A stretch of DNA of 64,000 nucleotides. It comes from Alphaproteobacteria bacterium (GTDB lineage: Bacteria; Pseudomonadota; Alphaproteobacteria; Acetobacterales; Acetobacteraceae). How positions within the stretch are numbered: position 1 is the first letter of the stretch; the number at the start of each line of letters is the position of its first letter. The DNA is taken from the NCBI GenBank assembly GCA_016869715.1, contig VGDM01000005.1, positions 1-64,000 on the forward strand, written 5' to 3'. Of the stretch, positions 1-64,000 are shown piece after piece. The translations under genes were made by a program, and so were the position numbers. Below the pieces are notes generated by a model that was given only the letters and a program-made list of their open reading frames with translations, did no database searches and was not told the origin of the DNA.

Positions 1-3
1 GTC

Positions 4-29
4 AAAGCCGAGGCTCGAGAGGCTTTTTT
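4..29 (+). terminator. Possible intrinsic terminator at window edge
   Basis: The arms AAAGCC and GGCTTT are separated by 11 nt and run into a T tract. It would end a plus-strand transcript entering from outside the window. The stem is short and the upstream gene is not visible. Confidence 0.4.
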
Positions 30-111
30 GCTGCATGGGGGTCGCGCTCAAGGGATGAATGACCGAGGCACAATAGACTCAGAAAATCAATCATAGACCA
101 AGAGGGCAGGA

Positions 112-333
112 TTAAATCAAAGGCTCCTTAAGCCTGGCCCACTGCGCATCATCCGGCTTGCCATCGGCGAGATTGTTCACGTAAATGCCGGTCTTGTCCT
201 TGACGAGATCCGCAACCTCCTGTGTGCCCTTGCCGAGCGCACTCCGGAAAAGGCTTCCCAAAACGTCGAGACCGCGTAGCGCGAAGGCCGTTCCGATGGC
301 GGCTACGGCGGCGGCAATCAATTATACGGGCAT
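112..333 (-). pseudogene. Small phage-like (holin-type) remnant
   Basis: A short reading frame of about 70 codons has an Ala-rich hydrophobic N-terminus and a tail with the motifs VADLVKDKTGIYVNNL and DDAQWARLKE. This style is common in small phage membrane proteins, and holin-type is my best guess from general resemblance. The ATG with a purine-rich upstream stretch (GGAG) is at 331-333, but the frame meets TAA at 322-324 after only three codons. Translation could restart only at the TTG at 319-321. No other phage gene is near, so I treat it as a broken remnant. Confidence 0.35.
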
Positions 334-543
334 GATGGTACTCGCTTCTCCATGGTTTTTGTTTAAGGATGGACGTTATCTATTACTGATAGTTACAGCA
401 AGCATTGTCCCATGAAAGTTTTTCAAGCGTCTTCAGGCGGCACCCGCTATCGGAAGCGCCCCTTGTTTTTCACGCAAGCCAGGGTTCCAGAAGCGCCCGT
501 TTTGCGGCAGGCTAAGCCCCTCAGCATGGGGGCGACCATCCAA

Positions 544-735
544 ATGACCGAAGAAGAAATCCTGGCCCGCGCGGCGGGCTTTACCGCGGGCCTGAAAGCC
601 CATCCCAAGGAAGTGGCGGAAGCCATTGCCTCGGCCCGCCGCATCGCTGGCGCCTTTAAGGCCCCGGCCAATGAAACCGCTGAACCCATGCCGGCCTATG
701 CCGCGCCCATCTCCGCCAAGGGATCACGCGCATGA
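544..735 (+). CDS. AtzG-like (DUF4089-type) small amidase partner
   Basis: This 63-residue protein overlaps the next gene by four bases (ATGA). It is a short helical protein with an acidic/proline tail (ETAEPMPAYAA), the size and style of AtzG/GatC-like subunits. In the cyanuric acid pathway AtzG binds the amidase AtzE and stabilises it. I chose the ATG at 544 because the sequence upstream in the same frame (from 412) is basic and low-quality, unlike the rest. The assignment rests on size, composition and strict coupling to an amidase. The substrate cannot be read from sequence. Confidence 0.6.
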   Translation: MTEEEILARAAGFTAGLKAHPKEVAEAIASARRIAGAFKAPANETAEPMPAYAAPISAKGSRA

Positions 736-2126
736 AGGCGTTGCATGAGCTTTCGCTGACCGAAGCCTCAGCCGGCATTGCGCGGCGACGGTTTTCCCCG
801 GTCGAATACCTTGATGCGCTGCAGGCGCGCGCCGAAGACGTGGGTGGCAAGGTCAATGCCATTGTGCGCCCCTTATGGGATGAAGCCCGCGCGCAGGCCG
901 TGAAGGCCGGGCGGCGCATTCCCCGTAGCGGGCCGCGCTCCGCGTTGGATGGCCTGCCGGTTGGGCTTAAGGACATTATTGATATCGCAGGGCACCCCAC
1001 CACCTGCCATTCGCGCATTCTGCTCGATAATCAGAAAACCGCCGATGCGGCGGTGGTCACGAAGCTGCGCTCGGCGGGAGCGATTTTTCCGGCCAAGCTC
1101 GCAACCCATGAATTCGCCATTGGCGGCCCGGCCTTCGACCTGCCCTTCCCGCCGGCGCGCAACCCTTGGAATACAGCGCATCATCCGGGGGGGTCTTCTT
1201 CCGGTTCCGGCGCGGCAGTGCGCGCCAATATCCTGCCCGCGGCGCTTGGTACGGATACGGGCGGTTCCGTGCGCCACCCCGCCAGCCATTGCGGCATTGT
1301 CGGCATGAAGGCAACTTATGGGCTGGTGTCGCGGCGCGGTGTGTTCCCCTTGGCCTTCACACTTGATCATGTGGGGCCCATGACGCGCACGGTGGCCGAT
1401 AATGCGCTGCTGCTTGGCATGATGGCCGGGCATGACGCGCTTGATCCCGGCAGTGCGGCGCATAAGCCCGAAAACTATGCGCGGCAGATGAAAAAGGGGC
1501 TCCGCGGCCTCACCATCGGTTATGTGCGGCATTTCCATGAGAAGGATCAGCCGGCCTCAGCCGAAATGGCCGCGTCCTTGGATGCAGCCGCCAAGCTGAT
1601 GGGCAAGGAAGGGGCGAAGATCAAGGCCATCACCTTGCCGTCACTCAATGAATTCGCTGGCGTCAATCGCGCCATTCTGATGGCGGAAGCCGCTGCCATT
1701 CACGGCAAATGGCTGCGCGAAAGGCCGGGCGATTACGCGAACCTCACGCTGCGCCGCCTGTTACCCGGGCTTTTCATGCGTGCCGAGGATTATGTGCAGG
1801 CACAGCGCCGCCGCCGCGAATTGGTCGCCGCCGTTGAGGCCGCCTTTGCCGAGGTTGATCTGCTGCTGACCGCATCTTCCATGGATGTGGCCTGCAAGAT
1901 TGATGATTCGGAAGCGGTGGAACTGACTTATCCGCGCCAGGCGCGCACGCCCTTCAATGTCACGGGCCATCCGGCGCTGACGATGATGTGCGGCCTCTCG
2001 AAGCTTGAGGGCCTGCCGCTGTCCTTGCAATTGGTCGGCCCAAGCTTTGGGGAGGCTGCGATCTACCGCGCTGCCGAAGCCTATGAACGCGCTGCACCCT
2101 GGAAGGGTCTGCGCCCGGCGCTGTAG
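732..2126 (+). CDS. Amidase signature family enzyme (AtzE/GatA-like)
   Basis: This 464-residue cytoplasmic hydrolase should cleave a C-N amide bond. The Ser-cisSer-Lys triad is visible: Lys80 in GLPVGLKDIID, cis-Ser155 in HPGGSSSGSGAA, and nucleophile Ser179 in GTDTGGSVRHP. The family core continues through GIVGMKATYGLVSRRGV and DHVGPMTRTVADNA. Length is normal for the family. It is translationally coupled to the AtzG-like gene, so the pair probably forms a heteromeric amidase. GatA is unlikely because no gatC or gatB lies here. The true substrate (amide, biuret-like compound or other) is unknown. Confidence 0.9.
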   Translation: MKALHELSLTEASAGIARRRFSPVEYLDALQARAEDVGGKVNAIVRPLWDEARAQAVKAGRRIPRSGPRSALDGLPVGLKDIIDIAGHPTTCHSRILLDNQKTADAAVVTKLRSAGAIFPAKLATHEFAIGGPAFDLPFPPARNPWNTAHHPGGSSSGSGAAVRANILPAALGTDTGGSVRHPASHCGIVGMKATYGLVSRRGVFPLAFTLDHVGPMTRTVADNALLLGMMAGHDALDPGSAAHKPENYARQMKKGLRGLTIGYVRHFHEKDQPASAEMAASLDAAAKLMGKEGAKIKAITLPSLNEFAGVNRAILMAEAAAIHGKWLRERPGDYANLTLRRLLPGLFMRAEDYVQAQRRRRELVAAVEAAFAEVDLLLTASSMDVACKIDDSEAVELTYPRQARTPFNVTGHPALTMMCGLSKLEGLPLSLQLVGPSFGEAAIYRAAEAYERAAPWKGLRPAL

Positions 2127-2134
2127 GCCCGCGC

Positions 2135-3658
2135 ATGATCTTGACGAGCTTCATTGATCGACGCTGGCGCCATCCGGCGCTGGTGCCTTTGATGTTTTTG
2201 GTGCTCGCGCTTTTGTTGCGGAGCTTTTCTTTCGTTGCCGCCGTGATTGACACGGATGAGGGGCTATACATGCTCCAGGCGCGGGAATGGCTGGATGGAC
2301 ATTGGCCCTTTGTCGCGGTCTGGGACATGCACCCGGTTGGCGCAGCGGCGATCTTCGCTGTCGTCATGGCGATTTTCGGCGATGATATCTGGGTGCTGCG
2401 CATCCTTGGCGCGGTTTGCGTCGCGGCAACGGCGTCGGCGTTGTTCCATGCGGTGCGCTATGCTGGCGGATCACCCGCGCTTGGGCTGGCGGCGGGCGTT
2501 TTCTATGTCGCGCATACCGGGCTTTTGGGCGGGCTTGCCACCAATACGGAGATTCTTTTCGCGCCGCTGGTCGGCTGGGCCATGGCACTTGGCCTGCGAG
2601 GCGCCGTGGATGCCTTGGAACGTGGAAAAGCACCGCGCTGGCACCACATGGTGGTGATGGGGGGGCTGATCGGGTTTGCCCTCACGCTCAAGCCCGTCAC
2701 GTTTTTTGAAGGCGCGCTCGCCTGGTTGATCCTGGTGCTGCCCGCGCTGCGGCTTGGGCTGATCAGCCTGCCGCGCCTGGCTGCCATGGCGGCGACCTAT
2801 GCCCTGCTTTGCGCATTGCCGACATTGCTCTTTGCCTTGGCTTATGCGTTGCGCGGTGAGTTTCAGCCCTTCCTGGAAGGCGCATTCCTCTCCCCGCTCC
2901 GTTACGCGGGTGCTCGGTTGAGTGCGGCGGATTCCTTCCGCTTTGCGCTGGTGGCGGCCCTGTTGCTGCTTTGGGCCTTTCTGCTTGCCGTCCCGGCTTT
3001 GATACGCCCACGCAATCGACAAGGGCCGCTCGCACGGCTTCGGCAATTTGGCATGATCTGGTTCGTGGCCGCGACTTTCGCGGTGGTGCTGCCGGGGCAA
3101 TTCTATCAGCATTATTTTCTGATCTGGCTTTTGCCATTGTCGGTGCTGGCGGCGCTCGGCGCACGGCAATTGGCGCGATACCTCCGTCCGGGCATGGTGG
3201 TTATCGGCTTTCAAGTGCTGATCGGTGCGGTCGCCTTGGATGCTTGGCGCGTGGCGGCCTTGCCCAGGCTTGATCGCGGCATTGGCCTGGGCGCGCCGGA
3301 CCCCGTACGCCGCACTGCCGCTGCCGTGCGCGCCGAGATTGATCCGGGCGACCCGATCTGGGTCGTGAATTATCATCCGGTCATTTATGTGCTGGCCGAT
3401 GCCGCCGTATCCACGCGCTATGCCTTTCCAGCGCATCTCGCGGGGCCTTTCTATCGCGTGACGGGCATTGATTCTTACGCTGAAATCACGCGCATTCTGG
3501 AAAGCCATCCGCGTATACTGGTGATTGATCGTGGTTGGTGGCCGAATGTGCGCCGCCGTGCTGCGATATTGATCGAAGCCGCGCTGGATGAGCAGTATGA
3601 TTTGGTTGCATCCATCCCAGAAGAACGCGGCCCGGTGGAAATCTGGCGCTTGCGATAA
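2135..3658 (+). CDS. GT39/ArnT-like polytopic glycosyltransferase
   Basis: This 507-residue integral membrane protein has roughly 10-12 hydrophobic segments. The first is followed by an acidic periplasmic loop, VIDTDEGLYMLQARE, then WPFVAVWDMHPVG. A loop Asp-Glu pair after helix 1 is the hallmark of PMT/ArnT-type (GT39/GT83) lipid-linked sugar transferases. The soluble C-terminal region after about residue 385 resembles the periplasmic domain of these enzymes. It starts 8 bp after the amidase stop but has no obvious functional link to it. Acceptor and sugar donor cannot be inferred. Confidence 0.75.
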   Translation: MILTSFIDRRWRHPALVPLMFLVLALLLRSFSFVAAVIDTDEGLYMLQAREWLDGHWPFVAVWDMHPVGAAAIFAVVMAIFGDDIWVLRILGAVCVAATASALFHAVRYAGGSPALGLAAGVFYVAHTGLLGGLATNTEILFAPLVGWAMALGLRGAVDALERGKAPRWHHMVVMGGLIGFALTLKPVTFFEGALAWLILVLPALRLGLISLPRLAAMAATYALLCALPTLLFALAYALRGEFQPFLEGAFLSPLRYAGARLSAADSFRFALVAALLLLWAFLLAVPALIRPRNRQGPLARLRQFGMIWFVAATFAVVLPGQFYQHYFLIWLLPLSVLAALGARQLARYLRPGMVVIGFQVLIGAVALDAWRVAALPRLDRGIGLGAPDPVRRTAAAVRAEIDPGDPIWVVNYHPVIYVLADAAVSTRYAFPAHLAGPFYRVTGIDSYAEITRILESHPRILVIDRGWWPNVRRRAAILIEAALDEQYDLVASIPEERGPVEIWRLR

Positions 3659-3673
3659 TCAGCAGGGCGAAAA

Positions 3674-3697
3674 CGTCACCAGCCATTCCTGGTGACG
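3674..3697 (-). terminator. Intrinsic terminator of carD
   Basis: A perfect 9-bp stem (CGTCACCAG / CTGGTGACG) has a 6-nt loop. Read on the minus strand it is followed by TTTT, so it serves carD. It lies in the gap between the convergent GT39-like gene and carD and may work weakly both ways. Confidence 0.7.
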
Positions 3698-3704
3698 CCA
3701 TCGG

Positions 3705-5228
3705 TCATTGCGCTTCACGCATTGGCGCGGGCGCTTCCTTGGCGGCTGAATCGCGCGATCCAGCCGCGCCGGAACGCAGCACTACCATCAGCTTTTCAAT
3801 CGCGGTTGGCTTGTCACAAAGGTCAATCGCCGCGGCTTCGGCAGCCAGGCGATCCAGCGCTAATTCATAGATCTGGCGTTCGCTGAAAGATTGGTCGGGC
3901 TGGCCAGCATTGCGGAACAGGTCGCGCACCACTTCGGCAATCTGCACAGGATCACCTGAATTGATCTTTGCCTCATATTCCTGGGCGCGGCGGGACCACA
4001 TGGTGCGCTTGATGCGCGCGCGGCCCTTAAGCGTATCCATGGCCGGCTTGAAGCTTTCCGTGGTGCAAAGCTTGCGGAGCCCCGAAGATGAGGCCTTGTT
4101 CACCGGCACACTCAGTTTCATCCGATTTTCCTCAAAGGTCACTTCAATGACCTGGAGGGAATAGCCGGCAGCCTCCACGGTGCGGATGCCCTGCACCGTG
4201 CCCACGCCATGGGTTGGGTAGACGACATAATCGCCCGTCTTGAATTCCTGTTTCGGGGCGGCGGGCGGTTTGGGCGAAGACGACATCGGCATTCCAGGAC
4301 GAGGCGGCCCACCGCCCGGCGGGCGCATCCCTAATTGAACATTTGGGCGCATGGTAGGTGGCGGCGGAGAAAGCGGCGAAATACTGGGCGGCGGTGCGGG
4401 GCGCGGTGCCGGCGCAGGCGCAGGTGGCGTGACCATGGCCACGGCCGGCGCCTGGATCAGCGCGGGCTTCGGCGCCACGGGTGCAGGGCTTGGCACTTTC
4501 TGCAAGCCAGAGGCCGGGGCTCCCGGTTCAGATTTGGCTTCGCCCACGGGCGCAGGCTTGGCCTTGGATTTTGGGGCGGGCTTGGCGGCTGCGGGCGCAG
4601 CCTCGGTCACTAGGGCGGCGGCGGGGGCCTTAGCCGCCCGGGGGGCAGGCTTGGCCGGCGCTTCAGCAGCAACGGGCACAACGGGCTTCGTGGGCTTGGC
4701 CGGTGCCTTATTGGTCGGCAGCGCTGGCTTCGCGACGGGCTTTTCAACCCTAGCGGGCGCCGCGGGCTTGGCGGGGGCGGGTGCCGCTTTCGCCTTAGCG
4801 AGCGCCGGGGCAGCGGCCTTGGGCGCCGCTTTGGGCGCAGGCTTCATAGCGGGCTTGGCGGCAGGCTTCGGCGCAGGCTTGGCGGCCGGTTTCGCAGCGG
4901 CCTTGGGGGCCGGCTTGGCGGCAGGCTTGCTCGGAGGCTTGGGCGCTGCCTTGCCAGCACGCTTGGGCGCTGGCTTGGCGACAGGCTTCGCGGCAGATTT
5001 CGCGGCCGGTTTGGCCGCTTGCTTCGCAACCCTTTTCGCAACAAGCTTCTTCACAGATTTCGGCGCCACCTTCTTATTGGGCTTCGTGGCCGCCCTTGCC
5101 TTGGCGGAGGATTTCTTGGCGGCCGGCTTCGCCGCCGATTTCGCCTTGCTGGCCGGCTTCTTGGCCGTGGCACGGGCCGGCTTGGCGCGGCCCTTGGCGG
5201 ACGCCTTGGACACTGGCTTGCGTGTCAT
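3705..5228 (-). CDS. carD: CarD/CdnL-type RNA polymerase-binding regulator with long basic tail
   Basis: The last 180 residues (from about 328) form a complete CarD/CdnL protein. The RNAP-interacting Tudor-like domain is FKTGDYVVYPTHGVGTV through EENRMKLSVPVNK, and the helical DNA-interacting domain contains RTMWSRRAQEYEAKI. Such proteins stabilise the open promoter complex, notably at rRNA promoters. The first 327 residues are not part of the family core: a Lys-Ala-Pro repeat region like histone H1 tails, grading into a Pro/Gly/Ala linker. Usual alphaproteobacterial CdnL length is about 160-180 residues. It sits downstream of helicase/S4/fdxA, a conserved alphaproteobacterial neighbourhood. 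Confidence 0.93.
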   Translation of the reverse strand: MTRKPVSKASAKGRAKPARATAKKPASKAKSAAKPAAKKSSAKARAATKPNKKVAPKSVKKLVAKRVAKQAAKPAAKSAAKPVAKPAPKRAGKAAPKPPSKPAAKPAPKAAAKPAAKPAPKPAAKPAMKPAPKAAPKAAAPALAKAKAAPAPAKPAAPARVEKPVAKPALPTNKAPAKPTKPVVPVAAEAPAKPAPRAAKAPAAALVTEAAPAAAKPAPKSKAKPAPVGEAKSEPGAPASGLQKVPSPAPVAPKPALIQAPAVAMVTPPAPAPAPRPAPPPSISPLSPPPPTMRPNVQLGMRPPGGGPPRPGMPMSSSPKPPAAPKQEFKTGDYVVYPTHGVGTVQGIRTVEAAGYSLQVIEVTFEENRMKLSVPVNKASSSGLRKLCTTESFKPAMDTLKGRARIKRTMWSRRAQEYEAKINSGDPVQIAEVVRDLFRNAGQPDQSFSERQIYELALDRLAAEAAAIDLCDKPTAIEKLMVVLRSGAAGSRDSAAKEAPAPMREAQ

Positions 5229-5368
5229 GAAAACAGGACTCCCAAAGCAGAACCTGGGCCAGCGCGACCCGGTTGAGAATGCAGAGCATCATCCCCGGAA
5301 GACAGCTGGGCGGAACCAGTGCTGGAAATGACGAAGAATCTCGTTAACACAAAAAGCGCTTCGGGTCA

Positions 5369-5393
5369 CCCGCCCACATGGCTATAGGGCGGG
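5369..5393 (-). other. Hairpin between fdxA and carD
   Basis: CCCGCCC (5369-5375) pairs perfectly with GGGCGGG (5387-5393) across an 11-nt loop, in the 216-nt gap between fdxA and carD. On the minus strand, about 15 nt further on, comes GCTTTTTG, so it may be a leaky terminator of fdxA. Nothing else coding is visible in this gap, which presumably also holds the carD promoter. Confidence 0.45.
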
Positions 5394-5444
5394 GATTCAT
5401 GACCATTGCGGTCAGATATTTGCCCCCTATCGGCGCAAAACCGC

Positions 5445-5777
5445 TCAGGGCTTGCCGGGATTGGGGCTGAGCAGCGCCTGTTTGCCGGGCTTGCCCTTCC
5501 AGTCATCCGCATCCGCCGGCGCCTCACCCTTGCGGGTGATATTGGGCCATTGCCGGGCATAATCCCGGTTCAGTTCCACCCAGGGGGTCGCATTGTCGTC
5601 GCTATCGGGCAGGATGGCCTCGGCTGGGCATTCCGGTTCGCAGACGCCGCAATCTATGCATTCATCCGGGTGGATTACCAGCATGTTTTCGCCGACATAG
5701 AAGCAGTCCACCGGACAGACCTCCACACAATCCATGTATTTGCAGTTGATGCAATTTTCGGTGACGACATAGGTCAC
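5445..5777 (-). CDS. fdxA: Seven-iron ferredoxin FdxA
   Basis: This 110-residue cytoplasmic electron carrier has one [3Fe-4S] and one [4Fe-4S] cluster. The Cys pattern matches Azotobacter FdI shifted by one: Cys9, Cys17 and Cys50 for the 3Fe cluster, and Cys21, Cys40, Cys43 and Cys46 for the 4Fe cluster (CVEVCPVDC and [12 protein letters not shown]). The C-terminal half, [19 protein letters not shown], is the usual FdxA extension. It sits between the S4-protein gene and carD. The redox partner is not evident from the neighbourhood. Confidence 0.95.
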
Positions 5778-5875
5778 TGGCGCGATTCCCTGGTGCTGAG
5801 TCTGTCCAAAACCGAGCGGAAAATGGCCGCGTCAGACATTTTAGACAAGGTGGCTTGACGCATAGCAGTCAAGAT

Positions 5876-6166
5876 TCAGGTGAGGACCTCATAAAGCGTC
5901 TGCGCCTCGCTGGCCGGGCCGCGCCGTTCGGCCAGGGCGCGGACGCGCCAGAGGATGATCTGCCCCGAAGCCCCCTGCCCCATCGCCAAGGTCAAAACAT
6001 CGCCAGGACGGAGCTTGGCATGGGGCTTGTCGGTCGGTTGGCGATTGATCCGCACCACGCCCCTTTCCACCTGTCGCGCGCATTCCGCCCGCGTCTTGCG
6101 AAAGCGCGCGCACCAGAGCCAGGCATCCAGCCGCTGATAATCCCGCCCTTCCGCCTCGGCCGCCAC
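5876..6166 (-). CDS. S4-domain RNA-binding protein (HslR/Hsp15-like)
   Basis: This 96-residue protein has the S4 RNA-binding fold at residues about 10-60: QRLDAWLWCARFRKTRAECARQ followed by GVVRINRQPTDKPHAKLRPGD. Hsp15 (HslR) of E. coli binds stalled 50S subunits carrying peptidyl-tRNA, and this may do the same. It begins 10 bp after the helicase stop, so the two are probably co-transcribed, which points to RNA or ribosome work for both. Confidence 0.85.
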   Translation of the reverse strand: MAAEAEGRDYQRLDAWLWCARFRKTRAECARQVERGVVRINRQPTDKPHAKLRPGDVLTLAMGQGASGQIILWRVRALAERRGPASEAQTLYEVLT

Positions 6167-6176
6167 CGCCCCTTGC

Positions 6177-8990
6177 TCAATCCTTCTTGAGTTTCAGGGC
6201 AACGAGCACCGCAAAGGGGCTATCAGGGCGCGGCATGGGCGGCAGGGAGACGCGATCCTCACGCGGCGGGCGAGGGCCGCGCGGGCGGTCATTGCCGCCC
6301 TGCTGGCCGTAATGCTGGCGCTGCTGCTGTTGCTGCTGCCCGCCTTCGGGCTTCGGGCGGCGATCCGGGCGATGATCTGGCCGGCGTTCCGGGCGCTGCT
6401 GTTCGGGCGGCGCCTGATCGGGCGCCACACCTTCACCTGGCGCGGCTTCCTGCCGGCGCTGATCGGGCCGAGGGCCTCGGCGATCCTTCCGCCGGTCATC
6501 CCGGCGCGGGCCTTGGTGTTGGCGTGGTTCAAAGCGGGGCGCGCGCTGCTGGCCGATGCGCGCGGGCGCGGGCGGGCCGAAGTTTTTCTCATCGAGCGTT
6601 TCCGCCGGGATCAGGTGGAAGCCCATGGCCTCCAGCACGGGGCAGAGGTTTTCGCCCTTGATCCCAAGCCGGCTCGCCAGATCGCCCGGCAGCAGGGCAG
6701 GCGATTTGCGCGTCAGATGGCCCAATTCGCCGGCAATGCGTTCCGCGACATCAAGCCGCAGCAAAACGGGGCCAGAGGGCAGCCAGCCCATCGTCTCGGC
6801 AAAGCCACGCGGCCAATCGGCGGGCGGTGCCACGGCGATCAGTCCGCCCGAGGGCAGTTTCGGCGTTTCAATGCCCCTGAGCAACGACCAAAGCTGCGCG
6901 CGCAACGCCATGGCGCGCGGCTTCAAGGCTTCCGGCACGTAAAGCGCATAGCGCCCGGCGCGAATGCCAATGCCCTTCAGCTTCTGGCGGAGGTCAGGGC
7001 GGATGTCGCCATCCGTTGCCCCCATGGCGAGGCCCAATTCCTCCCGCAGGCGATAGGCTGGGCCGCGCAGGGTATTATCCTCGCTGGCCTTCTCTTCGGC
7101 CACGAAAATCGCGCCAAGATCGCGTTTCACCAAAGCCTCGATCCAGGTAGCGAGGCGCGCACGAATACGCTCACGCTGCGCGCCATCGAGAAATTCTGAG
7201 GGCAATACCTCAATCAGCGGCTTGCCGGGTTCGGAACCGGGCTTCAGCTTCGCCACTTCTGCAATATCGCCAAGGCCCGCGGGCATATTGGGTGCGTGGG
7301 CATGGGCCCAGGTTACGGCGTGCTGCGGTGTGAGCGCAAAAGCCTCATCCTTCGCGGCTTCCAGCATGGCCACACGGCGTGGGATTTCAGCGCCCAGCGC
7401 GCGGCGTGCGGCACGCAGCACCACGCGGCGTTCTTCTTCCTTCACCGCTGCCGCATCGGGTTCAAACAGGAAGCCCTTCACATGGCCGACCGGATGGCCT
7501 TCCACCACCACTTCGCCGCGGCGCGTGACGGCGGAGAGCAATTCCTCATCGCTTTCATCAAGCGCCCTGATCAGATGCGCCGCGCGGCGGTCCACAAAGC
7601 GCGCGGTCAGGCTTTCGTGCAACGCGTCCGAGACCATGTCTTCAACGCGCCGTGCATCCGCCTGTAAGCCAGCGGCATCATCCAGCCAATCGGCGCGGGC
7701 GGCGATATAGGACCAGACGCGAATGCCCGAAAGCCGCGCCATCAGCGTATCAAGATCACCTTCCGTCATGCCAAGCTGCGCGAGCGATGACGCGACCCAA
7801 TCGCGCGGCAGGCGGCCTTCGCGCGCCAGATGCGTGAAAATCCGCGCGCAAAGCCGCGTGTGGCTATCATCCGCAAGCTTGCGGAAATCCGGCACCTGGC
7901 AGGCTTCCCATAATAGCCGCAGGCGCGATGCGGTATCCGCGAGGCCACGGATTTCTTCTTCGCGCACCAGCATGGAAAGCGTGATGTGGTCAACCGCATC
8001 ATGGCCCTTGGCGAGGCCAGGCTGCGGCGCCGGCGCGCCAAGCGCATCAAGCAAATTCTCGACCGATGAGAAATCCAGATCGGCATTGCGCCAAGCCAAG
8101 GTCTTCAGTGCTTCAAAGGCATGGGTTTCGATCTGCGTGATGATCTCATCATCCAGAACCGGCGCATCCGCCGTGGTGCCGAAAGTGCCATCACGCATGC
8201 CACGCCCAGCGCGACCGGCGATTTGCGCAATTTCCTGCGCCGTCAGCGCGCGCGGCTGATGGCCGTCAAACTTATTGAGTGCGGCAAGGGCGACATGGTC
8301 CACATCCATATTGAGGCCCATGCCAATCGCATCTGTCGCAACCAGGAAATCCACTTCCCGGTTTTGATAAAGCGCGACCTGAGCATTGCGCGTGCGCGGC
8401 GAAAGCCGGCCCATCACAACTGCGCAGCCACCGCGCCGGCGGCGCACGGCTTCGGCAATGGCGTAGACTTCCTGCGCGCTGAAAGCGACAATCGCGGAAC
8501 GTGCCGGCAGGCGCGACAGCTTGGCGGGGCCGGCGTAGGTCAGTTGCGACAAGCGCGCGCGGGTTTCAATCTCGGCACGCGGGATCAGGCGGCGGAGCAA
8601 GGGCGCAATGATCTCCGCCCCCAGAAACATGGTCTCCACCATGCCACGCGCATTGAGCAGCCGATCAGTAAACACATGCCCGCGATCCGGGTCCGCGCAA
8701 AGCTGGATTTCATCCACGGCGAGGAATTCCACCGGCCGATCCAGCGGCATGGCTTCCACCGTGCACGCAAAATACTTCGCCTCGTGCGGCACGATCTTTT
8801 CCTCACCAGTGATGAGCGCGACGAAGCGCTCACCCTTCATCGCCACCATGCGATCATAATTTTCACGCGCCAGCAGCCTGAGCGGAAAGCCGATACTGCC
8901 CGAGGCATGGGCGAGCATCCGCTCAATCGCGAGGTGGGTCTTGCCGGTATTGGTCGGGCCGAGGATGGCGCGAACCCTGGGTTCGAACAT
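6177..8990 (-). CDS. SUV3-like (MgpS-type) RNA/DNA helicase
   Basis: This superfamily 2 helicase has about 937 residues. Walker A is GPTNTGKTHLAIERM near the N-terminus. The DEAD-box equivalent is FLAVDEIQLCADPDRGHVFTD. Motif VI is QIAGRAGRGMRDG. The last 130 or so residues are disordered, rich in Arg, Pro and Gln with a poly-Gln run, suitable for nonspecific RNA contact. I start at the ATG at 8990 (MFEPRVRAILG), where similarity to the family begins. Upstream in-frame ATGs at 9056 and 9131 would crowd the divergent MFS promoter. The mitochondrial relative SUV3 works with an RNase in RNA decay; the bacterial role is less clear. Confidence 0.88.
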   Translation of the reverse strand: MFEPRVRAILGPTNTGKTHLAIERMLAHASGSIGFPLRLLARENYDRMVAMKGERFVALITGEEKIVPHEAKYFACTVEAMPLDRPVEFLAVDEIQLCADPDRGHVFTDRLLNARGMVETMFLGAEIIAPLLRRLIPRAEIETRARLSQLTYAGPAKLSRLPARSAIVAFSAQEVYAIAEAVRRRRGGCAVVMGRLSPRTRNAQVALYQNREVDFLVATDAIGMGLNMDVDHVALAALNKFDGHQPRALTAQEIAQIAGRAGRGMRDGTFGTTADAPVLDDEIITQIETHAFEALKTLAWRNADLDFSSVENLLDALGAPAPQPGLAKGHDAVDHITLSMLVREEEIRGLADTASRLRLLWEACQVPDFRKLADDSHTRLCARIFTHLAREGRLPRDWVASSLAQLGMTEGDLDTLMARLSGIRVWSYIAARADWLDDAAGLQADARRVEDMVSDALHESLTARFVDRRAAHLIRALDESDEELLSAVTRRGEVVVEGHPVGHVKGFLFEPDAAAVKEEERRVVLRAARRALGAEIPRRVAMLEAAKDEAFALTPQHAVTWAHAHAPNMPAGLGDIAEVAKLKPGSEPGKPLIEVLPSEFLDGAQRERIRARLATWIEALVKRDLGAIFVAEEKASEDNTLRGPAYRLREELGLAMGATDGDIRPDLRQKLKGIGIRAGRYALYVPEALKPRAMALRAQLWSLLRGIETPKLPSGGLIAVAPPADWPRGFAETMGWLPSGPVLLRLDVAERIAGELGHLTRKSPALLPGDLASRLGIKGENLCPVLEAMGFHLIPAETLDEKNFGPPAPARIGQQRAPRFEPRQHQGPRRDDRRKDRRGPRPDQRRQEAAPGEGVAPDQAPPEQQRPERRPDHRPDRRPKPEGGQQQQQQRQHYGQQGGNDRPRGPRPPREDRVSLPPMPRPDSPFAVLVALKLKKD

Positions 8991-9089
8991 GCGGGGGTCA
9001 ATGTCCAAGAAAGAAAAACGCGACGCTCCGTGACATGATGCGTCGCGCTTGTCCATGGTGGCGGCTACGGGCAGGGTGGCGGGCCTGTG

Positions 9090-10217
9090 ATGAACCCCGC
9101 CACCCGTTTCGCCCTGATTTATGCCGCGCAATTCGCGGCCTTTGGCGTCATGATGCCATTTCTGCCGCCGCTATTGCTCTCGCGCGGGTTGACGCCGGCT
9201 GATCTGGGCACGGTTTTGGCTGCCGGGAGTGCGCTGAAATTGCTGGCGGGGCCTTTGGGCGGGCGCGTTGCGGATTGGCTGGGCGATCCTCGGCTTGTGC
9301 TGATTTGCTGCACCGGCGCGGCGGCGGCCTTCGCGGCGGGGTTTGGCGTGGCGGCCGGGTTTTGGGCGCTGCTTTTGGTGAATTTGGCAATGGCGGCCGC
9401 ACTTGCGCCGACCACCGCACTTGCCGATGCCATGGCGCTGCGCGCCGCGCGGGAGCCCCCTGGCTTTGATTATGGGCGCGCCCGTGCGGCGGGTTCGGCA
9501 AGCTATATTCTGGCTGCCGTGCTGGCTGGCGCGTTTGTGAGTGTTTTGGGCGCGGGGAGTGCGGCCTGGCTGATTGCCGCCATGCTTGGCCTTGGCACGG
9601 CGGCGGCCTTTCTGTTGCCGCGTGCTGAGGGCTTTGGGCGCGGCGGGGCAAGCGGGTTTCGCGCGGCACTCGCGCTGCCCTGGTTGCGCCGGCTGATGGT
9701 GCTTGCCGCGCTGATGCAGGGCAGCCACGCGGCCTATTACGCCTTTGGGTCCATCCATTGGCAGGCTTTGGGCTTCAGCGCGGGGGTGATCGGCCTGCTT
9801 TGGGCCTGGGGTGTGGTGGCGGAGGTGGCGCTATTCCTGTGGGGGCGCGGCCTGGTGGAACGGCTTGGCGTGCGGGGCTTGATATGGCTCGCCGCCGGGG
9901 CGGGCTTGGTCCGCTGGCCGATCGTGGCGGTTGCTGAAAGCCTGCCGCCGCTGATTTTCGCGCAGGCGCTTCATGCGCTGACCTTTGGCGCCATGCATCT
10001 GGCGGCGATACGGCTATTGCAGGAACGCGTGCCGGCAAGCCTGGGCGGTACGGCGCAAACGCTGCTGGGGGCCGCGGTGGGGGCGATGACGACGCTGCTG
10101 ACCTTGGCGTCCGGGCCTGGCTATGCGGCGCTGGGGGCCGGGATTTTTTGGGCCATGGCGGGGCTTTGTGGGGTGGTGGCGGGTTTGGTGGGGGTGGGGA
10201 GCCTCAGCCGCAGGTAA
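9090..10217 (+). CDS. MFS transporter (LacY/nucleoside-symporter-like group)
   Basis: This 375-residue protein has 12 predicted hydrophobic segments. The MFS inter-helix 2/3 motif is GGRVADWLGDPR. The opening FALIYAAQFAAFGVMMPFLPPLLLSR style is typical of the MFS_1_like group, which includes HcaT and LacY relatives. It starts at ATG 9090, just inside a GTG at 9087. It is divergent from the helicase, and its end overlaps the convergent I78-like gene by 14 bp. The substrate is unknown. Confidence 0.85.
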   Translation: MNPATRFALIYAAQFAAFGVMMPFLPPLLLSRGLTPADLGTVLAAGSALKLLAGPLGGRVADWLGDPRLVLICCTGAAAAFAAGFGVAAGFWALLLVNLAMAAALAPTTALADAMALRAAREPPGFDYGRARAAGSASYILAAVLAGAFVSVLGAGSAAWLIAAMLGLGTAAAFLLPRAEGFGRGGASGFRAALALPWLRRLMVLAALMQGSHAAYYAFGSIHWQALGFSAGVIGLLWAWGVVAEVALFLWGRGLVERLGVRGLIWLAAGAGLVRWPIVAVAESLPPLIFAQALHALTFGAMHLAAIRLLQERVPASLGGTAQTLLGAAVGAMTTLLTLASGPGYAALGAGIFWAMAGLCGVVAGLVGVGSLSRR

Positions 10218-10485
10218 TCCGTGTCACCACGCCGCCTTCAATCAGCCAGGTGGCGCGATCTATCCGGTAATCCTTCGTCATCGGTGTGGTCGGCCCGCCC
10301 ATGCGCACGGTGCTGATGCCGGGCATGGCTTGCAGGGCAGCGCGCACTTCCTCAGGCGTCTTGCCGAACAAGGCCGGGAAGCGCGCTTCATGCCGCGCGC
10401 AGCCTTCGGGGGCCTGGGCTTGGGCGCCGCCGGCGAGGGTGAGCAGGCCGAAGCAAAGCGCCAAAGTGAGCCGCGTTTGGGTCAT
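10204..10485 (-). CDS. Secreted I78-type peptidase inhibitor-like protein
   Basis: This 93-residue protein has a signal peptide (TRLTLALCFGLLTLAGGAQA). The mature part has one Cys near the start (PEGCARHEARFP), the helix segment LFGKTPEEVRAAL, and the ending DYRIDRATWLIEGG then ITCG. The Cys plus DYRxDR plus terminal CG layout matches the I78 inhibitor family (elastase/subtilisin inhibitors in the periplasm). I chose the ATG at 10485 because it places the signal peptide at the N-terminus; the frame extends upstream without homology. Confidence 0.7.
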   Translation of the reverse strand: MTQTRLTLALCFGLLTLAGGAQAQAPEGCARHEARFPALFGKTPEEVRAALQAMPGISTVRMGGPTTPMTKDYRIDRATWLIEGGVVTRITCG

Positions 10486-10614
10486 CGGGTTTTCCTTCCA
10501 TGTTGAGGGGATGAAAGCCTGACTTCGTGGCGATTTCAGGGTGATCTCTGCCACATTGCCGCGCGGCTTAGCAGGCGCCATTCTGGCCGTGATCAATGCA
10601 TAAGGAACCCACCC

Positions 10615-11301
10615 ATGGCTCAGCCGCTTTCGATCATGTCCACCCTGGCGCTTCAGGGCCTGCTTGACGTGCTAGCGCCGCTTTGGGCGAAGACCAACCC
10701 TGCCCCGGCCATGGTGTTTGACCCAACGAAAAACATTTCTCAGCGCATTGCGGATGGCGCGCGGGGCGATATCGCGATCCTGACCGCGGCGGCGGTGGAT
10801 GATTTCATCGCCAATGGGGTTTTCGCGCAGGGCAGCCAGCGCGATTTGGCGCTGTCCCATATTGGTGTTGCGGTCGCGGCCGGCGCACAGCGGCCCGACA
10901 TCAGCACGCCAGAAGCCTTCCGCGCGACACTGCTGGCAACACCATCACTGGCCTATTCCCGCGCGGGCGCAAGCGGGCTGTTCTTTGCGGGGTTGATCGA
11001 AAGGCTTGGCATTGCGGCGGAGGTGGATGCGAAAGCCACCGTGATCCCGCAGGGTTTTACCGGAGAATTGCTGATGCGCGGCGAAGTCGCACTCGCCATT
11101 CAGCAAGTCAGCGAATTGATGACCGTGCCGGGGATAGACATTATCGGCACGCTGCCCGCTGAAATTGGCGAGGTCATGACTTTCTCCGCCGCCATCTTCG
11201 CCGAGGCGCCGCAGCCGGAAGCTGCGCGCGCCTTCATGGCGTTTTTGGTTGAAGGCGCGGATGCCAAGTTGCTCCGCGCCAAGGGGTTGGAGCCGGTTTA
11301 G
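10615..11301 (+). CDS. ModA-like substrate-binding protein lacking a signal peptide
   Basis: This 228-residue periplasmic-binding-protein fold resembles molybdate-type binding proteins: LSIMSTLALQGLLDVLAPLW, GDIAILTAAAVDDFI, and a late AARAFMAFLVEG segment. It has no signal peptide and cannot gain one: an in-frame TAA lies just before the start, and AAGGAA sits about 8 nt upstream of the ATG. It therefore appears cytoplasmic, or the gene was re-started after loss of its export signal. No ABC permease or ATPase is adjacent. The ligand is unknown. Confidence 0.75.
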   Translation: MAQPLSIMSTLALQGLLDVLAPLWAKTNPAPAMVFDPTKNISQRIADGARGDIAILTAAAVDDFIANGVFAQGSQRDLALSHIGVAVAAGAQRPDISTPEAFRATLLATPSLAYSRAGASGLFFAGLIERLGIAAEVDAKATVIPQGFTGELLMRGEVALAIQQVSELMTVPGIDIIGTLPAEIGEVMTFSAAIFAEAPQPEAARAFMAFLVEGADAKLLRAKGLEPV

Positions 11302-11321
11302 GGGATGGCGGAGAACAAAGC

Positions 11322-11631
11322 CTAGGTCGCAAACAGCGCATAGATATCCGCAAGCGTCACATTGCCCGCCAGGATCACATCATCCCCCGCGCCGCCATTG
11401 AAATTATTGGCAAGCCCATTGCCGATCAGCATGTCATTGCCCGCACCACCAGTGATGGCGATGCCGAAAATGCCGCTGTCAATCCGAAGTACCTCAATCT
11501 GATCAGGCATGGTCATGCTGACCGAGGCGATGATGGTATCAGCACCTCCGCCGGTGAGTTCGATCACCTGATCGCCAGCATCGGTGACGAAGAACAGATC
11601 ATTGCCCGCACCGCCCGCCAGCGTATCGGTT
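11322..11631 (-). pseudogene. C-terminal fragment of an RTX (hemolysin-type) protein
   Basis: Read on the minus strand, about 100 residues carry Ca2+-binding nonapeptide repeats (LAGGAGNDLFFV, GGAGNDMLIGNG, GGAGDDVILAGN) and end in DIYALFAT. These are the C-terminal hallmark of type I-secreted RTX proteins. The coding signal stops abruptly near 11631, where the remains of an opposite-strand gene begin. The N-terminal bulk, start and promoter are missing. Upstream in-frame sequence on this strand is antisense to the neighbouring fragment and not RTX-like. Confidence 0.75.
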
Positions 11632-12147
11632 GTGGCGGATGGCTGGCGCGAACATCGCGCCGCCGGCGGGCAGGTGATTGATGTGGCGTCTGGAGAGGTT
11701 GTGGCGCAGGGGCTTTCCATGCCGCATTCGCCGCGGCTGCATAAGGGTACGCTTTGTCTGCTGAATGCTGGCAGCGGGGAATTCGGCCGCCTTGATGTGG
11801 CAAGCGGGAAGTTTGAACCGATTGCCTTCTGCCCTGGCTTTTTGCGCGGCATGAGTTTTTTGGGCGATTACGCGTTGGTGGGGCTTTCGCTGCCGCGTGA
11901 AAATCGTACTTTCAGCGGGCTTGCCTTGGACGATGCGCTGAAGTCGCGCGGGGCGGAGCCGCGCTGCGGCGTGATGGTCATTGATCTGACATCAGGCGGT
12001 GCGCCGCATTGGCTCCGCTTTGAAGGCGTGGTGCAAGAACTTTACGATGTCGCGGCCATTCTGGGCCGACGTGCGCGAGCCGCCATTGGCTTCATGGGCG
12101 AGGAGGTTCGGCGCATGGTGAGCATTGGCGAAGGACCGGGCGCGTAG
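11632..12147 (+). pseudogene. C-terminal fragment of a TIGR03032-family protein
   Basis: From about 11632 the plus strand encodes VADGWREHRAAGGQVIDV, GLSMPHSPRLHKGTL, RCGVMVIDL and RFEGVVQELYDVA, the C-terminal half of the TIGR03032 (DUF4915-type) beta-propeller-like family. It reaches a plausible natural end near position 12147. The N-terminal half is absent, and the frame upstream runs into the RTX fragment on the other strand. No credible start or RBS exists at the junction. The function of the family is not established. Confidence 0.7.
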
Positions 12148-13788
12148 TCAGGCGCCCAACGCAAACCCCTCATACCCCTTCTCCGCCACCTCATCGCAAA
12201 TTCGCCGATACCGCGCCATGCCGCCAATATAAGGCATAAACACGCGCGGCTTGCCAGGCACATTGGCGCCCAGATACCAGGAATGCGGCGTTTTCGGGAA
12301 AAGCGTGCGGTTGGCCACTTCCTGCACCTGCACCATCCAATCATCCACCGCAGCGGGCTTCGCTTCAATGCGCGTCTGGCCGGCAGCGCGCATATCCGCG
12401 ATGCAACGCGTGATCCAATCCACATGCTGTTCGATGGCAACAGGCATATTGGTCAGCACGGAAGGGCTGCCAGGCCCGGTGATGGTGAACAGATTGGGGA
12501 AACCCACCACGTGCAGGCCCAAGTAGCTGCGCGGCCCTTCGCGCCAGACATCGCGTAAAGCCACACCATCGCGCCCCGCGATATTCAGGTTGAATAAAGG
12601 CCCGGTCATGGCATCAAAGCCGGTCGCAAACACGATGATATCCAAAGGATATTCGGCCTTGCTGGTCTTCACGCCCCGGGCGGTGATGCGCTCAATCGGT
12701 TCAGCCCGCAGATTGACCAGATCAACCGTATCGCGGTTATAGGCTTCGAAATAGCCGGTATCTATCGGCGGACGCTTGGTCGCGAAGCCGTGATCAATAT
12801 CGGCAAGGATCGCGGCCTTGGCGGGGTCCGTCACGATCTGGCCGATCTTGTTCTTGAGGAAGTCGGAGACGATCCTATTAGCTTCCTCATTCGTCAATAC
12901 ATCACGGAATTCGGCACGCAGCCTGAGGCCACCCTTTTCCCAGGCCTTTTCAAAAATCTCGTTCCGTTCATCGTCGGAGACTTCCAGCACGGAACGATCC
13001 GCAATGCGCCAGGGATGGCCATTGACGGTGGAGCGCATCACATCACGAATTTCGGCGAAATTCTCGCGCACATATTTCTTGAAATCATCGGTCAGCGGCG
13101 CATTCCGCGCGGGGATCGAATAATTCGCCGTGCGCTGAAAGACAGTCAAATGCTTAGCGGCGGCTGCAATCACCGGAATGGCCTGAATGCCGGTGGACCC
13201 GGTGCCGATCACGCCCACGCGCCTACCCGTGAAATCCACACCCTCATGCGGCCATTCGCCGGTGTGATACCATTTGCCCTGGAAATCCGGGATGCCATCA
13301 ATCTTCGGCAGATTGGCCGAAGAAAGGCAGCCAACGGCCGAGATCAGATAGCGCGCCGCATAATACCCGCCCTGTTCGGTCTGCACATGCCAAAGATTTT
13401 CCGCTTCATCATAACGCGCCACCACCACGCGCGCACCAAAGGCGATGTCGCGCTTCAAATCCAGCTTATCGGCAGCGTAATTCAGGTAGCGCAGAATCTC
13501 CGGCTGGCTCGGGTAGCGCTCGGACCACTCCCAGCCCTGCACCAGCTCATCCGAAAAATGATAGCAATAGCTATGGCTTTCGGAATCGCAGCGCGCGCCC
13601 GGATAGCGGTTCCAATACCAGGTGCCGCCCACGCCATCGCCCGCTTCCAGCACATGGGCGGAAAGCCCGAGCCGATCCCGGAGTGAATGGAGCTGATACA
13701 AGCCGGCGAAACCGGCGCCGATGATCAGCGCATCATAAAGCTTCGCCTTGGTTGAGTTGGCGGCAAGCGGGGCTACGGCATCAAGCAT
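12148..13788 (-). CDS. Flavin-containing Baeyer-Villiger-type monooxygenase
   Basis: This 546-residue FAD/NADPH enzyme resembles cyclohexanone monooxygenase. The FAD Rossmann motif IIGAGFAGLYQLHSLRD is near residue 20, with GGTWYWNRYPGARCD downstream. The BVMO fingerprint FQGKWYHTGEWP and the NADPH motif VIGTGSTGIQAIP follow. Length matches the family. I start at ATG 13788 (MLDAVAPLAA); the longer frame upstream is antisense noise in the folE promoter gap. It would insert oxygen next to a ketone, giving an ester or lactone. The substrate is unknown. Confidence 0.9.
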   Translation of the reverse strand: MLDAVAPLAANSTKAKLYDALIIGAGFAGLYQLHSLRDRLGLSAHVLEAGDGVGGTWYWNRYPGARCDSESHSYCYHFSDELVQGWEWSERYPSQPEILRYLNYAADKLDLKRDIAFGARVVVARYDEAENLWHVQTEQGGYYAARYLISAVGCLSSANLPKIDGIPDFQGKWYHTGEWPHEGVDFTGRRVGVIGTGSTGIQAIPVIAAAAKHLTVFQRTANYSIPARNAPLTDDFKKYVRENFAEIRDVMRSTVNGHPWRIADRSVLEVSDDERNEIFEKAWEKGGLRLRAEFRDVLTNEEANRIVSDFLKNKIGQIVTDPAKAAILADIDHGFATKRPPIDTGYFEAYNRDTVDLVNLRAEPIERITARGVKTSKAEYPLDIIVFATGFDAMTGPLFNLNIAGRDGVALRDVWREGPRSYLGLHVVGFPNLFTITGPGSPSVLTNMPVAIEQHVDWITRCIADMRAAGQTRIEAKPAAVDDWMVQVQEVANRTLFPKTPHSWYLGANVPGKPRVFMPYIGGMARYRRICDEVAEKGYEGFALGA

Positions 13789-13959
13789 GGCGGGTTCTTC
13801 TGGTTGGTTATGGAGTTGCCAAGTTACTCCAGCCGGGCGCCCGACGCCAAGCGGGGGTAAATCCTTGCCATTTCGGCGGGGCGGCCCACATAGGGTGTGT
13901 TGGCGTCGCAAAGCCCCCTGCCTTCTAGCGCCGCTTTGACCTTGGGAAAGACCAATACC

Positions 13960-14604
13960 GTGAATATTCAAACTCCTGCCTCTGGCCTCACTACGGCCAA
14001 TGCCTCTCTGGAGCCGCGCCCGTCCCGCGCGGAAGCCGAAGCCGCAGTGCGCACGTTGCTGCGCTGGGCCGGCGACGACCCGGACCGCGAGGGCCTGGTG
14101 GACACTCCCGCGCGCGTCGCCCGCGCCTATGAAGAATTCTTCGCGGGCTATGAGACAGACCCGGTAGATTTGCTCGCACGGTCCTTCGAAGAAACCGATG
14201 GCTATGATGAAATGGTGATCCTGCGGGACATCCGCATGGAAAGCCATTGCGAACACCATATGGTGCCAATCATCGGTCGCGCGCATATCGCCTATTTGCC
14301 GCAGGGCCGCGTGGTGGGCATCAGCAAGCTCGCCCGCGTTTTAGAAGTTTATGCAAAGCGCCTGCAAATCCAGGAAAAGCTGACGGCACAGGTCGCGAAT
14401 ACTATCGAACAGGTGCTGAAGCCGAAAGGTGTCGCCGTGGTGATTGAAGCGGCGCATCAATGCATGACCACGCGCGGCATCCACAAGCCGGGCGTGACGA
14501 TGGTGACCAGCCGCATGCTCGGCGCTTTCCGTGATGATGCCAGCACACGGCGCGAATTCCTGTCCATTATCGGTGGCCAGCGCGCAAGTGTGATTGAGGG
14601 TTAG
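13960..14604 (+). CDS. folE: GTP cyclohydrolase I
   Basis: It converts GTP to 7,8-dihydroneopterin triphosphate, the first step of folate/tetrahydropterin synthesis. The zinc ligands are in [10 protein letters not shown] and [10 protein letters not shown], with family blocks [20 protein letters not shown] and [19 protein letters not shown] prefer the GTG at 13960 (GGGAAAG 11 nt upstream), giving 214 residues. Another GTG at 13897 would add 21 poorly conserved residues. A hairpin follows the stop. Confidence 0.93.
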
Positions 14605-14621
14605 ATTGTAGCTTGCCTAAA

Positions 14622-14652
14622 CCGAAGCGCCGCTTGACCAAGGGGCGCTTCG
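14622..14652 (+). terminator. Strong hairpin after folE
   Basis: CCGAAGCGCC (14622-14631) pairs perfectly with GGCGCTTCGG (14643-14652), an 11-nt loop between them. There is no T tract, so termination would be inefficient or Rho-assisted. It ends 16 nt before the next start codon and could also affect that gene's translation. Confidence 0.5.
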
Positions 14653-14668
14653 GGACGCATGAGCGCCC

Positions 14669-15061
14669 ATGCGCTTCACCACACCCCCCAGTGCCGAAGA
14701 CCTGATCGCATTGGCCGAGGATGCGCTTGCCGCCATCCCGAAGCCGCTCCGTGATCTGCTGCAGGGCGTCGCCATCCTGGTGGATGACGTCGCGGATGGG
14801 GAAATGCTCCGCGAACTCGGCATCGAAAACCCCTATGAGCTGACGGGGCTTTACCTTGGCGTGCCGCTCACTGAAAAAACCAGCGCCGCAACGCCGGCAG
14901 AACCGGACCACATCCTGCTATTCCGCGAACCCATCCTGCTGGAATGGGTCGAATCTGGGGAGGATTTGTTCCGCCTGGTGCGGACCGTGCTGATCCACGA
15001 AATCGGCCACCATTTAGGCTTTTTGGATGAGGATATCGAACGGCTGGAAAAAGGGGAGTAG
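14669..15061 (+). CDS. Minimal zincin-like metallopeptidase family protein
   Basis: This 130-residue protein carries the zinc motif HEIGHHLGF near residue 115, preceded by LVRTVLIHE and followed by acidic residues (DEDIERLE). It belongs to the short PF06262-type 'metallopeptidase family protein' group, in which the HExxHxxG/D helix sits at the C-terminus. No signal peptide is present, so it is cytoplasmic. The physiological substrate is unknown. Confidence 0.85.
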   Translation: MRFTTPPSAEDLIALAEDALAAIPKPLRDLLQGVAILVDDVADGEMLRELGIENPYELTGLYLGVPLTEKTSAATPAEPDHILLFREPILLEWVESGEDLFRLVRTVLIHEIGHHLGFLDEDIERLEKGE

Positions 15062-15114
15062 CCGTTAGCAAGGTCAGAGGCCCCCCGGTTTGAACCCGCC
15101 CCGATCCGCCTTAC

Positions 15115-16542
15115 ATGAGCGGCATGTCCATCTGCTTCACCCTGAATGGCGAAACGCGGTCCCTGCCCGGTGACACGCCCCCAGCCATGACCCTGCTCGA
15201 TTGGCTTCGTGCGGCGGGGCTAACCGGCACCAAGGAAGGCTGTGCGGAGGGTGATTGCGGCGCCTGCACCGTGGTGATTGAGGCGCCGGATGGCGCCCGC
15301 GCCCCGGTGAATGCCTGCCTGATGACGCTCGGCCAGGCGCATGGCCTGGCGCTGCGCAGTGTGGAGGGGCTTTCCAGCCCCGATGGCGCGCTGCACCCCG
15401 TGCAGGCCGCAGTGCTGGTCGCCGAGGCCACACAATGCGGCTTCTGCACGCCGGGGATTGTCATGTCGCTTTACGCCCATGCGCGGATGGGTGGTGACGC
15501 GCATGAGGCTTTGGCCGGAAACCTTTGCCGCTGCACCGGCTATCGCCCAATTTTGGATGCCATGGCGGCCTTGCCGGTGGCGGAGGAACCCGCGCCGTCC
15601 TGCCCCGTAACTGACGTGACCGCCCTTGGCCCGCCCGAGCATCGCTTTTTCCTGCCGCGCAGTTTGGCTGAAACCCTGAAGCTGCGGCGCGAAAACCCTG
15701 AGGCATGGTTATTGGCCGGCGGCACTGATCTCGGCCTGCGGTTTTCGGAACATCGCGACAATCCCGCTGCGATTATTTGCCTGCGTGATGTTGTAGAATT
15801 GCGTGGCATTAGCGCGGGGGCAGAGGGGCTTTCGGTTGGTGCAGCGGAACCCTATGCGGCGCTGTTTGATCTGATCGCCGATGATCGGGATTTCGCGGGT
15901 TTTGCCACGCTGTTGCGGCGCTTGGGCTCTCGCCAAATCCGCGCACTTGGCACGCTTGGCGGCAATTTGGGCACCGCAAGCCCGATTGGCGATGCGCTGC
16001 CGCCCCTGCTGGCGCTTGGCGCGCAGGTCACCCTCGCGGGGCCTAGTGGCATGCGCGACGTCGCGGTTCGGGATTTCCTGCTCGGCTATCGGCGCAATGC
16101 GCTGGGCGAGCATGAGGTCATTGCGCGAATCTTCATCCCAAGGCCTGCGCCGGGGGCGATTTTCGCTGCCGAAAAACTCTCCCGCCGGCATGATCAGGAT
16201 ATCAGCGCGGTTGGGCTTTCGGTGCTGCTGGAACGTGATCATCAGGTGATTACCCGCGCGCGTATCGCCCATGGCGGCTGCGGACCAATGGCGGCGCGCG
16301 CACCGGAAGCCGAAGCAATGCTGCATGGCGCGCCCTTCACCGAAGCGCAAGCGCGCATGGCGGGTGAGGCTTTGGCGCGCGCCATCACACCCATGGATGA
16401 TTTGCGCGGCACTGCCAATTATCGCCGCATCGCCGCGCGCAATCTGATGCTGCGGCTTTATTGGCGCGCAGCGCGGCCAGATACGGCAGCGGAAATCATG
16501 GCCCTGGCCACGCCTCATGCACCGCGGTTCATCGCGCCATGA
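15115..16542 (+). CDS. xdhA: Xanthine dehydrogenase small subunit (2Fe-2S / FAD)
   Basis: This 475-residue electron-transfer subunit of a molybdenum hydroxylase has a plant-type [2Fe-2S] domain (CAEGDCGACTVV), a second helical [2Fe-2S] domain (TQCGFCTPG and CRCTGYRPI), and an FAD domain starting at about residue 180 (LLAGGTDLGLRFSEH). The N-terminal fusion of iron-sulfur and FAD domains is the XdhA layout, rather than separate CoxS/CoxM proteins. It overlaps xdhB by 4 bp. It oxidises purines to urate with NAD+ as acceptor. xdhC is not in the window. Confidence 0.93.
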   Translation: MSGMSICFTLNGETRSLPGDTPPAMTLLDWLRAAGLTGTKEGCAEGDCGACTVVIEAPDGARAPVNACLMTLGQAHGLALRSVEGLSSPDGALHPVQAAVLVAEATQCGFCTPGIVMSLYAHARMGGDAHEALAGNLCRCTGYRPILDAMAALPVAEEPAPSCPVTDVTALGPPEHRFFLPRSLAETLKLRRENPEAWLLAGGTDLGLRFSEHRDNPAAIICLRDVVELRGISAGAEGLSVGAAEPYAALFDLIADDRDFAGFATLLRRLGSRQIRALGTLGGNLGTASPIGDALPPLLALGAQVTLAGPSGMRDVAVRDFLLGYRRNALGEHEVIARIFIPRPAPGAIFAAEKLSRRHDQDISAVGLSVLLERDHQVITRARIAHGGCGPMAARAPEAEAMLHGAPFTEAQARMAGEALARAITPMDDLRGTANYRRIAARNLMLRLYWRAARPDTAAEIMALATPHAPRFIAP

Positions 16543-18827
16543 ATGCGCCAATCGCTCAAGGCGCGGCATTGGCGCATGATTCGGCGCTCGGCCATGTGAC
16601 GGGCCGCGCGCCCTTCGTAGATGATGTGCCGGAAGCGCCGGGCATGTTGCATGGCACGTTATTACTCTCGCCCGTCGCGCATGGGCGACTTGGGACTTTG
16701 GATGTTGCGGCGGCGCGCGCCATGCCGGGGATTGTCGCGGTGCTGACGGCGCGGGATGTACCGGGGGCGAATGATATCTCGCCCTCAGGCCGCGAAGTGG
16801 AACCGCTTTTTGCCGATGGAGACTTGCGCCATCACGGTCAACCCATCGCGCTGGTGGTGGGCGCAACCCGCGATGCGGCGCTGGCGGCACTTTCGACGCT
16901 GAAACCCGAAATCGAAGCGCTGCCGGCCATTCTTTCCATTGAGGATGCTTTGGCCGCAGGAGCCTATTTGCTGCCACCGCAGGAGATCGCGGTGGGCGAT
17001 GCAGCGGGCGCGATTGCCGCAGCGCCCATGCAGGCATCCGGCGAATTTGGCGCCGGCGGGCAGGAACATTTCTATCTGGAAGGCCAGATCGCCATGGCCC
17101 TGCCAGGTGAGGATGGCGATATCGCCATCACCTCCTCAACCCAGCACCCGACCGAAGTGCAGCATATCGCAGCGCGCGTGCTGGGCTGTGATTTTAACCG
17201 CATCACCGTGCGCTGCCGGCGTATGGGTGGCGGTTTTGGTGGCAAGGAAAGCAATGCGTCCTGGGTCGCGGCGGCAGCGGCACTCGCCGCGCGCATCACC
17301 GGGCGGCCAGTAAAACTGCGCCTATCGCGCAAGGCGGATATGGCGGCGACCGGCAAGCGCCATCCCTTCCTGTATCGCTGGCACGCAGGGTTTGATGCAA
17401 CGGGGCGCATCACGGGGCTGGAGGCGATGCTCGCCGCCGATGGCGGGCATAGCCTTGATCTGACCGGCGGCGTGGTGTTTCGCGCCCTGACCCATGGGTT
17501 GAATTGCTATGATGTGCCGGCGGTGAAGCTGCGCGCACTGGCGCTGCGCACTAATACTGTCAGCCATACGGCATTTCGCGGCTTTGGTGGCCCGCAAGGC
17601 GTGGTGCTGATGGAGGATGTGCTGCGCCATGTCGCTGCCGCTACCGGGCAAGAATTGGAAGCGGTGCGCGCACGCAATTTCGCAGGCGGCGAGAATGGCA
17701 GTAAGGCGCCTTATGGCCAGTCGCTGGAAGGCGATTTGATCCGCCGCGTCTATGCTGAAGCCATGGCAGATGCCGGCTGGGCCGCGCGGCGCGCGGACAT
17801 CGCCGCCTTCAATGCGCAGCATCCGTTTTTGCGCCGAGGCCTTGGCAGTTTTGTCCTGGCCTTCGGCATTTCCTTCGGCCTCATGCACCTCAACCAGGCC
17901 GGCGCCCTAGTGCATGTTTACGCGGATGGGTCCATCCGGCTCAATCACGGCGGGACGGAAATGGGCCAGGGGCTCAATATCAAAATCGCGCAGGTGGTGG
18001 CGGATGCCTTTGGTGTGCCGATTGGCCGCATTCGCATCACGCCAACCAGCACGGCCGAGGTGCCCAATACGGCACCCACGGCTGCCTCCACCGGTTCTGA
18101 TTTGAATGGCTGGGCCGCGCATCTGGCATCAATCGCCATCCGCGAGCGCATGGCCACTGAGGCTGCGCGGCTGTGGGAAGTGTCGGTGGAGGTGATCGGC
18201 TTCGCCGAAGGTCGCGTTTTTGTTGGCAAGCCCGGCGACAATCGCGCCATGGAATTCGGCGATCTGGCGCATCGCTGCTGGGTGCAGCGCATTTCGCTTT
18301 CCGCCACCGGCTTCTTTCGCACGCCCGACATTCATTGGGATGCGAAATCCATGCGGGGGGAGCCATTCTTCTATTTTTCTTATGGCGCGGCGGTGGTGGA
18401 AGTTGTGGTGGATACACTCACCGGCGAACATCGCGTGCTGCGCGCTGATCTGGTGCAGGATTGCGGGCGTTCGCTGAACCCCGCAATTGATCGCGGCCAG
18501 ATTGAAGGCGGTTTTGTGCAAGGGCTTGGCTGGCTCACCACGGAAAGCCTTTTTTGGGACAAGGAAGGGCGGCAACGCACGCTCGGCCCCTCCACCTACA
18601 AAATCCCCGGCAGCCGCGATGCGCCGCCGGATTTCCGGCTACGCTTGCTCGCCAATGCGCCAGCGCGGGCGGAGACGATATTTCGTTCCAAAGGTGTGGG
18701 CGAACCGCCACTGATGCTGGCGACTGCGGTGTGGAATGCGCTTTGCGACGCGACGAGGATTACCACGCTTGATCTGCCGGCGACGCCGGAGCGTGTGTTG
18801 CTGGCGCTGGAGCAACCACGCGCCTAA
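16539..18827 (+). CDS. xdhB: Xanthine dehydrogenase large (molybdopterin) subunit
   Basis: This 762-residue catalytic subunit binds molybdopterin and converts hypoxanthine/xanthine to urate. Cofactor motifs are visible: RRMGGGFGGKESN, TAFRGFGGPQGV, GGTEMGQGLNIK, and the active-site Glu in SKGVGEPPLML. I start at ATG 16539, overlapping the xdhA stop (ATGA); the longer upstream frame runs inside xdhA. Its 3' end overlaps the convergent BASS-family gene by 4 bp. Confidence 0.93.
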   Translation: MNAPIAQGAALAHDSALGHVTGRAPFVDDVPEAPGMLHGTLLLSPVAHGRLGTLDVAAARAMPGIVAVLTARDVPGANDISPSGREVEPLFADGDLRHHGQPIALVVGATRDAALAALSTLKPEIEALPAILSIEDALAAGAYLLPPQEIAVGDAAGAIAAAPMQASGEFGAGGQEHFYLEGQIAMALPGEDGDIAITSSTQHPTEVQHIAARVLGCDFNRITVRCRRMGGGFGGKESNASWVAAAAALAARITGRPVKLRLSRKADMAATGKRHPFLYRWHAGFDATGRITGLEAMLAADGGHSLDLTGGVVFRALTHGLNCYDVPAVKLRALALRTNTVSHTAFRGFGGPQGVVLMEDVLRHVAAATGQELEAVRARNFAGGENGSKAPYGQSLEGDLIRRVYAEAMADAGWAARRADIAAFNAQHPFLRRGLGSFVLAFGISFGLMHLNQAGALVHVYADGSIRLNHGGTEMGQGLNIKIAQVVADAFGVPIGRIRITPTSTAEVPNTAPTAASTGSDLNGWAAHLASIAIRERMATEAARLWEVSVEVIGFAEGRVFVGKPGDNRAMEFGDLAHRCWVQRISLSATGFFRTPDIHWDAKSMRGEPFFYFSYGAAVVEVVVDTLTGEHRVLRADLVQDCGRSLNPAIDRGQIEGGFVQGLGWLTTESLFWDKEGRQRTLGPSTYKIPGSRDAPPDFRLRLLANAPARAETIFRSKGVGEPPLMLATAVWNALCDATRITTLDLPATPERVLLALEQPRA

Positions 18828-19753
18828 GCCAGCCTGAAGCGCGCATAGATTGGCCGCAGCAGGAAGGGCGTCAGGAAAAGCGGAAATTGCCCAAGCGCGA
18901 AGAACAGCAGAATACGCTCATCGGTCGCCGCCGGCAGCACCGCCAGAAACAGCGCCATATTGCGATTGCCGCCGAGCAAACCCGCCGTCAGCGCCAGTTT
19001 CTTGCCGGTGGGGGCAAATACTAAGGCGGTTGCGGCATTCAGGCAGAAATTTGCCGCGAAGGCCAAGGCCAATCCACCCATCACCCAGGCAGGGTCTGAG
19101 GTGATTTTAGCCAGCATCCCATCCATCACGCCAAAGCCGAAAATCACCACAAGCCACACCACGGACCCATCCAGGGCGCCGGCATAGCGTTGCAGCCGCG
19201 CGGGGCCAAAAAGCCGGCGCAAAGCCACCGCAATCAACAAGGGCAGGCCCACCACCAGCATCAGGCGCCCCATCAGCGCAGAAAGCGAAATCGCCAAATC
19301 TATGCCCATCAACCCAAGCGCCAACGGTGGCGCAGTGAAGGGTACGATCAGGGTGGTGATGATGACGACCACCAACGAAATCTCTCCATCGAGCCCCACC
19401 ATTCGTGCAAATGCGGGGGAGGAGGTGGCAGCACAGCCCATCGCGCTGATCACCAGCCCCGCAACCAAGGGTCCTTCCAAACCAAACCCGCGCAGCACCA
19501 GAAACAGCAGAACGGGGCAGACCAGCATCATCCAGCCAACCAGCAGCACTACCAGCACGGGCCGGCGCAAATACGCCACCACCTGAGCCAAATCCACGCG
19601 CAGCAGCACCATTGTCATGAGCGTCGCAACCGTGAAGGTCACCGCATCACGAAACAAGGCGGCCAAGGGCGGAATGAAAAGCCCCGCGAAAATGCCAAGC
19701 GCCAGCAGCAACCCCCCGCGCCGGGCGGACCATTCCAGAAAGCCAAGGGTCAT
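18824..19753 (-). CDS. BASS-family (bile acid:sodium symporter-like) transporter
   Basis: This 309-residue protein has about 9-10 hydrophobic segments. The family region MGCAATSSPAFARMVGL lies around residue 105, and the second half contains LLGGNRNMALFLAVLP, similar to the crossover region of BASS and related arsenite/pantoate carriers. It is convergent with xdhB. The substrate is unknown; organic anion uptake or efflux is the family theme. Confidence 0.75.
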   Translation of the reverse strand: MTLGFLEWSARRGGLLLALGIFAGLFIPPLAALFRDAVTFTVATLMTMVLLRVDLAQVVAYLRRPVLVVLLVGWMMLVCPVLLFLVLRGFGLEGPLVAGLVISAMGCAATSSPAFARMVGLDGEISLVVVIITTLIVPFTAPPLALGLMGIDLAISLSALMGRLMLVVGLPLLIAVALRRLFGPARLQRYAGALDGSVVWLVVIFGFGVMDGMLAKITSDPAWVMGGLALAFAANFCLNAATALVFAPTGKKLALTAGLLGGNRNMALFLAVLPAATDERILLFFALGQFPLFLTPFLLRPIYARFRLA

Positions 19754-19849
19754 CAGCGGGGGTATTTACGTGTTATCATGGGATTGAGCATTCCAACTCA
19801 TGGCGCGCGACACAAGCTATGCCGTGATGATGAAAGAACTTCCGTGGCT

Positions 19850-20642
19850 ATGCTGGCCCATGAACTGCTGATTCGGCTGGCCGCCTTGCTGGGTGTGCTC
19901 TGTGCCGTGCTGGTGCTGGAACGCGCCTTTCCGCGCCGAGCGCAGCGGCTTTCCTGGCGGTGCTGGCTGGCGGATCTCGGGCTGGTGGTGATTGCTTCCC
20001 TGCTGGTGCGGCTGCTGGCCCCTGCCACTGCCGTTGGCGCGGCACTCATTGCCGAAAAGCCTGGGGCTTGAGCTGCTGCGCTGGTTGGGGCTGCATGGGG
20101 CGGTGGCGGGCATTTTGGCAGCGCTGCTACTTGATCTGCTGATCTATTTTCAGCATCGCGTCTTTCATGCTGTGCCGGTGCTGTGGCGCCTGCATCGTGT
20201 GCATCACGCTGACCCGGAATTGGATGCGTCTTCCGGGCTAAGCTTCCATCCGCTCGAAATCCTATTGTCCATGGCGATCAAGATGGCCGCTGTAATCGCG
20301 CTCGGCACGCCGCCAGAGGCCGTTTTGGTGTTTGAGGTTTTGCTGAACGCGACCAGCCTTTTCAACCACGCGAACCTGGCTTTGCCCGCCTGGTTGGATG
20401 GCGCGTTGCGCCTGGTGCTGGTGACGCCCGATATGCATCGCGTGCATCATTCCGAAGTGCGCGCAGAAACCGATAGCGATTTCGGCTTTTGCCTTTCCTG
20501 CTGGGACAGGCTGTTCGGCACTTATCGCGCAGAACCGGCAACGGGGCAGCTTGGCATGGTCATTGGTGTTGCGGAATTTTGTGCGGATCAGGAACAGCGT
20601 TTGGATCGCTTGCTGACGCACCCTTTGCGCCAGTCGGGATAA
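19850..20642 (+). pseudogene. Frameshifted sterol desaturase/fatty acid hydroxylase family gene
   Basis: The N-terminal frame from ATG 19850 encodes two membrane segments (MLAHELLIRLAALLG onward) and stops at TGA 20069-20071. The rest continues in another frame: LGLELLRWLGLHG, then the di-iron histidine boxes HRVFH, HRVHH and HRVHHSE. Removing one G from GGGG at 20064-20067 restores a continuous 263-residue protein of normal family layout. The lesion is a single-base insertion; a sequencing error is possible, though a run of four G is short. If real, the truncated product lacks all iron ligands. Confidence 0.85.
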
Positions 20643-20672
20643 TCCAGGCAGTATCACGCGAAACGCAAAGCG

Positions 20673-21275
20673 CTAATTCTCCAATTCGCTGTCCCAATAC
20701 AAATAATCCCGCCAGCTTTCATGCAGATAATTGGGCGGGAAGGACCGGCCATTTTCCTGTAATTCCCAGCTTGTCGGCTGGCGCGGCGTCTGGCGCGGGA
20801 TCATGGCGCATTCGCGCGGCAGGCGGCTCCCCTTCCGCAAATTGCACGGCCCGCAGGCGGTCACCACATTATCCCAGGAAGTTCGCCCACCGCGGGAACG
20901 CGGCACCACATGATCAAAGGTCAAATCCGGCGTGGGATAGCCACCGCCGCAATACTGACATTCAAAATGATCGCGCAGAAAAACATTGAAGCGCGTGAAG
21001 GCCGGACGGCGCGCGGCGGGGATGAATTCCTTTAGCGCAATTACACTCGGCAAGCGCAGCGCGATGGAGGGCGAATGCACCTCCACATCATATTCATTCA
21101 GCACGGAAACGCGGTCCAGAAAAACGGCCTTGATTGCATCCTGCCAGGACCAAACGGACAGTGGAAAATAGGAAAGCGGGCGGAAATCCGCATTCAGAAC
21201 AAGCGCGGGATAGGCATTCGCCCCCGCGAAGGTACCGCCATCTGGCAAGCCTCGCTCCTTCCAGCGTGGCGCCAC
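20673..21275 (-). CDS. HNH endonuclease family protein
   Basis: This 200-residue protein has an N-terminal domain ALVLNADFRPLSYFPLSVWS followed by an HNH/zinc core: CQYCGGGY, LTFDHVVPRSRGG, NVVTACGPCNLRKGSR. The two CxxC pairs bind structural zinc and DHV supplies catalytic His. It is a widespread alphaproteobacterial stand-alone HNH protein rather than a restriction or phage gene. The track start is a GTG at 21275, with a hairpin 8 nt upstream and no clear RBS. Confidence 0.85.
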   Translation of the reverse strand: MAPRWKERGLPDGGTFAGANAYPALVLNADFRPLSYFPLSVWSWQDAIKAVFLDRVSVLNEYDVEVHSPSIALRLPSVIALKEFIPAARRPAFTRFNVFLRDHFECQYCGGGYPTPDLTFDHVVPRSRGGRTSWDNVVTACGPCNLRKGSRLPRECAMIPRQTPRQPTSWELQENGRSFPPNYLHESWRDYLYWDSELEN

Positions 21276-21282
21276 ATCATGC

Positions 21283-21308
21283 GGGGGTTCTAATGGGCGG
21301 GAACCCCC
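21283..21308 (-). other. Inverted repeat just upstream of the HNH gene
   Basis: GGGGGTTC (21283-21290) pairs perfectly with GAACCCCC (21301-21308) across a 10-nt loop. It lies in the 109-nt gap between the esterase stop and the HNH start, ending 8 nt from the likely GTG. With no T tract it is a poor terminator; it could mask the ribosome site or act as a binding site. Confidence 0.5.
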
Positions 21309-21384
21309 AGATGTAGTGGTGCCGCCGCGACTTGAGAATTCATGACATGCGCCGCGCCGCGCCGCAAGCTATCCAAGGCAGGTT

Positions 21385-22053
21385 TCATCTGCCTGCAACA
21401 CGCGAAAGGCTGCGCGCCAGCAGCGCTGTGCCGGCGGCAAGCCCAGCATCATCCAGCCCATGGGCAAGATCGGGGCGGAGCAGGAGTTCATGCGGCACCC
21501 CTTCCGCCTGTAAAGCCAGTGCGGCTTGGCGGCTGGCATTGGTGGGCACTACCTCATCCGCTTCGCCATGCACAAGCAGCACGGGCGGGCGGGCAGAGAT
21601 TTCGGCGCCGAAGCTATCCGGTGCCAAAAGCGCGCCGGAATAGGCCAGAATGCAGGCCGGGGCCGGCGCTACGCCGCGCAGACCGGCGAATAGCGCCACC
21701 ATCGCGCCCTGGCTGAAGCCCATCAGCGCGAGCCGGTCTGCGCCAAGGCCGAGTTCCGTGAGCTTCGCGTGGGTGAAATCGCCAAGGATGGCGGCGGCAT
21801 GGCGGAGCCCCGCTTCAAGCCGCGCTGGCGTGCGGTCCATAATGTCGAACCATTGCCGGCCGAAGGGGACGCCTTTGAACGGGAAGGGCGCATGGGGGGC
21901 GATGAACAGCGTATTGGGCAGGGCTTCCGCCCAGACCGGGGCCAGGTCAATCAGGTCAAAGCCATCCGCCCCGACGCCATGCAGCAGCAGCACAATCGAA
22001 TCGGGCTTGCCACCCGAAGCGGGGCCATATTGCGGGCCTTCCAATGCAGCCAT
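21385..22053 (-). CDS. Carboxylesterase/phospholipase (alpha/beta hydrolase, EstB-type)
   Basis: This 222-residue cytoplasmic serine hydrolase has the oxyanion region IVLLLHGVGADGFDLIDL, nucleophile Ser in LALMGFSQGAMVAL, acid Asp in LLVHGEADEVVP, and catalytic His in DLAHGLDD. The order and spacing match the small phospholipase/carboxylesterase family. I start at ATG 22053 (MAALEGPQYG), which is divergent from gluQ with a short gap. The natural ester is unknown. Confidence 0.88.
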   Translation of the reverse strand: MAALEGPQYGPASGGKPDSIVLLLHGVGADGFDLIDLAPVWAEALPNTLFIAPHAPFPFKGVPFGRQWFDIMDRTPARLEAGLRHAAAILGDFTHAKLTELGLGADRLALMGFSQGAMVALFAGLRGVAPAPACILAYSGALLAPDSFGAEISARPPVLLVHGEADEVVPTNASRQAALALQAEGVPHELLLRPDLAHGLDDAGLAAGTALLARSLSRVAGR

Positions 22054-22106
22054 CCGGGCTTCTCCCCTTGCTTGCGATGCACTTCGCCCGCTACCCGGCG
22101 GAAGCC

Positions 22107-22958
22107 ATGGATGCAACGCCTGAAATAACGCGCTTCGCGCCGAGCCCGACGGGGTATTTGCATCTGGGCCATGCGCGGGCTGCGCTATTTGCCTGGCGCC
22201 GTGCGCGCGCGACCGGGGGGCGGTTTTTGCTCAGGATCGAGGATGTAGATACCATGCGCTGCCGCCCTGAATATGAGGCTGCGCTATTGGAAGATTTGCG
22301 CTGGCTGGGCCTGGATTGGGATGAGGCGCCGCGCCGGCAATCCGCGCATTTCGATGAATATCGCGAGGTTTTGGATGGGCTGGCGGCGCGCGGCCTGGTC
22401 TATCCCTGCTTTTGCACCCGCGCCGATATCGCGCGCGAAATGGCCGCCGCCGGTGCCGCGCCGCAAGGCCCGGATGGGCCGCTTTACCCGGGCATTTGCC
22501 GCGACTTGCCGGAAGCCGAAGCCGCACGCCGCATCGCTGGCGGGGAGCCCCATGCGCTCCGGCTTCACATGGCGCGCGCTTGTGAGGCTGTCAGCCGACC
22601 CTTGCCGGCGTATGAGGAAAATGAGGGCTGGCATGAATGCCGACCGGAAGTTTTTGGCGATGTGGTGCTAGGGCGGAAGGATGTGCCGGTATCCTATCAT
22701 CTCTGCGTTACGCATGATGATGCGCTGCAAAGGATTACGCTGGTGACGCGCGGGGATGATCTGAAGCCGGCGACTGATGTGCATCGGCTGATCCAGGCTT
22801 TGATGGGCTGGCCCGTGCCGCGCTATGCGCATCATCCGCTGATGCGCGATGCGGCTGGGCGAAGGTTAGCCAAACGCGATGGTGCGGAGAGCCTGCGGAC
22901 GCTGAGGGGGAAGGGCATCAGCGCCGCTGAGGTGCGGGCGATGGTGGAGGCGCCATGA
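22107..22958 (+). CDS. gluQ: Glutamyl-Q tRNA(Asp) synthetase
   Basis: This 283-residue truncated relative of GltX glutamylates queuosine at the wobble base of tRNA-Asp. It has the HIGH-equivalent FAPSPTGYLHLGHA, the zinc site YPCFCTRAD with LYPGICRDL, and the KMSKS-equivalent RRLAKRDGAE. It lacks the anticodon-binding domain of full GltX, as expected for GluQ-RS. I start at ATG 22107, directly before the conserved TRFAPSPTG. Confidence 0.92.
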   Translation: MDATPEITRFAPSPTGYLHLGHARAALFAWRRARATGGRFLLRIEDVDTMRCRPEYEAALLEDLRWLGLDWDEAPRRQSAHFDEYREVLDGLAARGLVYPCFCTRADIAREMAAAGAAPQGPDGPLYPGICRDLPEAEAARRIAGGEPHALRLHMARACEAVSRPLPAYEENEGWHECRPEVFGDVVLGRKDVPVSYHLCVTHDDALQRITLVTRGDDLKPATDVHRLIQALMGWPVPRYAHHPLMRDAAGRRLAKRDGAESLRTLRGKGISAAEVRAMVEAP

Positions 22959-22996
22959 CGCCAGACAGATCGGCCGTAATGGGTTCAAGTCGAAAT

Positions 22997-23015
22997 CCAT
23001 ACACACGGCTTATGG
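22997..23015. promoter_or_regulatory. LysR-type operator at the start of the LysR gene
   Basis: CCATA-N9-TATGG is a perfect inverted repeat that fits the T-N11-A LysR-box rule. It ends one base before the regulator's ATG (23017), overlapping the ribosome-binding region. This placement suggests autorepression. It is seen by eye only; binding is inferred. Confidence 0.5.
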
Positions 23016-23016
23016 C

Positions 23017-23937
23017 ATGGAACTCCGTCATCTTCGCTATTTCGTCGCGGTCGCCGAGGAAGGGCACATCACCCGTGCCGCAGAGCGGCTTGGGCTTCAG
23101 CAGCCTCCGCTTAGCCATCAGATCAAGGCACTTGAGCGCGAACTTGGGGTGCAGTTGTTCCGAAGACTGCCGCGCGGTGTCGAACCGACCGAAGCAGGCC
23201 AAAGCTTTCTTGAGGATGCCCTCGCCGCCCTCGCACGCGTGGGCCAGGGGGTGGAGGCTGCGAAGCGCGCCGCCCGTGGCGAGCAGGGCCATCTGCGGCT
23301 CGCGGTTCCGCCAACGGCGCCATTCCACCCCTTTGTACCGCAGGTCATTCTGGCCTTCCGTGAGGCCTACCCACTGGTTTCACTGACGATGGAGGAAAAC
23401 CTCCGCATGGAGACCTTGGAGCAGCTACGCGGCGGGCAGATGGACGTAGCCTTCCTGCGCGCGTCCATCGCGGCACCTGAGGGGCTTGTGGTGCATCCGT
23501 TGCTTGCGGAACCAATGGTGGCCGCACTGCCAAGCGGGCATGCTTTGGCGCGCAGCGCGCCCAGCCAGGATGCTGCGTTGCCGCTGCGCGCGCTCGCAGG
23601 TGAAACCTTCATTGCCTACGCGCGCCAACAGGGACCCGCGCTCTGTGAGGCGATGGCGGCAGCATGCCTTCAGGCCGGCTTCAGCCCACAACTGGGCCAG
23701 GAGGCGCCGCGCATCAGCACCGCACTGAGCCTGGTGGCAAGAGGCTTCGGTGTGACGCTTGTGCCGGCGTCCATGCGGCGCATAGCGCTGGAAGGCGTGA
23801 CCTACCGCGAGCTTTCGGGCGCAGCCCAGGCGAGGGCCTTCCTGAGTATTGCGGCACGCCGGGACGACGCTTCAGGCGCAGTGAGGCATTTCGTGGCGCT
23901 TGTCCGTCGCGCTGCGCAGCGTGAGCCGAAGCCATAA
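23017..23937 (+). CDS. LysR-family transcriptional regulator
   Basis: This 306-residue regulator has the N-terminal winged helix-turn-helix MELRHLRYFVAVAEEGHITR with QQPPLSHQIKALERELG (residues 1-65), then a linker helix and a periplasmic-binding-like effector domain (GHLRLAVPPTAPFHPFVPQV onward). It resembles the BenM/CatM-type subgroup of aromatic-acid regulators. It follows gluQ and faces a cinA-like gene, so the target is not obvious from position. A T-N11-A palindrome abuts the start codon. Confidence 0.9.
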   Translation: MELRHLRYFVAVAEEGHITRAAERLGLQQPPLSHQIKALERELGVQLFRRLPRGVEPTEAGQSFLEDALAALARVGQGVEAAKRAARGEQGHLRLAVPPTAPFHPFVPQVILAFREAYPLVSLTMEENLRMETLEQLRGGQMDVAFLRASIAAPEGLVVHPLLAEPMVAALPSGHALARSAPSQDAALPLRALAGETFIAYARQQGPALCEAMAAACLQAGFSPQLGQEAPRISTALSLVARGFGVTLVPASMRRIALEGVTYRELSGAAQARAFLSIAARRDDASGAVRHFVALVRRAAQREPKP

Positions 23938-24049
23938 ATGCAGCGACTGCGCCTTCTGGTCACGACCAGATGGTGCGCCATCAGCCTGCGCAAACTTCGC
24001 CACGAACTTCACCTTCTCGGCGCGCTTGTGGGAAACGGACGGGTTCTGA

Positions 24050-24817
24050 CTACCCCGGTTCGCCCATCTCTGGCGTACCGCCGCATTTTTGCATCAGCGT
24101 GAAAACTTCCTGTACGGCGGCTTCAATTCCGGCCAGATCAGTACCCTTCGCCACCACCGCGACCCCTCCGCCGCCGCCCCGGCGGTAGTAGGGGTAGGAA
24201 CCGATATCCAGATCGGCATGGCGCTGCTGAATGGCGGAAAGCCCCTCCGCAATCGCGCCTTCCACCACACCATGCGCATGCACGCTGCGCGATTGAATGG
24301 GCGGGCCACCTTCAAGCCGGGGGGCCAGCGCTTCAAACATGGATTGCATAATGCGCGGCACACCCGCCATTACATGCACATTGCCAATGGTATAGCCAGG
24401 CGCGATGGAAACCGAATTTTCGATCAGGATCGCACCGCGCGGCATGGTTGCCATGCGCTTCCGGGCTGCGTTGAAATCTCCTGGCGGGGTCTGCTTCGCG
24501 TAAAAGGACTCCAGCGCATGCCAGGCATCCGGGTGCGGTTCCCATGGCACGCCAAAGGCGCGCGCAACGCATTCGCTGGTGATGTCATCATGGGTCGGGC
24601 CAATGCCGCCGGTGGTGAAGACATGGTCGAACTTCGCACGCACTTCATTGACCGTATTGATGATCACTTCCGGCACATCTGGGATGACGCGTACTTCCTT
24701 CATGGGAATGCCAATCTCGCCCAGCCGTGTCGCCAGGAATTGCAGATTGGCATCACGGGTGCGGCCAGATAGCACCTCATTGCCGATGATCAGCAGGCAA
24801 GCGGTCGGGTTCGGCAT
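24050..24817 (-). CDS. CinA N-domain / molybdopterin-binding-fold protein
   Basis: This 255-residue protein has the MoaB/CinA N-terminal domain: ACLLIIGNEVLSGRTRDAN at the start and VFTTGGIGPTHDDITSE at about residues 65-82. It has no C-terminal CinA amidohydrolase domain. CinA relatives act on pyridine nucleotide breakdown products, and the isolated N-domain type may be an ADP-ribose pyrophosphatase. It follows the GNAT-Nudix gene by 27 bp and is probably the last gene of the prsA-argJ operon. Confidence 0.88.
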   Translation of the reverse strand: MPNPTACLLIIGNEVLSGRTRDANLQFLATRLGEIGIPMKEVRVIPDVPEVIINTVNEVRAKFDHVFTTGGIGPTHDDITSECVARAFGVPWEPHPDAWHALESFYAKQTPPGDFNAARKRMATMPRGAILIENSVSIAPGYTIGNVHVMAGVPRIMQSMFEALAPRLEGGPPIQSRSVHAHGVVEGAIAEGLSAIQQRHADLDIGSYPYYRRGGGGGVAVVAKGTDLAGIEAAVQEVFTLMQKCGGTPEMGEPG

Positions 24818-24844
24818 GGGACTCTCCTGTATTTGGGCACAGAC

Positions 24845-25849
24845 TCAAAGGAAATCGCGCAACATGGCAACCAGAGGGATATCGGCGGGCGGCATGGCGT
24901 AATCGCCAAGCCGCGCGGGCCGCACCCAGGCGAGTGCCTGGCCTTCCATGGCGATCACCTGGCCCTGCCAGCGCCGACACAAATAAAGCGGCATCAGCAG
25001 ATGGAATTTTTCGTAGGTGTGGGACGCAAAGGTGAAGGGGCCAAGGCAGGCGGCGCTGACATCAATGCCCAATTCCTCTCGCAATTCCCGGATCAGCGCT
25101 TCTTCCGGCGTTTCACCCGGCGCCACCTTGCCGCCCGGAAATTCCCACAAGCCGGCAAGCGGTTTGCCTTCCGGTCGCCGCGCCAACAGCACGCGGCCTT
25201 CCGAATCAATCAGCGCCACTGCTGCCACCAATAGCGTCGGCTTGCCGCTGGTGGGCGCAGCTTCGACCGGTGCGGTTGTTTCCACGGCGATATCCATGCG
25301 CGTGGCGCTGAACAACCGTACCGGCATGAAGCCGCCGCGTGAGATAAACTCCTGGCTGCCCGCGCCGCGTTCCTTGAAGCCAATCCGCCGCAACACCGCC
25401 GCCGAGCGTTCATTATCCACGAGCGCTGAGGCCACCAGCCGATCAATATCCAAATTGGCGAGCGCCCAATGTGCGAGGCGCCCTGCTGCTTCCGGCCCAA
25501 GCCCCTGGCCCCAATGGCGCCGACCGATCCAATAGCCAAGCTCTGCCTCGCTCGGATTCTTGGGATCGAGGGTCAGGCCAACACAGCCAAGAAGGGCTTC
25601 CGCGCCATCCTCCTGCCGCGTCACCGCCAAATGCCAGGCAGTGCCGGCGGCAATTTGCGCTCGGGTGGAAGCGATCCATTCATCCGCCAAATCGCGCGGA
25701 TAGGGGAAGGGTACGCGTGCGAGGGTCTTCGCCACTTCCCAATCATTCACCAGACGATGCAAGTCAGCCGCGTCATCGGCTTGCAATGGGCGGAGCGTCA
25801 GGCGCTCCGTCTCTAGTGCAAGCCCGCTTCGCATTTGCTCACCGGACAT
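24845..25849 (-). CDS. Bifunctional GNAT acetyltransferase / Nudix (MutT-like) hydrolase
   Basis: These 334 residues carry two enzymes. Residues about 10-170 are a RimJ/RimL-type GNAT domain (ETERLTLRPLQADDAADL, then YWIGRRHWGQGLGPEA as the acetyl-CoA loop). Residues about 200-330 are a MutT-type Nudix domain with box GGKVAPGETPEEALIRELRE followed by ELGID. MutT sanitises 8-oxo-dGTP, and position next to argJ is usual for mutT in this class. The N-terminal GNAT is the unusual part. A GAP-like linker (VETTAPVEAAPTSGKP) joins the domains. Confidence 0.9.
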   Translation of the reverse strand: MSGEQMRSGLALETERLTLRPLQADDAADLHRLVNDWEVAKTLARVPFPYPRDLADEWIASTRAQIAAGTAWHLAVTRQEDGAEALLGCVGLTLDPKNPSEAELGYWIGRRHWGQGLGPEAAGRLAHWALANLDIDRLVASALVDNERSAAVLRRIGFKERGAGSQEFISRGGFMPVRLFSATRMDIAVETTAPVEAAPTSGKPTLLVAAVALIDSEGRVLLARRPEGKPLAGLWEFPGGKVAPGETPEEALIRELREELGIDVSAACLGPFTFASHTYEKFHLLMPLYLCRRWQGQVIAMEGQALAWVRPARLGDYAMPPADIPLVAMLRDFL

Positions 25850-25870
25850 GCACTAAATCTTTGTCCGGTC

Positions 25871-25914
25871 GCATTTTCCGAGTCGCCAAGTGATTCCACT
25901 TGGCTTGAAAATGC
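25871..25914 (-). repeat. 44-nt interrupted palindrome, copy 1
   Basis: This 44-nt element has arms GCATTTTC and GAAAATGC outside an inner stem GCCAAGTG/CACTTGGC, with a one-sided insert (CGAGT). It is the reverse complement of copies 2 and 3 apart from one or two substitutions. It lies in the 77-nt gap between argJ and the GNAT-Nudix gene. Confidence 0.9.
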
Positions 25915-25926
25915 TCCGGTAACACA

Positions 25927-27165
25927 TCAGCTCCGGTAATTGCCATTGATGTCGATATAGCCGTGCGTCAAGTCACAGGTCCAGATCGTGGATTTGCCCT
26001 TGCCGAGGCCGATATCAACGGTGATTTCCACTTCGCGCCCCTTCATGTGCTGCACAACGGGCGCTTCATCATAGCCATCCACCACGCCGCCATGGCGCGC
26101 CAACCAGACGCCGCCGACACTGAGCGAAAGCTTGTCGCGATCAGCCGGTTCGCCCGCCTTGCCAACGGCCATGACAATACGGCCCCAATTCGCGTCCTCA
26201 CCCGCAATTGCGGTCTTTACCAAAGGCGAATTGGCGATGGACATTGCAATGCGATGTGCCGAACGTGCCGTGGTCGCACCGGTCACGTTGATCTGGATCA
26301 GCTTCTGCGCGCCTTCACCATCACGCGCCACCATCAGCGCTAATTCCATCAGCACTTCATTCAAGGCGCGCGCAAAATCCTTGAGCACCGCGCCACCTTC
26401 CGCCGGCACGCGCGGATGCTTCGCCGTACCAGTCGCAAAAACCATCACCGTGTCGGAAGTGGAGGTATCAGAATCCACCGTCACGCAATTGAAGGAACGA
26501 TCAACGCCCTTCTTCAGCAAGGCTTGCAGGGCGCCGGTGGGGATTTTCGCATCCGTTGCCAGGAAGGACAGCATGGTCGCCATATCAGGCGCGATCATGC
26601 CGCTGCCCTTGGCGATGCCGGCGATGGTGACTTCTGCATCACCGATGCGCGCCTTGCGGATGGCGCCTTTCGGGAAGGTATCTGTGGTCATGATGGCCTT
26701 GGCCGCGCCCTGCCAATCGCGCTCGGCCGCCATATCAAAAATACGCGGCAGGGCAGCGATCAGCTTTTCGGTCGGCAGTTTCTCGCCAATCACGCCGGTG
26801 GAAGCCAGGAAAATCTCCTTGGGCTTGCACCCCAGAATCGCGGCGGCGACCTTGGCGGTTTCCTCGCAAGTTCGGCGCCCGGCGCGGCCGGTGAAGACGT
26901 TTGAATTGCCCGCCGTCACAACCAGGCCGCGCGCCTTGCCACCAGGCAGGGCGCCGCGGCACCAATCCACCGGGGCGCCGGGGCAGCGATTACGGGTGAA
27001 AACCCCGGCCACGGTGGTGCCGGCGGGGAAGGCCATCACGGTCACATCATCGCGATCCTTGTAGCGAATCGCCGCGCGGCCTGATGCCACGTGCACCCCA
27101 GTTACCGGCGGCATTTCCGGCAGGGGCAGGGCAAGCGGTGAGGTCGGGATATCATGTCGGGCCAT
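25927..27165 (-). CDS. argJ: Bifunctional glutamate N-acetyltransferase / ornithine acetyltransferase
   Basis: This 412-residue arginine-biosynthesis enzyme transfers acetyl from N-acetylornithine to glutamate, recycling acetyl groups. The precursor self-cleaves between Ala196 and Thr197 in KGSGMIAPDMATMLSF, with Thr197 becoming the nucleophile. C-terminal residues fit the family (THGYIDINGNYRS). I start at ATG 27165 (MARHDIPTSPL); the extra upstream codons lie inside repeat copy 2. It sits between prsA and the GNAT-Nudix gene and is flanked by oppositely oriented 44-nt repeats. Confidence 0.95.
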   Translation of the reverse strand: MARHDIPTSPLALPLPEMPPVTGVHVASGRAAIRYKDRDDVTVMAFPAGTTVAGVFTRNRCPGAPVDWCRGALPGGKARGLVVTAGNSNVFTGRAGRRTCEETAKVAAAILGCKPKEIFLASTGVIGEKLPTEKLIAALPRIFDMAAERDWQGAAKAIMTTDTFPKGAIRKARIGDAEVTIAGIAKGSGMIAPDMATMLSFLATDAKIPTGALQALLKKGVDRSFNCVTVDSDTSTSDTVMVFATGTAKHPRVPAEGGAVLKDFARALNEVLMELALMVARDGEGAQKLIQINVTGATTARSAHRIAMSIANSPLVKTAIAGEDANWGRIVMAVGKAGEPADRDKLSLSVGGVWLARHGGVVDGYDEAPVVQHMKGREVEITVDIGLGKGKSTIWTCDLTHGYIDINGNYRS

Positions 27166-27185
27166 GGGATTTCTCCGGGTTTTGA

Positions 27186-27229
27186 GCATTTTCAAGCCAA
27201 GTGGCTCCACTTGGCGACTCGGAAAACGC
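27186..27229 (+). repeat. 44-nt interrupted palindrome, copy 2
   Basis: Same element as at 25871 and 63443, in the orientation of copy 3. The outer right arm has one change (GAAAACGC). It begins 21 nt upstream of the argJ start, in the gap after prsA, so it would form a hairpin in the argJ leader if read through. Confidence 0.9.
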
Positions 27230-27283
27230 GATCAGACAATTAGCCAGTGCGTGTTCGCTGAACGGATGTGAAGCAAGCATGCA

Positions 27284-28219
27284 CTAGCGACGGGTAGGGG
27301 CGGCGGGGCGGCCCGCCGGGGCGGCAGCGGCGGGCGGTTCCGCAGCATCAATCGCGCGCGGGGCGGAGCCATCCAGGTTGAAACGCTCAATCTTCGCGGC
27401 GCTGCGGGCGCGTTCGACCACAGCATTGACTTCATCTTCAAACAGGCGCTGGCGGAGCGTCTCACGCGCTTCTTCGAAGCTCGGCGGGGCTGAAGCACGG
27501 CGTTCATCCACGCGGATGATGTGCCAGCCAAAGGGGCTGCGCACGGGCGCGGCGCTCATTTGCCCCGCCGGCAGCGCAAAGGCCGCTTCGGCAAATTCTG
27601 GCACCATGTCGCCGCGCTTGAAGAAGCCAAGATCACCGCCTTCGCGCGCCCCAGGCCCGGCGGAACGGCGCTGCGCCACGGCATTGAAGTCAGCCCCGGC
27701 GCGGATTTCGGCCAAGGCTTCGCGCGCCTCGGTTTCGGTCGGCACCAGAATATGGCGGGCGCGCACTTCTTCTTCCGCCGGGCGGGCGCGGATTTCGGCA
27801 TCATAAGCGGCGCGGATGCGTTCTTCCGTGACACGCCCGGCCAATTCGCGGGACAGATAGGCTTGCTGCAATCCCTGTTCTTCGGCGCGGCGGATGCGGG
27901 CGCGCACCGCCTCATCCTTGTCCAACCCCGCGCGGCGGGCGGCGGCGGCCACGGCGCGGCCGGCGATCATTTGATCGAGCAGCAGGGGATGGAGCATTTG
28001 TGGCGGCGCGCCGCGCAATTCCTCGGGCAATTCCTGCGCGGCATTGGCGAGGTCTGAGAAGCGAATCTCCTCCCCATCCACGCGGGCCACAATGGGGTCG
28101 CTCGGCGGGGGCGCCGGTGCTGGCTGGGCCAGGCTAAGCTGGGCAAAAGCCACCCCCAGGAGCAGCGCCAGAGTGGCGCTAAGGGGGGCGGTGGAGGCAA
28201 GGCCGCGCGAATGGCGCAT
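27284..28219 (-). CDS. Parvulin-type periplasmic peptidyl-prolyl isomerase (PrsA/SurA-like)
   Basis: This 311-residue secreted foldase has a signal peptide (LSATLALLLGVAFAQLSLAQ) and an N-terminal chaperone helix bundle (residues about 40-150). The parvulin domain is at about 150-250: RARHILVPTETEAREAL, GGDLGFFKRGDMVPEF and SPFGWHIIRVDERR. The tail is Pro/Ala-rich. It would assist folding of exported proteins, consistent with divergent secA 177 bp away. I start at ATG 28219, which gives a clean signal peptide. Confidence 0.88.
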   Translation of the reverse strand: MRHSRGLASTAPLSATLALLLGVAFAQLSLAQPAPAPPPSDPIVARVDGEEIRFSDLANAAQELPEELRGAPPQMLHPLLLDQMIAGRAVAAAARRAGLDKDEAVRARIRRAEEQGLQQAYLSRELAGRVTEERIRAAYDAEIRARPAEEEVRARHILVPTETEAREALAEIRAGADFNAVAQRRSAGPGAREGGDLGFFKRGDMVPEFAEAAFALPAGQMSAAPVRSPFGWHIIRVDERRASAPPSFEEARETLRQRLFEDEVNAVVERARSAAKIERFNLDGSAPRAIDAAEPPAAAAPAGRPAAPTRR

Positions 28220-28396
28220 GGGGGCTGGTTCCAATTACGTGGTTGGCCCGGAACATGACCGAAGCGCCATTTCCCCACAAGGCGCAAGCGTTGACCCGCC
28301 CCCCGGGGGAGCCTATTTCTGCGGCCAATTCGAAACATGCTTGAGGCGCCCCGGCGCCAGGAACGGGCGCGAGCCCGTCAGAGATAGACGCGCCAG

Positions 28397-31126
28397 ATGT
28401 TTGCCCGCCTTGCAGCCGCCATTTTCGGCACCTCCAATGACCGGGCGCTCAAGCGCTACCAATCCCGCGTTCCCGCGATCAATGCGCTGGAAACCCGCCT
28501 GCAGGCGCTTTCGGATAAGGCGCTGGCGGGCCAGACCGCCTTGTTCCGCGAAAGGCTGGCCAAGGGGGAGACCCTGGACGCGCTGCTGCCGGAAGCCTTC
28601 GCAACGGTGCGAGAAGCGTCGCGGCGCGTGCTGGGCCTTCGCCATTTCGATGTGCAGATGATCGGCGGCATGGTGCTGCATGAAGGCAAGATCGCCGAAA
28701 TGAAGACCGGCGAAGGCAAGACGCTGGTGGCGACCCTGCCGGTTTATCTGAATGCGCTGCCCGCCAAGGGCATGCATGTGGTGACAGTGAATGATTATCT
28801 CGCGAAGCGCGACGCCGAATGGATGGGGCGCATCTATGGCTTTCTGGGGCTGACAGTTGGCGTGATCGTGCATGGCCTGACAGATGATCAGCGCCAGGCG
28901 GCCTATGCCTGCGATATCACCTACGGCACCAATAATGAATATGGCTTCGATTATCTGCGCGACAATATGAAGTATCGGCTGGAAGATATGGTCCAGCGCG
29001 AATTCGCCTATGCCATCGTGGACGAGGTTGACAGCATTCTGGTGGATGAGGCGCGCACGCCGCTGATCATCAGCGGGCCAACCGATGACACATCCGACCT
29101 TTACCGCCGCACCGATGAGGTGATGACGGAGTTGGTGAAGGACAAGGAAACCTATGAGAAGGACGAAAAGCAGCGCACCGTCAGCCTGACGGAATTGGGC
29201 GGCGAAAGGGTGGAAGAATTGCTCCGCCAATTCGGCTTGCTGACCGAAGGCAATATGTATGACATTGAAAACGTGTCCCTGGTACATCACGTGAACCAGG
29301 CCTTGCGGGCGCATACGCTCTTCACCCGCGATGTCGAATATATTGTCCGGCAGGACAAGATTGTGATCATTGATGAATTTACTGGTCGCATGATGGAAGG
29401 AAGGCGCTATTCCGATGGCTTGCATCAGGCGCTGGAAGCCAAGGAACATGTGACAGTTCAGCCGGAGAATCAGACGCTCGCTTCCATCACCTTCCAGAAT
29501 TACTTCCGCCTTTACCCGAAGCTTGCCGGCATGACCGGTACCGCGGCGACGGAAGCGGATGAATTCGCGGAAATCTACAAGCTAGATGTGGTGGAAATCC
29601 CGACCAATGTGCCGGTTGCGCGCAATGACCAGGATGATGAGGTTTATCGCAGCGCCGAAGAAAAATACGAAGCGGTGGCGAAGCTGATCGAAGAGGCCCG
29701 CGGGCGCGGCCAGCCCTGCCTGGTGGGCACCACAAGCATCGAGAAATCAGAACTCATTTCTGCTTTGCTCAAGAAGAAGAATGTCCCGCATCAGGTACTG
29801 AATGCGCGCTACCATGAACAGGAAGCGGAGATCGTGGCACAGGCGGGTCGTGCTGGCGCGGTGACGATTGCGACGAATATGGCAGGCCGCGGCACGGATA
29901 TTCAGCTGGGCGGCAATCTGGAAATGCTGGCGCGCCAGGAAGCCAATGCCATTGAAGGCCCTGAATATGAAGCAGCGCTGGCGCGCCACAAGGCCGAGGT
30001 GGATGAGGCGCGGCCCATCGTGCGCGCCGCCGGCGGGCTTTTCGTGATCGGTACGGAACGCCATGAAAGCCGGCGCATTGACAATCAGCTGCGTGGCCGT
30101 TCCGGCCGCCAGGGGGACCCCGGTGCCTCGCGCTTCTTCCTGTCCTTGGAAGATGATCTGATGCGTATCTTCGGGTCGGACCGCATGGGCGGGATGCTGC
30201 AAAAGCTCGGCCTGAAGGAAGGGGAGGCGATTGTGCATCCCTGGATCAACAAGGCACTGGAACGCGCGCAGAAAAAGGTGGAAGCGCGGAATTTCGACAT
30301 CCGCAAGAACCTTTTGAAATACGATGACGTGATGAATGACCAGCGCCGGGAAGTGTATGCCCAGCGCCGCGCCTTCATGATGGCGAATGAGGTTGCCGAA
30401 ACCATCACGGAAATGCGTGAGGAAACCATCACGGATATCGTGGCGCGCGCCATTCCGGAAAATGCCTATCCCGAGCAATGGGATCTGGAAAAGCTTGATC
30501 GTGACGTCAAGGATATCCTGAACCTTGATCAGCCGGTGGCGGATTGGGCGCGTGAAGAAGGCATTGATGATGATGCGGTGCGTGAACGCCTGATGCAGGC
30601 AGCGGCCCAGGCCTATGCGTCTCGTGCGGCCAATGTGGGGCCGGAGATCATCCGCCAGATCGAAAAATCCCTGCTGCTGCAGATTTTCGATCAATCCTGG
30701 AAGGAACATTTGCTTTCATTGGATCATTTGCGTCAGGGCATTGGGCTGCGTGCCTATGGTCAGCGCGATCCGCTGAATGAATACAAAAGCGAGGCCTTCC
30801 GCCTGTTCAATTCCATGCTGGAAAACCTGCGTGAACGCGTGACCAGCCTGCTGCTGCGCATTGAAATCCGCCCGGATGCGCCGCCACCCGCGCCGGAAGG
30901 CATTGGTGTGTTTGACATGCGCCACCCGGACCCGACGCTCGCGGGCGCTGAGATGATGGAAGTGGATGGCCCGCCCATTACGGCGCCAATCGGCACCGCA
31001 TCAGCGCGCGCCCTGCCTGAAGCGGTGGATCCGAATGACCCAAGCACCTGGGCCCGCACGCCGCGCAATGCGCCGTGTCCCTGTGGGAGCGGGAAGAAGT
31101 TCAAGGCTTGTCACGGGCGGGCTTGA
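28397..31126 (+). CDS. secA: Preprotein translocase ATPase SecA
   Basis: This 909-residue motor drives proteins through SecYEG. Walker A is [14 protein letters not shown] at residues 102-115, and the DEAD-like box is [20 protein letters not shown]. The second helicase half has [16 protein letters not shown] and [13 protein letters not shown]. The C-terminal zinc site [16 protein letters not shown] binds SecB and phospholipid. The whole family architecture is present. It is divergent from the parvulin gene; the gap must hold both promoters. Confidence 0.98.
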
Positions 31127-31158
31127 ATGCCCATGCCGCGCTTGGCCGCAAATCCGCG

Positions 31159-31188
31159 TTGACAGGCCTTCAGCCGTAACACTAGGCT
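31159..31188 (+). promoter_or_regulatory. Sigma70-like promoter of the arginine leader
   Basis: TTGACA (31159-31164) and TAGGCT (31183-31188) are separated by 18 nt. Transcription would start about seven bases further on, at or next to the A of the leader ATG (31196), giving a leaderless message. The -35 is a consensus match; the -10 is weaker. Confidence 0.6.
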
Positions 31189-31195
31189 TTGTTCC

Positions 31196-31306
31196 ATGAC
31201 CGGGTTTTGCCGCCGCATCGCCAACCGACGCCGTCGCTGCTTTTCAGCGGCGGCTTTCGTGGCTGCGTGCAGACAAGCCCCTCCCAAAGTGAGGTCCGCC
31301 CCGTAG
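31196..31306 (+). CDS. Arginine-rich leader peptide (putative attenuator)
   Basis: This 36-codon ORF begins MTGFCRRIANRRRRC. Six of its first 14 codons are Arg, including CGA-CGC-CGT-CGC in a row at codons 11-14. It starts at or beside the predicted transcription start, with no Shine-Dalgarno, as known for the leaderless trpL of Sinorhizobium. The Arg codons form the 5' arm of a 10-bp hairpin. A strong intrinsic terminator lies 38 nt after its TAG, before the GNAT-argC pair. This is the classic layout of ribosome-mediated transcription attenuation, here apparently sensing charged tRNA-Arg. Function is inferred. Confidence 0.6.
   Translation: MTGFCRRIANRRRRCFSAAAFVAACRQAPPKVRSAP
31230..31254 (+). 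promoter_or_regulatory. Pause-type hairpin over the leader arginine codons
   Basis: GCCGTCGCTG (31230-31239) pairs with CAGCGGCGGC (31245-31254), including one G-U pair, around a CTTTT loop. It covers Arg codons 12-14 of the leader ORF, so a ribosome stalled there would open it. Downstream GGCTGCG (31261-31267) is complementary to CGCAGCC (31351-31357) in the terminator arm and could be an antiterminator strand. Confidence 0.55.
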
Positions 31307-31344
31307 CGGCCCACTACCTGAGGCGGCATCAGCCCGCATCTTTG

Positions 31345-31380
31345 AACCCCCGCAGCCCCTGGCTCTCGGGGGTTTTTCTT
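31345..31380 (+). terminator. Attenuator terminator before GNAT-argC
   Basis: AACCCCCG (31345-31352) pairs with CGGGGGTT (31367-31374), with an inner AGCC/GGCT stem and a T-rich tail (TTTTTCTTT). It is one of the best intrinsic terminators in the window, yet stands 24 nt before the next start codon, after only a 36-codon ORF. That position fits conditional termination. Confidence 0.8.
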
Positions 31381-31403
31381 TGACCAACTCAAGGGAGCAT
31401 CAC

Positions 31404-31961
31404 ATGCAGAATGGCAACGCCACCCAACCCGATGCGTCACAAGTATCTAAGGGTGCCGGAGAGAAAGCGTTGCGGCGCGCCACCACCGCTGATGTGGCGA
31501 CCATCCGCGACCTGACCCGCGCAGCCTATGCGAAATGGGTGCCGCTCCTTGGACGGGAGTCGCGACCGATGACCGCCGACTATGAAGCGGCAATACGCAA
31601 CCATCTGATAGACCTGCTGCGCATGGATGGAGAGGCGGCGGCGCTGATTGAGATGGTGCCTAGCGTTGATCACCTGCTGATCGTCAACATCGCCGTCGCG
31701 CCCGGGCATCGAGGCCGTGGTTTCGGCCGCGTGCTGATGGCGCATGCTGAAGACGTCGCCCGCTCCCTCAATCTGAGCGAGATGCGGCTCTACACCAATG
31801 CGCTGTTTGCCGAGAATATTCGATTTTACGGCAGGCTCGGCTATCGGGTGGATCGTGAGGAAGAGCACGTGCAGTTCGGCGTGACTGTGTACATGAGCAA
31901 GCGTCTCGATAATGCCGATGCAGCAGCCAAAGACCACTCCAGCAGCAGGACATCGCCATGA
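31404..31961 (+). CDS. GNAT-family N-acetyltransferase
   Basis: This 185-residue single GNAT domain has the acetyl-CoA pyrophosphate loop VAPGHRGRGFGRVLMAHAED and the C-terminal RFYGRLGYRVDREE. I start at ATG 31404 because AAGGGAG lies six bases upstream; the TTG at 31380 is still inside the terminator tail. It overlaps argC by 4 bp (ATGA), so the pair is translationally coupled. With argC it may acetylate an amino acid or carrier-linked substrate, but small-molecule versus protein target cannot be told. Confidence 0.88.
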   Translation: MQNGNATQPDASQVSKGAGEKALRRATTADVATIRDLTRAAYAKWVPLLGRESRPMTADYEAAIRNHLIDLLRMDGEAAALIEMVPSVDHLLIVNIAVAPGHRGRGFGRVLMAHAEDVARSLNLSEMRLYTNALFAENIRFYGRLGYRVDREEEHVQFGVTVYMSKRLDNADAAAKDHSSSRTSP

Positions 31962-32935
31962 GCATTCGTATTGGCATTGTTGGCATCAGCGGTTTTGGCG
32001 GCGGCGAGGCGATGCGCCTGGTCGCAAACCACCCGTCTTTCGAACTGGTCTACGCCGCAGGTGAGGGCAGCGCCGGCAGCCGGCTTGTGGACCGCTTCCC
32101 CGGTACACCGGCCAAGCTCGCTGATCTGGTCATCGAGAAATGGGATGCGGGGAAGTTGCCAAAGCTTGATGTGCTGTTTGCGTCGCTGCCCACGGGCAGC
32201 TCGGCCGAGGCATTGGCGCGCATCTCCAAGGACGTAAAGATCATCGATATCGGCGGCGATCATCGCTACGTCAAAGGTTGGGCCTATGGCCTGGCCGATG
32301 TCTGGCCGATACAGATCGAGGGTCAGAACCGCATTGCCAATCCCGGTTGTTTTCCGGCGGCGGCGCTGACAGCGCTTGCGCCCTTGCTGGCCAATAAGTT
32401 GATCGACCCCGGCAATATCGTGATTGACGCCAAGAAGTGTATCTCCGGCGCTGGTCGTGGTGGCGGCGACAGCAAATTTGGTTACGTTGAAAGCAATGAG
32501 AATCTGGTGCCCTATGGGCTGCTCAAGCATACCCACATGCCCGAGATGGCCAGAACGATTGAGGAGCTGCGCGGCAGCGCTGCAACGGGGCTGGTGTTTA
32601 CGCCACATTTGGTGCCTATGACCCGTGGCATACTGACAACCATCTACTGTCGTGGCCGCGCAACGACCGGCGACTGCCTGGACGCGGCGCGGCGCTTCTA
32701 CGCCGCGCGGGCTTTTGTGCGTGTAACCGATCAGCCTCCGCAGACCAAATGGGCCACTGGTTCCAACCTTGCATTCGTCAGCTATGCAGCGGATCCAGGG
32801 CGCAATCTGGTGATCGCGATGGGCGTGGTTGATAATCTTGGCAAAGGCGCCGCAGGCCAGGCAGTACAGAATGCCAACCTGATCTGCGGCCTACCAGAGA
32901 CTGCGGGGCTGGATGTTGTGCCTGTTTGGCCGTGA
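31958..32935 (+). CDS. argC: N-acetyl-gamma-glutamyl-phosphate reductase
   Basis: This 325-residue NADPH-dependent reductase makes N-acetylglutamate semialdehyde. The nucleotide-binding start is GIVGISGFGGGEAMRLV, the catalytic Cys is in IANPGCFPAAALTAL, and the partner His is in LLKHTHMPEM. It is coupled to a GNAT gene and follows the arginine-codon leader, which supports an arginine-related or arginine-responsive role. Codon choice looks less skewed than in neighbours, so it may be an acquired second argC. Other arg genes lie elsewhere except argJ at 26 kb. Confidence 0.9.
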   Translation: MSIRIGIVGISGFGGGEAMRLVANHPSFELVYAAGEGSAGSRLVDRFPGTPAKLADLVIEKWDAGKLPKLDVLFASLPTGSSAEALARISKDVKIIDIGGDHRYVKGWAYGLADVWPIQIEGQNRIANPGCFPAAALTALAPLLANKLIDPGNIVIDAKKCISGAGRGGGDSKFGYVESNENLVPYGLLKHTHMPEMARTIEELRGSAATGLVFTPHLVPMTRGILTTIYCRGRATTGDCLDAARRFYAARAFVRVTDQPPQTKWATGSNLAFVSYAADPGRNLVIAMGVVDNLGKGAAGQAVQNANLICGLPETAGLDVVPVWP

Positions 32936-33029
32936 GTTTCGCCAAGCGCATGCCCCGCGCAAGATCGCCCATTTCGCGCTATAGGCAGGCACGGAAAGTC
33001 AGAGGTCGGGCGCCGCCCGGAAATATTGC

Positions 33030-33491
33030 ATGAAATTGGTCCGGCATGACCTGATCGCCCTGATGTTGCTGGTGATGATCACCCCCGCTAACGCGGCCTG
33101 GGAATATACGCGTTGGGGCATGACGGAAGCACAGGCGGTAACGGCATCGCGCCGCGCGGTGCGCAGCCTGCCGGCGGCGGAACGGCGCATGATGGATGCG
33201 CGGGTGGAATATCGTGCGCGCGGCACCTTCAGCGTAGAAGGACTCCGCATGAACATCGCCTTCGGCTTCGATGTCAAAACCGGCGGCCTGGCCTGTGTTT
33301 CAGGGCGCGGCGCTGCGGCGCAGGGCGATGTACTGCGCCAAAGGCTGATAGCGCGCCTCGGGCCGCCGGAATTCGATGATCAGCATCCGCGCAGCGGGGA
33401 ACAGGATATCGGCTGGACCACGCCGGATAAGATTGATCTGGTGATTACCTCGGCCAGTTTTACGCTTCTGCATTGCGCGCCGGGCTACTGA
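33030..33491 (+). CDS. Small secreted protein of unknown function
   Basis: This 153-residue protein has a signal peptide (VRHDLIALMLLVMITPANA) followed by AWEYTRWGMTEAQAV, a start seen in periplasmic proteins of proteobacteria without known role. Two Cys in the mature part (ACVSG and LHCAPGY) could form a disulfide. Its end overlaps the convergent MmgE/PrpD gene by 32 bp. I do not recognise a named family. Confidence 0.7.
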   Translation: MKLVRHDLIALMLLVMITPANAAWEYTRWGMTEAQAVTASRRAVRSLPAAERRMMDARVEYRARGTFSVEGLRMNIAFGFDVKTGGLACVSGRGAAAQGDVLRQRLIARLGPPEFDDQHPRSGEQDIGWTTPDKIDLVITSASFTLLHCAPGY

Positions 33492-34824
33492 GCAATGCCA
33501 TCAGCGGCGCGATGGAAGCTGATCTGTCAAGCGCCCAAAGCGCCGTAATCTGAGCCTCTACTTCGGCAGTGGTGCCGCCAAGCGCGGCATTGGCACGGTA
33601 TTTCATCGCGAGTTCCACGTCACTCAGCGGGCGTTCCGCACTGCCGCGCGGATGTTCGACATAATGCTGATGCGCACTGCCATCCGCGAGTGTGATGGTC
33701 ACACGCGCCGCACCGCGTGGCAGGCTGACATCGCATCCCGCGACCACCTTTGCGCGCAGCGCCGCAAGAGCAGGGTCTAGCACCGCCGGCATTTCAAAAT
33801 CCGCCACATCAGCGCGGCCGAGCCGTAGTGCAATCGCGGCGCAGTGATGAATGCTGACACGCGTGTCGCGTTCATTGCGCACCACGCGATCCCCACGCGC
33901 CAGCAAAAGCGCATCGCCGGCAACGGTGATACTTTTGATGTGTAAGACTGCATCGCCAAGCCTCTCACGCAGGTCAAGGCAGGCATCTATCACCGCATGA
34001 AAGACAATGCCCGCCGCATAGGGCTTATAGGTATTGCGCGATATTTCCCAACGCTGGCCAAGCCCTTCGGTGATCTCAGCCAGCACCGCCTCATCACCCA
34101 TGGCGCGCGCCCAACCAAGCGGGCCTTCAATGGCGAGCGGCGCGGCCCGATAGCCGCGCGCAGCAAAACGCGCGGCCAATATGCCATTCCGCGCTGCGTT
34201 GCCTACGCCGATATTCTTCGCCGCCGTCGCCAGGTTTTCGACAATGCTGCCCGATTGGCTGGCGGCGATACCAAGCGCATGCGCGGTCTGTTCTGCCGAA
34301 AGCCGCATCAGCCGTGCCGCTGCCGCCGCCGCGCCAAAAACCCCGCAGCTTGCGGTGATATGCCAGCCCCGCGCGTAATGACCGGGGGAGACCGCATTGC
34401 CGATGCGGCAGGCGATTTCGCCACCCAGCAGGAGGGCGTGCAAAACCTGGGCCCCGGTGGCGCCAATTTCCTCGCCAAGTGCAAAGGCCACTGGGGCGAC
34501 CGGCGCGCTTGGGTGGATCACAGTATTCAGATGCGTGTCGTCATAATCCAGCAAATTGGACGTAATGGCATTGACGAAAGCAGCTTCCATCACGCCGAGC
34601 CTATCGCGCTGCCCAAGCACCGTGGCGCGTGGCTTGCCGGAGGCTTCGCGCATGATCTCTAGCGCTGTGATCACCGCCGGATCACGCGCAACACCCAGCG
34701 CGCAGCCCACGTGATTCAGGATGGAACGCCGCCCTTCATGGCGCAGCGCCTCTGGTAGGGTATCAAACCGAGACTCGGCAACGAAACGCCCCAGGGCCTC
34801 GGTGGCGGAAGCGGCTTCACCCAT
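33460..34824 (-). CDS. MmgE/PrpD family protein (first paralogue)
   Basis: This 454-residue protein matches the 2-methylcitrate dehydratase/cis-aconitate decarboxylase fold: LLDYDDTHLNTVIHPSAPVAPVAFAL near residue 95 and ALGIAASQSGSIVENL at about 185. It is probably the last gene of a minus-strand operon (receptor, SDR, cyclase, this gene; 17 bp after the cyclase). Members dehydrate, decarboxylate or isomerise small carboxylic acids. No prpC or prpB is near, so the classical methylcitrate cycle is unlikely. Confidence 0.88.
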   Translation of the reverse strand: MGEAASATEALGRFVAESRFDTLPEALRHEGRRSILNHVGCALGVARDPAVITALEIMREASGKPRATVLGQRDRLGVMEAAFVNAITSNLLDYDDTHLNTVIHPSAPVAPVAFALGEEIGATGAQVLHALLLGGEIACRIGNAVSPGHYARGWHITASCGVFGAAAAAARLMRLSAEQTAHALGIAASQSGSIVENLATAAKNIGVGNAARNGILAARFAARGYRAAPLAIEGPLGWARAMGDEAVLAEITEGLGQRWEISRNTYKPYAAGIVFHAVIDACLDLRERLGDAVLHIKSITVAGDALLLARGDRVVRNERDTRVSIHHCAAIALRLGRADVADFEMPAVLDPALAALRAKVVAGCDVSLPRGAARVTITLADGSAHQHYVEHPRGSAERPLSDVELAMKYRANAALGGTTAEVEAQITALWALDRSASIAPLMALLSSPARNAEA

Positions 34825-34841
34825 GGGGCGCGTCCTTCACT

Positions 34842-35582
34842 CTATTCGGCGATTTCACGCGCCATGACACGTGCCGGCGCACCATCCGATCCGGTTATAG
34901 CAAGCGCGCCAAAAATAAATTCCGCCCGCTTGCCGGCAAGCGGGCGGGGCCCGCGCAAATGCTCACAAATCAGCACGCCATCACGCAATAGGCGCTGATG
35001 AACTGGCCAGGTGAAGCCCTCAGCCGGGCGGCGATGCACGGGCAGATCAGGCGTTGGGAAATCACAGGCGAGAAGCTTCACCTGCTTCGCCACAATCCAA
35101 TCCGCTGCTGCCAGGCTCAGGCAGGGATGCGCATCATAGGCGGGCGTATTGATATGCGGCGAAGAACCCGTATCCAGCGCGAGAATATCGCCAGGACGCA
35201 GCAGCGGGCGCGCGGCTTCCCGATGTTCCGGCTCGAGCAGGCTATTAGGCGGTAGATCGAAGCGCCAGACAACACCGGGACCATTCCAGCGTTCCAAAGG
35301 CACTTGTTCCATGCTCGGCCCATCGCTGAAGAAATGGCATGGCGCATCCACATGCGTGCCGGTATGCACCACCATCTCAAAGCTTGTCACGGTCAGCGGA
35401 TCGGCGGGCAGGCAGAATAGTTTCTTGACCTTGGGCGGGCCGAAGGTTGGCACACGCGGCATCGCCTCATCTATCGGGTGCGTCAGGTCCAACCAGGGGC
35501 CGAGCGGTTTGTTTTCCATCCGCGGCGGTAGCGGCATCCAACCGCGCCAGCCAAGCCCACGTTCCTTTGCCTTATCGCACAT
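34842..35582 (-). CDS. Cyclase / kynurenine-formamidase-like metal hydrolase
   Basis: This 246-residue protein carries the Mn/Zn motif HTGTHVDAPCHFFSDGP near residue 70 and DLTHPIDEAMP before it, typical of the cyclase family (kynurenine formamidase, isatin hydrolase). I keep ATG 35582 because AAGGAGAG lies six bases upstream. It may open a ring or hydrolyse an amide or ester in the same pathway as the adjacent SDR and MmgE/PrpD proteins. No kynureninase gene is present. Confidence 0.85.
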   Translation of the reverse strand: MCDKAKERGLGWRGWMPLPPRMENKPLGPWLDLTHPIDEAMPRVPTFGPPKVKKLFCLPADPLTVTSFEMVVHTGTHVDAPCHFFSDGPSMEQVPLERWNGPGVVWRFDLPPNSLLEPEHREAARPLLRPGDILALDTGSSPHINTPAYDAHPCLSLAAADWIVAKQVKLLACDFPTPDLPVHRRPAEGFTWPVHQRLLRDGVLICEHLRGPRPLAGKRAEFIFGALAITGSDGAPARVMAREIAE

Positions 35583-35594
35583 GTGTTCTCTCCT

Positions 35595-36368
35595 TCAGAC
35601 TGCCCGCAGCCACCCGCCATCCACATCCATCAGCGTGCCTTGCACATAACTCGCGCGGTCGCTGACCAGAAAGCTGACGACCTCGGCAATTTCCTCAGGT
35701 GTCGCGAAGCGTTTGATGCTGGCTTCGCGCGCCAGATCGGCTGCTGCTGCTGCGTCATCGGCGCCCAATTCCTTGGCGCGGGTTCGGATGCGATGCGTCA
35801 GCCGATCCGTGTGGATATTGCCGGGATTGATGAGGTTCACACGCACGCCATCCGCCACACCGCGATCCGCGAGCGCCTTGGTGAAATTCATCAGCGCCGC
35901 ATTGACCGAACCGCCAATGGTGAAATCCGCACTCGCCAGCCGCCCGCCGATGCCGCCAATATTCACAACCGCACCCTTGGCTTTGCACAGATGTGGCCAG
36001 GCAGCGCGTGCCAGCCGAACGGCGCCAAATAGTTTCAGCGCATAACCATCCGCCCAATCATCATCGGTGAGCGTCAGGAAATCGCCGCGCTTGGTCGCAC
36101 CTGCGCTATGGACCAAAATATCCAAGGCGCCAAAGCGCTGAATGGCCGCTTCAACCGCTGCCTTGGCAGCGGCATCTTCGCGCAAATCGCCGGGCACCAC
36201 CACGCAATCCACGCCGCAATCGGCGGCAACCTTCTGCATATCGGCTTCACTGCGCGCAAGCAGCACCAGCCTGGCGCCATCGCGCGCGAGGATGCGGACA
36301 ATGGCTGCACCAATGCCGCGGCTGGCGCCACTCACCAGCGCAATCTTGCCGCAAAGCGGCGCGCTCAT
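35595..36368 (-). CDS. SDR-family oxidoreductase with non-canonical active site
   Basis: This 257-residue Rossmann protein has the NAD(P) motif VSGASRGIGAAIV and VHSAGATKRGDF. In the catalytic region, IGGIGGRLASADFTIGGS then VNAALMNFTKALA, the usual Tyr-xxx-Lys is missing: the aligned position reads FTIGG or nearby Gly. Activity as a standard dehydrogenase is therefore doubtful. It overlaps the upstream receptor gene by 4 bp (ATGA). Confidence 0.85.
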   Translation of the reverse strand: MSAPLCGKIALVSGASRGIGAAIVRILARDGARLVLLARSEADMQKVAADCGVDCVVVPGDLREDAAAKAAVEAAIQRFGALDILVHSAGATKRGDFLTLTDDDWADGYALKLFGAVRLARAAWPHLCKAKGAVVNIGGIGGRLASADFTIGGSVNAALMNFTKALADRGVADGVRVNLINPGNIHTDRLTHRIRTRAKELGADDAAAAADLAREASIKRFATPEEIAEVVSFLVSDRASYVQGTLMDVDGGWLRAV

Positions 36369-37330
36369 TCCGCGGTGATCCCGGCATCGCGGATCACCTG
36401 GCCGTAGCGCGCGACATCATTGGCGATCAGTGTGCCGAAGGTCTCCGCCGTGCCGCCCACAACCTCTGCGCCGGAGTCGAGCAGTTTTTGGCGCATCTCT
36501 GGCGCAGTGATGATGCCGCCAATCACGGCGTTCAAGCGTTGCGCGGCGGCGGGCGGCATGCCGCGCGGCCCGACAATGCCGTACCATTCAGCGATCTGAT
36601 AACCAGGGATGGCGGCCTCGGCGATGGTGGGTGCGTCCGGCAGAAAGGGCAGGCGCTGCGCTGCCGTCACGCCCAGTGCGCGAATACGCCCGCCGCGCAC
36701 ATGCGGCAGCGCCGATGTGGCATTGGCGAACATGATCGGCACATTGCCCGCCATCAAATCTGTCAGCGCCGGCCCACCGCCGCGATAGGGCACATGGGTC
36801 ATGCTAAGCCCGGTCGCGAGACGAAACATCTCCCCGCTGATATGCGTTGAAGTTCCGGTGCCGGAGGATGCGAAGGCGATTGGATTGGTCCGGCCCCAGG
36901 TGACCAGCTCCTGCACCGCACGCGGTGGCAGGTTGTTGTTGATGGAAAGGATATTGTGGACATTGGCGACATGGATCACCGGGGTGACGTCGCGCACCGC
37001 ATCAAAGGGGTGGTTCTTCACCAGATGCGCATTGGCGGCATGGGTGCTGATGATGAAGCCAAGGGCATGGCCATCCGCATCGGCCCGCACAATGGCTTCC
37101 GTGCTGATCAACCCCGCCGCACCGGCGCGGTTTTCGATAATGACATTTTGGCCCAGCGCCTCCTGCAAGGCGGGCGCAATCATGCGCGCCACGATATCGG
37201 TGGTGCCGGCGGGCGGCCAGGGCACGATGAAGCGGATGGGGCGCGTGGCCACCCAGGCGCCTTGCGCGCGCAAAATGCCGGGCGTGGTAAGTAGCGTAGC
37301 GCCAGCGGTAATGAATGAACGTCTTTCCAT
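36365..37330 (-). CDS. Tripartite tricarboxylate transporter receptor (Bug family)
   Basis: This 321-residue periplasmic binding protein starts with a twin-arginine-like signal (MERRSFITAGATLLTTPG). Its ligand domain opens with RPIRFIVPWPPAGTTDIVAR and has GTSTHISGEMFRLATG, typical Bug features. I start at ATG 37330, preceded by GAGGAAC. No TctA/TctB membrane partners are in the window, so it is an orphan receptor, common in Acetobacteraceae and Burkholderiales. It heads the cyclase/MmgE operon and may bring in that pathway's carboxylate. Confidence 0.92.
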   Translation of the reverse strand: MERRSFITAGATLLTTPGILRAQGAWVATRPIRFIVPWPPAGTTDIVARMIAPALQEALGQNVIIENRAGAAGLISTEAIVRADADGHALGFIISTHAANAHLVKNHPFDAVRDVTPVIHVANVHNILSINNNLPPRAVQELVTWGRTNPIAFASSGTGTSTHISGEMFRLATGLSMTHVPYRGGGPALTDLMAGNVPIMFANATSALPHVRGGRIRALGVTAAQRLPFLPDAPTIAEAAIPGYQIAEWYGIVGPRGMPPAAAQRLNAVIGGIITAPEMRQKLLDSGAEVVGGTAETFGTLIANDVARYGQVIRDAGITAE

Positions 37331-37456
37331 GCTGGTTCCTCCCCTTTCTTGCCGCCATGGTGACCGGGCGCGCCCTATCTGTCCAGCACAGATGCCGCTT
37401 TCCCTCACACGCAAGGGGCGCAATACTCGGTGCCAAGACATGATGGATGGAACAGC

Positions 37457-38107
37457 ATGGCCAAGGGCGGCGGTTTGCTTTGCGTGATGAATGATATCGC
37501 GCCAGCCTGTGATCGGCGCGATTATGAAGCCTGGTATCAGAGGGATCATTTGCCGGATCGCTTGGGCATCCCCGGCTTTCATCATGCGCGGCGTTATCGC
37601 CGCCTGAATGGCCCACGTGCGGAGTTTCTGACGTTTTACGAAACCGCAACACCCGCAGTGCTGTGCTCTGCACCCTATCTTAAGCGATTGGCGGAGCCGA
37701 CAGATTGGACCGCGCGCATCATGGCGCATTTCCGCACCATGTCGCGCAGTATTTGTTGTGTAGCCCTAGATGAAGGGCAGGCGGGCGCCGGCGGCATACT
37801 GGCGCTGATCGCGCAACAAGAAGCACCAGCGCCCGGCCTTGAAGCGCAATTGCCCGCAATGCTTGAACAGCCCGGCGTTATGCGCGTGCGGCTTTGGCGT
37901 GCTGATCCGACCGTGACCGTGCCAAGCCCTGAGGAAAAACTCCGCCCCGGTGGCGATGCATCCTTCGTGATTATTATGGTGACGGAGGGTACGAATGCGG
38001 AAATGATTCAGGCAGCGCTTGCCGGGCAAGGCTTTACAGCGGCGCCTACATTCTACAGCCTGATTTACGCCTCACCGGAAAAGTCTAAGAAGGAATCACC
38101 AGCATGA
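37457..38107 (+). CDS. EthD-like dimeric alpha-beta-barrel protein
   Basis: This 216-residue protein has an N-terminal stretch DYEAWYQRDHLPDRLGIPGF, typical of EthD/DUF-type ferredoxin-like barrels, and a weaker second copy in the C-terminal half (LEQPGVMRVRLWRAD, FVIIMVTEG). I start at ATG 37457 (MAKGGGLLCV). It overlaps the second MmgE/PrpD gene by 4 bp. Such proteins often assist degradation of small organics. The exact role is unknown. Confidence 0.65.
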   Translation: MAKGGGLLCVMNDIAPACDRRDYEAWYQRDHLPDRLGIPGFHHARRYRRLNGPRAEFLTFYETATPAVLCSAPYLKRLAEPTDWTARIMAHFRTMSRSICCVALDEGQAGAGGILALIAQQEAPAPGLEAQLPAMLEQPGVMRVRLWRADPTVTVPSPEEKLRPGGDASFVIIMVTEGTNAEMIQAALAGQGFTAAPTFYSLIYASPEKSKKESPA

Positions 38108-39465
38108 CCACGCGCGCACTTGCGGAATTCACTGCCGCCATCAGGCCGGATGCACTGCCACCGGAAGTGCGCCGTCAAGCCGCGCGGCTTGTGTTGGACG
38201 CGTTGGGCTGCGCCATGGCAGCCTGGATAGAAGATGCGGAGAAATCAAGCATCGCGCGTGATATCGCGGCACTTTATCCTGGCGCGCCCGGCGCGCATGT
38301 GATGGGGACGGCGGGTGCTGCCGTGCAGCCTGCTTTCGCCGCACTCGCCAATGGCATCCTGATTAATGCCGCCGATAATGATGACACGCATAAGCGCGCC
38401 TTGTTGCATGTCGGTTCCGTCATGGTGCCCACCGCGCTTGCCTTGGCCGAAGCGCGTGGGCTTTCAGGGCGTGCGATGCTGGCCGCTTTGGTGGCGGGGT
38501 ATGAGGTGGCGGTGCGTGTCGGCATAGCCGTGATGCCCACGCATTACCGCTTCTGGCATTCCACGGCGACCAATGGCACCTTTGGCGCGGCAGCCGGTGC
38601 GGCGCATGCCATGGGCCTGGATGCGGATGGCGTACAGCGCGCACTCGGCCTCGCGGGCACGCAAGCAGCGGGGTTAAACACCTTCTTCGAATCCGGCGAC
38701 ATGACGAAATCCATCCACCCCGGCAAGGCCGCGTTGAATGGGATTCTGGCTGCGCAAATGGCCGCGCTTGGCGCCACCAGCCCGCCCGGTATTCTGGAAC
38801 ACCCGAAGGGCTATCTGGCTGCGTTTTCGCTGGAACCAAAAGCGGCGGCGCTGACCGCAGGGCTCGGGACAGAATGGGAGATTTTGCAAAACGGCTTCAA
38901 ATATTTCCCATCCATCCTGGCGAGCCATTCACCGATCCAGGCCACCCTCGCCATCGTGGCCAAGCACGAGCCAGACCCGAAGCGGATTGTGTCCATCACC
39001 AATGAAACCTATGAAACGGTGAAATCGCATTTTTCGAACAAGGATGTCACCTCGCTGATGGGGGCGCGGGTTTCGGTGCCCTATTGCATCGCCGCTGCCG
39101 CGGTGGACGGCGAATTGACGCAGCGCCAATTCGCGCCCGGGCGTGTGCATGATGCGCTGATCCGCCGGGTTCTGGCACGCACGGAAGTGGTGCCGGATGC
39201 GGAATTGAATAAACTCTATCCCGCGAAATTCCCCGCGCGCGTGACCATTACCCTGGATGATGGCTCGAAGCTGACCGAAACCGTGCTGCTGCCGAAGGGT
39301 GACCCCGGCGCGCCGCTTTCGGATGACGAATTGGAAGCGAAATACCGCGACAATGCCGAACCGTTATTGGGCAAGGCGGGCGCGGCGGCGTTGCGCGATG
39401 CGATCTGGCGCCTGGATGATGCGCCGGACGTGGCAGACCTCGTGCGTGCTATGCAGCCAATATAA
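38104..39465 (+). CDS. MmgE/PrpD family protein (second paralogue)
   Basis: At 453 residues it is the same size as the paralogue at 33460. Shared landmarks are NAADNDDTHKRALLHVGSVMVPTALALAE and the second-half KAALNGILAAQMAALGA. The sequence is clearly diverged from the first copy, so they probably act on different substrates or steps. It ends 3 bp before the convergent galU stop. Confidence 0.88.
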   Translation: MTTRALAEFTAAIRPDALPPEVRRQAARLVLDALGCAMAAWIEDAEKSSIARDIAALYPGAPGAHVMGTAGAAVQPAFAALANGILINAADNDDTHKRALLHVGSVMVPTALALAEARGLSGRAMLAALVAGYEVAVRVGIAVMPTHYRFWHSTATNGTFGAAAGAAHAMGLDADGVQRALGLAGTQAAGLNTFFESGDMTKSIHPGKAALNGILAAQMAALGATSPPGILEHPKGYLAAFSLEPKAAALTAGLGTEWEILQNGFKYFPSILASHSPIQATLAIVAKHEPDPKRIVSITNETYETVKSHFSNKDVTSLMGARVSVPYCIAAAAVDGELTQRQFAPGRVHDALIRRVLARTEVVPDAELNKLYPAKFPARVTITLDDGSKLTETVLLPKGDPGAPLSDDELEAKYRDNAEPLLGKAGAAALRDAIWRLDDAPDVADLVRAMQPI

Positions 39466-39468
39466 CGC

Positions 39469-40341
39469 CTATCCGTAACGCTTCAGAATATCGCGCATGG
39501 CCGGCGCCAGATCAGGTCTGGCCAACGCGAATGCCACCTGTGCTTCCAGAAAACCCGCCTTGTCACCGCAATCAAAGCGGCGGCCTTCATAGCGGAGCCC
39601 ATGAAAGGGTTGCGTACCGATCAGCGTCGCCATGCCATCGGTCAATTGCACTTCGCCGCCGGCGCCCTTTTCCATGCGCGCCAAATGGCCGATTACTTCC
39701 GGCATCAGCACATAGCGGCCAATGATCGTCAGGTTGGACGGCGCCTTTTCAATTGGCGGTTTTTCGACAAGACCCTTCACGGAAACCAACCGCCCGTGAT
39801 CTTCCGCCACATCAAGCACGCCATAGCGGTTCACACGCTCACGCGGCACTTCCTCAATCGCCACCACATTGCCGCCGGTTTCGCGATAGGCTCCCGCAAG
39901 CTGCGCGGTGCAGGACACTTCACATTGCATCAGATCATCGGGCAGCAAAATGGCGAAGGGGTCATCGGCAATGAAGGCGCGCGCGCACCAAATGGCATGG
40001 CCGAGCCCCATCGGCACTTGCTGACGCACGGACATGATGGACCCAGGCGGCGGCGCATCGGCGCGCAAGGCCGCCAGCTCCTTTTCCTTGCCGCGTTCCG
40101 CCAAGGTGCGTTCCAATTCGTAGGCGATATCAAAATGCTCAACCAGCATGGTCTTGCCGCGACCGGTCACGAAGCAGAACCGCTCAATCCCCGCCGCACG
40201 CGCTTCTTCCACCGCGTATTGAATAAGCGGCTTGTCCACGATGGGCAGCATTTCCTTCGCCATGGTTTTCGTGGCGGGCAGGAAACGCGTACCAAGCCCG
40301 GCAACGGGCAGCACGGCTTTCTTGAGAGGCTTCAACGGCAC
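39469..40341 (-). CDS. galU: UTP-glucose-1-phosphate uridylyltransferase
   Basis: This 290-residue enzyme makes UDP-glucose for envelope polysaccharides. The nucleotide-binding start is VLPVAGLGTRFLPATKTMAKEM, then KPLIQYAVEEARAAGI. FAILLPDDLMQCE is the metal/uridine site and YALR-type features fit GalU (GLRYEGRRFDCGDKAGFLEA). Length is normal. It is convergent with the MmgE/PrpD gene. Confidence 0.95.
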   Translation of the reverse strand: MPLKPLKKAVLPVAGLGTRFLPATKTMAKEMLPIVDKPLIQYAVEEARAAGIERFCFVTGRGKTMLVEHFDIAYELERTLAERGKEKELAALRADAPPPGSIMSVRQQVPMGLGHAIWCARAFIADDPFAILLPDDLMQCEVSCTAQLAGAYRETGGNVVAIEEVPRERVNRYGVLDVAEDHGRLVSVKGLVEKPPIEKAPSNLTIIGRYVLMPEVIGHLARMEKGAGGEVQLTDGMATLIGTQPFHGLRYEGRRFDCGDKAGFLEAQVAFALARPDLAPAMRDILKRYG

Positions 40342-40416
40342 GGGACGCTTCCCCTGAACTGATCTTCTGCCGTCTTATGCCGAGAAAGCCGGGCATGATT
40401 AAGGCGGGGGCAACGC

Positions 40417-41727
40417 CTAAAACACCGAAAAACATTCTTCCAGGATGCGGCGCCGGGGCACGCCAAGCGCGGCCAAGCCCTCATGCGCGGCACGGATCAT
40501 GGGGCCGGGGCCGCAGAGCAGGAAAACCCACCCCGCACGCGCGGCTTGCGCCGCTTCGGTCTGGATCAAGGCGGGCGTCATCATGCCGGCCAAACCGGCC
40601 CAACCGGGCGGGGGCTCTTACAGCACATGGTGCAGATCAAGCCGCAAGCGCGTGCCAAGCGCGGCCCATTCCGCCGCTGCCATGATCTGCCCCTGATGCC
40701 GATTGCCATACAGCAGGCTGATGGGGCGTGTGTTGCCGCGCGCGGCGGCGTCCCGCAATAGGGAAAGCATGGGCGCCAACCCCGCGCCGCCGGCGATCAG
40801 GAAGATGCTGGGCTCTTGCCGGCCTTCCAGGCACAGCGCGCCATTCGGGCCATCCACAAAAGCGCGCGCCAAGCGGCAACGCACCGATCTGGCGTGTGAA
40901 ATCGCACACTTCCTTGATCAGGAAGCGCAATGCCTTCCCATCTGCGGGCGCTGAGGCGATGGAGAATGGATGCTCGCGCACCGAAAACGCCGAGCAGTTC
41001 AGCCGCAGCCAGGCGAATTGCCCGGCGCGATAGGCAAGCCCCGCATGGCCATCGGGTTCAAGCGTCAGCGACCATAGTCTGTCCCCCGCGCGCTCCAGCC
41101 CAGCAATGCGCCAAGGCCAGTGCGCCAGGCGTTAAGGCCGCAGCAGATAAACCGCCACCAGACTGCCCAGCGCCAAGGCCAGCAGGAACGCCAAGTACGC
41201 GATCAGGGCCGGCGCGCCCGAATAGCGCCCAGCCGAAATGGCATGATGCAGCGCGAGCCCGCCAGCAGCGCCGCACCAAGCCCATGGCTGACCCGCCAGA
41301 CCTCATACCGATAGGGCAGATCATCGCGCCGGATCGCTGTGATGGCCAGCAATCCCAGCAACAGCCAGGCCAAGCCGCCGGAGACCAGCGAAGCGGCATC
41401 CAGCCCCAACGCGAGCGCATCATGCAGTTCATCCGGGCGATGAAAGGCTGCGCCAAAGGGGCTGGTGTAAAACACCGGATGCAGCAGAGCGGCAATGGTC
41501 AGCACCTGCGCAAACATCTGATGCCAGCACAAGCTACGATTCATGCCAATGCCGGCGCTGATCACGCGAAACCGTCCAGAAAGTAGAAACTCCAACAACA
41601 GCGCCGCAGTCGCCATCATGGCGATGGCGCTGGAGGCTTCTTCCACCCATGACCGCGTGGGGCCGATCAGCCACCAGCACAGCGCAACCGGCAGCGCAAC
41701 CAAAAGGGCATAGGCGGCAAGGATCAT
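40417..41727 (-). pseudogene. Decayed ferric-reductase-like transmembrane / FAD-NAD oxidoreductase
   Basis: The N-terminal membrane part (LLEFLLSGRFRVISAGIG, WHQMFAQVLTIAALLH) is a ferric reductase-like haem domain. It is followed by FAD-binding REHPFSIASAPADG and the NAD domain SIFLIAGGAGLAPMLSLL with FLLCGPGPMIRAAHEG. These parts lie in different frames. I count two frameshifts (near 41240 and near 40875) and two in-frame TAA codons (41132-41134 and 40618-40620). The intact protein would be about 435 residues, as for plasma-membrane ferric or ferredoxin-type reductases. No functional product is expected. Confidence 0.88.
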
Positions 41728-41853
41728 CAGGGCAGGCAGGGCGGATCACCTTTCAACGCGCGCGCAGCCTATCACCGCGCATGCCGCGCGTCTTGGTTTT
41801 GACGCATGCGCAGATCGGGCCTTGAATGTCGGGGTACGTGAAGGAAGCCCTGC

Positions 41854-42510
41854 ATGACATTCTCCCTGCTTGGCCGCTGCGCCCGCACCGGGTATTTCGG
41901 GGCGGCGGTCACCACATCCTCCATCGCGGTGGGCACGCGCGTGCCCTTTGTGGCGCCGGGGCTGGGTGGGGTGCTGACGCAGCACCGCACCGATCCCAGG
42001 CTTGGGCCGCGTGGGCTTGATCTGCTGCGTTCCGGTTGTTCAGCTGAGGAAGTGATCGCGGCGCTGGCAGCTTCCACCCCGCATCATCAATGGCGTCAGC
42101 TTGCGGTGATGGATCGCCGCGGGCGCACTGCGCATTTTCATGGCGCGCGCGTCAAGCCCGCCCTTTGCGCGGCGCATGGCAAGGATGTGGTGGCACTTGG
42201 CAATATCCTCGCGAATGAAAGCATTGCTGCTGCCATAACTACGGCTTTTGAATCGAGTGCCGACCAACCTTTGGCAGAACGCCTGCTGCATGGGCTGAAA
42301 GCGGGCGAAGCGGCGGGCGGCGAGCATGGCGATGTCACCTCCGCCAGTTTGCTGGTGATGGCCGACTACAGCTTCCCCTATGTGGATTTGCGCGTGGACA
42401 AAGCACGCACACCGCTTGCCGATTTGCGCGCGCTTTGGGTGGAATATGCGCCGCTTGCGGATGGCTTTGTGCAGCGCGCGCTGGACCCCGATGATGCGCC
42501 GATTATTTGA
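41854..42510 (+). CDS. DUF1028 family protein (Ntn-hydrolase-like)
   Basis: This 218-residue protein opens with MTFSLLGRCARTGYFGAAVTTSS and continues with GKDVVALGNILANE and GEHGDVTSASLLVM, the conserved blocks of DUF1028. The family is predicted to have an Ntn-hydrolase fold and occurs near peptide/amino acid catabolism genes. GAAGGAAG lies before the ATG. It is the first of three same-strand genes with an aminotransferase and an alcohol dehydrogenase. Confidence 0.85.
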   Translation: MTFSLLGRCARTGYFGAAVTTSSIAVGTRVPFVAPGLGGVLTQHRTDPRLGPRGLDLLRSGCSAEEVIAALAASTPHHQWRQLAVMDRRGRTAHFHGARVKPALCAAHGKDVVALGNILANESIAAAITTAFESSADQPLAERLLHGLKAGEAAGGEHGDVTSASLLVMADYSFPYVDLRVDKARTPLADLRALWVEYAPLADGFVQRALDPDDAPII

Positions 42511-42519
42511 GGACCGCTG

Positions 42520-43650
42520 ATGAAACGCGCCCCGCTTTTTGACTCTGCTGATTTCCGCATCGCCCCCGGCATTGCACATCTTTGCGCTGCCGGTGAGACG
42601 CCGTTTCTCCGCCAGCATGACGCAGCCTTTAGCGCCTATGCTGAAGACAAATCCGATGGCCCCGCCGGGCGCCATCGCCAGGAAGCAATGATGGAAGCGA
42701 CCCGCGCCAGTGCCGCGCAATTGTTTCATGTACCGCCCGCCGATATCGGCTTTCTGTCTTCAGTGGCTGAGGGCGTTTCCATGGTGGTGGAAAGCCTTGA
42801 TTGGCGTGCCGGCGATACGGTGCTGGTGGACCCGGATGAATATCCCTCCGTCGTTGCGCCACTCACCTTGCAACGCCAACCAAAGGTAACGCTGCGCTTT
42901 GCCAAGGCCGCCGATCCGGCAAGCTTCGCCGCCGCGATTGATGGCTCCACGCGCATGATTGGCGTGAGTGCCGTGTCCTTCCTGAATGCCGCGCGGCATG
43001 ATCTGCTGGCCTTGCGCGCCGTAGCCGATAGGGTGGGCGCGCTGCTGGTGGTGGATTTCACGCAAGGCGCGGGTTGGATGCCGATCCGCGCCGAGGTTGC
43101 GGATTTTGCCTTCTCCGCCTGCTACAAATGGCTGCTGGGCTGCACGGGCGTCGCGCTGGCCTATTGGAATCCCGCGCGTCAGCCAGGCTGGGTGCCAAGC
43201 ACGGCGGGGTGGCATTCCATCGCCTCCATGGAGCGGCCGGATTGGTCCGAAACGCCGGCACTGCTGCCTGGTGGTGCGCGCTTCACGCGCGGCAATCCAT
43301 CGCATCTTGGGCTTTATGTTTTGGACTCAGCGCTGCGCTATTTGAAAGCCCATAAACCGGAGGCGATTGAAGCCCATGTGCAGCGCCTGACGGTGGGGTT
43401 ACTCGCAAAGCTGCGCGATGCAGGCATTCCTTCGACCACGCCGCCTGATCCGCGTTGGCATGGTGCGAGTGTTTGCGCCGAACACCCGAAAGCCGCCGCG
43501 ATTGTGGAAGGCATGGCAAAGCGCGGCGTGCTGGCCTGGAATGGGCGCGGGCGCATTCGCATTTCCTTCCATGGCTATAATGGCAGTGACGATATGGACC
43601 GCGCCGCCGATGCCATGATTGCCGAATGGCGCGCTGCGGGTGCAAGCTGA
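42520..43650 (+). CDS. Class V aminotransferase-fold PLP enzyme
   Basis: This 376-residue PLP enzyme has the Schiff-base Lys in FAFSACYKWLLGCTGVA, with the cofactor-binding Asp region VVDFTQGAGWMP upstream. The layout fits cysteine desulfurase/kynureninase-like class V enzymes. GAGGA precedes the ATG 10 bp after the DUF1028 stop. No catalytic-loop Cys typical of NifS/IscS is evident, so desulfurase activity is not supported. The substrate is unknown. Confidence 0.85.
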   Translation: MKRAPLFDSADFRIAPGIAHLCAAGETPFLRQHDAAFSAYAEDKSDGPAGRHRQEAMMEATRASAAQLFHVPPADIGFLSSVAEGVSMVVESLDWRAGDTVLVDPDEYPSVVAPLTLQRQPKVTLRFAKAADPASFAAAIDGSTRMIGVSAVSFLNAARHDLLALRAVADRVGALLVVDFTQGAGWMPIRAEVADFAFSACYKWLLGCTGVALAYWNPARQPGWVPSTAGWHSIASMERPDWSETPALLPGGARFTRGNPSHLGLYVLDSALRYLKAHKPEAIEAHVQRLTVGLLAKLRDAGIPSTTPPDPRWHGASVCAEHPKAAAIVEGMAKRGVLAWNGRGRIRISFHGYNGSDDMDRAADAMIAEWRAAGAS

Positions 43651-43678
43651 ACAATAACGTGACCAGGAGGAAGCGCCG

Positions 43679-44812
43679 ATGCGCATGAAAGCCGCCATTC
43701 TGTTCGAACAGGGCCTGCCGCGCCCCTATGCCAAAACCCGTCCCTTGGTGGTGGAGGAGGTGGAGCTTGACCCACCTGGTCCCGGTGAAATCCTGATTGA
43801 AATCGCTGCTGCCGGGCTTTGCCATTCTGATCTTTCCACCATTGAAAACCAGCGCCCACGCCCGCTGCCAATTGTGATCGGCCATGAAGGTGCGGGCATT
43901 GTGCGTGAATGCGGCGCGGGTGTTACGGACCTGAAGCCTGGTGATCACGTGATTACGGTATTCGCTTCATCCTGCGGTACTTGCCGCTATTGCGCGCGCG
44001 GTCGGCCCAATATCTGCCCCAGTGGCAATGCGGCGCGCGCGGCGGGGTCGCTCGTGAGTGGTGCCAAGCGCATCAAGCGGCTGGATGGCAATTACGTGAA
44101 CCACAATAGCGGCTTGTCATTATTCGCGCAGTTCGCCGTGGTCGCGCGGCGTTCCGCGGTGAAGATTGAAAAGGATATCCCGCTTGATGACGCAGCGATT
44201 TTCGGCTGCGCGGTCATGACTGGCGCTGGCGCTGTCATCAATACCGCGCGCCTGCAGCCCGGTGAGAATGTTGCGGTGGTGGGCCTGGGCGGTGTTGGCA
44301 TGAATGCGCTTTTTGCTGCCGTGGCATCGGGCGCGGATCGCATTATTGCGGTGGATACCAACCCGAAAAAGCTGGAACAGGCCAAGGAATGGGGGGCGAC
44401 TGATGTCTTCCTGGCCGGCAATGATGATTGCGCGGCGGCGGTGCGTGATGCGACCGATGGCGGGTTGGATACGGTGATTGAAACCGCCGGCACGATCCCC
44501 GCCTTGCAGCTTGCCATTGCCATTACTGCGCGCGGCGGCAGCACCATCAGCGCGGGTTTGCCCAATGTGAATGCCTCAGTTTCTTATTTGCATGCGAATT
44601 TGGTGTCGGAGGAGAAGAGCATTCGCGGTTCCTATATGGGGTCCTGCGTGGCAGAACGCGACATTCCGCGCCTGCTGTCGCTCTATCGGCGCGGCAAGAT
44701 GCCGGTGAATAAGCTCAAAAGCGGCGTGGTGAAGCTGGAAGAAATCAATGAAGGCTTTGATCGTTTGTCTGATGGCACGGTGCTGCGGCAGATGCTGAAG
44801 CCGAATGGGTAA
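43679..44812 (+). CDS. Zinc-dependent alcohol dehydrogenase (class III-like MDR)
   Basis: This 377-residue medium-chain dehydrogenase has catalytic zinc ligands Cys in GLCHSDLSTIE and His in IGHEGAGIVRE, four structural Cys in SSCGTCRYCARGRPNIC, and NAD motif VVGLGGVGMNALFAAVA. AGGAGG sits before the start. It ends the DUF1028/aminotransferase cluster and would interconvert an alcohol and an aldehyde, perhaps the deaminated product of the upstream enzyme. Confidence 0.92.
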   Translation: MRMKAAILFEQGLPRPYAKTRPLVVEEVELDPPGPGEILIEIAAAGLCHSDLSTIENQRPRPLPIVIGHEGAGIVRECGAGVTDLKPGDHVITVFASSCGTCRYCARGRPNICPSGNAARAAGSLVSGAKRIKRLDGNYVNHNSGLSLFAQFAVVARRSAVKIEKDIPLDDAAIFGCAVMTGAGAVINTARLQPGENVAVVGLGGVGMNALFAAVASGADRIIAVDTNPKKLEQAKEWGATDVFLAGNDDCAAAVRDATDGGLDTVIETAGTIPALQLAIAITARGGSTISAGLPNVNASVSYLHANLVSEEKSIRGSYMGSCVAERDIPRLLSLYRRGKMPVNKLKSGVVKLEEINEGFDRLSDGTVLRQMLKPNG

Positions 44813-44817
44813 CTTCT

Positions 44818-45600
44818 TCAGATGTTCCCATCCTTGGCGGGCAGGCGGTTGAAAATCGCGGCCCGCCACGAAATCGGCAGGGCTCCCGCAAAGCGTGCCA
44901 GCATATAGGTTGGCCAGGGATAGGCGATGCGGGTCTTGCCGCGCGCCAGCCCCGCCAGCGTGCGCCGCGCCGCTTCATCTGCATCCATCAAAAACGGCAT
45001 GGGGAATTTGTTGCGATCGGTCATGGGCGTGCGGATATAGCCGGGGCAGATCGCGTGCAACCGAATACCGCGCGCGCGTTCGGTGCCATCCAAGGCTTCC
45101 GCCCAGCGCTGCACTGCGGCCTTGGTCGCGCAATAGGCCGGCGCGCTTGGCGCGGCGACAAAGGCAGCGACGGATGCCACCACCGCAACCCGCCCACGAA
45201 GCCCATCCGGGCCGGGGCTTTGGGCGGCCATGACCTCCAGCGCCGGCAGGGCCGTGTTCAAGACACCGTTGAAATTGACCTCAAAAATCTTTCGCGCCTG
45301 GGCGGCGGGTTCCGTGACCCCGCCTGTACCAGCGCTGATACCGGCATTGGCAATCACAAGATCAAGCCGCCCGACGCCCGCGATCCATCCCGCCATCGCC
45401 GCCGCGTCGCGAACATCCAGCACACGGGGCCGCACCTCTGCCCCGCGCGCACGGCAGGTGTTCGCGGCTTCATCGAGCCTGACGGCGTCGCGGCCGGAGA
45501 GATGCAGCACCAAGCCAGGCGCGGCGCAGGCCTCCGCCAAGGCGCGGCCCAGGCCGGATGAGGCGCCGGTAATCAGTACATTTTGCCAAAGCGCTTGCAT
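44818..45600 (-). CDS. SDR-family oxidoreductase
   Basis: This 260-residue classical SDR has NAD(P) motif LITGASSGLGRALAEA, NAG motif VIANAGISAG, and catalytic Tyr/Lys in APAYCATKAAVQRW. I start at ATG 45600 (MQALWQNVLITG) with AGAGGAG upstream; the longer frame overlaps yicC on the opposite strand. The C-terminal segment MLARFAGALPISWRAAIF may touch the membrane. The substrate is unknown. Confidence 0.9.
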   Translation of the reverse strand: MQALWQNVLITGASSGLGRALAEACAAPGLVLHLSGRDAVRLDEAANTCRARGAEVRPRVLDVRDAAAMAGWIAGVGRLDLVIANAGISAGTGGVTEPAAQARKIFEVNFNGVLNTALPALEVMAAQSPGPDGLRGRVAVVASVAAFVAAPSAPAYCATKAAVQRWAEALDGTERARGIRLHAICPGYIRTPMTDRNKFPMPFLMDADEAARRTLAGLARGKTRIAYPWPTYMLARFAGALPISWRAAIFNRLPAKDGNI

Positions 45601-45628
45601 AACATCTCCTCTGGGGCAAAAACCGCGC

Positions 45629-46528
45629 ATGGCCAAGCTTGCATCCATGACCGGTTTCGCCCATGCCGATGGCACCCTGCCCGATGGCGCTTCCTTCCTG
45701 TGGGAAGTGCGCAGCGTCAATGGGCGGGGGCTCGATTTGCGGCTGCGCCTGCCCAATGGGCTGGACGCCCTGGAAGCCGCCTTGCGAGATGCGGCGGGAA
45801 AACTGTTCAAGCGCGGCAATATCTCGGCCACCTTGAACATCAAGCGGGAGGAAAAGGCAGGCCCGCGCCTGACGCCGGACCCTGTGGCCTTGGACCAGGC
45901 TTTGCGTTTGGCGCTTGATCTGGCAGCCCGCATTCCGGGCGCCCCACCGCCGCGCGCCGAGGCGCTGCTGACCCTGCCCGGTGTGCTGCGCGCTGAAACC
46001 ATGGAATTGGACGAGGCTACGGAAGAAGCGCGCCGCGCTGCCGTGGCGGCTGGCTTTTCCGCTGCCTTGCAAGCCTTGGCGAAGTTCCGCGCGGCAGAAG
46101 GCGCGCGGCTTGCGGAGATCCTGGCTGTGCTGATTGAGGAAATCGCGGCTTTGGTGGCACTGGCGCGTGATGCAGCGGCGGATCAACCCGCCCAACAAAA
46201 GGCGCGCTTGCTGGAAAGCCTGGCCGCGCTGCTGGAAGGTGAGCGCCGCGTGCCGGAAGAACGCCTCGCGGCGGAAGTGGCGTTGCTCGCCGCCAAATCC
46301 GATGTGCGGGAGGAGATTGACCGCCTGAACGCTCATATCGCCGAAGCGCGCACGCTGCTCGCTTCCGGTGACGCGGTGGGGCGGCGGCTGGAGTTTCTGA
46401 CGCAGGAATTCGTGCGTGAAGCCAATACGCTGTGCAGCAAATCCGCGAGTGTCGCGCTGACGCGCCTGGGGCTTGATTTGAAAGCTGCGATTGAACGCCT
46501 GCGCGAACAGGCAGCGAATGTGGAGTAA
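45629..46528 (+). CDS. yicC: YicC family endoribonuclease-like protein
   Basis: This 299-residue protein starts MAKLASMTGFAHADG, with EVRSVNGRGLDLRLRLP, the conserved YicC N-terminal block. It ends with the DUF1732 block GRRLEFLTQEFVREANTLCS. YicC of E. coli has been described as an RNase acting on small RNA. It is followed 6 bp later by gmk, the usual neighbour. I start at ATG 45629, where similarity begins. Confidence 0.93.
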   Translation: MAKLASMTGFAHADGTLPDGASFLWEVRSVNGRGLDLRLRLPNGLDALEAALRDAAGKLFKRGNISATLNIKREEKAGPRLTPDPVALDQALRLALDLAARIPGAPPPRAEALLTLPGVLRAETMELDEATEEARRAAVAAGFSAALQALAKFRAAEGARLAEILAVLIEEIAALVALARDAAADQPAQQKARLLESLAALLEGERRVPEERLAAEVALLAAKSDVREEIDRLNAHIAEARTLLASGDAVGRRLEFLTQEFVREANTLCSKSASVALTRLGLDLKAAIERLREQAANVE

Positions 46529-46534
46529 GCGCCC

Positions 46535-47155
46535 ATGAAGCGTCGCGGCCTGTGTCTGGTGATTGCGGCACCGCCCGGGGCGGGAAAGACCAGTGTTTCG
46601 CGCGCGCTGCTGGAAAGCGAGGCTGAGCTCACGCTTTCCGTCAGCGTCACCACACGCGCGGCACGCCCCGGTGAACAGGATGGCGTGCATTATCATTTCC
46701 GCGACATGGCAAAATATCAGGCCATGATTGCGCGTGGTGATTTGCTGGAACACGCCGTATTTCTGGGGCATGGCTATGGCACGCCGCGCGCCCCAGTTGA
46801 AGCCGCTTTGGCCGAAGGGCGAGACGTGCTGTTCGACATTGAATGGCAGGGCCATCGGCAGTTGAAGGCCAGCAAGCCGGCCGATGTCACCAGTATTTTC
46901 CTGCTGCCGCCCAGCATGGCGGAGCTGGAACGGCGCTTGCGCAATCGCGGCCAGGATAGTGATGCGGAAATCGCGAAACGCATGGCCGCCGCCCGGGAAG
47001 AAATCACGCATTGGGATGAATTCGATCATGTGTTGATCAATCAGGATTTCGACGTAACCGTCACAGCGGCACGCGCCGTTTTGCATGCCGCGCGCAGCAT
47101 ACGCGCCCGCCAGCTAGGCATTCCGGATTTCATCAAGATCTTGCTCGGCGCGTGA
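46535..47155 (+). CDS. gmk: Guanylate kinase
   Basis: This 206-residue enzyme phosphorylates GMP to GDP. The P-loop is APPGAGKTSVSRALLE, the GMP-binding region is TTRAARPGEQDGVHYHF, and the lid is RNRGQDSDAEIAKRMAAA. It overlaps the next gene (GTGA). Length is typical. Confidence 0.96.
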   Translation: MKRRGLCLVIAAPPGAGKTSVSRALLESEAELTLSVSVTTRAARPGEQDGVHYHFRDMAKYQAMIARGDLLEHAVFLGHGYGTPRAPVEAALAEGRDVLFDIEWQGHRQLKASKPADVTSIFLLPPSMAELERRLRNRGQDSDAEIAKRMAAAREEITHWDEFDHVLINQDFDVTVTAARAVLHAARSIRARQLGIPDFIKILLGA

Positions 47156-48075
47156 GTATTGTTCTTGGCATTGTCCTGCCGGTCTTTGCCATTATTGCGC
47201 TGGGCTACGGCGCTTCACGCTGGCGTTTTGTGGATGATGGCGGCTTTCGTGGGCTGAATTTCTTTACCTTCTCGATTGCCTCACCCTGCCTGTTGTTCAA
47301 TGGCGGCACTTCGGGCCATGAGGGCGGGGGGCCGGCGGCTTTCGCGTTTTTCATTGCCTCCATGTTGATCTACGGCATCGCGCTATGGATGGGGCGCGCA
47401 AGGTTGCGGCAGGGTATTGGCGCTGCGGGCTTGTTCGCGCTGAATGCCAGCTTCGGCAACACCGTCATGCTCGGCATTCCGCTGATCACGGCGGCTTTTG
47501 GTCAGGCCGGGCTGACCATCTTGTTGGCCATTCTGGCGCTGCATTCCATGGTGTTGCTGAGTGTCGCGACCGTGGTGGCGGAGATCGGGCTGCATAGCCA
47601 GGCGCCTCTCTCACGTGTGTTGCGCGCCACCTTGCTGGGTGTGCTGCGTCATCCGATTGTGATGGCGGTTTTCCTCGCTTTCGTGTGGCAAGGGCTTGGC
47701 CTGCCTGTGCCGGCGCCTACCCGGCGTGTGCTTGAATTGCTCGGCGCGGCGGGGCCACCTCTGGCATTATTTTGCCTTGGCGGATCGCTGGCGGGATTTT
47801 CCCTGGCCGGTGCGCGGGCCGAGGTTGGCGTTGCCAGTTTCCTGAAACTCGCGCTGATGCCGGCGCTGGCCTGGGGCGCCTGTTGGGCCTTGGGGCTTTC
47901 GCCCTTGGAAACAGCAGTGGCGGTGGTGAGCTCTGCCCTACCGACCGGTGCCAATGCGTTTCTTTTGGCGCGGCGTTATGAAACCGGCGTGGGCGCTTCC
48001 GGCGCGACTGTGCTGTTTTCCACGCTGATATCCATCGCAACACTTTCCGTATTGCTCGCCTATCTCAAGGCATGA
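47152..48075 (+). CDS. AEC-family transporter
   Basis: This 307-residue protein has 10 hydrophobic segments, with the auxin efflux carrier family feature FALNASFGNTVMLGIPLITAAFG in the first half and PTGANAFLLARRYE near the end. It starts at GTG 47152, overlapping the gmk stop. Relatives export or import malate, malonate and similar anions. It abuts the convergent MFS gene with no gap. Confidence 0.88.
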   Translation: MSIVLGIVLPVFAIIALGYGASRWRFVDDGGFRGLNFFTFSIASPCLLFNGGTSGHEGGGPAAFAFFIASMLIYGIALWMGRARLRQGIGAAGLFALNASFGNTVMLGIPLITAAFGQAGLTILLAILALHSMVLLSVATVVAEIGLHSQAPLSRVLRATLLGVLRHPIVMAVFLAFVWQGLGLPVPAPTRRVLELLGAAGPPLALFCLGGSLAGFSLAGARAEVGVASFLKLALMPALAWGACWALGLSPLETAVAVVSSALPTGANAFLLARRYETGVGASGATVLFSTLISIATLSVLLAYLKA

Positions 48076-49296
48076 TCATTCTGCGGCGGTGAGCGCCGCG
48101 CGGCGGCGGCGCGCCAGCCGCCATTCCTGCCCAATCGCCACGATAGCGGTCAGCAACATGAAGCCGGCAGTGGTGATGAAGATCAGCCGCGGTTCCCCCG
48201 CTTCCAGCAACCAGCCAAACAGCGGCGGCCCGACCATGCCGCCAATATTGAAGCCGGTGGAGACAATGCCAAACACTGCGCCCGCCTGCCCTGGCAGGGC
48301 CGCGGCGCGTACCAGCATATCGCGTGATGGCATGATCATGCCGGTCAGCAAGCCGGAAACGATCATGGCAAGCACCAGCGCAAAGCCCTGGAAAGTGCCA
48401 CTGCCCACCAGCAGCATCAGCGAAGCCGCCGCAATGAATCCAAAGGTCGCGACCAAGCCATGGCGCTTGGTCCAATCGGCAATATAGCCGCCGGCCAAAA
48501 CGCCAATTGCACTCGCGAACAGATAACCGGTCAAAGCCCCATTCGCGAGTTCCAGGGTCATGCCCTGCGCCACCCAGGCGGCGACCGAGAAACTGTGAAT
48601 GCCGCCATTGGCCAGTGCAAGGGTGATGAAGAACACCATCATCGCCATCACGGCTGGGGTCAGCACATGGCGCACGCCGCCCGCTTCGGGTGCGCGCTGT
48701 GCGGTTGCCACCGGGCGGGGTTTGGCCGCATCGCGCCGTGCGGCAAAAATCAGCGGTGTTGCCACCAGCGGGCCAACGAGGCCGCCGGCAATCATCGCGG
48801 AGGACATGCCACCCAGCGCAGCCACACCCAACATGAAGGCGGGCGCAATCGCGCCGCCCAAAAACCCGCACGCCGTATGCAAGGAAAAGGCGCGGCCCAC
48901 GCGGCCCTCGCTAATATCCGAACCAAGCACCGCGTAATCCGCCGGGTGATAGACGCTATTGGCAAGCCCAGCCATGGCGGCGGCCACCAATAGCATCGGC
49001 CAACTTGGAAACAGCCCAAGCAGGATGAAGGCGGAACCACCAAAGATCAGCGCTGCCGCCAGCATTTTGCGCGGGCCAACCCGGTCCACCACAAAACCCA
49101 TCGGCGCCTGGGTGAAGGCCGAGACAATATTGAAAAGCGTCAACGCCAAACCGAGTTCGATATAGGAAACATCCAGCGCTTCGCGCAGCAGCGGGAATAG
49201 CGGCGGCAGGATCAGGATATGCAAATGGCTGACGAAATGCGCGGCACAGATTTGCGCCATCGTGGTTTTTTCAGCCGCACTCCAGCCCGATGCCAT
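48076..49296 (-). CDS. MFS transporter
   Basis: This 406-residue 12-helix transporter has the MFS A-like motif PMGFVVDRVGPRKMLAAAL after helix 2 and a repeated half after about residue 210 with GGYIADWTKRHGLVA. It lies 2 bp after the polA stop, so it is probably co-transcribed with polA although functionally unrelated. The substrate is unknown. Confidence 0.88.
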   Translation of the reverse strand: MASGWSAAEKTTMAQICAAHFVSHLHILILPPLFPLLREALDVSYIELGLALTLFNIVSAFTQAPMGFVVDRVGPRKMLAAALIFGGSAFILLGLFPSWPMLLVAAAMAGLANSVYHPADYAVLGSDISEGRVGRAFSLHTACGFLGGAIAPAFMLGVAALGGMSSAMIAGGLVGPLVATPLIFAARRDAAKPRPVATAQRAPEAGGVRHVLTPAVMAMMVFFITLALANGGIHSFSVAAWVAQGMTLELANGALTGYLFASAIGVLAGGYIADWTKRHGLVATFGFIAAASLMLLVGSGTFQGFALVLAMIVSGLLTGMIMPSRDMLVRAAALPGQAGAVFGIVSTGFNIGGMVGPPLFGWLLEAGEPRLIFITTAGFMLLTAIVAIGQEWRLARRRRAALTAAE

Positions 49297-49298
49297 AG

Positions 49299-52175
49299 TT
49301 AATGCGCCTCTGCCCAGGAATGGCCCTGCCCGACTTCAACTGAAAGCGGCACCCGAAGTGTGGCAACCGATTCCATGATTTGCCGCACGAGCACTGAAGT
49401 TGCTTCCACTTCAGCCTCCGGCACTTCAAACACCAATTCATCATGCACTTGCAGCAGCATGCGTGCCTTCAACCCCGCATCGCGCAGGGCACGCGGCAGG
49501 CGCACCATGGCGCGCTTGATGATCTCAGCCGCACCGCCCTGGAAAGGCGCATTGATCGCAGCGCGTTCCGCCCCGGCGCGGCGCACCGGATCACGTGCCG
49601 CAATATCTGGAACCCAAAGCTTGCGGCCGAAGGGCGTGCGCACAAAGCCATGGGTGCGCGCTTCTTCCTTCAAGCGCTCCATTTCCTGCCTTATGCCCGG
49701 ATATTGTGCGAAATAGGCGTCAATGATGGCGCGGCCTTCCCCCGGTGGAATGCCAAGGCGCGTCGCCAGACCGAAAGCCGACATGCCATAGATGATGCCG
49801 AAATTGATCGTCTTGGCGCGGCGGCGCGCTTCCTTATCCACCTTGTCGCGTGGAATGCCGAAGATTTCTGACGCAGTGCGCGCATGAATATCCTCACCGG
49901 CGGCGAAGGCTTCGCGCAGCGTCGGCACATCGGCCAAATGCGCCAGCAGGCGAAGTTCAATCTGGCTGTAATCGGCGGCCACCAGCACATGGCCCTTCTC
50001 CGCAATGAAGGCGCGGCGGATGCGCATGCCTTCCTCACTGCGGATCGGGATATTCTGAAGGTTTGGATCGGTCGAAGAAAGCCGCCCGGTGGAGGTGATC
50101 GCCATCTGATAGGATGTATGCACGCGTTTATCGGTTGGATCGATCTGTGCAGCTAGCCCTTCAACATAGGTTGATTTCAGCTTCGCCAATTGGCGCCACT
50201 CCAGCACCTTGCCGGCCAATTCCACGCCTTGGACGCTGAGTTCTTCCAATACCGCCGCATCGGTGGAATAGGCGCCAGTCTTGCCCTTGCGCCCGCCCGA
50301 AAGCCCCATTTCATCGAATAGGATCTCGCCCAATTGCTTGGGCGAACCGACATTGAAGGCGCGCCCCGCGAGCTTGTGGATGGCGGCTTCCAGCACCGCC
50401 AAGCGCCTCGCAAAATCTTCCCCAATGCGCGCTAATTCCGCGCCATCCACCTTCACGCCGGCGGCTTCCATGGCGCGCAATACGGGGATCATGCGACGTT
50501 CGATTTGCTCGTAACTTGCCAGCGCGCCATCCGCGCGCAAACGTGGGCGCAGCAGCAGCCACAGCCGCAGCGTCACATCCGCATCTTCGGCGGCATAGGC
50601 CGTGGCCTTGTCCAAAGGCACTTCGCTGAACAGCATGCGCGCCTTGCCGGTGCCCGTCACCTCATCAAAGCTGATCGGCTGATGGCCCAGATGCAGAACA
50701 GAAAGCTCATCCATGCCGTGACCGTGCCGCCCGGCCTCCATGGCGTAGGATAGCATCATGGTGTCATCAATCGGACCTATATCGGCAAAGCCGCCATTTT
50801 CCGCCCGGGCCATGACTTCCAGATCATATTTCGCGTGTTGGAAAATCTTCAGCACGGATGCATCAGTGAAAAGCGGCCGCAGCAAAGCGAATGCGGCATC
50901 TGGCGCAATCTGTTCTGGTGCCGGGGCAGCCAACATATCGCCCACACTGCCATGGCGGATCGGCACGTAACAGGCGCGGCCCGGAGCAATAGCAAGGGAA
51001 AACCCAACCATATTGGCGCGGCGCGCATCCAGGCTATCGGTTTCTGTATCCACCGCAACAACGCCGGCTTCGCGCGCTTGCGCCACCCAACGCGCCAAGT
51101 TGATTTCATCCGTGACGCAATCATAAGCGCCAAAAGGCGCGCTAACATTGGCTGTCTCTGCCTTGGGGGCTTCGGGCGCCGTGGCGCGACTTGCGGCGCG
51201 ATGCGGTGCGCCATTTGACTCGCCAAAACCCATGCGCGCTAGGATGGAACGGAAACCCTGCGTGCGCAGAAAGGCTTCCAGCTTGCCATCACCCGGCGCC
51301 TTGGCTTCCAGCGCGACTATCTCCAGCGGCAGCGGCGCGTTATCATCAAGCGTCACCAGCCGACGGGATATCCGCGCCATTTCGGCGTTTTCCAACAGCG
51401 CTTCACGGCGCTTTGGCTGCTTGATTTCGCCCGCACGCGCCAGCAGCGTTTCAAGATCACCATATTCAGTGATCAATTGCGCTGCCGTCTTGATGCCAAT
51501 ACCCGGCACGCCTGGTACATTATCTGTCGTATCCCCGGCGAGGGCCTGCACATCCACCACTTTTTCGGGCGGCACGCCGAATTTCTCCATCACTTCCGGC
51601 GCACGCAGCGGCTTCTGCTTCATGGGGTCAAGCATTTGCACCGCTGGGCGGATCAACTGCATCAGATCCTTATCGGAAGACACAATCGTGACATACCCGT
51701 CGGTTGCCTCGAACGCCTTGGCATAGGCAGCGATCAGATCATCCGCCTCATACCCATCCTGTTCCACACGGGCGACACCAAAGGCATCGGTTGCATCGCG
51801 GATAAGCGCGAATTGCGGCACCAATTCCGGCGGTGGGTCCGGGCGATGGGCCTTGTAATTGGGGTAAATCTCATTGCGGAAAGTAAGGCGCCCGGCATCG
51901 AACACCACGGCGATATGGCTGGCCGCATGACGCAGCAGAAACTGCGACAGCATATTGGTGAAGCCAAACACCGCATTCACCGGCGTGCCATCCGGGCGCG
52001 TCATTGGCGGCAGCGCGTGATAGGCGCGAAAGATATAGCCCGAACCATCCACCAGAATCAGATGGCGTTCACCGGGCTTGGTTTCCGGCAGGCCCTCGGC
52101 CCCAGCGATCGCCTCGCTCAAGGCTTTGCCATGCGGGCGCGCCGCTTCAGCGACAGCGCCATCTTCAATGGCCAT
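49299..52175 (-). CDS. polA: DNA polymerase I
   Basis: This enzyme has about 958 residues and three domains. The 5'-3' exonuclease starts at HLILVDGSGYIFRAYHALPP. The 3'-5' exonuclease keeps catalytic acids in AVDTETDSLDARRANMVG, so proofreading looks intact. In the polymerase, motif A is AADYSQIELRLLAHL, motif B RRRAKTINFGIIYG and motif C LLQVHDELVFE. I start at ATG 52175 (MAIEDGAVAE), overlapping the zinc-finger gene by 11 bp. It serves Okazaki fragment processing and repair. Confidence 0.96.
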   Translation of the reverse strand: MAIEDGAVAEAARPHGKALSEAIAGAEGLPETKPGERHLILVDGSGYIFRAYHALPPMTRPDGTPVNAVFGFTNMLSQFLLRHAASHIAVVFDAGRLTFRNEIYPNYKAHRPDPPPELVPQFALIRDATDAFGVARVEQDGYEADDLIAAYAKAFEATDGYVTIVSSDKDLMQLIRPAVQMLDPMKQKPLRAPEVMEKFGVPPEKVVDVQALAGDTTDNVPGVPGIGIKTAAQLITEYGDLETLLARAGEIKQPKRREALLENAEMARISRRLVTLDDNAPLPLEIVALEAKAPGDGKLEAFLRTQGFRSILARMGFGESNGAPHRAASRATAPEAPKAETANVSAPFGAYDCVTDEINLARWVAQAREAGVVAVDTETDSLDARRANMVGFSLAIAPGRACYVPIRHGSVGDMLAAPAPEQIAPDAAFALLRPLFTDASVLKIFQHAKYDLEVMARAENGGFADIGPIDDTMMLSYAMEAGRHGHGMDELSVLHLGHQPISFDEVTGTGKARMLFSEVPLDKATAYAAEDADVTLRLWLLLRPRLRADGALASYEQIERRMIPVLRAMEAAGVKVDGAELARIGEDFARRLAVLEAAIHKLAGRAFNVGSPKQLGEILFDEMGLSGGRKGKTGAYSTDAAVLEELSVQGVELAGKVLEWRQLAKLKSTYVEGLAAQIDPTDKRVHTSYQMAITSTGRLSSTDPNLQNIPIRSEEGMRIRRAFIAEKGHVLVAADYSQIELRLLAHLADVPTLREAFAAGEDIHARTASEIFGIPRDKVDKEARRRAKTINFGIIYGMSAFGLATRLGIPPGEGRAIIDAYFAQYPGIRQEMERLKEEARTHGFVRTPFGRKLWVPDIAARDPVRRAGAERAAINAPFQGGAAEIIKRAMVRLPRALRDAGLKARMLLQVHDELVFEVPEAEVEATSVLVRQIMESVATLRVPLSVEVGQGHSWAEAH

Positions 52176-52392
52176 GATCCTCGCCGGCGCCTTCGGCCAG
52201 CACATAGGTGATCGAACAGTAAGGGCAGGTCACATCATGGCCTTCAATATGCAGCCAGATGCGCGGATGGCCGAGGCCGCTTGCCGCTTCCCCATCGCAA
52301 GCGACCTTACGGCTTTGGACCGTGACGCGCTGTTCGGGCGTGACACCCACCACGGGCTTCGGGCCATAGCCGGTCATTTGCTGGTCGCGCAT
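52165..52392 (-). CDS. Small zinc-finger protein (NDUFS6/complex I-type)
   Basis: This 75-residue protein has the zinc-ligand pattern VACDGEAA, GHPRIWLHI and TCPYCSITYVL, the bacterial form of the mitochondrial complex I subunit NDUFS6 zinc-finger domain. GAGGAC lies upstream of ATG 52392. It overlaps polA by 11 bp. In alphaproteobacteria such proteins may associate with complex I; genomic coupling with polA gives no extra hint. Confidence 0.85.
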   Translation of the reverse strand: MRDQQMTGYGPKPVVGVTPEQRVTVQSRKVACDGEAASGLGHPRIWLHIEGHDVTCPYCSITYVLAEGAGEDHGH

Positions 52393-52499
52393 CGGGTCCT
52401 CATTTGGTAATGCTCTTGCTGATCGTACTGTGCCAGGGGGTCATGGACCAGCCTTACCCGGCACCCTATCTCATAGTCATGACCATGAAGCCCCTCATA

Positions 52500-53471
52500 A
52501 TGCCGCGACGGGCGCTGCTTGCTGGCTTGGCGCTCGCCGGCTGCGCCGAGGCCCGTGCGCCCATGGGGCCGGTGGTGACCAGGCCCGCCGTGCTGGATGA
52601 TGCGCTGGTCATGGCGGATGGGTTGCGCCTGCCGCTGCATGCCTGGCGACCGGATGGCCCACCGCGCGCCGTAATGCTCGCCTTGCATGGCATGAATGAA
52701 TATGGCCGGTCCTTCGCGGAAGATGCCGCGCCCTGGTTCACTGCCGCCGGGGTTGCGCTTTACGCCTATGACCAGCGCGGCTTTGGCGGCGCGGCGCCGC
52801 GCGGTGTTTGGCCGGGGCATGACACCCTGGCGCAGGATGCCATTACTGCGGCTGGTTTGATGCGCGCACGCCATCCGGGCCTGCCCGTATTCATGATGGG
52901 CGAAAGCATGGGGGGTGCGGTGCTGGTACTGGCGGGCAGTAAAGCCCCTATGGCAGATGGCCTTGTGCTCTCCGCCCCGGCCCTGCGCGGGCGGGCCAGC
53001 CTGGCTTGGCAGGCGCGGCTGATGCTTGAAACGCTGAATGCGCTGACGCCGGGGTTGGCGCTTTCTTCCAGCGCGCCGGTGTTTCGCCCGACTGATAATC
53101 TTGACGCCTGGCGCCGCTGGTCCCGCGACCCGCAATTGATCAAGGCAACGCGGGTGGATGCCGTGGCCGGCTTGGTTGATTTGATGGATGCCGCCACCGC
53201 TGCCCTGCCGCGCTTCACCGCCCCTGCTTTGGTGCTTTACGGCGCGAAGGATGAGCTGGTGCCGCCCAAGCCGATTCGTTTGGCCCTCGGCCAATTGCCG
53301 AGGGGCGCCGCCCAGCGTGTCGCCTTCTACCCGGAAGGCCATCACATGCTGTTGCGCGATTTGGGCGGTGCCGCGGTGGCCGGCGATATCCTGGCCTGGA
53401 TGGCCGATCGCGACGCGCCCTTGCCGAGTGGTGCGGATCGGGCGGCGGCCACCTGGCTCGGTTCCGCCTGA
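52500..53471 (+). CDS. Lipoprotein alpha/beta hydrolase (monoacylglycerol lipase-like)
   Basis: This protein of about 323 residues has a lipobox signal (MPRRALLAGLALAGC), so it is probably membrane-anchored. The hydrolase core has VMLALHGMNEYGRSFA, nucleophile Ser in FMMGESMGGAVLVL, Asp in VLYGAKDELVPP, and His in YPEGHHMLLRD. This is the serine aminopeptidase/monoacylglycerol lipase layout. I start at ATG 52500, which best fits a lipoprotein signal; ATGs at 52479 and 52485 are also in frame. Confidence 0.85.
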   Translation: MPRRALLAGLALAGCAEARAPMGPVVTRPAVLDDALVMADGLRLPLHAWRPDGPPRAVMLALHGMNEYGRSFAEDAAPWFTAAGVALYAYDQRGFGGAAPRGVWPGHDTLAQDAITAAGLMRARHPGLPVFMMGESMGGAVLVLAGSKAPMADGLVLSAPALRGRASLAWQARLMLETLNALTPGLALSSSAPVFRPTDNLDAWRRWSRDPQLIKATRVDAVAGLVDLMDAATAALPRFTAPALVLYGAKDELVPPKPIRLALGQLPRGAAQRVAFYPEGHHMLLRDLGGAAVAGDILAWMADRDAPLPSGADRAAATWLGSA

Positions 53472-53536
53472 GCGGGCTTCCAATCCTGGCCGCACATGGC
53501 ATGGTGGGGGTAGGTTTTTTTCAGGGAAGCGAAACC

Positions 53537-53911
53537 ATGCCGGTCAATGGCCTTGGCCCCTATGATGACAGCAATATCTTCGCGCGCATCCTGCGCGGCG
53601 CGATTCCGGCGAAGAAAGTGCATGAGGATGATCATGCGCTCGCCTTCCACGACATCGCGCCCCAGGCGCCGGTGCATGTGCTGGTGATCCCGAAGGGGCG
53701 CTATGTCTCCATCGCTGATTTCAGCGCCAGTGCCACGCCTCATGAAATCGCTGGCTTCTGGCGCGCCGTGGGCCAGGTGGCGAAGGCTTTGGGGCTGGAG
53801 CCCGATGGCTATCGCGTGTTGATGAATATGGGCATGCATGCCGGGCAAGAAGTGCCGCATTTTCACGTGCATATCTGTGGCGGGCGCCCCTTGGGCCGCA
53901 TGATCCCTTAA
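53537..53911 (+). CDS. HIT (histidine triad) nucleotide-binding protein
   Basis: This 124-residue HINT-type protein has FARILRGAIPAKKVHEDD at the N-terminus and the catalytic triad EVPHFHVHICGGRPLG. Members hydrolyse nucleoside phosphoramidates. I start at ATG 53537 (MPVNGLGPYD), preceded by AGGGAAG. It is 26 bp from the GMC oxidoreductase gene. Confidence 0.93.
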   Translation: MPVNGLGPYDDSNIFARILRGAIPAKKVHEDDHALAFHDIAPQAPVHVLVIPKGRYVSIADFSASATPHEIAGFWRAVGQVAKALGLEPDGYRVLMNMGMHAGQEVPHFHVHICGGRPLGRMIP

Positions 53912-53937
53912 GGTTGAAAATAAGAAGAGGACGCGTG

Positions 53938-55638
53938 ATGTTCGATACGATTATTGTTGGCGGCGGTTCTGCCGGTTCCGTGCTGGCGCATCGGCTATCA
54001 GCCCGCAGCGGCCATAAGGTGTTGCTGTGTGAGGCGGGGCCCGATGCGCCGCCCGGTGAAGAAGCGAAGGAAATCCGCGACAGCTACCCAGGCACAGCCT
54101 ATTTCGACCCGCGCTTTCATTGGACGGAACTGCGCGTGCATACGCAGATTGTCTCCCACAATGACCCGCAGGAACGCCCACCGCTTCGCAAATACGAACA
54201 GGCGCGGGTTTTGGGTGGCGGTTCTTCCATTAATGGCCAAATGGCCAATCGCGGCGCGCCCACGGATTACAATGAATGGGAAGCGCGTGGCGCGGCGGGT
54301 TGGAATTGGGATGCGGTGCTGCCCTATTTCAAAAAGGTTGAACACGATCTTGATTTTGATGGCCCCTTCCATGGCAAGGATGGCCGCATCAAAGTGCGCC
54401 GCATCAAGCCCGAGAAATGGAACAACCACGCCAAGGCCGCGGCCAAATCCTTTGCTGCCGCCGGCTTCAAGGCTTTGGAAGACCAGAATGGGTTTTTCGA
54501 GGACGGCTATTTCCCGATCACCATTTCGAACGCTGAGGAACAGCGCGTCTCCGCCGCCATGGGCTATCTGGACCGTGAAACGCGCAAGCGGGAAAACCTG
54601 ACGATTTCCTGCGAAACCCAAGTGAAGGAATTGCTATTTGAGGATCAGCGCTGCGTTGGCATGGTGGCTTTGGTAGCCGGGCAGGAACAGCGCTTCATGG
54701 GGCGGGAGATCATTCTGTCTTGCGGCGCCATTCATTCGCCCGCGCATTTGCTGCGCTCAGGCATTGGCCCCGTCGGGCATTTGCGTGATCTGGGTATTCC
54801 GGTGCGCATGGCCTTGCCGGGGGTGGGCCAGGGCCTGATGGATCATCCTTCCATTGCGCTATCGTCCTTCCTGAAGCGCGGCGCGCGGGTGGATAATCAA
54901 ACGCGCCGGCATATCCTGCTCGGGCTGCGTTATTCGTCCCAGATGGAAGGCGTGCCGGCGGGGGATATGTTCGCGGCTGTGGTGAGCAAATCCGCCTGGC
55001 ATGCGGTGGGGGAACAAGTCGCTTCCATGCTGCTATGGGTGAACAAGACCTATTCGGAAAGCGGGCAGTTGAAGCTTTCGTCCAGCAATTGGCGCGATGA
55101 GCCGATTGTTGAATTCAATCTATTGTCGGACAAGCGCGATCTGGACCGCTTGATGAGCGGCTTTCGCATGATGGCCGCTATCCAGATGAGTGATGAGCTG
55201 GGTAAGGTGACGGATAATCATTTCCCGGCCAGCTATAGCGACCGCGTGCGCAAGCTTGGCGTCGTGAACGACAAGAACCGCATGCTGACCAAGATGATCA
55301 GCCTGGTGCTGGATGGGCCGGCTTTTCTGCGGAGCTACTTCATTGACCGCTTCATGGTGGAGGGTTTCCGCATTGATCAGGTGCTGACCGATGACGCGGC
55401 GTTGGAAGCCTTTATCCGCAAGGCAACCATTGGCGTCTGGCATGCTTCCTGTTCCTGCCGCATGGGCCGGCCGGAAGACATCATGTCAGTGGTGGACCCG
55501 AATGGCCGGGTGAAGGGGATTGAAGGTTTGCGCGTGGTGGATGCCTCAATCTTCCCGGTGGTGCCCTGTGCCAATACGAATTTCCCGACGCTTATGTCGG
55601 CGGAGAAGATTGCCGATGCGATTATTGCGGGGGAGTGA
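53938..55638 (+). CDS. GMC-family FAD oxidoreductase (choline dehydrogenase-like)
   Basis: This 566-residue flavoprotein has FAD motif FDTIIVGGGSAGSVLAHRLS at the start and the GMC signature YEQARVLGGGSSINGQMANRG. The second signature is GREIILSCGAIHSPAHLLRS, and the catalytic His region is GVWHASCSCRMGRPED. It oxidises a primary or secondary alcohol. I start at ATG 53938. No betaine genes are adjacent, so choline is not implied. It is convergent with a broken racemase gene 6 bp away. Confidence 0.9.
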   Translation: MFDTIIVGGGSAGSVLAHRLSARSGHKVLLCEAGPDAPPGEEAKEIRDSYPGTAYFDPRFHWTELRVHTQIVSHNDPQERPPLRKYEQARVLGGGSSINGQMANRGAPTDYNEWEARGAAGWNWDAVLPYFKKVEHDLDFDGPFHGKDGRIKVRRIKPEKWNNHAKAAAKSFAAAGFKALEDQNGFFEDGYFPITISNAEEQRVSAAMGYLDRETRKRENLTISCETQVKELLFEDQRCVGMVALVAGQEQRFMGREIILSCGAIHSPAHLLRSGIGPVGHLRDLGIPVRMALPGVGQGLMDHPSIALSSFLKRGARVDNQTRRHILLGLRYSSQMEGVPAGDMFAAVVSKSAWHAVGEQVASMLLWVNKTYSESGQLKLSSSNWRDEPIVEFNLLSDKRDLDRLMSGFRMMAAIQMSDELGKVTDNHFPASYSDRVRKLGVVNDKNRMLTKMISLVLDGPAFLRSYFIDRFMVEGFRIDQVLTDDAALEAFIRKATIGVWHASCSCRMGRPEDIMSVVDPNGRVKGIEGLRVVDASIFPVVPCANTNFPTLMSAEKIADAIIAGE

Positions 55639-55644
55639 GGGGCG

Positions 55645-56451
55645 CTATTCCCTCACCCCCGGATAAATCGCCCCAAAATACCGGCGCAGCTCCGCAATCT
55701 GCGCCGGCGGCGGTTGGCCAAAGGCGCTGCGCCGGCTCGTGAAGCGCCCGCCCATGGCGCGCTTGAGCTTCACCGCCGCCTGCGCCTGCTGCATGAGCGC
55801 CAAAGGCCCGCAGAGCACCGGCGCGCCACGCGCGGTTTCATGCACGCCGGCTTCAAACAGCAGCACCATCGCCACACCAACCGCTGGGATCACCACCTCC
55901 GCGCCGCGTGCCACGCAATCCTCAGCAGCCTTGTGGAATTGCGCGAGCACGGAATCGCGCACCGGACCTGGCGCGAAGGCAGTTTCCAGATCGGTCAGCT
56001 TGGCCACATCCATTCGCGCCGTGGCGGCGACCCGGCCGGCCAGACCATAGCTGCGGATATTTTCTGCCACGCGCGCCTAGTGCTTGTCGTTGGAGAAGAC
56101 AATGCCGATGGCAGCGCCCATCTGGCAGGCGGTCAGCAGGGACGCTTCGCACAAGCCAAGAACAGGAATGCCGGCGATCTCCCGCCCGATACGCAGCCCT
56201 GGGTCCACGATATTGCCAAGCAATACGGCATCAAAACCTTCGGCGTCGGCGCGTGCCACATTGTCCAGCACTTCGCCGGTTTCGATGAATTCCAGATAGC
56301 GATACTGGTCGCCAATGCCTCCGCGCCTTTCAATGCCATGGATGGCGATTTCCGTGCCCGGATCGGCGCCCGCATCCAGTACGCGCCTGAGCGCCTTGGC
56401 ATAGGTCGGCCAGGCATCCGGCCTAGTCAGGGATTGGTACTAAAGCCTCAT
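55645..56451 (-). pseudogene. Asp/Glu (hydantoin) racemase family gene with two in-frame amber codons
   Basis: One continuous frame of 268 codons encodes the Asp/Glu racemase family: YQSLTRPDAWPTYAKALRRV, HGIERRGGIGDQYRYLEF, GNIVDPGLRIGREIAGIPVL, and the second catalytic Cys region PVLCGPLAL. It is interrupted by TAG at codon 4 (56440-56442), where relatives usually have Trp (TGG), and TAG at 56077-56079, before ARVAENIRSYG. There is no frameshift, so the loss looks recent. Readthrough or suppression cannot be excluded from sequence. Confidence 0.85.
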
Positions 56452-56551
56452 CGCAGCCCCCGTCATATTCGGCGCCATTGCGCCCGACTCCGCGCACGGC
56501 GTCCACCCCTGGCCCCTGGCGCGCGCGCCGTTTCCTCTGATATAAGGCGGC

Positions 56552-57760
56552 ATGAGCATGACCCTGGCCGATATCCTGGCGCCCATGTCGCCGGACCGCT
56601 TCTTTGCTGAATATTATGATCAGCAGCCGCTGCATCTGCCGGGCGCCGCAGAGAAATTCGCCCATGTGCTGGATTGGGCCGGCATCAACAGCCTGCTCGG
56701 CATGACGCATATCTGGTCCGAACGCAGCCTGAAGGTGGTGCTGGACAGCACCACGATCCCGCCCGCGCAATATAGCCATAACGCCATGTCGCGCGATGGC
56801 GCAACGACGCTGCAACCCATCGCCGCCAAGGTGCAGCAATGGGTGGCGCGTGGTGCCTCCATTGTGATGAATGATGTGGATAGCCTGACGCCGGGTTTGG
56901 CTGGCGTTTCGAATGCCCTCGAGGGCGCCGGCCTCGGTAAGGCGCAGGCGAATGTCTATATCTCCTGGCAGAGCCACAAGGCGTTTCACGCGCATTATGA
57001 CACGCATGATGTCTGGGCCGTGCAGGTCGAAGGGGAAAAGACCTGGAACATCTGGGAAGGCCGCGCGGAATGGCCGGTGGCACATGCAATCTTTCGCGGC
57101 CAACCCCAGGAATTTCATGAAAAATCCAAGGGCGCGCTGCGCTTCAAGGCGCATCTGAAAAAGGGGGATCTGCTCTATCTGCCGCGCGGCTGGTATCATG
57201 ACGCCTTGGCCGAGGCACCCAATTCAGTGCATATCGCCTATGGCGTGCACGCCGCCATGGGCGTGGATTTCATGGGGCTGCTGACAGAACGTGCGTTTCA
57301 TGATGCAGAGTTTCGCAAGCCCCTGCCTCGGCAGGATGGCACACCAGCGGCAAAATACGCGCTGACGCAACGTGCTGCCTTGCTCGGCCAGCGCATCGGC
57401 GAATGGTCGCGCGACCCGAAATTCCTGCAAGCCGTCGAAAACTTCCTGGCGCAGTATCGGTATGAACGCGGCGGCTATGATCTGCTGGCGGCGCGCGGCG
57501 CGGCGCCCGCAACCAAAGCCGGCCGCGCGCCCGGCTTTCGCGTGCGCCCCAATGTGAAAACCGTCCGCCGCGGTGCGGATTACGGCCTGCGCACCGAAAT
57601 GGGCGTCTTGGCGATCACCGCGCAGGAAGTTGAACCCGCCGCCTGGATCATAACGCAGCCCAGCATTACGGAAACCTCGCTCGCTTTGGCCTGCCCCGGC
57701 GTCAATGCGGCAGCGCTGATTGAAAAGCTCCGCGTAGCGGAGATTTTGCTGCCTGCATGA
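56552..57760 (+). CDS. JmjC/cupin 2-oxoglutarate-dependent oxygenase (RoxA-like)
   Basis: This 402-residue protein has the ribosomal-oxygenase type of JmjC cupin. FAEYYDQQPLHLPG lies at the start. The iron ligands are His and Asp in AFHAHYDTHDVWAVQ and distal His in NSVHIAYGVH. GDLLYLPRGWYHDAL matches the family. RoxA/YcfD hydroxylates an arginine of ribosomal protein L16. It starts a run of four tightly linked genes, the others exported. Confidence 0.85.
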   Translation: MSMTLADILAPMSPDRFFAEYYDQQPLHLPGAAEKFAHVLDWAGINSLLGMTHIWSERSLKVVLDSTTIPPAQYSHNAMSRDGATTLQPIAAKVQQWVARGASIVMNDVDSLTPGLAGVSNALEGAGLGKAQANVYISWQSHKAFHAHYDTHDVWAVQVEGEKTWNIWEGRAEWPVAHAIFRGQPQEFHEKSKGALRFKAHLKKGDLLYLPRGWYHDALAEAPNSVHIAYGVHAAMGVDFMGLLTERAFHDAEFRKPLPRQDGTPAAKYALTQRAALLGQRIGEWSRDPKFLQAVENFLAQYRYERGGYDLLAARGAAPATKAGRAPGFRVRPNVKTVRRGADYGLRTEMGVLAITAQEVEPAAWIITQPSITETSLALACPGVNAAALIEKLRVAEILLPA

Positions 57761-58188
57761 AACGCTTTGCGATGCTTGTGCTTGGCATCACGCTCGCCGC
57801 GCTGCCGGCACTTGCTCAGCCGCAGGGCTTTTCCTGCGTAGGCGCGGAAAAGCTGGAGGATGATGTGTTTTCCATCGCCTTCCCGCGCGGAAGCGCCACT
57901 ATCCCGGAAGCCGCACGCTCCCCGCTGACGGCGGCCATCGAAGCGGCCTTGGCGGCGCCGGGGCGCAAAATCTGCATTCTTGGCCATGCCGGGCAGGAAG
58001 GCGGGGCCACAATCTCCATCCAATTGGCGGCACAGCGCGCCCGCGCCGTCACCAATGCTTTGGCGGGCGGCGGCATTGCGCCGGAACGGCTGCGGTCCGA
58101 AGCGCGCAGCGCCCAATTCAGCCCAAGCGTTCGCGCTGCCGAGCCCCCATCGCGCACTGTCACCATCGTGCTGATGCCAGCCCCGTGA
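57757..58188 (+). CDS. Secreted OmpA-like domain protein
   Basis: This 143-residue protein has a signal peptide (FAMLVLGITLAALPALAQ), then an OmpA C-terminal-like fold: IAFPRGSATIPEAARSPL, ILGHAGQEGG and QLAAQRARAVTNALAGGGI. The peptidoglycan-binding Asp/Arg pair is only partly kept (LAAQRA present). It overlaps the JmjC gene by 4 bp. Confidence 0.75.
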   Translation: MKRFAMLVLGITLAALPALAQPQGFSCVGAEKLEDDVFSIAFPRGSATIPEAARSPLTAAIEAALAAPGRKICILGHAGQEGGATISIQLAAQRARAVTNALAGGGIAPERLRSEARSAQFSPSVRAAEPPSRTVTIVLMPAP

Positions 58189-58281
58189 CGCGTGAAAGGG
58201 CTTGCCCCTTCCAGCGCGCGGCGCCAGAAAATTGCGGGGAAACCGGGGCCGATTCGCGCCCAATGCCAAGGAGAAACGCCG

Positions 58282-58788
58282 ATGCTGTCGCGTCGTTCCC
58301 TATTCGCCGTCGGCGGTGCTGCCCTTTTGCTCAATGGCTGCACGCAGGTCGCGCCGGAAGGCGGCCCGCCGCTGATGGATGTCATTGGCGGCGATTCAAA
58401 TCTCTCCAGTTTCGGCGCCGCGCTGGGCAGTTCCGGCCTTGCTTCCGAATTATTTGACCGTCCGGGCATTTATACCGTTCTGGCGCCAACCAACCTTGCC
58501 TGGTCCGGCGCGCCGGAGCGTATTCGCAACGGTGACCGCGAAGGGCTGCTTAGCCTGATCGCAGGCGGGCGGCTGAGCCTCGCGGATATTCAGGCACGCG
58601 GTGGGCGCGTCCGCATGTTGAGCGGGATTGACGTGCGTGCGGTGGGCGGTACCGCTGACAGCCCGCGTATTCAGGCGGCGCGGCCAGGCCAGGCGCCTTC
58701 CGGTGCTTCGGCAACCATCATCCGCGCCAATGTGATGGGGAGAAATGGCGTCGTGCATGTTATGCAAGGCGTGCTGCTGCCCGCGTGA
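58282..58788 (+). CDS. Fasciclin-domain lipoprotein
   Basis: This 168-residue protein has lipobox signal LFAVGGAALLLNGC and a single fasciclin (FAS1) domain: LFDRPGIYTVLAPTNLAW, RVRMLSGIDVRAVGG, RNGVVHVMQGVLLP. FAS1 domains mediate adhesion. I start at ATG 58282, preceded by AAGGAG. Its TGA overlaps the next start. Confidence 0.88.
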   Translation: MLSRRSLFAVGGAALLLNGCTQVAPEGGPPLMDVIGGDSNLSSFGAALGSSGLASELFDRPGIYTVLAPTNLAWSGAPERIRNGDREGLLSLIAGGRLSLADIQARGGRVRMLSGIDVRAVGGTADSPRIQAARPGQAPSGASATIIRANVMGRNGVVHVMQGVLLPA

Positions 58789-59396
58789 TGCGGCGCCGCA
58801 CCGTCCTTGGCGCGCTGTTTCTTTCACCGGCACTGGCCTATGCGGCCAGTGCTGCGCACCGGATTTGGGTTGTCAGCAATGGCTGGCATAGCGGGATTGT
58901 TTTGGCCAGCGCCGATGTGCCGGAAAGCGTGATCCCGGAGGTCGCCGATTTCCCTCATGCGCGGTTTTTCGAATTCGGCTGGGGCGATGCGGAATTCTAT
59001 CCGGCGCGCGAAGCCGGTGCCTGGCTTGCCTTGCGCGCAGCCTTTCCGGGTCCGGCAGTGATGCATGTGGCCGGGCTTTCGGATCACCTGGCGCGCATCT
59101 GGCCCAATGTCACCATTCTGCCCTTCGCCGTGAATGCGGAAGCCCTACGCCATCTGCTGGTGTTTCTGCGCAACAGTTTTGAGCGCGCCGGCGCCGGGCG
59201 TGCCGTAGTGAAAGCGCGCGGCATCTACCCCTTCAGCCTATTTTACCCGGCGACAGGGCGGTTTCATCTGTTCAACACGTGTAATAGCTGGACCGCGCAG
59301 GCGCTGACCGCCATGGGGATTGGCGCATCGCTTGGCGGGGTAAATACGGCAGAGGATCTGGTCAGCCGCATCCGCCCCTTTGCGATAGCGGAATAA
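58788..59396 (+). CDS. DUF2459 (TIGR02117) exported protein
   Basis: This 202-residue protein has an N-terminal signal (RTVLGALFLSPALAYAASA) followed by IWVVSNGWHSGIVL, FFEFGWGDAEFYPA and HLFNTCNSWTAQALTAMG. The His and Cys resemble a papain-like fold, which has been suggested for the family but not shown here. I start at ATG 58788; a GTG at 58785 is also in frame. It is the last of the JmjC-linked run. Confidence 0.85.
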   Translation: MRRRTVLGALFLSPALAYAASAAHRIWVVSNGWHSGIVLASADVPESVIPEVADFPHARFFEFGWGDAEFYPAREAGAWLALRAAFPGPAVMHVAGLSDHLARIWPNVTILPFAVNAEALRHLLVFLRNSFERAGAGRAVVKARGIYPFSLFYPATGRFHLFNTCNSWTAQALTAMGIGASLGGVNTAEDLVSRIRPFAIAE

Positions 59397-59397
59397 G

Positions 59398-60171
59398 TCA
59401 GTCCTTCTTCGCGTCGCCAATCGGCGCCGCGTCGCGTGTCATGCCGGCAAGCACTTCCGCCACATGGCGCACCTTCACCGATGACCCTTCGCGCTTGAGC
59501 CGCCCCGCCATATTCAACAGGCAGCCCATATCACCCGCGAGCAAGGTACCAGCACCAGTTGCCTGAATGTCGCGGCATTTATCGGTGACCATACGCACCG
59601 AAATATCGGGGTATTTCACACAAAAGGTCCCACCAAAACCGCAGCAGATTTCCGGTTCCGCCAATTCGATCAGGCTGAGCCCTTCAACAGTCTTGAGCAA
59701 TTTGCGCGGCTGCGCCTTGACGCCCATTTCCCTGAGGCCAGAACAGGAATCATGATAGGTCACGCTGCCATCCAGCCGTGCCGCGACCCTTTCCATGCCC
59801 ATCACATCGGTCAGGAAAGACACCAGCTCATAAGTGCCCGCGGCGAGTGCCTCCGATTTGCCGCGATAGTGCGGGTCATCCTCAAATAGCGCGGGATAAT
59901 GATGCGCCACCATACCGGCGCAGGAGCCGGACGGGGCCACCACATAATCATAGCCCTGAAAGGCATCCACCACCGCGCGGGCCAAAGCCTTGGCATTGGC
60001 GCGGTCGCCGGAATTATAGGCGGGCTGGCCGCAGCAGGTTTGGCTTGGCGGCACTTCCACCTGGCAGCCGGCTTCTTCCATCAGCTTGATGGCGGCAAAG
60101 CCGACGCTTGGCCGATAAAGGTCCACCAGACAGGTGACGAAAAGGGCAACGCGCGGGCGGGCTTGGGTCAT
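59398..60171 (-). CDS. LutA/YkgE-type (Fe-S)-binding protein
   Basis: This 257-residue protein has two CCG domains: PSQTCCGQPAYNSGDRAN near residue 45 and EICCGFGGTFCVKYPDIS near residue 175. These bind an iron-sulfur cluster as in the lactate oxidase complex LutABC/LldEFG. LutB and LutC are not in the window, so function as part of lactate use is only inferred. It is convergent with the DUF2459 gene. Confidence 0.88.
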   Translation of the reverse strand: MTQARPRVALFVTCLVDLYRPSVGFAAIKLMEEAGCQVEVPPSQTCCGQPAYNSGDRANAKALARAVVDAFQGYDYVVAPSGSCAGMVAHHYPALFEDDPHYRGKSEALAAGTYELVSFLTDVMGMERVAARLDGSVTYHDSCSGLREMGVKAQPRKLLKTVEGLSLIELAEPEICCGFGGTFCVKYPDISVRMVTDKCRDIQATGAGTLLAGDMGCLLNMAGRLKREGSSVKVRHVAEVLAGMTRDAAPIGDAKKD

Positions 60172-60217
60172 AGGGGCAGTTTAACCCTACCGATGCGCGC
60201 TGGCGATATGGTCAGCG

Positions 60218-61069
60218 TCAATTCAGGCGCTGGCGCAATTCGCCGGCCAAGGCGCGCACGCGGGCAGCGGCTTCCCCTTCCGGCACCAATTCCAGGAAGC
60301 GATCCAGGCAGCCAAGCGCCGCGCCAATCCGTTCCAGCCTCTGGTTCATCAGCCCCGCTTCGCGCCACAGCGCTGCTTGGTCGGGTGCGAGGCGCAGCAT
60401 GTCTTCGGTCGCCGAAAGCGCCGCCTTCACATCACCGCCGCGCAAGCGCCGCAACTTGATGTTGTTTTGCAACCGCAGCAGCACTTCGCGGCGCGTCATG
60501 GGGCGCAGCACACCGGGGCGGAGTTCCGCCTTTTCGCCCTCCACACGCTTCAGCAGCGCGCGCAAATCCTGCGCTTCCAGAACCTTGCCGCCGGCAAAGA
60601 CATCCAGAATGAGCTTGCCCTTCGGCCCTTCCAACGCCAGCAGGAAATGGCCGGGGAAATCCACGCCAAAAGCGGCCCATCCGGCAGCATCGGCGGCATG
60701 CAACCATAAAATACCAAGTGCCACCGGCAGGCCGCGCCGGCGTTCCACCACACGGATCAGATTGGCATTCGCCATATCCTCATAGGTTTCAGAATCGCCC
60801 TGATAGCCAAAATGCCCATGCAGTGTTTCCGCAAGGATCAGCCGACGCGCTTCCAGATCGCCGGCATCGGCCTTGCTATCCATGCTGGCAGCCTGCACCA
60901 CCTTGCGCGCGATGTCGGAAAAATGCGCCGCACCCTTGCGCCAATCGGCCTTAGGCGCATCAACCCGCGCCAGTTGCAGGGCAACGGTCGCGATATCAAG
61001 CTCCAGATCCGGCAGGCTGCCGGCGGCTTCGATCGCGCTGCGTGGTTCGGGGGCATGGGTGGTCGTCAT
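60218..61069 (-). CDS. SirB1-like transglutaminase/TPR family protein
   Basis: This 283-residue protein has the SirB1 core GDSETYEDMANANLIRVVER and RRGLPVALGILWLHAADAAGW, then FGVDFPGHFLLALEGPKGKLILD. C-terminal TPR-like helices include LRLAPDQAALWREAG. The transglutaminase-like fold lacks an obvious catalytic Cys at the usual place. I start at ATG 61069 (MTTTHAPEPR). Biochemical role is unknown. Confidence 0.85.
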   Translation of the reverse strand: MTTTHAPEPRSAIEAAGSLPDLELDIATVALQLARVDAPKADWRKGAAHFSDIARKVVQAASMDSKADAGDLEARRLILAETLHGHFGYQGDSETYEDMANANLIRVVERRRGLPVALGILWLHAADAAGWAAFGVDFPGHFLLALEGPKGKLILDVFAGGKVLEAQDLRALLKRVEGEKAELRPGVLRPMTRREVLLRLQNNIKLRRLRGGDVKAALSATEDMLRLAPDQAALWREAGLMNQRLERIGAALGCLDRFLELVPEGEAAARVRALAGELRQRLN

Positions 61070-61111
61070 CAACCATATTTTTACGGCTTCTTCAGGAAGG
61101 ATCAAGTTTTA

Positions 61112-62368
61112 TCAGCGCAGCAGCAGCGGCAGCATGGAATCCAGGCGCAAAAGCCCCTCGCCGGTTGCGCAAAGACGGCCATTTTCGCGCCAAAAGAGGT
61201 AACCCTCGTCGAGGCAGGCAGCCAGCATGGCCGGGTCCACCACCTCGGCAAAGGCAAGGCCGGCGCGGGCCTCGATTCGCTTGGGGTCTATGCCTTCAGT
61301 AAGGCGGAGCCCCATCAGCATGGCTTCACGGCCTACTTCCAAGGGGGGCAGCGTTTCAACATCCACAGCCGCATGGCCTTGGGCTTCGACCAGCCTCAGC
61401 CATTCCTCCGGCGCGCGATGGCGCCGCGTAGCGTGGATGGCGCCATCGCGCAGCACGCGCTGATGCGCCCCGGCACCGATGCCAAGGTAATCGCCATAGC
61501 GCCAATAGGCCAAATTATGCCGGCTTTCCGTGCCAGGCTTGGCGTAATTGCTGATCTCATAGGATTTGAGGCCAAAACGCGCGGCTTCTTCCGCGGTCGC
61601 AAGATAAAGCCGCGCCGCATCATCTTCCACCGGCAGCGCGAAGGCGCCACGGCGATAAAGCGTTTCAAACTGTGTCCCCGCTTCAATCGTCAATTGATAA
61701 AGCGAGAGATGATCAGCCGAGAGCGCCAATGCCTGCCGCAGTTCTGCCCGCCAGGCGGCTTCCTGTTGGCCGGGCCGCGCATAGATCAAATCGAAGGAAA
61801 GCCTCGGGAAAATCCCACGCGCAGCTTCCAAAGCGGAAATCGCCTGCGGCACATCATGCTTGCGGCCAAGAAAACCCAAAGCCTCGGCATTCAGGGATTG
61901 CACGCCAAGGCTGGCACGATTGACCCCCGCATCACGAAACGCCGCAAGCTTTGCGGCTTCCGCGCTGGTGGGGTTGGCTTCGAGTGTGATTTCGATATCG
62001 GGCAGCGGGTCAAAAAAGAATGTTGCATCTTCAATCAAGGCGGCGACAGTTTCCGCCGCCATCAGGCTTGGCGTACCGCCACCGAAGAAAATACTCGCAA
62101 GCGGACGGCGACCAATGAGCGCTGCCTCATGCGCCAATTCGCGCTGCAAGCCCGCGCGAAAACGTGCCTCATCCACCCTGTCGCGGACATGGGAATTGAA
62201 GTCGCAATAGGGGCATTTGGCCGCGCAAAACGGCCAATGGATGTAAAGCGCGAGCGGTTCCACGAGGGGTCTATAGGCTATTCCAGCTTCACGCCGGAAG
62301 CCTCCATCACTGGCAGCCACAGTGCCAATTGCGCTTGAAAAGGGGGCAAGTAATGGCGCGCCTGGCAT
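61112..62368 (-). CDS. hemW: HemW-type radical SAM protein (heme chaperone)
   Basis: This 418-residue protein has radical SAM cluster Cys in HWPFCAAKCPYCDFNSHV, then SIFFGGGTPSLMA and LTLEANPTSA-type sequence (ITLEANPTSAEAAKL), and C-terminal HemN domain PLEVGREAMLMGLRL. HemW binds heme and is not the coproporphyrinogen oxidase HemN. I use ATG 62368, next to the ridA stop. About 40 residues precede the conserved ALYIHWPFC, so the true start may be internal. Confidence 0.9.
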   Translation of the reverse strand: MPGAPLLAPFSSAIGTVAASDGGFRREAGIAYRPLVEPLALYIHWPFCAAKCPYCDFNSHVRDRVDEARFRAGLQRELAHEAALIGRRPLASIFFGGGTPSLMAAETVAALIEDATFFFDPLPDIEITLEANPTSAEAAKLAAFRDAGVNRASLGVQSLNAEALGFLGRKHDVPQAISALEAARGIFPRLSFDLIYARPGQQEAAWRAELRQALALSADHLSLYQLTIEAGTQFETLYRRGAFALPVEDDAARLYLATAEEAARFGLKSYEISNYAKPGTESRHNLAYWRYGDYLGIGAGAHQRVLRDGAIHATRRHRAPEEWLRLVEAQGHAAVDVETLPPLEVGREAMLMGLRLTEGIDPKRIEARAGLAFAEVVDPAMLAACLDEGYLFWRENGRLCATGEGLLRLDSMLPLLLR

Positions 62369-62371
62369 CAC

Positions 62372-62845
62372 TCAATCCAAAGCGAAGACCGCGTCAATCT
62401 CCACCGTCGCGTCAAGCGGCAGTTGCGCCACGCCGATTGAGGTGCGCGCATGCCGGCCATTCTCGCCCCAAAGCGCGATGAATAGCACTGAACAGGCGTT
62501 GATAACCTTGGGATAATCGCCCATGCCGGGTGCCGCGGCGACGAAGCCGCGCACCATCACCACCTGACGGACACAGCCAAGGTCGCCGCCAAGCGCCGTG
62601 CGGAACGTGGATAGAAGCTGCAAACCAATCGCGAGCCCGCCAGCGCGCGCTGTCGCAAGGTCAATATCCTTGCCATAAACCCCGGTGGGGTAGGGCACAC
62701 CATTGCGCTCGCAGATCTGGCCAGCGAGGAAAAACAAATTGCCCTCTCGCCGCCACAGGATGAACTCCGCCACAGGTTTGGCTGCAGGTGGCAGGGTATG
62801 GCCCAGGGCGGTCAGGCGAGACAGTAATTCGGCGTCAGTCGGCAT
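62372..62845 (-). CDS. RidA-family protein
   Basis: This 157-residue YjgF/RidA-fold protein contains FLAGQICERNGVPYPTGVYG and IGVAQLPLDATVEIDAVFAL, the family's C-terminal block (the usual Arg in the site is R at HARTSIGVAQLP). Members deaminate reactive enamines or imines. I start at ATG 62845 (MPTDAELLS). It runs directly into hemW. Confidence 0.88.
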   Translation of the reverse strand: MPTDAELLSRLTALGHTLPPAAKPVAEFILWRREGNLFFLAGQICERNGVPYPTGVYGKDIDLATARAGGLAIGLQLLSTFRTALGGDLGCVRQVVMVRGFVAAAPGMGDYPKVINACSVLFIALWGENGRHARTSIGVAQLPLDATVEIDAVFALD

Positions 62846-62962
62846 CACGTAGCATCCCGGATAGGTCAAAAAGGGCAGCGCCGCGCGCGTATTTATCGTA
62901 AGCGCTTATCTTGCATGCGTGAAACCAAGCAGCAAGGCAGGGCTATCACCTAAAAAAATGGC

Positions 62963-63193
62963 CTACCGCTTCTTCCCACCCACCCTTCGGATGGAGGCAA
63001 TACGCAGCGCTGCCTTGCCGGATGCCTTCGCGATTTCATTGTCCTGCGCTTCAATTTCCTTCTGCGCCGGCATATCACCATCAAGTCCGCCGAGGACTTC
63101 CGAGGGTACCTTCCGGTTGGAACGGCGGCTGCCGTCTTCATAAATCACATCAAACAGCACGAAGCGCGCTTGGGTTCCTGGCTTATTGGCCAT
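62963..63193 (-). CDS. Small basic protein of unknown function
   Basis: This 76-residue protein begins MANKPGTQARFVLFDVIYED, with QKEIEAQDNEIAKASGKAAL and a basic tail RRVGGKKR. No domain recognised. It overlaps the next small gene by 11 bp, and good coding bias plus coupling support reality. Confidence 0.65.
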   Translation of the reverse strand: MANKPGTQARFVLFDVIYEDGSRRSNRKVPSEVLGGLDGDMPAQKEIEAQDNEIAKASGKAALRIASIRRVGGKKR

Positions 63194-63374
63194 GGTGTTC
63201 TCCTTCAGTCTTCACGTCTTTATCTGGGTCGCCCTCGGCATGCTGCGGGTCTTCGCCCGATTTGCGCCGCGCTACAGCTTCCTTCAGCGCTTCAAGCTTC
63301 GCCTCCTTGCGCGTCTGCTTGACCCGCTTCACATCAGCCCGGTTCTGGCCATAATTCGGTTTGCGCGCCATGCC
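63183..63374 (-). CDS. Small basic-acidic protein of unknown function
   Basis: This 63-residue protein begins MARKPNYGQNRADVKRVKQT, with a strongly basic helical first half and an acidic tail (EDPQHAEGDPDKDVKTEGE). No named family recalled. It is cotranscribed with the 76-residue gene (11-bp overlap). The track frame extends further upstream, but ATG 63374 is followed by the best sequence. Confidence 0.6.
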   Translation of the reverse strand, partial: GMARKPNYGQNRADVKRVKQTRKEAKLEALKEAVARRKSGEDPQHAEGDPDKDVKTEGEHHGQ

Positions 63375-63389
63375 GCTTCTCCAGATATG

Positions 63390-63418
63390 AAAAAAACGGG
63401 GCAGCAAACGCCGCCCCG
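63390..63418 (-). terminator. Intrinsic terminator of the cold-shock gene
   Basis: On the minus strand CGGGGC and GCCCCG pair with a small inner stem and one mismatch, and a run of seven T follows (63390-63396). It lies between csp and the two small genes, just past repeat copy 3. Confidence 0.75.
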
Positions 63419-63442
63419 CCCCGAAAATCGCGGTGCTAAGGA

Positions 63443-63486
63443 GCATTTTCAAGCCAAGTGGAACCACTTGGCGACTCAGAAAATGC
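63443..63486 (+). repeat. 44-nt interrupted palindrome, copy 3
   Basis: The outer arms GCATTTTC and GAAAATGC are perfect here, as is the inner GCCAAGTGG/CCACTTGGC stem around AA. It is 36 kb from copies 1 and 2 and differs from them at only one to three positions. It lies 3' of csp, 74 nt past the stop, before the terminator. Confidence 0.9.
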
Positions 63487-63560
63487 GGCCGAGTCAAAGT
63501 TTAGAGGGTTGCCGATAAACGACTGTGAACCAGAACCATTCTATACGCCGCACGCCAAGG

Positions 63561-63767
63561 TCAGATCTTGCGCAGATTACCAGCAGAAATCTTGCCCTGC
63601 TGACCCTTCTGCAATTCGAACTCAATCTTATCGCCCTCATTCAGGCCTTGAAGTCCAGAACGCTGGACATCGCTGACATGGACGAAGACGTCCTTGCTGC
63701 CATCATCGGGTTGGATGAAGCCATAACCCTTGGTGGCGTTGAACCATTTCACGGTGCCGGTTGCCAT
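63561..63767 (-). CDS. Cold-shock domain protein
   Basis: This 68-residue single cold-shock domain binds single-stranded nucleic acid as an RNA chaperone. RNP1 is KGYGFI in [18 protein letters not shown] and RNP2 is [10 protein letters not shown] start at ATG 63767 (MATGTVKWF), with CGGAG upstream. The ~160 nt 5' of it holds no coding sequence and may be the long untranslated leader often seen on csp genes. Confidence 0.95.
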
Positions 63768-63928
63768 GCTGTGTACTCCGGTTGAGAAACTCCGTCGCAC
63801 GGGATCGCGCTACGGGCCGACCATCGCTACAGCCCAACCATGGGAAGGCACGGGAAGCAGGTTTGAGGAAACTTGCCAAACCTTCATGGGGCCGGGCCGG
63901 AACGCCCAAACCGGACGAGGTGACATGG

Positions 63929-63959
63929 GGTATATGGGCCTTTCCCAAGCCAATCGCAA
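63929..63959 (-). promoter_or_regulatory. Weak promoter candidate for the cold-shock gene
   Basis: On the minus strand TTGCGA and TATACC are 19 bp apart, placing a start site about 160 nt before the csp ATG. The spacing is long and matches are partial, so this is a tentative reading. Beyond it to the window end nothing is recognised. Confidence 0.25.
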
Positions 63960-64000
63960 GTTTTCCCTAAAATCAGCGAAAAAAACTCGCGCTATTCCAA

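Follow-up and report, generated by a model that had tools for sequence, protein, structure and literature searches.

The window analysed here is a stretch of 64,000 nucleotides from a 3.5-Mb alphaproteobacterial genome (G000), whose closest named relatives in our searches were genomes of Roseomonas and Falsiroseomonas. Next to secA it carries a short leader region followed by two overlapping genes, a GNAT acetyltransferase and an argC that we call argC2 (Table 1). An earlier note on this DNA had described a promoter, an ATG and a 36-codon ORF with six Arg codons among its first 14, four of them consecutive, which direct reading confirmed (codons 6, 7 and 11–14). The spacer between TTGACA and TAGGCT is 18 nt, a gap of 7 nt separates TAGGCT from the ATG, and the ATG at 31196 lies 37 nt after TTGAC. 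The Arg codons do sit in one arm of a 10-bp hairpin, as had been claimed, and a terminator does stand past the leader stop codon and before GNAT-argC, starting 37 nt after the stop. The 191-nt leader folds with a z-score of −4.62, and none of 200 shuffles was equally stable. A strict sigma-70 consensus scan of the leader region did not list the promoter, and the case for it therefore rests on conservation; the same scan listed one terminator, against an average of 0.4 in shuffles. A search of Rfam with positions 31000–31500 found no family match, be it to a T-box, a riboswitch or a known leader, its five matches up to E 5 (best E 1.4) all lying far below the gathering score.

Table 1. Features of the leader region and its neighbours, with positions in the window
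Feature	Position	Strand	Remarks
secA	28397–31126		Upstream neighbour of the leader region
−35 element TTGACA	31159–31164	+	Read in the sequence; TTGAC kept in 60/60 leaders
−10-like element TAGGCT	31183–31188	+	Read in the sequence; lies in a conserved region when 27 leaders are aligned
Leader peptide ORF, 36 codons	31196–31306	+	Predicted product MTGFCRRIANRRRRCFSAAAFVAACRQAPPKVRSAP; stop codon 31304–31306
Arg run CGA CGC CGT CGC, codons 11–14	31226–31237	+	Putative regulatory codons; 5′ part of segment 1
Hairpin 1:2, 10 bp (one U-G)	31230–31254	+	Outer extension 31214–31267
Segment 2, GCGGCGGCTTT	31247–31257	+	Serves as 3′ arm in the Arg hairpin and as 5′ arm in the proposed antiterminator
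Intermediate helix, 5′ arm	31264–31270	+	Pairs with 31332–31338
Intermediate helix, 3′ arm	31332–31338	+	Pairs with 31264–31270
Segment 3, GAACCCCCGC	31344–31353	+	5′ arm of the terminator; 3′ arm of the proposed antiterminator
Intrinsic terminator 3:4	31344–31378 (hairpin 31344–31375)	+	T-run 31373–31377
GNAT acetyltransferase (PF00583)	31404–31961	+	Candidate arginine-pathway acetyltransferase; adjoins argC genes
argC2	31958–32935	+	TIGR01850, 279 bits vs cut-off 233.6; N-acetyl-gamma-glutamyl-phosphate reductase

That an argC lies downstream held as far as arginine synthesis is concerned, but the gene is a second paralogue and not the housekeeping copy: another argC, about 30% identical to argC2, sits after rplM-rpsI in the same genome (L185, L186), and it is presumably this one that does the housekeeping. 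Two contigs of G000 (C8 and C89) carry near-identical rplM-rpsI-argC stretches, and the listed contamination of the assembly is 5.08%; the twin contigs suggest a mixed-strain bin. Elsewhere in the window, on the minus strand at 25927–27210, lies a gene for a bifunctional ArgJ. As for GNAT, it reached no cut-off against the curated NCBIfam models, and its structure predicted from the single sequence was poor (mean pLDDT 55) and is given no weight. We scanned 61 GNAT loci, that is, 80 minus the 18 already in the leader alignment and L079, which has too little upstream sequence. In nine of them, several from Reyranella, a housekeeping-type argC ends just before the GNAT gene (L045, L051, L072, L075, L080, L083, L084, L098 and L104), as it also does at L247. 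This adjacency supports a role for GNAT in arginine synthesis, possibly in the synthesis of N-acetylglutamate. The GNAT gene recurs near argC in two ways, either behind the putative attenuator or directly behind the other type of argC. No ArgR C-terminal domain (PF02863) was found in 59 genomes; the control was positive in 8 of 14.

By blastn, run over 59 genomes, the leader occurs in 20, all of them among the 35 of the same genus (0 of the 24 others). The gene argC2 is likewise present in 20 of the 35 and both together in 19, the two mismatches being G002, with the leader on a contig that ends, and G027, with a partial argC2. A covariance model (R1) built on 26 leaders was run over 395 genomes of the order, with a cut at E≤2.2e-6 placed just above the first match lacking a leader (L154, E 2.7e-6). 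It gave 51 matches, in which the next gene is argC2 (31) or GNAT (19) and one runs into a contig edge; 18 of these coincide exactly with sequences used to train the model, and among the other 33 argC2 or GNAT comes next in 32. Down to E 1e-8 there are 48 matches in 44 genomes with 13 genus labels (hand count). The tally at E≤0.01 (82 of 395 genomes) is not taken as a leader count, because the cut lies just above that first match without a leader. Of a further 20 stretches, two are housekeeping argC loci and 18 are weak matches, 13 of which were inspected for a leader: L189 (before GNAT) and L199 (before argD) have the full anatomy and 11 look like chance. In the weak-match stretches L194, L196, L197, L203 and L204 neither argC nor GNAT was found. 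Across the class, R1 matched 10 of 385 genomes at E≤0.001, the own genome included, and argC2 was present in 3 of 318, again with the own genome (E≤1e-120). Inspection of ten other class matches showed leaders before argC2 in L205 and L206 and a remnant in L214; the remaining seven look like chance. In the remnant (L214 1501–1682, genome G755) a leader-like hairpin leads directly into a fragment of argC from its C-terminal end, as though the two had been fused by an internal deletion.

Sixty leaders were aligned (A3), leaving out L021 (shifted start), L144 (contig end) and L154, as well as L039 and L134, which are the same leaders as L145 and L037. TTGAC precedes the aligned start by 35, 36, 37 or 38 nt in 2, 10, 45 and 3 rows, hence in all 60. 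The start codon is ATG in 57, GTG in two and AGG in one (L140), and in none of the 60 does an SD-like 4-mer precede it. With a normal promoter such a spacing would place the start of transcription at the start codon, and the ORF is thus probably leaderless, transcription beginning at the ATG or within about 2 nt. The consensus-like promoter of the earlier note is in this regard upheld by its spacing in every aligned leader, although it escapes the strict scan.

Codons for the amino acid of the pathway are clustered in 59 of the 60 aligned leaders, which have at least three consecutive Arg codons; the longest run is 5 in 10 rows, 4 in 46, 3 in 3 and 2 in a single one (L015), with a minimum of 4 Arg within the first 20 codons and a peptide length of 30–41 codons. 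Conserved Arg codons in relatives upstream of argC were what the earlier note had named as support. The pattern that it considered contrary, an ORF or Arg codons lost while the terminator is kept, is absent from those same 59, the exceptions being L015 and, outside the alignment, the decayed leader L267. In columns 31–45, which hold the Arg run and the next codon, differences from the consensus fall on the three codon positions as 12, 5 and 48. The third position of codon 13 is T in 43 rows, C in 12 and A in 5, and in the rows with A a stem pair is broken and Arg is kept, the pair being intact in the other 55. Judged by such substitution patterns, the leader ORF is coding. Its N-terminal part varies in length by three bases in some genera, a difference that leaves the Arg run in frame. 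In the columns past the hairpin (46–87) all three codon positions share the differences (161, 131 and 160), so that coding is not evident there by this measure. By column, 48 of 60 leaders open the run with CGA, a codon rare in the window (8 of 282 Arg codons in eight ORFs). Two rare Arg codons, CGA (31226–31228) and AGA (31271–31273, codon 26), are conserved, while CGC dominates the window.

Without a ribosome, the predicted fold of the full RNA has an intermediate structure in addition to hairpin 1:2 and the terminator. A ribosome on the Arg run was represented by RNA accessible only from about segment 2; with this RNA ending before arm 4, segment 2 pairs with segment 3 in the consensus fold, and this pairing stacks on the intermediate helix. 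The mutually exclusive 1:2, 2:3 and 3:4 pairings, with the regulatory codons in segment 1, are all present in the predictions. Over the 60 rows, 94.6% of the cells of antiterminator and intermediate helix are paired (93.9% and 95.8%, respectively), in comparison with 35–66% when slid; the figures for the terminator and the extended 1:2 helix are 97.6% and 83.9%. Of the 60 rows, 47 show a gain of more than 0.2 in the predicted pairing of segment 3 with upstream RNA upon stalling; for dinucleotide shuffles of the region the share is 9.6%. At equilibrium the complete leader, stalled or unstalled, still mostly favours the terminator, which means that the switch needs co-transcriptional kinetics. 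Compensatory hairpin changes had been proposed as a check in the earlier note. Cells changed on both sides outnumber those of all 500 shuffles for 1:2 and for 2:3 with the intermediate helix, shuffles that ignore relatedness, but the number of pairs changed on both sides is not above the shuffles (390 of 500 as high for 1:2, 91 of 500 for antiterminator plus intermediate helix). Of 500 shuffles, 51 reached the covariation score of the terminator. The strong conservation of the leader sequence keeps covariation modest.

The anatomy, the conservation, the linkage to arginine genes and the alternative pairings are all supported by computation, and the comparison backs what the earlier note had put forward, an Arg-codon, ribosome-mediated terminator switch ahead of arginine genes. 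Such a leader is very probably a transcription attenuator sensing charged Arg-tRNA. We infer a transcription start at the ATG or directly beside it, and translation of the leader as a leaderless mRNA. With plentiful Arg-tRNA the ribosome would pass the four Arg codons, hairpin 1:2 would re-form behind it and the terminator 3:4 would halt transcription before GNAT-argC2, both genes presumably encoding enzymes of arginine synthesis. With scarce Arg-tRNA it would stall on the run and cover segment 1, leaving segment 2, together with the intermediate helix, to pair with segment 3 before segment 4 is made; no terminator would then form and GNAT-argC2 would be transcribed.

Leaders of very different sequence were found at other loci. 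An architecture rule (TTGAC, a start codon at a distance of 34–39 nt, RRR within the ORF, and a T-run) was satisfied upstream of more distant GNAT relatives in 6 of the 61 loci, against 0 of 1476 control stretches, nine of which showed the promoter and an Arg ORF without the T-run. The six are L061, L065 (Stella), L070 (Enhydrobacter), L092 (Siccirubricoccus) and, in Mesorhizobium, L100 and L101. The rule dates from after these six had been selected by eye out of 21 loci whose small ORFs are rich in Arg, in sequences where promoter and terminator could be seen; for the six, therefore, the folding test counts as an independent check but the promoter spacing does not. L255 is a seventh GNAT locus with this architecture, and L055 (Roseococcus) has no TTGAC at the expected distance. 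The class relatives of GNAT, 16 loci besides the window, added leaders in L246 (with the same upstream sequence as L065) and in L255. Among 31 loci inspected upstream of argD (30 of 121 matches, and L199), leaders occur only in L199 and L215. At L199 (225–1593) and at L215 it is an Arg-run leader with a terminator that precedes argD, and the genome of L215 (G116) has two argD copies, the second being C91. The downstream gene thus falls in the pathway of the sensed amino acid, be it argC2, the argC-linked GNAT or argD. In nine of ten diverged leaders TTGAC lies 35–36 nt before the ATG, and seven of the ten show the stall-dependent gain, compared with 20.8% of shuffles. The opposite behaviour was seen in L061 and L065, where stalling at a single position lowers the pairing of segment 3, and L055 gains only 0.07. 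At other stall positions L065 reaches 0.77 vs 0.50 unstalled, and L061 stays level (0.45 vs 0.48).

Matches to argC2 were also found on plasmids, in nine records, six with most of the gene and three with 87 bases only. The leader accompanies it on plasmids from Roseomonas haemaphysalidis (L262) and, with TTGAC preceding the ATG by 37 nt, from Methylobacterium aquaticum (L263). On the Ti plasmid of Agrobacterium leguminum (L267, 2814–2891) a degenerate leader keeps the terminator with an Arg run of two and the hairpin lost. No leader was seen before argC2 in the plasmid records of Paracoccus (L264, L265) and Paraburkholderia (L266), nor at the class copy L269. These copies without leader tie the leader to one branch of argC2 carriers and not to the gene everywhere. 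The patchy occurrence of argC2 (20 of 35 genus genomes) and its plasmid copies suggest that it was gained by transfer. Altogether, a ribosome-mediated arginine attenuator that is leaderless by all sequence signs, conserved and transferable appears well supported by the sequence comparisons.

Other explanations share part of this evidence. The closest keeps the attenuator with the antiterminator proposed in the earlier note, GGCTGCG (31261–31267) paired with CGCAGCC (31351–31357). The two segments are complementary and both highly conserved in an alignment of 27 leaders, they are paired by RNAalifold in the unstalled leader when it ends before arm 4, and, with the same end and without a ribosome, their pairing probability exceeds 0.5 in two of the 27 leaders (L011 and L021). 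Computed for the 27 leaders, however, this 7-nt antiterminator is not favoured when the ribosome is stalled, exceeding 0.5 before arm 4 in only one (L037); its probability is 0.00 for the window in every computed state, the pairing is absent in L040, and the intermediate helix makes better use of most of GGCTGCG. The complementarity thus stands, but the pairing of segments 2 and 3 explains the switch better and the 7-nt version is unlikely. The peptide itself might also be the sensor: as a nascent chain in the exit tunnel it would arrest in response to free arginine, to some other ligand or to a ribosome inhibitor, and not to uncharged tRNA at the Arg codons. Past the Arg run the peptide is conserved within the family as AAAxxAACRQAP, and the conservation of Ala-Ala-Cys-Arg-Gln-Ala-Pro goes beyond what the attenuator model requires, a point against it. 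Nevertheless, these codons overlap segment 2 and the intermediate helix at the RNA level, and what the diverged leaders have in common is the Arg run, not this stretch in its entirety, which makes arrest a quite improbable account.

GC-rich stems easily yield CGN codons, and the Arg reading could in principle arise by chance in a GC-rich hairpin beside a constitutive terminator. We find this hardly credible: third-position changes keep Arg, some of them breaking the stem; the distance from promoter to start is fixed in 60 of 60 leaders; the anatomy recurs with a different sequence before GNAT and argD; and arginine genes follow in 50 of 51 matches. It could also be that the terminated leader serves mainly as a trans-acting sRNA or small-protein mRNA, control of GNAT-argC2 being secondary, for which the rnTrpL of Sinorhizobium offers a precedent (PMC7298713). 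Within one family the RNA is indeed highly conserved over its whole length, with a mean column identity of 73% in the 60 rows, but the leader is coupled to argC2 or GNAT in those same 50 of 51 cases and the diverged leaders retain little beyond the features of an attenuator, so that a mainly trans-acting role is very unlikely. The reading that we prefer to all of these is the Arg-tRNA attenuator with the 2:3 antiterminator.

Amino acids with well-known attenuators include Trp, His, Leu/Ile/Val, Thr and Phe. In eukaryotes, the arginine attenuator peptide (AAP) is an arginine-responsive leader peptide of an arginine pathway gene, as the one described here would be, but it is a fungal nascent peptide that arrests the ribosome in a translational control and is not known to involve a codon run or a transcription terminator. 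T-boxes, for their part, bind uncharged tRNA directly and are not known to involve a leader peptide. Among the matches listed in the open-access literature, judged by title and the start of the abstract, none was a bacterial arginine attenuator of this kind. According to two reports, rnTrpL of Sinorhizobium meliloti begins with the AUG of trpL (PMC10117765, PMC7298713), and as described there it is also an alphaproteobacterial ribosome-mediated attenuator with pathway codons and a terminator before a biosynthetic gene. The leader described here differs in having Arg instead of Trp codons, 30–41 codons instead of 14, and different genes; the 5′ end at the AUG, known for rnTrpL, is here predicted from the spacing and the lack of an SD-like 4-mer. 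In uORFC-8-2 of Rhodobacterales, another alphaproteobacterial case, an intrinsic terminator likewise follows a uORF whose tandem regulatory codons are conserved; it differs in its Cys codons and in preceding cysS, an aminoacyl-tRNA synthetase gene (PMC8632094). In Salmonella orf34-speF, two consecutive Arg codons of a leader ORF sense arginine by ribosome pausing; the gene encodes an ornithine decarboxylase, and control involves Rho-dependent termination, a structure inhibiting the speF ribosome-binding site and RNase G, in place of the intrinsic terminator that stands before arginine biosynthesis genes here (PMC6386406). The T-boxes of arginine genes in other bacteria are similar as RNA-level control by amino acid supply, and in the section of the source consulted arginine appears only under T-boxes, with His, Thr and Phe under attenuators (PMC1262725).

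A broader reading, which we hold tentatively and with somewhat more doubt than belief, is that of a mobile, Arg-gated backup kit. In alphaproteobacteria without ArgR, a leaderless Arg attenuator would sit on an accessory argC2 or second argD and on GNAT, which may be a stand-alone N-acetylglutamate synthase, and would switch on this second branch only when Arg-tRNA runs short, for instance under arginine antimetabolites, the control having been kept or rebuilt with very different sequences in several orders. The diverged leaders permit direct tests of which features are important. If the attenuator is real, it would provide a control route for arginine genes in some alphaproteobacteria with no detectable ArgR and a second type of leaderless attenuator; moreover, it would place a GNAT of unassigned role in the arginine pathway and make a compact sensor of Arg-tRNA available.
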